NCBI GenBank assembly: GCA_016929985.1
Contig: JAFGIH010000347.1
Location: 1 to 9,694 of the forward strand
Origin: Thermoleophilia bacterium
Lineage (GTDB): Bacteria > Actinomycetota > Thermoleophilia > RBG-16-64-13
Direction of reading: 5' to 3'
Length of the DNA stretch: 9,694 nt
The position numbers and the translations under genes were made by a program. Below are positions 1 to 9,694 of this stretch, in pieces. Each line of letters starts with the position of its first letter. Position 1 is the stretch's first letter. A model generated the notes under the pieces. The model did not search any database. It saw only the letters and a list, made by a program, of their open reading frames with translations, and had not been told where the DNA came from.

Positions 1-861
1 CCGCGACTCCGGCAGGCCCCTGATGACCGTCTGCGGTGTGACCGGAGTCTGGTCGGCGACGGAGTGGATGTTGGTGGTCGCCCCGCCCACCTCCACCACC
101 AGGAGACTGCCGATGCCCGGCTCGCCCTCGGCTCCGTCAGCCAGCAGGGCGGCCGCCTGCAAGGTGGCCTTGGGCGTGGGGATGATGGGCCCGCCGACGA
201 AGTCGGCGGCCTTGTCGAGGCCTTTGGCGTGAGTGATATGGGCTATGAAGATCTCCCTTATGAGCGCCTGCGCGGGCTCTACCTTCACTGTGTCGAGGGT
301 GGGCAGCACGTTGGTGGCCCTGTAGACCTTCTTGCCCGCCCTCTCGAGCATCTCCCGAACAGTGTCGGCGACCACCCGGTTGCCGGCCACCAGGATGGGG
401 CACTCCACTCCCGAATGGGCCAGCACATGGGCATTGTGCGTGATCACCCGCTTGTCGCCGCCGTCGGTGCCGCCGCACAGCAGGATGATGTCGCACCGGG
501 CCGCCTCGATCTCGCGGACGACCTCCTTGTCGATCTCGAAACCGTACGAGCAGACGACCTTGGCGCCGGCGCCCAGACAGGCCCTGCGGGCAGCCTCCAG
601 GGTCAGTTCGGGCACCAGCCCGATGGCCGCCATCTTCAGGCCGCCGGCCGCACTGCTGCTCGCATATTTGCCCTCGACGTCCGTCAGATCCAGCCCGCAC
701 GAGTCGACGAGCTCCGCCAGCGCGTTGTTCAGGCCGATGGTGACATCGGTGTCGATGGTGGTCGGTGACTGGGCTCTGCCCAGGATGACCTCCTTGGAGA
801 GATCGACGGCCAGGATCTTGGTCCAGGTGCTCCCGAAGTCGATCAGTAGATAGACACTCAC
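1..861 (-). CDS. glmL: MutL/GlmL-family mutase accessory ATPase-like protein (partial, C-terminus outside window)
   Basis: The reading frame is open from a GTG at 861 to the left edge, giving 287 residues; family members have roughly 460, so the C-terminal third is missing. The N-terminus has the ASKHA-type phosphate-1 motif LIDFGSTWTK (residues about 6-15). A CGGTDGGDK stretch follows mid-protein, and a phosphate-2-like EVGGATTNIHSV lies at about 257-268. The family accompanies adenosylcobalamin glutamate mutase in the glmS-glmL-glmE loci of clostridia and is thought to serve as a chaperone or reactivating factor; direct proof is limited. GTG 861 is chosen because an in-frame stop lies just upstream (877-879) and GAAGG sits six bases before it. 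The gene starts 32 bases after the sigma-like subunit, so it is probably cotranscribed. In the phosphate-2 motif, two positions that I recall as usually Asp are Glu and Asn. Confidence 0.88.
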   Translation of the reverse strand, partial: MSVYLLIDFGSTWTKILAVDLSKEVILGRAQSPTTIDTDVTIGLNNALAELVDSCGLDLTDVEGKYASSSAAGGLKMAAIGLVPELTLEAARRACLGAGAKVVCSYGFEIDKEVVREIEAARCDIILLCGGTDGGDKRVITHNAHVLAHSGVECPILVAGNRVVADTVREMLERAGKKVYRATNVLPTLDTVKVEPAQALIREIFIAHITHAKGLDKAADFVGGPIIPTPKATLQAAALLADGAEGEPGIGSLLVVEVGGATTNIHSVADQTPVTPQTVIRGLPESR

Positions 862-893
862 GGGCGGCCTTCGTACTTACGCATCTGCCTCTC

Positions 894-1328
894 TCAGTCG
901 ATGCCGAGGTCGGTCTTCAGAGCCTGTACGGCCTCGGCCGCGGTACAGGTATTGGGGAAGGCTCGATCGAAGCCCATCTCCCTGAAGCGCCGCTCGATCT
1001 CGGGCCAGTTCTTCTCCAGCTCGATGGGCGCCGCCACCGTGCCGCCCACGTAGAGGATGATGTCGTCGAGGCCGGCTTCGATGCACTTGTCGCGGAGGCC
1101 CTCACAGTCCAAGACGCCCATTCCGTACATCGACGAGACAAGGATGGCGTCGGCATCGATCTCGATGGCGGCGTTGATGAACTCCTGCTGGGGGACGACC
1201 GCGCCCAAGAAGGCGACGGTGAAACCGGCCTCCTTGAAGGCCTTCTCGAGCACCCAACCGCCGATCATGTGGGCATCGGCGCCGATAGTGCCTATGACCA
1301 CGGCTTTGTTGACGTGTCTCCTCTTCAC
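894..1328 (-). CDS. glmS: B12-binding subunit of a glutamate-mutase-type enzyme (sigma/S component)
   Basis: A 144-residue cobalamin-binding protein. Its Rossmann-like B12 domain shows GADAHMIGG near the N-terminus. This is the DxHxxG motif, whose His20 would replace dimethylbenzimidazole as the lower cobalt ligand (base-off/His-on binding). Further on are VSSMYGMG (the SxL-region equivalent) and YVGGT (the GG motif). The second half closely follows clostridial glutamate mutase sigma (FINAAIE, DCEGLRDKC, NWPEIERRF, MGFDR), and the length matches the usual 137 or so. The GTG start overlaps the stop of the epsilon-like gene (TGA 1325-1327), with AGGAGG about eight bases upstream, so translational coupling is likely and would help hold subunit stoichiometry. 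The symbol here means glutamate mutase S, not glucosamine-phosphate synthase. The partner's altered pocket means the holoenzyme may not act on glutamate. Confidence 0.93.
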   Translation of the reverse strand: MKRRHVNKAVVIGTIGADAHMIGGWVLEKAFKEAGFTVAFLGAVVPQQEFINAAIEIDADAILVSSMYGMGVLDCEGLRDKCIEAGLDDIILYVGGTVAAPIELEKNWPEIERRFREMGFDRAFPNTCTAAEAVQALKTDLGID

Positions 1329-2800
1329 CTGTTCTCCTCCTGTCCGGCCTGCCGCTTCGGCAGTATCGAGGCGAACTGCAGGTCATGCACCACCATGTCG
1401 AAGCTGAGCTCGCGCCCCTCCTTCTTCGCTCTGCCCGCCAGCTTCTCCCGGTGGTAGACCAAGACTTCCTTCGGCAGAGGGATGTCGCCGGGGTCGAAGT
1501 AACGCACGGCGTTCTCGGCATCGCGCATGACCATGACCTTGCCCTTGTTGTACTTCCAGGGGGTCAGCATGGTGTCCACCCAGCCGGCTTCGACCCCCTT
1601 GCACATGCCCACGGCCATGTCGCCGCCGCCCGCCTCCAGGCACTTCTCCATGAGAGTCCTGACTTCCAGCTCGATCATGGCCTCTTCCAGGCGCGACTCC
1701 TCCGATTCGGGCATCTTCTGGGTGCCCATCAGCGTGAGCAGATGCCTGGCCAGGCGGACCGAGCTGGCCATGCCCTCTTTGGTGGGGGTGGCGAAGGCCT
1801 CATCCTCGCTCTTGAGGATGGCGGTGGTGAAGTCTCCCAGTATCGCGATGGTGGCGTTCCAGGCGATCATGGCGCTGGACTCCTCCACTCGGGGCGGCCA
1901 GGCTCCCAGGAAGGGATAGCCTCCGGTGAAGAACTTGACGTCGTAGCCGAAGCGCCGCGTGTACTCCTGGCACAGCCGTCTGGTCACCCTGACCATGGCG
2001 ATGTCCTGGATGAGGTTCATGTTCAGGCCGTTCTCCAGGAACTGGTACCTGATGCCCTGCTCGGCGCCCAACAGCGACTGTGAGACGACCACGAACGACC
2101 GATATCCGGGGCTGTCGTAGCCGCTGAGGTTGCAGGCGTTGTGCGTGCAGATCGGCACGCCGTTCTCGGTGTAGATCGCCGCCAGCCGGCTCTCGTACTG
2201 GTTGATGCGGATCTCTTCTTCCAGGGGGATGTCTTTGCAGTGGGCTATGCACTCCTGCAGCGACCTGGTGTTGGCTCCGTTCCATCCCGCGGCAAGGGCG
2301 ATCTCGGAGGCCAGGCGCCCGTCTTCGTCGGTGGAGTTGAGGGTCAGGGGCACCTGCGATGCCCTGCGGATCTTGCGGGCCTCTTCCACGCCGAAGTTGA
2401 CGATGGGCCAGCCGTTCAACATCGACATGCCCTCTTGCCTGCTCCTTTCGATGCCGGCCGCGGCCCTCTCGAAGTCGAGCTTGCGTGTGTACGAATCGGA
2501 GAAGATGATCCAGACGCCGTCGGGAGCCAGACCCTCCGCCTCCACATACTGCAAACCCTCGATGGTGTACTCGGTGAGGGCCCGGCCGAACTGGGGCATG
2601 AGCAGGTGGATGCCGCGCTCTTCGGCCTCCTTGTGCTTGAGCGCGTGGCTCTTGCCCTGAGACAGCTCCTTAGCGGCGGCTATGCACTCGTCCAGATCCT
2701 CGATGTCCTTCCCCGTCTCCCACTGGGGAAGCACCTCTTCTTTCCGGATGCGGAAGAACTCCTCGTCCGACAGCCGCTGGTTCCTGATCTTCTGGCTCAT
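1325..2800 (-). CDS. glmE: Glutamate-mutase epsilon-like catalytic subunit with altered substrate pocket
   Basis: A 491-residue TIM-barrel subunit of a class I adenosylcobalamin carbon-skeleton mutase; clostridial GlmE has 483. Family signatures run the full length: DEEFFRIRKEEVLPQW at the N-terminus, SYTRK (about 103-107), LNGWPIVNFGVE, AAEQG-like GAEQG, NLIQDIA, ATPTKE (about 337-342), and a conserved C-terminal WKYNKGKVM...VRYF region. Aligned from memory to Clostridium cochlearium GlmE, the adenosyl-contacting Lys326 and Glu330 are kept (Lys330, Glu334), as is Arg100 (Arg106). Arg66 and Arg149 of the substrate 'arginine claw' become Gln70 and Asn155; Glu171, Tyr177 and Tyr181 become Asn177, Glu183 and His187. 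I infer an active AdoCbl mutase with a different substrate. The ATG at 2800 is preferred over a TTG at 2824 because GGAGGAGA lies seven bases upstream. It is the first gene of the minus-strand operon; the order E-S-L differs from the clostridial S-L-E. Confidence 0.9.
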   Translation of the reverse strand: MSQKIRNQRLSDEEFFRIRKEEVLPQWETGKDIEDLDECIAAAKELSQGKSHALKHKEAEERGIHLLMPQFGRALTEYTIEGLQYVEAEGLAPDGVWIIFSDSYTRKLDFERAAAGIERSRQEGMSMLNGWPIVNFGVEEARKIRRASQVPLTLNSTDEDGRLASEIALAAGWNGANTRSLQECIAHCKDIPLEEEIRINQYESRLAAIYTENGVPICTHNACNLSGYDSPGYRSFVVVSQSLLGAEQGIRYQFLENGLNMNLIQDIAMVRVTRRLCQEYTRRFGYDVKFFTGGYPFLGAWPPRVEESSAMIAWNATIAILGDFTTAILKSEDEAFATPTKEGMASSVRLARHLLTLMGTQKMPESEESRLEEAMIELEVRTLMEKCLEAGGGDMAVGMCKGVEAGWVDTMLTPWKYNKGKVMVMRDAENAVRYFDPGDIPLPKEVLVYHREKLAGRAKKEGRELSFDMVVHDLQFASILPKRQAGQEENR

Positions 2801-2804
2801 TCGG

Positions 2805-2812
2805 TCTCCTCC
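2805..2812 (-). promoter_or_regulatory. Shine-Dalgarno site deciding the epsilon-like start
   Basis: Read on the minus strand this is GGAGGAGA. Its GGAGG core lies seven bases before the ATG at 2800, which favours that start over the in-frame TTG at 2824. Confidence 0.75.
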
Positions 2813-2876
2813 GCGGGTCCCCAAAGCACAGACGCCTCATCGGGCAGAAGAAGCTCACGGACCACTCGAACGCGAC

Positions 2877-2905
2877 TCGAAACTACTAAGTGGGGGGTGT
2901 ATTGT
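2877..2905 (+). promoter_or_regulatory. Weak candidate promoter for the plus-strand operon, overlapping the divergent one
   Basis: TCGAAA (2877-2882) and TATTGT (2900-2905) are separated by 17 bases and each match the -35 and -10 consensus at four of six positions. Transcription would begin near 2912, about 30 bases before the GTG at 2943. The elements lie almost exactly over the minus-strand -10 and -35, so if both are real the two polymerases would exclude each other. The match is weak and the call tentative. Confidence 0.25.
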
Positions 2906-2908
2906 CAA
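2880..2908 (-). promoter_or_regulatory. Candidate sigma-70-type promoter for the mutase operon
   Basis: On the minus strand a perfect -35 hexamer TTGACA (2903-2908) is followed by exactly 17 bases and a weaker -10, TAGTTT (2880-2885). Transcription would start near 2873, leaving a leader of about 70 bases before the ATG at 2800. A direct repeat ACTCGAA (2864-2870 and 2875-2881, 11 bases apart) straddles the -10 and predicted start. It could be a regulator half-site pair, but the repeat is short. Confidence 0.5.
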
Positions 2909-2920
2909 GCACGGCCATGT

Positions 2921-2930
2921 TCGTTAACGA
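2921..2930. promoter_or_regulatory. 10-bp perfect palindrome, possible operator
   Basis: TCGTTAACGA is a perfect inverted repeat. It lies 12 bases upstream of the GTG at 2943 and just downstream of the divergent promoter candidates. No regulator gene is in the window, so function is unproven; a 10-bp palindrome can occur by chance. Confidence 0.25.
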
Positions 2931-2942
2931 GAGGGGTAAGAG

Positions 2943-3596
2943 GTGGAGCGGAACATCGTCTACTTCGAGAAACCGGGACGTGCGAACACGGAGGAGACCC
3001 TCCGTCTGGTGGCACAGGAGGCCGAAAGGCGCGGGATAACCAAGGTCGTTCTTGCCTCGACTACGGGCGATACCGCACGCGCCGCCGCGGCGCTCTTCGC
3101 GGGCACGCAGGTCAAGCTGGTGGTGGTACCGCACCAGTACGGCTTCACCGAGAACCAGCGCTTCCCGGCCAAACTCGTCGCTGAACTGGAGCAGCAGGGG
3201 CACCGGGTGCACTTCGGCACCATGCTGTTCCACACCGACGGCTTCTACGGGGTGGGGTCTCCCGAGGCGATGGCCATGGCGCTGCGCACCATCTGCCAGG
3301 GCATGAAGGTCTGCGTGGAGATCGTGCTCATGGCTGCCGATGCCGGGCTGGTCGCGCAGGGCGAAGAGGTCATCGCGGTCTCGGGCACCCGCCGCGGGGC
3401 CGACACCGCCGTGGTGGCCCTTGCTTCCACCTCCACCGCCCTACACGACCTGCATGTCACCGAGATCATCTGCAAGCCGCTCCAGACCAGATCGTGGGCG
3501 CGCGGCACCAGTCCCTACGACGTGCACGGCGAGAGAGGGGGGCGGCCGCAGGTCTCGCAAGGCGGGAGCGACGACCAGAAAGGAGTCGGACGGTGA
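2943..3596 (+). CDS. Stand-alone pyruvate kinase C-terminal (alpha/beta) domain protein
   Basis: A 217-residue protein resembling only the C-terminal regulatory domain of pyruvate kinase, without the catalytic barrel. It matches the orphan family typified by Archaeoglobus AF0103: YFEKPGRANTEETLRL at the N-terminus, LASTTGDTA (about 38-46), KVCVEIVLMAADAG (about 121-134), VSGTRRGADTAVV (about 145-157) and EIICKP (about 173-178). In pyruvate kinase this fold carries the effector site; the orphan family has no established function known to me. The last 30 or so residues (Gly/Arg/Ser-rich) extend past the domain and look disordered. The GTG start is the first after an in-frame stop at 2937-2939. 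The stop overlaps the next start (GTGA at 3593-3596), implying coupling to the MmgE/PrpD gene. A small-molecule-binding or sensing role is only an inference. Confidence 0.85.
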   Translation: MERNIVYFEKPGRANTEETLRLVAQEAERRGITKVVLASTTGDTARAAAALFAGTQVKLVVVPHQYGFTENQRFPAKLVAELEQQGHRVHFGTMLFHTDGFYGVGSPEAMAMALRTICQGMKVCVEIVLMAADAGLVAQGEEVIAVSGTRRGADTAVVALASTSTALHDLHVTEIICKPLQTRSWARGTSPYDVHGERGGRPQVSQGGSDDQKGVGR

Positions 3597-4960
3597 CCAC
3601 AGAGCAAGAGATCGCGCGATTCGTCTGTCACACCACCTACGGTGACATTCCCGCCGCTGCTCTCGGGACGGTGCGAGATGTGGTGCTCGGCGTTCTGGGC
3701 ACGACCATCGCCGGGGCGAGGGCCGAAGGCTGCGAGACGGTGGTCGCAATGGCCCGGGAGTTGGGCGGGAGGCCCGAAGCATCCATCCTGGTCCATGGAG
3801 ACAGGGTGCCGGCCCAGCAGGCTGCCTTCGCCAACGCGGTCATGGCGCGCGCCCTCGACTTCGAAGACTCCATGGCGCCCGGCGCGCACGCGGGAGCGGC
3901 CGTGGTTTCGGCCGCGCTGGCCGCGGCGGAGCTCGCCGGCGGAGCGAGCGGTGCGGACTTTCTCGCGGCGGTGGCGGTGGGCCTCGAGCTCGCCGTGCGG
4001 CTGAACCTGGGAGAGGCGGAGTACGACGGTTTCGATCCCACGGGGGTATGCGTGCCCTTCGGGTCGACCGCGGCCGCCGCCAAGATCCTGGGCCTCTCCG
4101 AGGATGAGACTCTGAACGCCCTGGCCCTCGCGTTCTGCCGTTGCGGCGGCAGCTTCCAGGCGAACGTCGACGGCGCGCTGGCTGTGAGGATGATCCAGGG
4201 TTGGGTGGTCGAGACCGGCGTCACCTGCGCCAGGCTGGCCGCCCGTGGCATCACAGGTCCGCGCAACTTCCTCGACGGGGTGTACGGCTACTTTCATCTC
4301 TTCGGCCGCGACCGGGTGGGGGCCGGCACGGTGCTCCCGGGCCTGGGCAGCCAGTGGCACGTGGACACGTTGGTCTTCAAGAAGTATCCGAGTTGCGGAG
4401 GCACACAGTCGAGCACCGAGCTCATCCTCGACCTCATTCGCGAGGAGAACCTGGAAGCCGACGATGTGGAGCGCATCGAGATCCGCATCGTCCCCTACCT
4501 CCACCGGCTGGTGGGCCACCCCTTCGAACTCGGCAGCAATCCCAAGGTGAACGCCCAGTTCAGCGTGCGCTGGTGCGTGGCCAACGCGCTGGTCCGCAAG
4601 GCCTCGACGCTCGCTCACTTCGAGATCGACGCCGTCGGCGACCCGGACGTGCTCAGGCTGGTGGAGAGGATAGAAGTCGTTTCGGATGCCGCTCTTGACG
4701 CGCGCAGCCACAGCGCCGCGGACCTGTGCGTGGTGACCAAGGACGGCGGGGAACACCTCAAGAAGATGGACGTAGCCCCGGGATTCCCGGGCAACCCACT
4801 CTCCAAAGCGGAGCACGTGCAACGGTTCTGGGATTGCCTCGCGTTCGGGGGCGACCCGGGGTTCGACGTGAAGAGGGGGGAGCAGATCATCCACATGGTG
4901 GATCACTTGGAGGAGAGGGGAGACGTCCGAGACCTGATAGCGTTGCTCCTGCCGGCGTGA
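3593..4960 (+). CDS. MmgE/PrpD family protein (2-methylcitrate dehydratase / cis-aconitate decarboxylase-like)
   Basis: A 455-residue member of the MmgE/PrpD superfamily, which includes 2-methylcitrate dehydratase, cis-aconitate decarboxylase and iminodisuccinate epimerase; 450 or so is usual. The all-helical N-terminal domain opens with EIARFVCHTTYGDIP and contains ALDFEDSMAPGAHAGAAV (about 87-104), the region of the family's LDFDDTH...HPG signature. FGSTAAAAKILGL follows at about 156-168. FKKYPSCGGTQ (about 262-272) is the KxYPxC active-site segment. Two usual His positions are changed: there is no His after the EDS triad, and the site normally TH after the Cys is TQ. His99 and Lys263 remain. 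The substrate is probably a di- or tricarboxylate but cannot be named. The GTG start overlaps the previous stop, with AAAGGAG eight bases upstream. The longer frame beginning at 3494 lies inside the previous gene and is not used. Confidence 0.9.
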   Translation: MTTEQEIARFVCHTTYGDIPAAALGTVRDVVLGVLGTTIAGARAEGCETVVAMARELGGRPEASILVHGDRVPAQQAAFANAVMARALDFEDSMAPGAHAGAAVVSAALAAAELAGGASGADFLAAVAVGLELAVRLNLGEAEYDGFDPTGVCVPFGSTAAAAKILGLSEDETLNALALAFCRCGGSFQANVDGALAVRMIQGWVVETGVTCARLAARGITGPRNFLDGVYGYFHLFGRDRVGAGTVLPGLGSQWHVDTLVFKKYPSCGGTQSSTELILDLIREENLEADDVERIEIRIVPYLHRLVGHPFELGSNPKVNAQFSVRWCVANALVRKASTLAHFEIDAVGDPDVLRLVERIEVVSDAALDARSHSAADLCVVTKDGGEHLKKMDVAPGFPGNPLSKAEHVQRFWDCLAFGGDPGFDVKRGEQIIHMVDHLEERGDVRDLIALLLPA

Positions 4961-5009
4961 GGCCGGGTCGAGCCGGGAGCGGGCCGTTGACCAAGAAAGG
5001 TGGGAGTCC

Positions 5010-5819
5010 GTGATAGACCTGGATACGATGCACCAAGACGCCGAGGAGCTGGAGAAGTATCTGCGGCTGCAGACCTACCCGCTTGCGATACGGCTTCTGC
5101 GGTCGGAATCCGAGATCCCGGTGGACGCGCGACGCCCCAAGAGAGACGAGGGCTGTCAGTACAACGTGTGCCAGGCCTTCGCGCTCTCGCGGAGGAACGG
5201 TTGCACGATGGCCATGCTGAAAGAAGACATGTACTGCTTCGAGCCGGTGGTCGGCTACGGCATGGGAGAGCCGCCGCAGGAGTTCCTCGACGGCCAGAAC
5301 CGCTACCCCGGCGACGTGGCGACCCAGGAGGCGGGGCGACGGTACGCCGAGCAGTTCCCGCGCCTCGAGACCGGCAAGTACATCGGTATCTTGTCGGCTC
5401 CTCTGGCGCAGGCCTCCTTCGAGCCCGACGCCGTTATGATCTACTGCAATCCGGCGCAGTTGGTGGTCCTGCTGATGGCTGGGGAGTACAAGACGGGAGA
5501 GAACCTCCCGACCGCGCTGTCCGGGCATGCGGCCTGCGTATACGGGCTGGTGCCCGCCTTCTGCGAGGGCAAGTACCAGGTGGCCGTGCCATGCAGGGGC
5601 GACCACATCACGGCCATGGCCGGCGATGACGAGATGATCTTCACCATACCGATGACGAAGTTCGACGAGTTCATGTTCGGCATGAGGACTGTCGTCGGCG
5701 GTGAGGGGAAGCTGACGCGGCTGCCCATGATCCACGAGATGAAGCCAGCCGCCGTCCAGCCCGAGAGCTACTTCAGGATGGCGGAACTCATGGGCATGGA
5801 TATCAGACGGCCCGACTAG
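5010..5819 (+). CDS. DUF169 family protein, cysteine-rich
   Basis: A 269-residue protein of the DUF169 (COG2043) family, recognised from the LRLQTYPLAIRLL opening, the GCQYNVCQAFALSRR segment (about 48-62), GRRYAEQFPRLE, and the later LSAPLAQASFEPDAVMIY and PCRGDHITAMAGDDEM regions. No enzymatic activity is established for the family as far as I know. Eight cysteines are present (49, 54, 65, 76, 146, 176, 185, 195). This is many for a cytosolic protein of this size and suggests a metal or iron-sulfur site or redox role; that is inference. There is no signal peptide or membrane segment. The GTG start has AAAGG and GGGAG upstream; an internal ATG at 5028 is an alternative. It follows the MmgE/PrpD gene by 49 bases on the same strand and is probably the last gene of that unit, because a new promoter candidate follows. 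Confidence 0.85.
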   Translation: MIDLDTMHQDAEELEKYLRLQTYPLAIRLLRSESEIPVDARRPKRDEGCQYNVCQAFALSRRNGCTMAMLKEDMYCFEPVVGYGMGEPPQEFLDGQNRYPGDVATQEAGRRYAEQFPRLETGKYIGILSAPLAQASFEPDAVMIYCNPAQLVVLLMAGEYKTGENLPTALSGHAACVYGLVPAFCEGKYQVAVPCRGDHITAMAGDDEMIFTIPMTKFDEFMFGMRTVVGGEGKLTRLPMIHEMKPAAVQPESYFRMAELMGMDIRRPD

Positions 5820-5836
5820 GGCTTTCGGCAGCGAGC

Positions 5837-5866
5837 TTGACAGGGCCTAACCGGCTTCGTCATACT
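5837..5866 (+). promoter_or_regulatory. Candidate sigma-70-type promoter for the TRAP/molybdoenzyme operon
   Basis: A perfect -35 TTGACA (5837-5842), an 18-base spacer and a -10 CATACT (5861-5866, four of six consensus positions). It begins 18 bases after the DUF169 stop. Transcription would start near 5873, giving a leader of about 357 bases before dctP. No strong rho-independent terminator separates it from the upstream operon, so read-through is possible. Confidence 0.5.
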
Positions 5867-6229
5867 GGAGCCGCATTTCACCGGGGACCACCGAGTCGAG
5901 GATGCCCCGGAGGTGCAACGGGGCGCGGCCTGATAGGGCCGGAGCGGTACGAGTCGCGAGGGGGATCGATGGGCGAATGTACTGTGCGCAGGACCACTGC
6001 CTGGTCCCCTCCTCCTCTCTGCGTCCCATTCCTCACGGCCACACTCTCGCCCGCGTCGAGTCCAACAGACAGCGGGAGGTAGACGCTGGCCATGATCTGC
6101 TGCGCGTCGATGAGGAGCCGCGGGAGCGGATTCTCGTGAAAGGGAGGGGGGTGGTCGTTCGAAGAGCCACCGTGTGTTGGTAGACCTTCTTTGTCGGACC
6201 TTGGCTTCTAGTAAGGAGCGTCAGTCACA
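5867..6229 (+). promoter_or_regulatory. Long untranslated leader upstream of dctP with alternative hairpins
   Basis: No convincing gene lies in this 363-base stretch, which is long for a tightly packed region. Near its 5' end CCGGGG (5881-5886) can pair with CCCCGG (5905-5910), while overlapping GCCCCG (5904-5909) can instead pair with CGGGGC (5919-5924); the two stems exclude each other. Further hairpins are CGGCC/GGCCG (5926-5930/5937-5941) and GGACCA/TGGTCC (5991-5996/6002-6007). A pyrimidine tract around 6005-6019 is followed by a purine-rich run near 6139-6154. The leader ends with TAAGGAG (6212-6218), eleven bases before the ATG. I recognise no known riboswitch class; a cobalamin box in particular was not found. 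Regulatory function is inferred from length and alternative pairing only, and short GC stems are common by chance in GC-rich DNA. Confidence 0.4.
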
Positions 6230-7420
6230 ATGAGAAAATTGGTTCTACTCGCTGCATGCTTGGCAATGATCGCCGCTTTGTTCGTGTTCGGCTGCGGCGA
6301 TGACGAGACCACAACCACAGCGGCTCCGGCTACCACGGCGGCACCGGCTACTACTGCAGGACCGGCAACGACTGCGGGGCCGGCAACGACCGCGGCTCCG
6401 GAGACGACCACCACGGGCGCGCCGGTCGAAGCGACCGTCATAAAGCTCAGCTTCGCCTCTGAGAAGCCGCCCACACACGTCGATCACACCGCCAACTTCC
6501 CCGGCTTCTTCGAGCTGGTGGAGCAGGCTACCAACGGCAAGTACAAGTTCGAGATCGAGTGGTTCCCGGTCAACACCATCCTTGCGCCGCCGGACATCTA
6601 TGACGGCGTGAAGACCGGTGTCGTCGACTGCGGCCAGTCCAGCATGGGCTATACGCCTCGCCAGTTCCCTGTCATGCAGACCATGATGCAGCCGGGCATC
6701 TCGCCGCCGAAGAACACCGCCGCTATGGTCGCTGCCGGTAACGAGCTGTACGCGAAGTATCAGCCCAAGGAATTCGCCGACACCCACGTTCTCTTCATCT
6801 ACGCCTGCGGCCCCGGATGGCTGCATGCCGACTTCCCGCTCGAGACCGCCGCCCAGCTGAAAGGACTCAGGATCAGGTGCTCCGGCACCTCGACCAGAGC
6901 CATCGAGCTGGTGGGCGCAGACCCGATAGCCATGCCCATGGCGGACGTCTACGAGGCGGCGCAGAAGGGCACCATCGACGCCCTGGTCTCGCCGGCCGAG
7001 ACGCTGGAAGGCTGGAAACACAACGAGCTCTTCGACTATTCCACACTGCTCAACCAGATTTACGCCTCCGACTTCTTCTGGGTGGCCATGAATCTGGACA
7101 AGTGGAACTCGCTGCCTGACGATCTCAAGGCGGCGTTCGACGCGGTCCAGGCAGAGGGCGCGGCTCGAGCCGGCGCTATCTGGGACTATGCGCACGAACA
7201 CGCCATAGAGATATCGGAGCCGCTTGGGCACAAGACCGCCGAGCTTCCCGAGGCCGAGAAGGCCAAGGTAACCGAGATGATCAAGCCCATCCGCGACGAG
7301 TATGTGGCTTATCTGAACGAGAGTGGTCTGCCCGGCGAGGATATCGTGGCCGACTGCATGTCGATGATGGAGAAGGCTAACGCGGCTGAATACGAGTCGT
7401 GGGAGCCACCAGCTCAATAG
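6230..7420 (+). CDS. dctP: TRAP transporter substrate-binding lipoprotein DctP
   Basis: A 396-residue extracytoplasmic solute receptor that captures an organic acid and hands it to the DctQM permease. The N-terminus is a lipoprotein signal: MRK, a hydrophobic core, then VFGC with Cys22 as the lipidation site, so it should be membrane-anchored. Residues 23-66 are a Thr/Ala/Pro-rich tether containing four near-identical six-residue units. The DctP domain then starts at about VIKLSFASEKPPTHVDHT. Family landmarks are CGPGWLH (193-199) and LKGLRIRC (210-217), whose Arg216 corresponds to the conserved arginine that salt-bridges the substrate carboxylate in characterised TRAP receptors. MPMADVYEAAQKGTIDA and the later WKHNELF region also match. 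Without signal and tether the length is normal. The ligand cannot be read from the sequence. TAAGGAG is eleven bases upstream of the ATG. It is the first gene of the operon; a 92-base gap with a strong hairpin separates it from dctQ. Confidence 0.95.
   Translation: MRKLVLLAACLAMIAALFVFGCGDDETTTTAAPATTAAPATTAGPATTAGPATTAAPETTTTGAPVEATVIKLSFASEKPPTHVDHTANFPGFFELVEQATNGKYKFEIEWFPVNTILAPPDIYDGVKTGVVDCGQSSMGYTPRQFPVMQTMMQPGISPPKNTAAMVAAGNELYAKYQPKEFADTHVLFIYACGPGWLHADFPLETAAQLKGLRIRCSGTSTRAIELVGADPIAMPMADVYEAAQKGTIDALVSPAETLEGWKHNELFDYSTLLNQIYASDFFWVAMNLDKWNSLPDDLKAAFDAVQAEGAARAGAIWDYAHEHAIEISEPLGHKTAELPEAEKAKVTEMIKPIRDEYVAYLNESGLPGEDIVADCMSMMEKANAAEYESWEPPAQ
6326..6397 (+). repeat. Four 18-bp tandem units coding the PATTA(A/G) tether
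   Basis: Codons 33-56 of dctP encode PATTAA, PATTAG, PATTAG, PATTAA in succession, followed by a degenerate PETTTT. The units differ at wobble positions, so the repetition is kept at protein level more than at DNA level. It forms a flexible, probably surface-exposed spacer between lipid anchor and receptor. Confidence 0.85.
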
Positions 7421-7433
7421 ATGCTGTAGCAGT

Positions 7434-7466
7434 CCTTGGCGCCCCGGGTCACCCGGGGCGCCAAGG
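7434..7466 (+). other. Perfect 15-bp intercistronic hairpin between dctP and dctQ
   Basis: CCTTGGCGCCCCGGG (7434-7448) is followed by loop TCA and its exact reverse complement (7452-7466). The stem is very GC-rich. It starts 13 bases after the dctP stop. No T-run follows, so it is not a standard rho-independent terminator. Hairpins after a binding-protein gene (as between malE and malF) are known to protect the upstream message from 3' decay and lower expression of the permease genes, which fits the need for more receptor than permease. That role here is inferred. Confidence 0.8.
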
Positions 7467-7512
7467 GACCATTCGTCCGCCGGCGCGACTCGAAAGGTGA
7501 GGTCGCCTTCAC

Positions 7513-7998
7513 ATGGGCAAACTAGAACGTGTTTTCGGAGCATTCACGAAGTACGGCGACTATCTCGCCCGTCTCGGTATGGTCGCTCTGCTGGTGCTTG
7601 TCGTCGCCAACGTGATCTTGCGTTATGCCTTCAAGTCTATTCAGGGCGCCTACGACTATGTGGGTCTCATCACCGCGGTGTCTGTGACTCTTGCCGTCGC
7701 CTACACCGCCTACGAGCGAGGCCACATAGAGATAGAGATCCTGATGGAACACTTTCCTGAGCGCTTCCAGTCGCTCGTTGGCAGCATCATGATGCTGATC
7801 AGCACGGTGTTCTTCTGCATCGCCTCCTGGCAGTGCGTGGTAGTCGGCATCTCGATGAAAGAGGCCAATGAGACGACCATGGCAGTCTACGTTCAGCTTT
7901 ATCCCTTCATGTACATCCTGGCTTTCGGGCTGGCATTGACGGCCCTGGCAACACTCATCCACACCACAAAGTACGCAGTCAAGGCGGCGAGACCATGA
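7513..7998 (+). CDS. dctQ: TRAP transporter small permease DctQ
   Basis: A 161-residue integral membrane protein, the normal size for the four-helix small subunit of TRAP importers. Hydrophobic segments lie at about 18-38, 47-67, 87-108 and 125-148. The family's NVxxRY motif is present as NVILRYAF (33-40), and the conserved GH(I/V)xxE segment as RGHIEIEIL (69-77). It forms a complex with DctM and supports docking of DctP. The ATG has GAGG ten bases upstream. Its TGA overlaps the dctM ATG (ATGA at 7995-7998), so the two permease subunits are translationally coupled. Confidence 0.93.
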   Translation: MGKLERVFGAFTKYGDYLARLGMVALLVLVVANVILRYAFKSIQGAYDYVGLITAVSVTLAVAYTAYERGHIEIEILMEHFPERFQSLVGSIMMLISTVFFCIASWQCVVVGISMKEANETTMAVYVQLYPFMYILAFGLALTALATLIHTTKYAVKAARP

Positions 7999-9293
7999 AC
8001 CCAACGACCATAGCCGTCATCGGTATCGTCGTGCTGGTAGTCATCTTCCTGCTGCGCATGCCCGTGGCCTACGCCATGGGGGTGGTGGGCTTCGTAGGAT
8101 TCATCGTGGCGTCGTCGTGGAGTGGGGCGCTCAGGATCGTCGCGAAAGACCTATGGGCGACTTTCTCGTCGTACTCGCTCTCCGTCGCCCCGATGTTCGT
8201 TCTTATGGGCACCATTGCCTTCTACTCGGGCATCAGCGGCCGCCTTTTCGACGCCGCCAACAAGTGGTTGGGCCGGCTACCCGGCGGTCTGTCGCTTGCC
8301 ACCATCGCCGCGTGCGCAGGCTTCGGCGCCATGTGCGGCTCGACGACGGCTGCCGCGGCGGCCATGGGCAAGGTCACCCTGCCCGAGATGAAGCGTTACG
8401 GATACGATGATGCCCTGAGGACCGGCTGCATAGCATCCGCCGGCAGCCTGGCCATCATGATCCCTCCCAGCACGGTGCTGATCATCTACGGGGTGATGAC
8501 CGAGCAGTCCATCGGCAAGCTGTTCATCGCCGGCATCTTGCCCGGCCTTCTTCTGGCCGTGGCGTTCATGGCCGTCGTTCTGCTGCTTGTCTGGCGTAAC
8601 CCCGGCCTCGCTCCTCCGGGGGTGAAGACCAGCTGGAAGGAGAAGTTCTTCGGGCTGTCCGGCATCATCGAGATGCTACTGCTGTTCGCCCTGGTCATGG
8701 GCGGTCTCTTCGTCGGATGGTTCACTCCCACGGAGGCCGGCGCCGTCGGCGCCTTTGGCGCCATAATCATCGCGCTGGCGCGAAGAAAGCTGACCCTGAA
8801 CGCCTTCTGGCAGTCGCTCAAAGAGACGACGCGCATCACGGCCATGGTCTTTCTGATCATCGCGTGCGCCACCATCTTCGGCCACTTCATGGCCATAACC
8901 AGGGCGCCGTTCGCGCTGTCCGAGTTTGTGGGCGGGTTGCCGCTTCCTTCCATCGTCATCATGATGCTCGTCATGTGCATCTACCTCATCGGTGGTTGCT
9001 TCATGGACTCGCTGGCTCTGGTCACCCTGACCATTCCGATCCTCTATCCCATCGTCACGAAACTGGGCTATGACCCCATCTGGTTTGGCGTCTTGATCAT
9101 CCTTGCCGCCGAGATGGGCGTGATCACTCCTCCGGTAGGGGTGAACGTCTACGTGATCAAGGGTGTCGCTCCAGATGTTCCCATGCACACCATATTCCGA
9201 GGCATCTGGCCATTCCTCGGCGCGGAGGTCATCTGCACGGTGATCATCCTGTTCGTTCCGCAAATAGCTCTGTTCTTGCCGAATCTGACCTAA
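7995..9293 (+). CDS. dctM: TRAP transporter large permease DctM
   Basis: A 432-residue, strongly hydrophobic protein with many transmembrane segments, the usual size for the sodium-coupled translocating subunit (ion transporter superfamily). Conserved blocks are present in order: MFVLMGTIAFYSGI (67-80), GSTTAAAAAMGKVTLPEM (115-132), SLAIMIPPSTVLIIYG (151-166) with TEQSIGKLFIAG (169-180), GWFTPTEAGAVGAFGAI (241-257), and the C-terminal half repeat GGCFMDSLALVTLTIPI (333-349) and GVITPPVGVNVYVIKG (375-390). The start is inside the end of dctQ. With DctP and DctQ it completes a secondary importer that moves a carboxylate into the cell. The next gene follows after 51 bases on the same strand. Confidence 0.95.
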   Translation: MNPTTIAVIGIVVLVVIFLLRMPVAYAMGVVGFVGFIVASSWSGALRIVAKDLWATFSSYSLSVAPMFVLMGTIAFYSGISGRLFDAANKWLGRLPGGLSLATIAACAGFGAMCGSTTAAAAAMGKVTLPEMKRYGYDDALRTGCIASAGSLAIMIPPSTVLIIYGVMTEQSIGKLFIAGILPGLLLAVAFMAVVLLLVWRNPGLAPPGVKTSWKEKFFGLSGIIEMLLLFALVMGGLFVGWFTPTEAGAVGAFGAIIIALARRKLTLNAFWQSLKETTRITAMVFLIIACATIFGHFMAITRAPFALSEFVGGLPLPSIVIMMLVMCIYLIGGCFMDSLALVTLTIPILYPIVTKLGYDPIWFGVLIILAAEMGVITPPVGVNVYVIKGVAPDVPMHTIFRGIWPFLGAEVICTVIILFVPQIALFLPNLT

Positions 9294-9344
9294 TGACCAT
9301 CAGCAGCCTCCCAGACAAGTGGAGGTAGTGGCAAGGGGTTGACC

Positions 9345-9694
9345 ATGACAGGCGACGCGAAGTCGGGTGCCCGTCGGCACGCCGCCGCTCTGCAGGTCCT
9401 CGGCTCGAGTACCACCGGGGTGGCAGGGGAGGCTGACGGGACTATGACCGGCATGGGCGTGGACAAGCAGGTGATCAGAGGCAGCGGTCTCATCGGCCCC
9501 AGAGACTCGGGCGCTCCGACGCTCGTGGACGTGGCAGAGGGCAGGATCGTCCGTATCCGGCCGTTGCACTACGAGATGAGCTACGACAAGAAGGGCTTCA
9601 ACGCCTGGAAGATGGAGGCTCGGGGCAAAACGCTGGAGCCACCCCTGAAAGCGTGCGTCGGTCCTCTCGGCCTGGCCTACAAGAAACGCGTCTA
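9345..9694 (+). CDS. Molybdopterin oxidoreductase, transhydroxylase-like, N-terminal part (runs off right edge)
   Basis: An open frame of 116 codons from ATG 9345 to the window end. From about residue 39 it reads VIRGSGLIGPRDSGAP, then LVDVAEGRIVRIRPLHY, WKMEARGKTLEPP and AYKKRV. This matches the start of DMSO-reductase-superfamily catalytic subunits related to pyrogallol-phloroglucinol transhydroxylase, whose N-terminus has WKIEARGKTFTPP at the same place. As in that enzyme, the usual N-terminal CxxCxxxC iron-sulfur site is absent; the only Cys in view is in KACVGPL. The catalytic residues and molybdenum ligand are outside the window, so reaction and substrate are unknown. AAGGGG six bases upstream supports ATG 9345. 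In-frame ATGs at 9444 (with GGGGAGG eleven bases upstream) and 9453 are alternatives that would drop a low-complexity Ala/Gly-rich leader of 33-36 residues containing an RR pair. It is likely cotranscribed with the TRAP genes. Confidence 0.82.
   Translation, partial: MTGDAKSGARRHAAALQVLGSSTTGVAGEADGTMTGMGVDKQVIRGSGLIGPRDSGAPTLVDVAEGRIVRIRPLHYEMSYDKKGFNAWKMEARGKTLEPPLKACVGPLGLAYKKRV

Follow-up and report, generated by a model that had tools for sequence, protein, structure and literature searches.

A glutamate mutase-like locus with an exchanged substrate pocket and a matching change in its MmgE/PrpD neighbour

Does a protein built like the epsilon subunit of glutamate mutase still act on glutamate when the residues that hold glutamate have been replaced? 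The question is raised by a window of 9,694 nucleotides, the whole stretch of DNA analysed here (Thermoleophilia bacterium, assembly GCA_016929985.1, contig JAFGIH010000347.1). Glutamate mutase is a model of radical control by means of a substrate cage, and the AdoCbl carbon-skeleton mutases described so far are, to our knowledge, very few. Positions 1325..2800 on the minus strand of the window encode a variant GlmE-like epsilon subunit of 491 amino acids, which would supply the predicted mutase with its catalytic TIM barrel; the gene starts with an ATG at 2800, is preceded by GGAGGAG, and has its stop at 1325. The protein passes the gathering score of the methylaspartate mutase E chain family (PF06368, 335.1 bits against 26.6) and fails the cut-off of the NCBIfam equivalog for glutamate mutase (TIGR01503, 330.3 bits against 390.1). 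Its identity to Clostridium cochlearium GlmE is 36%, and it aligns to the solved GlmE 1cb7_B with an E value of 1.3e-85, free of gaps close to the pocket sites. The predicted model (pLDDT 90.1) has the GlmE fold, with a TM score of 0.93 to 6h9e_B. Many JGI entries for such proteins bear the name methylaspartate mutase epsilon subunit, and no published account of the variant clade was found in the open-licence PMC literature.

Are the other components of a B12 mutase present? A GlmS-like B12-binding sigma subunit is encoded at 894..1328 on the minus strand, overlapping the epsilon gene by four bases. It passes TIGR01501 (164.9 bits, cut-off 135.8) and carries the DxHxxG motif as DAHMIG, in agreement with the original prediction that the B12 subunit next door is nearly canonical. 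Of 24 sigma subunits compared across loci, one of them canonical, 23 have the motif; the exception is that of L003, whose reading began at an internal start. A GlmL/MutL-type accessory protein (1..861, minus strand; PF13941, 349.9 bits) scores above the cut-off of TIGR01319 and below that of NF040745, though the window end truncates it. Adenosyltransferase genes occur in nine of 28 variant loci as judged by protein clusters, with Pfam confirmation for six of the nine.

What has changed in the pocket? According to PMC10947579, R66, R149, and E171 of GlmE bind the migrating glycyl group of glutamate, and the acrylate half is bound by R100 and contacted also by Y177. Alignment to 1cb7_B shows all three glycyl-site residues replaced in the window's protein (R66 by Q70, R149 by N155, E171 by N177), together with H150 (S156), G173 (R179), Y177 (E183), and Y181 (H187); R100, K326, and E330 are kept as R106, K330, and E334. 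The replaced positions (Q70, N155, S156, D158-E159, N177, R179, E183, and H187) and the retained R106 are encoded within 2240..2593 on the minus strand, counted from the ATG at 2800. The exchanges at sites 66, 149, 171, 177, and 181 and the three retained residues had been claimed beforehand, and the alignment bears them out; the arginines are not conserved at shifted positions. Misalignment is ruled out by the alignments, the fold superposition, and the residue counts across the clade.

Are these exchanges peculiar to one sequence? The variant set held 149 rows, or 139 after removal of ten copies at 99.5% identity, which left the result unchanged. None of the 139 keeps R66 (Q in 130, M in six, H in three), R149 (N in 116, V in 23), E171 (N in 83, S in 43, others in 12, one gap), or Y177 (E in 129, T in six, G in three, one gap). 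The Y181 site is H and the T152-P153 site is D-E in every row. R100 is likewise present throughout, and K326 and E330 are each found in 137 rows, with two gaps. R179 is present in 110 rows and absent from 29 (one of them a gap), including the L019/L021 group. All 36 canonical rows, of which 28 are the best-scoring matches from one sample, keep R66, R149, E171, Y177, Y181, T152-P153, R100, K326, and E330. Low identity alone does not account for the loss, because two actinomycete rows, whose identity to GlmE is no more than 26-28%, both keep R66, R100, R149, H150, E171, Y177, Y181, K326, and E330, whereas the variants do not at 30-40% identity. The phylogeny that had been suggested as a check places the variants in one clade (39 rows, SH-aLRT 100, stem 1.38). 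Degeneration of the epsilon gene is ruled out by dN/dS values of 0.058 and 0.072 against L001 and L002; judged against these two relatives, purifying selection on the gene is supported.

Which genes accompany the variant mutase? Twenty-eight variant loci of unequal length (3.3-21.5 kb) were compared with 20 canonical loci (13.5-17.5 kb, all from one phylum sample). The variant is also carried by two cultured strains, Sporomusa silvacetica (L006) and Geobacter argillaceus (L011). Methylaspartate ammonia-lyase adjoins all 20 canonical genes and none of the 28 variants. It is absent, above cut-off, from seven of ten variant genomes examined, and three of the ten encode a canonical GlmE in addition to the variant. 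Conversely, 22 of the 28 variants have an MmgE/PrpD gene at a distance of about 3.1 kb or less, and none of the 20 canonical loci has one (Fisher p 1.6e-8, calculated on non-independent rows). A control used shorter stretches, almost all of them about 4.3 kb long: none of 47 canonical stretches contained such a gene, and 3 of 12 variant ones did. The gene order and strand of the variant mutase and MmgE/PrpD differ between loci. The partner is not essential, because six of the 28 variant stretches are without one, and the genomes of four of these (G001, G002, G004, and G009) hold only homologues of at most 34% identity. In L013 and L016, the MmgE/PrpD protein belongs to another subfamily.

Is the partner an ordinary member of its family? 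In the window it is encoded at 3593..4960 on the plus strand, divergent from the mutase, with a GTG start and AAAGGAG (PF03972/PF19305). This gene is the strongest context in the window and was absent from the original prediction. Its protein matches the fold of cis-aconitate decarboxylases and IDS epimerase (TM 0.82-0.88), and its pocket reads R86, D89, H99, Y144, D148, V198-R199, and K263. Known MmgE/PrpD members have 1,4-dicarboxylates as common substrates, held by a set of coordinating residues, and a further Tyr is used in IDS epimerase and methylsuccinate isomerase (PMC12290011). With residue names assigned from spacing and from alignments with IDS epimerase and ACOD1, rather than with the P. 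aeruginosa sequence, 20 of the 22 partners, the window's included, have three of the five carboxylate-coordinating residues altered: H88 is R, H152 is D, and K202 is lost in the same 20 (V in 17, G in three). The catalytic His and K266 are kept in all 22 and the epimerase Tyr in 20, and the partners have gained R86 and mostly also R199. Clade B mutases, which keep R66, R100, and R149, have a dicarboxylate-type MmgE/PrpD partner in five of six loci; two of these five are complete, with H, D, H, H, K, K, and three are cut, with H, K, K. On the evidence of the aligned residues, the mutase pocket and the MmgE/PrpD pocket co-vary.

Does the rebuilt MmgE/PrpD type occur with other B12 mutases? In five loci (L120, L200, L202, L205, and L206) it adjoins a PF01642 mutase with a small B12 subunit, relatives of the 2-hydroxyisobutyryl-CoA and isobutyryl-CoA mutases (PF01642 with a small B12 subunit and MeaB); four of the five loci have a CoA ligase. 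The substrates of the latter mutases are CoA esters, and their lineage is a different one from that of the variant; no PF01642-like ORF was found in the 28 variant loci. The CoA-type pockets differ among themselves, Y89 and R207 being kept in L206 and L120 and not in L200, L202, and L205, and AMP ligases near two of these mutases match generic acyl-CoA ligases. The link between the rebuilt MmgE/PrpD and a B12 mutase is not exclusive, because two of the seven rebuilt proteins read in Geobacter's phylum (L203 and L204) have no B12 mutase within the 18 kb read, and L207 has another MmgE/PrpD type with a PF01642-like mutase nearby.

What reaction might the variant enzyme catalyse? A new substrate is strongly indicated. 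The clade-wide pocket signature, purifying selection against two relatives, and the intact predicted fold support the idea of a live radical mutase whose substrate is not L-glutamate; further support comes from the retained AdoCbl-side residues, the B12 subunit, the adenosyltransferase genes, and the absence of methylaspartate ammonia-lyase. Because the parts that grip glutamate are lost and the neighbouring enzyme is altered in a matching way, the protein is probably a mutase of another acid's carbon skeleton. We infer its activity, the reaction type and direction, and the epimerase role as follows. The E and S subunits would form an AdoCbl-dependent carbon-skeleton mutase acting on free acids, which would retain the arginine of the acrylate half (R106) and the adenosyl side (K330, E334), with the whole glycyl-binding set exchanged. 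It would interconvert X-CH2-CH2-COO- and X-CH(CH3)-COO-, in which the migrating group X would have neither the alpha-carboxylate nor the alpha-amine that glutamate has. Epimerisation of the X-CH(CH3)-COO- centre would fall to the MmgE/PrpD protein, which has the catalytic His and the epimerase Tyr but an incomplete carboxylate-binding set. GlmL and cobalamin adenosyltransferase would maintain the cofactor, and the acid may be imported by TRAP or other carboxylate transporters. We assign a probability of about 0.55 to this reading: a previously unrecognised free-acid AdoCbl mutase with a new migrating group and an MmgE/PrpD epimerase of a new type, in an undescribed pathway present in several phyla, with related clusters of a CoA ligase and a CoA-type B12 mutase performing the same rearrangement on the thioester. 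Against it stands the loss of Y177, which likewise contacts the acrylate half.

What might X be? The neighbouring genes gave succinate semialdehyde, levulinate, GABA/3-aminoisobutyrate, 4-hydroxybutyrate/3-hydroxyisobutyrate, arylpropanoates, and imidazole propionate as candidates; none is claimed, because each cue is confined to a few loci. L002 has an Fe-ADH and a 3-hydroxyisobutyrate-dehydrogenase-like protein; L012 has an aryl-type AMP ligase and an Fdc1-like UbiD, whose protein cluster is also found in L016 and L017. A UrdA-like flavin enzyme occurs in the clusters of L008 and L018, two of the 28 variant loci, and in that of L201. The enzymes of L008 and L018 show the urocanate reductase state at Tyr373 and not the His of fumarate reductase, residues that mark them as acting on an X-acrylate rather than fumarate. 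Both 2-hydroxyglutarate and 2-oxoglutarate are disfavoured as substrates, since both glycyl-side arginines are gone.

The remaining genes of the window lie on the plus strand. A TRAP transporter at 6230..9293 (DctP 6230-7420, PF03480; DctQ 7513-7998, PF04290; DctM 7995-9293, PF06808) is probably for carboxylate uptake. The start of the MmgE/PrpD gene is overlapped by a gene for a pyruvate-kinase C-terminal-like domain protein (2943..3596; PF02887, 31.2 bits against 28), to which no similar ORF was found in the other 28 loci. A DUF169 protein is encoded at 5010..5819 (PF02596, 160.4 bits), and DUF169-like proteins are also found in L001, L002, and L206. At 9339..9692, the window end truncates a gene for a pyrogallol-hydroxytransferase-like (AhtL) molybdopterin enzyme, of which the first part is present (PF21423, 39.4 bits).

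Could the substrate be a dicarboxylate after all? The pockets may accommodate a second anionic group in a different geometry, because R179 is found in 110 of the 139 mutases and R86, mostly with R199, in the MmgE/PrpD partners. Some loci have dicarboxylate-type transporters (TRAP, DASS/CitMHS, TctC), which would also suit a mutase of a differently shaped dicarboxylate, still a new enzyme, whose displaced carboxylate or anion is held by R179 and likewise by R86/R199 in the partner. This is possible, if tentative: R179 is missing from the L019/L021 group and others, the same pockets have gained the acidic residues D158, E159, E183, and D148, and the flavin enzyme of L008 and L018 is not of the fumarate reductase type. 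The MmgE/PrpD protein might instead be a dehydratase or lyase acting on the branched product, for example in a route from 2-hydroxyglutarate through 3-methylmalate to mesaconate. It would then stand in the place of methylaspartate ammonia-lyase, as the opposite distributions of the two genes suggest, and 2-methylcitrate dehydratase belongs to the same family (PMC12290011). However, 20 of 22 partners retain the extra epimerase Tyr, and an enzyme for 2-hydroxyglutarate, a substrate with both carboxylates, would not be expected to lose R66 and R149; we consider this role unlikely.

The pocket is too changed for the reaction class to be read from it alone, and the fold is distantly common to other AdoCbl enzymes, which would allow an eliminase or aminomutase-like reaction on the same scaffold. 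The two-subunit GlmE/GlmS design with R100, K326, and E330 points to skeleton rearrangement, as does the presence, in other clusters, of a CoA-type carbon-skeleton mutase next to this MmgE/PrpD type, and another reaction appears improbable. That the enzyme is still a glutamate mutase, its pocket changed but working, is hardly credible, although the fold and the kinds of accessory genes are the same and many JGI entries are named accordingly. All five of R66, R149, E171, Y177, and Y181 are lost throughout the 139 variants (with a single gap at 171 and another at 177) and kept in both sequences at 26-28% identity; the ammonia-lyase gene is missing beside the variants and, above cut-off, from seven of the ten genomes examined, and three genomes have a separate canonical GlmE.

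How would the proposed free-acid mutase compare with known systems? With GlmES of Clostridium cochlearium (PDB 1cb7, 1ccw, 1i9c, and 6h9e) it shares the fold, the division into E and S, GlmL, R100, K326, E330, and DxHxxG; it differs in the replacement of R66, R149, H150, E171, Y177, and Y181, in falling short of the TIGR01503 cut-off, and in having MmgE/PrpD rather than methylaspartate ammonia-lyase as its usual neighbour. 2-Methyleneglutarate mutase is a free-acid AdoCbl carbon-skeleton mutase with an amine-free substrate, and is a single polypeptide with a fused B12 domain; the variant E and S, by contrast, are separate genes and GlmE-like. Methylmalonyl-CoA epimerase serves methylmalonyl-CoA mutase, and the logic proposed here is the same: an epimerase and a B12 mutase that share an alpha-methyl acid centre. 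Here, a free acid is proposed instead of a thioester, and both the epimerase family and the mutase lineage are different. The MmgE/PrpD partner resembles methylsuccinate isomerase and iminodisuccinate epimerase in fold, catalytic His, Lys266, and additional Tyr (PMC12290011), and differs from both at H88 (R), H152 (D), and K202 (V/G), three of the five carboxylate-coordinating residues.

A natural family in which the migrating-group half of the cage has been exchanged and the acrylate arginine kept would offer a direct test of the residues that set the migrating group. The variant family would also open a pathway that is now hidden in databases under the name methylaspartate mutase, and the matching changes in MmgE/PrpD narrow the substrate search to X-CH2-CH2-COOH / X-CH(CH3)-COOH acids.

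The epsilon-subunit gene at 2800-1325 (minus strand) encodes a GlmE-like protein whose pocket departs from that of glutamate mutase. Alignment with the solved GlmE of Clostridium cochlearium, whose numbering is used here, bears out every substitution listed in the original prediction (at R66, R149, E171, Y177 and Y181), and R100, K326 and E330 are retained as it had stated. The alignment was then read across 191 PF06368 sequences: 149 from the clade of this protein (the variants), 36 canonical, two remote actinomycete and four other paralogues. Once copies at 99.5% identity were taken out, 139 variant rows were left. R66, R149, E171 and Y177 are retained in none of these, while R100, H181 and D152-E153 are present in all 139, and K326 and E330 in each of the 137 ungapped rows. 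Position 177 is E in 129/139, and a new arginine, R179 in the window protein's own numbering, occurs in 110/139. The pocket residues are retained in 36/36 canonical rows, a biased set in that 28 of them were the top Pfam hits in a Bacillota sample whose weaker matches were left out. A better control is offered by the two actinomycete sequences, whose identity to GlmE is no more than 26-28%: they retain R66, R100, R149, H150, E171, Y177, Y181, K326 and E330. Two variant epsilon genes lie close to one another in loci L010 (9947-15214) and L017 (7071-10054); the L017 copies carry V149/G177 and V149/E177.

What does this pattern mean for the substrate? In glutamate mutase, R66, R149 and E171 are described as holding the glycyl moiety, and R100 and Y177 the acrylate (PMC10947579). 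The variants have thus exchanged the entire glycyl set and kept R100, and we infer that their migrating group is not glycyl. It is possible that the enzyme still binds a second anion in a displaced position, because Y177 has also been exchanged (for E in most rows) and R179 has been gained. The window protein probably works like glutamate mutase, but should not be named one. Its AlphaFold2 model (mean pLDDT 90.1) superposes on 6h9e_B with a TM-score of 0.93 and an rmsd of 1.5 A, and dN/dS of the gene is 0.058 against L001 and 0.072 against L002. In a tree of 65 rows the variants form a single clade of 39 (SH-aLRT 100, stem 1.38), although this was built by a quick method without bootstrap and long branches were flagged, including L155 beside the variant clade. 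The L155 sequence (8236-10233) has G66, G149, D177 and H181, and its neighbours include a CoA-transferase III, an acyl-CoA dehydrogenase and a CoA-ligase-like ATP-grasp protein.

The variant clade is rare, yet widely spread. A two-pattern scan of GTDB representatives yielded 27 variant loci and one canonical locus (L028), the variant hosts being Actinomycetota, Sporomusa, Sporobacter termitidis, Clostridiales, Syntrophaceae, Geobacter, Burkholderiales, Alphaproteobacteria and others. In four taxon samples, the centre genome of each picked for having the variant, it was found in 5/199 genomes (class of G005), 2/141 (order of Geobacter argillaceus, with no other match in that sample), 2/12 (family of Sporomusa silvacetica) and 1/337 (class of G010). 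Of the loci found, L001, from an Actinomycetota MAG, is the closest named relative, with 94% identity across the epsilon subunit.

Within the 9694-base contig that makes up the window, the minus strand carries the epsilon gene, then that of a GlmS-like B12 subunit (1328-894), and then that of a GlmL-like accessory protein, which runs off the window end. The plus strand has a PK_C-domain protein (2943-3596) whose gene overlaps the start codon of an MmgE/PrpD gene (3593-4960); no ORF similar to this PK_C-domain protein was found in the other 28 loci. The same strand carries a DUF169 protein, the TRAP transporter genes DctP, DctQ and DctM, and the first part (9339-9692) of an AhtL-like molybdopterin enzyme. 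A second AhtL-like enzyme is found in L002 (18618-20503), and a link to phenolic compounds is possible.

With the window added to the 27 from the scan, 28 variant loci of 3.3-21.5 kb were compared with 20 canonical ones, which are 13.5-17.5 kb long and come without exception from the Bacillota sample. Methylaspartate ammonia-lyase, an assignment checked on one member (PF07476/PF05034), occurs in 20/20 canonical and 0/28 variant loci. Canonical GlmE is additionally present in three of ten variant genomes (G001, G002, G007), and only these have the lyase above the cut-off. In 22/28 variant and 0/20 canonical loci, the mutase has an MmgE/PrpD gene no more than about 3.1 kb away (Fisher p 1.6e-8, the rows not being independent). 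The gene is absent from L005, L006, L007, L012, L014 and L022, and four of the host genomes (G001, G002, G004 and G009, for L006, L007, L014 and L012) have only distant MmgE/PrpD homologues, at 34% identity or less. At least 13 contigs, matched by their length and with the window's included, are apparently common to the 120 mutase and 120 MmgE/PrpD matches listed. Cobalamin adenosyltransferases of two Pfam families accompany nine variant loci, six of them checked; other neighbours vary (TRAP, TctC, DASS and SSF transporters, IclR regulators, UbiD, AMP ligases, thiolases).

The reported substrates of characterised MmgE/PrpD enzymes are 1,4-dicarboxylates, which are bound by five conserved residues; these enzymes also have a catalytic His, and the two epimerases among them make use of a further Tyr (PMC12290011). 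The predicted fold of the partner matches cis-aconitate decarboxylase and IDS epimerase. The residue names of that paper were transferred from their spacing and from alignments with IDS epimerase and ACOD1 rather than with the P. aeruginosa sequence, and the carboxylate-holding residues are treated as one set. In 20/22 partners His88 has become Arg and His152 Asp, and in the same 20 Lys202 has become Val (17) or Gly (3); all 22 retain Lys266 and the catalytic His. The Tyr of the epimerases is retained in 20/22, an identity taken from two analyses and the four-residue spacing to position 152, the reference Tyr leaving its column in other alignments. L013 and L016 have MmgE/PrpD proteins from another subfamily. 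The view that this is a mutase for something other than L-glutamate is supported and extended by a clade-wide pocket signature, the neighbours and the partner. The best reading is a predicted AdoCbl mutase interconverting X-CH2-CH2-COO- and X-CH(CH3)-COO-, X being the migrating group, with a predicted MmgE/PrpD epimerase.

A search for the rebuilt MmgE/PrpD covered 345 genomes from the phylum to which Geobacter argillaceus belongs, and ten loci were read. The seven best new loci (L200-L206) all have the rebuilt residue set; the three weaker ones carry a different set, among them L207 with a PF01642-like mutase nearby. In L201 the partner is a GlmE variant, its pocket confirmed. In L200 (8126-14261), L202 (719-5808), L205 (8122-15144) and L206 (6712-12629) the rebuilt protein accompanies a PF01642 mutase, a small B12 subunit and a CoA ligase, and in L120 of G005 (824-5318) a PF01642 mutase, MeaB and a B12 subunit, without a ligase in the 12 kb covered. 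L203 and L204 have no B12 mutase within the 18 kb read. A PF01642-like ORF occurs in 0/28 variant loci. Our reading is that, around the same epimerase, the free-acid mutase has been replaced by one of CoA type, joined in 4/5 clusters by a CoA ligase. However, the CoA-type mutases are unlike one another in their own pockets, so that their substrates may differ, which counts against replacement. Residues around R207 and H244 depart variously from methylmalonyl-CoA mutase, and by sequence the five would be candidates for further new CoA-type mutases.

A UrdA-like flavin enzyme lies between MmgE/PrpD and mutase in L018 and L201, and after MmgE/PrpD in L008. By the naming of PMC7921117, the L008 and L018 enzymes retain Arg411, His520 and Arg560, which serve the carboxylate and proton donation, have Tyr373 where fumarate reductase has His, and do not clearly retain the imidazole binder Asp388. 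Such an enzyme could interconvert X-acrylate and X-CH2-CH2-COO-, but is weak evidence because it is found in 2/28 variant loci and L201.

Another PF06368 clade (clade B: L121, L124, L153, L154, L156, L158; for example L121:1-18000, L154:1326-9869, L158:8160-13918) retains R66, R100 and R149, with E171 replaced by P and Y177 by W. Five of the six loci have an MmgE/PrpD partner with the dicarboxylate set, in full in two complete proteins and as H, K, K in three that are cut. Since clade B keeps both the arginines and a dicarboxylate-type partner, the pockets of mutase and partner change together. The clade B enzymes may be mutases whose substrate is a dicarboxylate without an amine. L121 also has hydantoinase/oxoprolinase A and B, an aldehyde ferredoxin oxidoreductase, an SDR and a Peripla_BP_6-type ABC transporter, and several of these reappear as clusters in other clade B loci. 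Further paralogues with other pocket combinations are found in L122, L123, L125, L126 and L127, the last three being odd, weaker matches of the Bacillota sample. There may be more than one activity still to be explored within PF06368.
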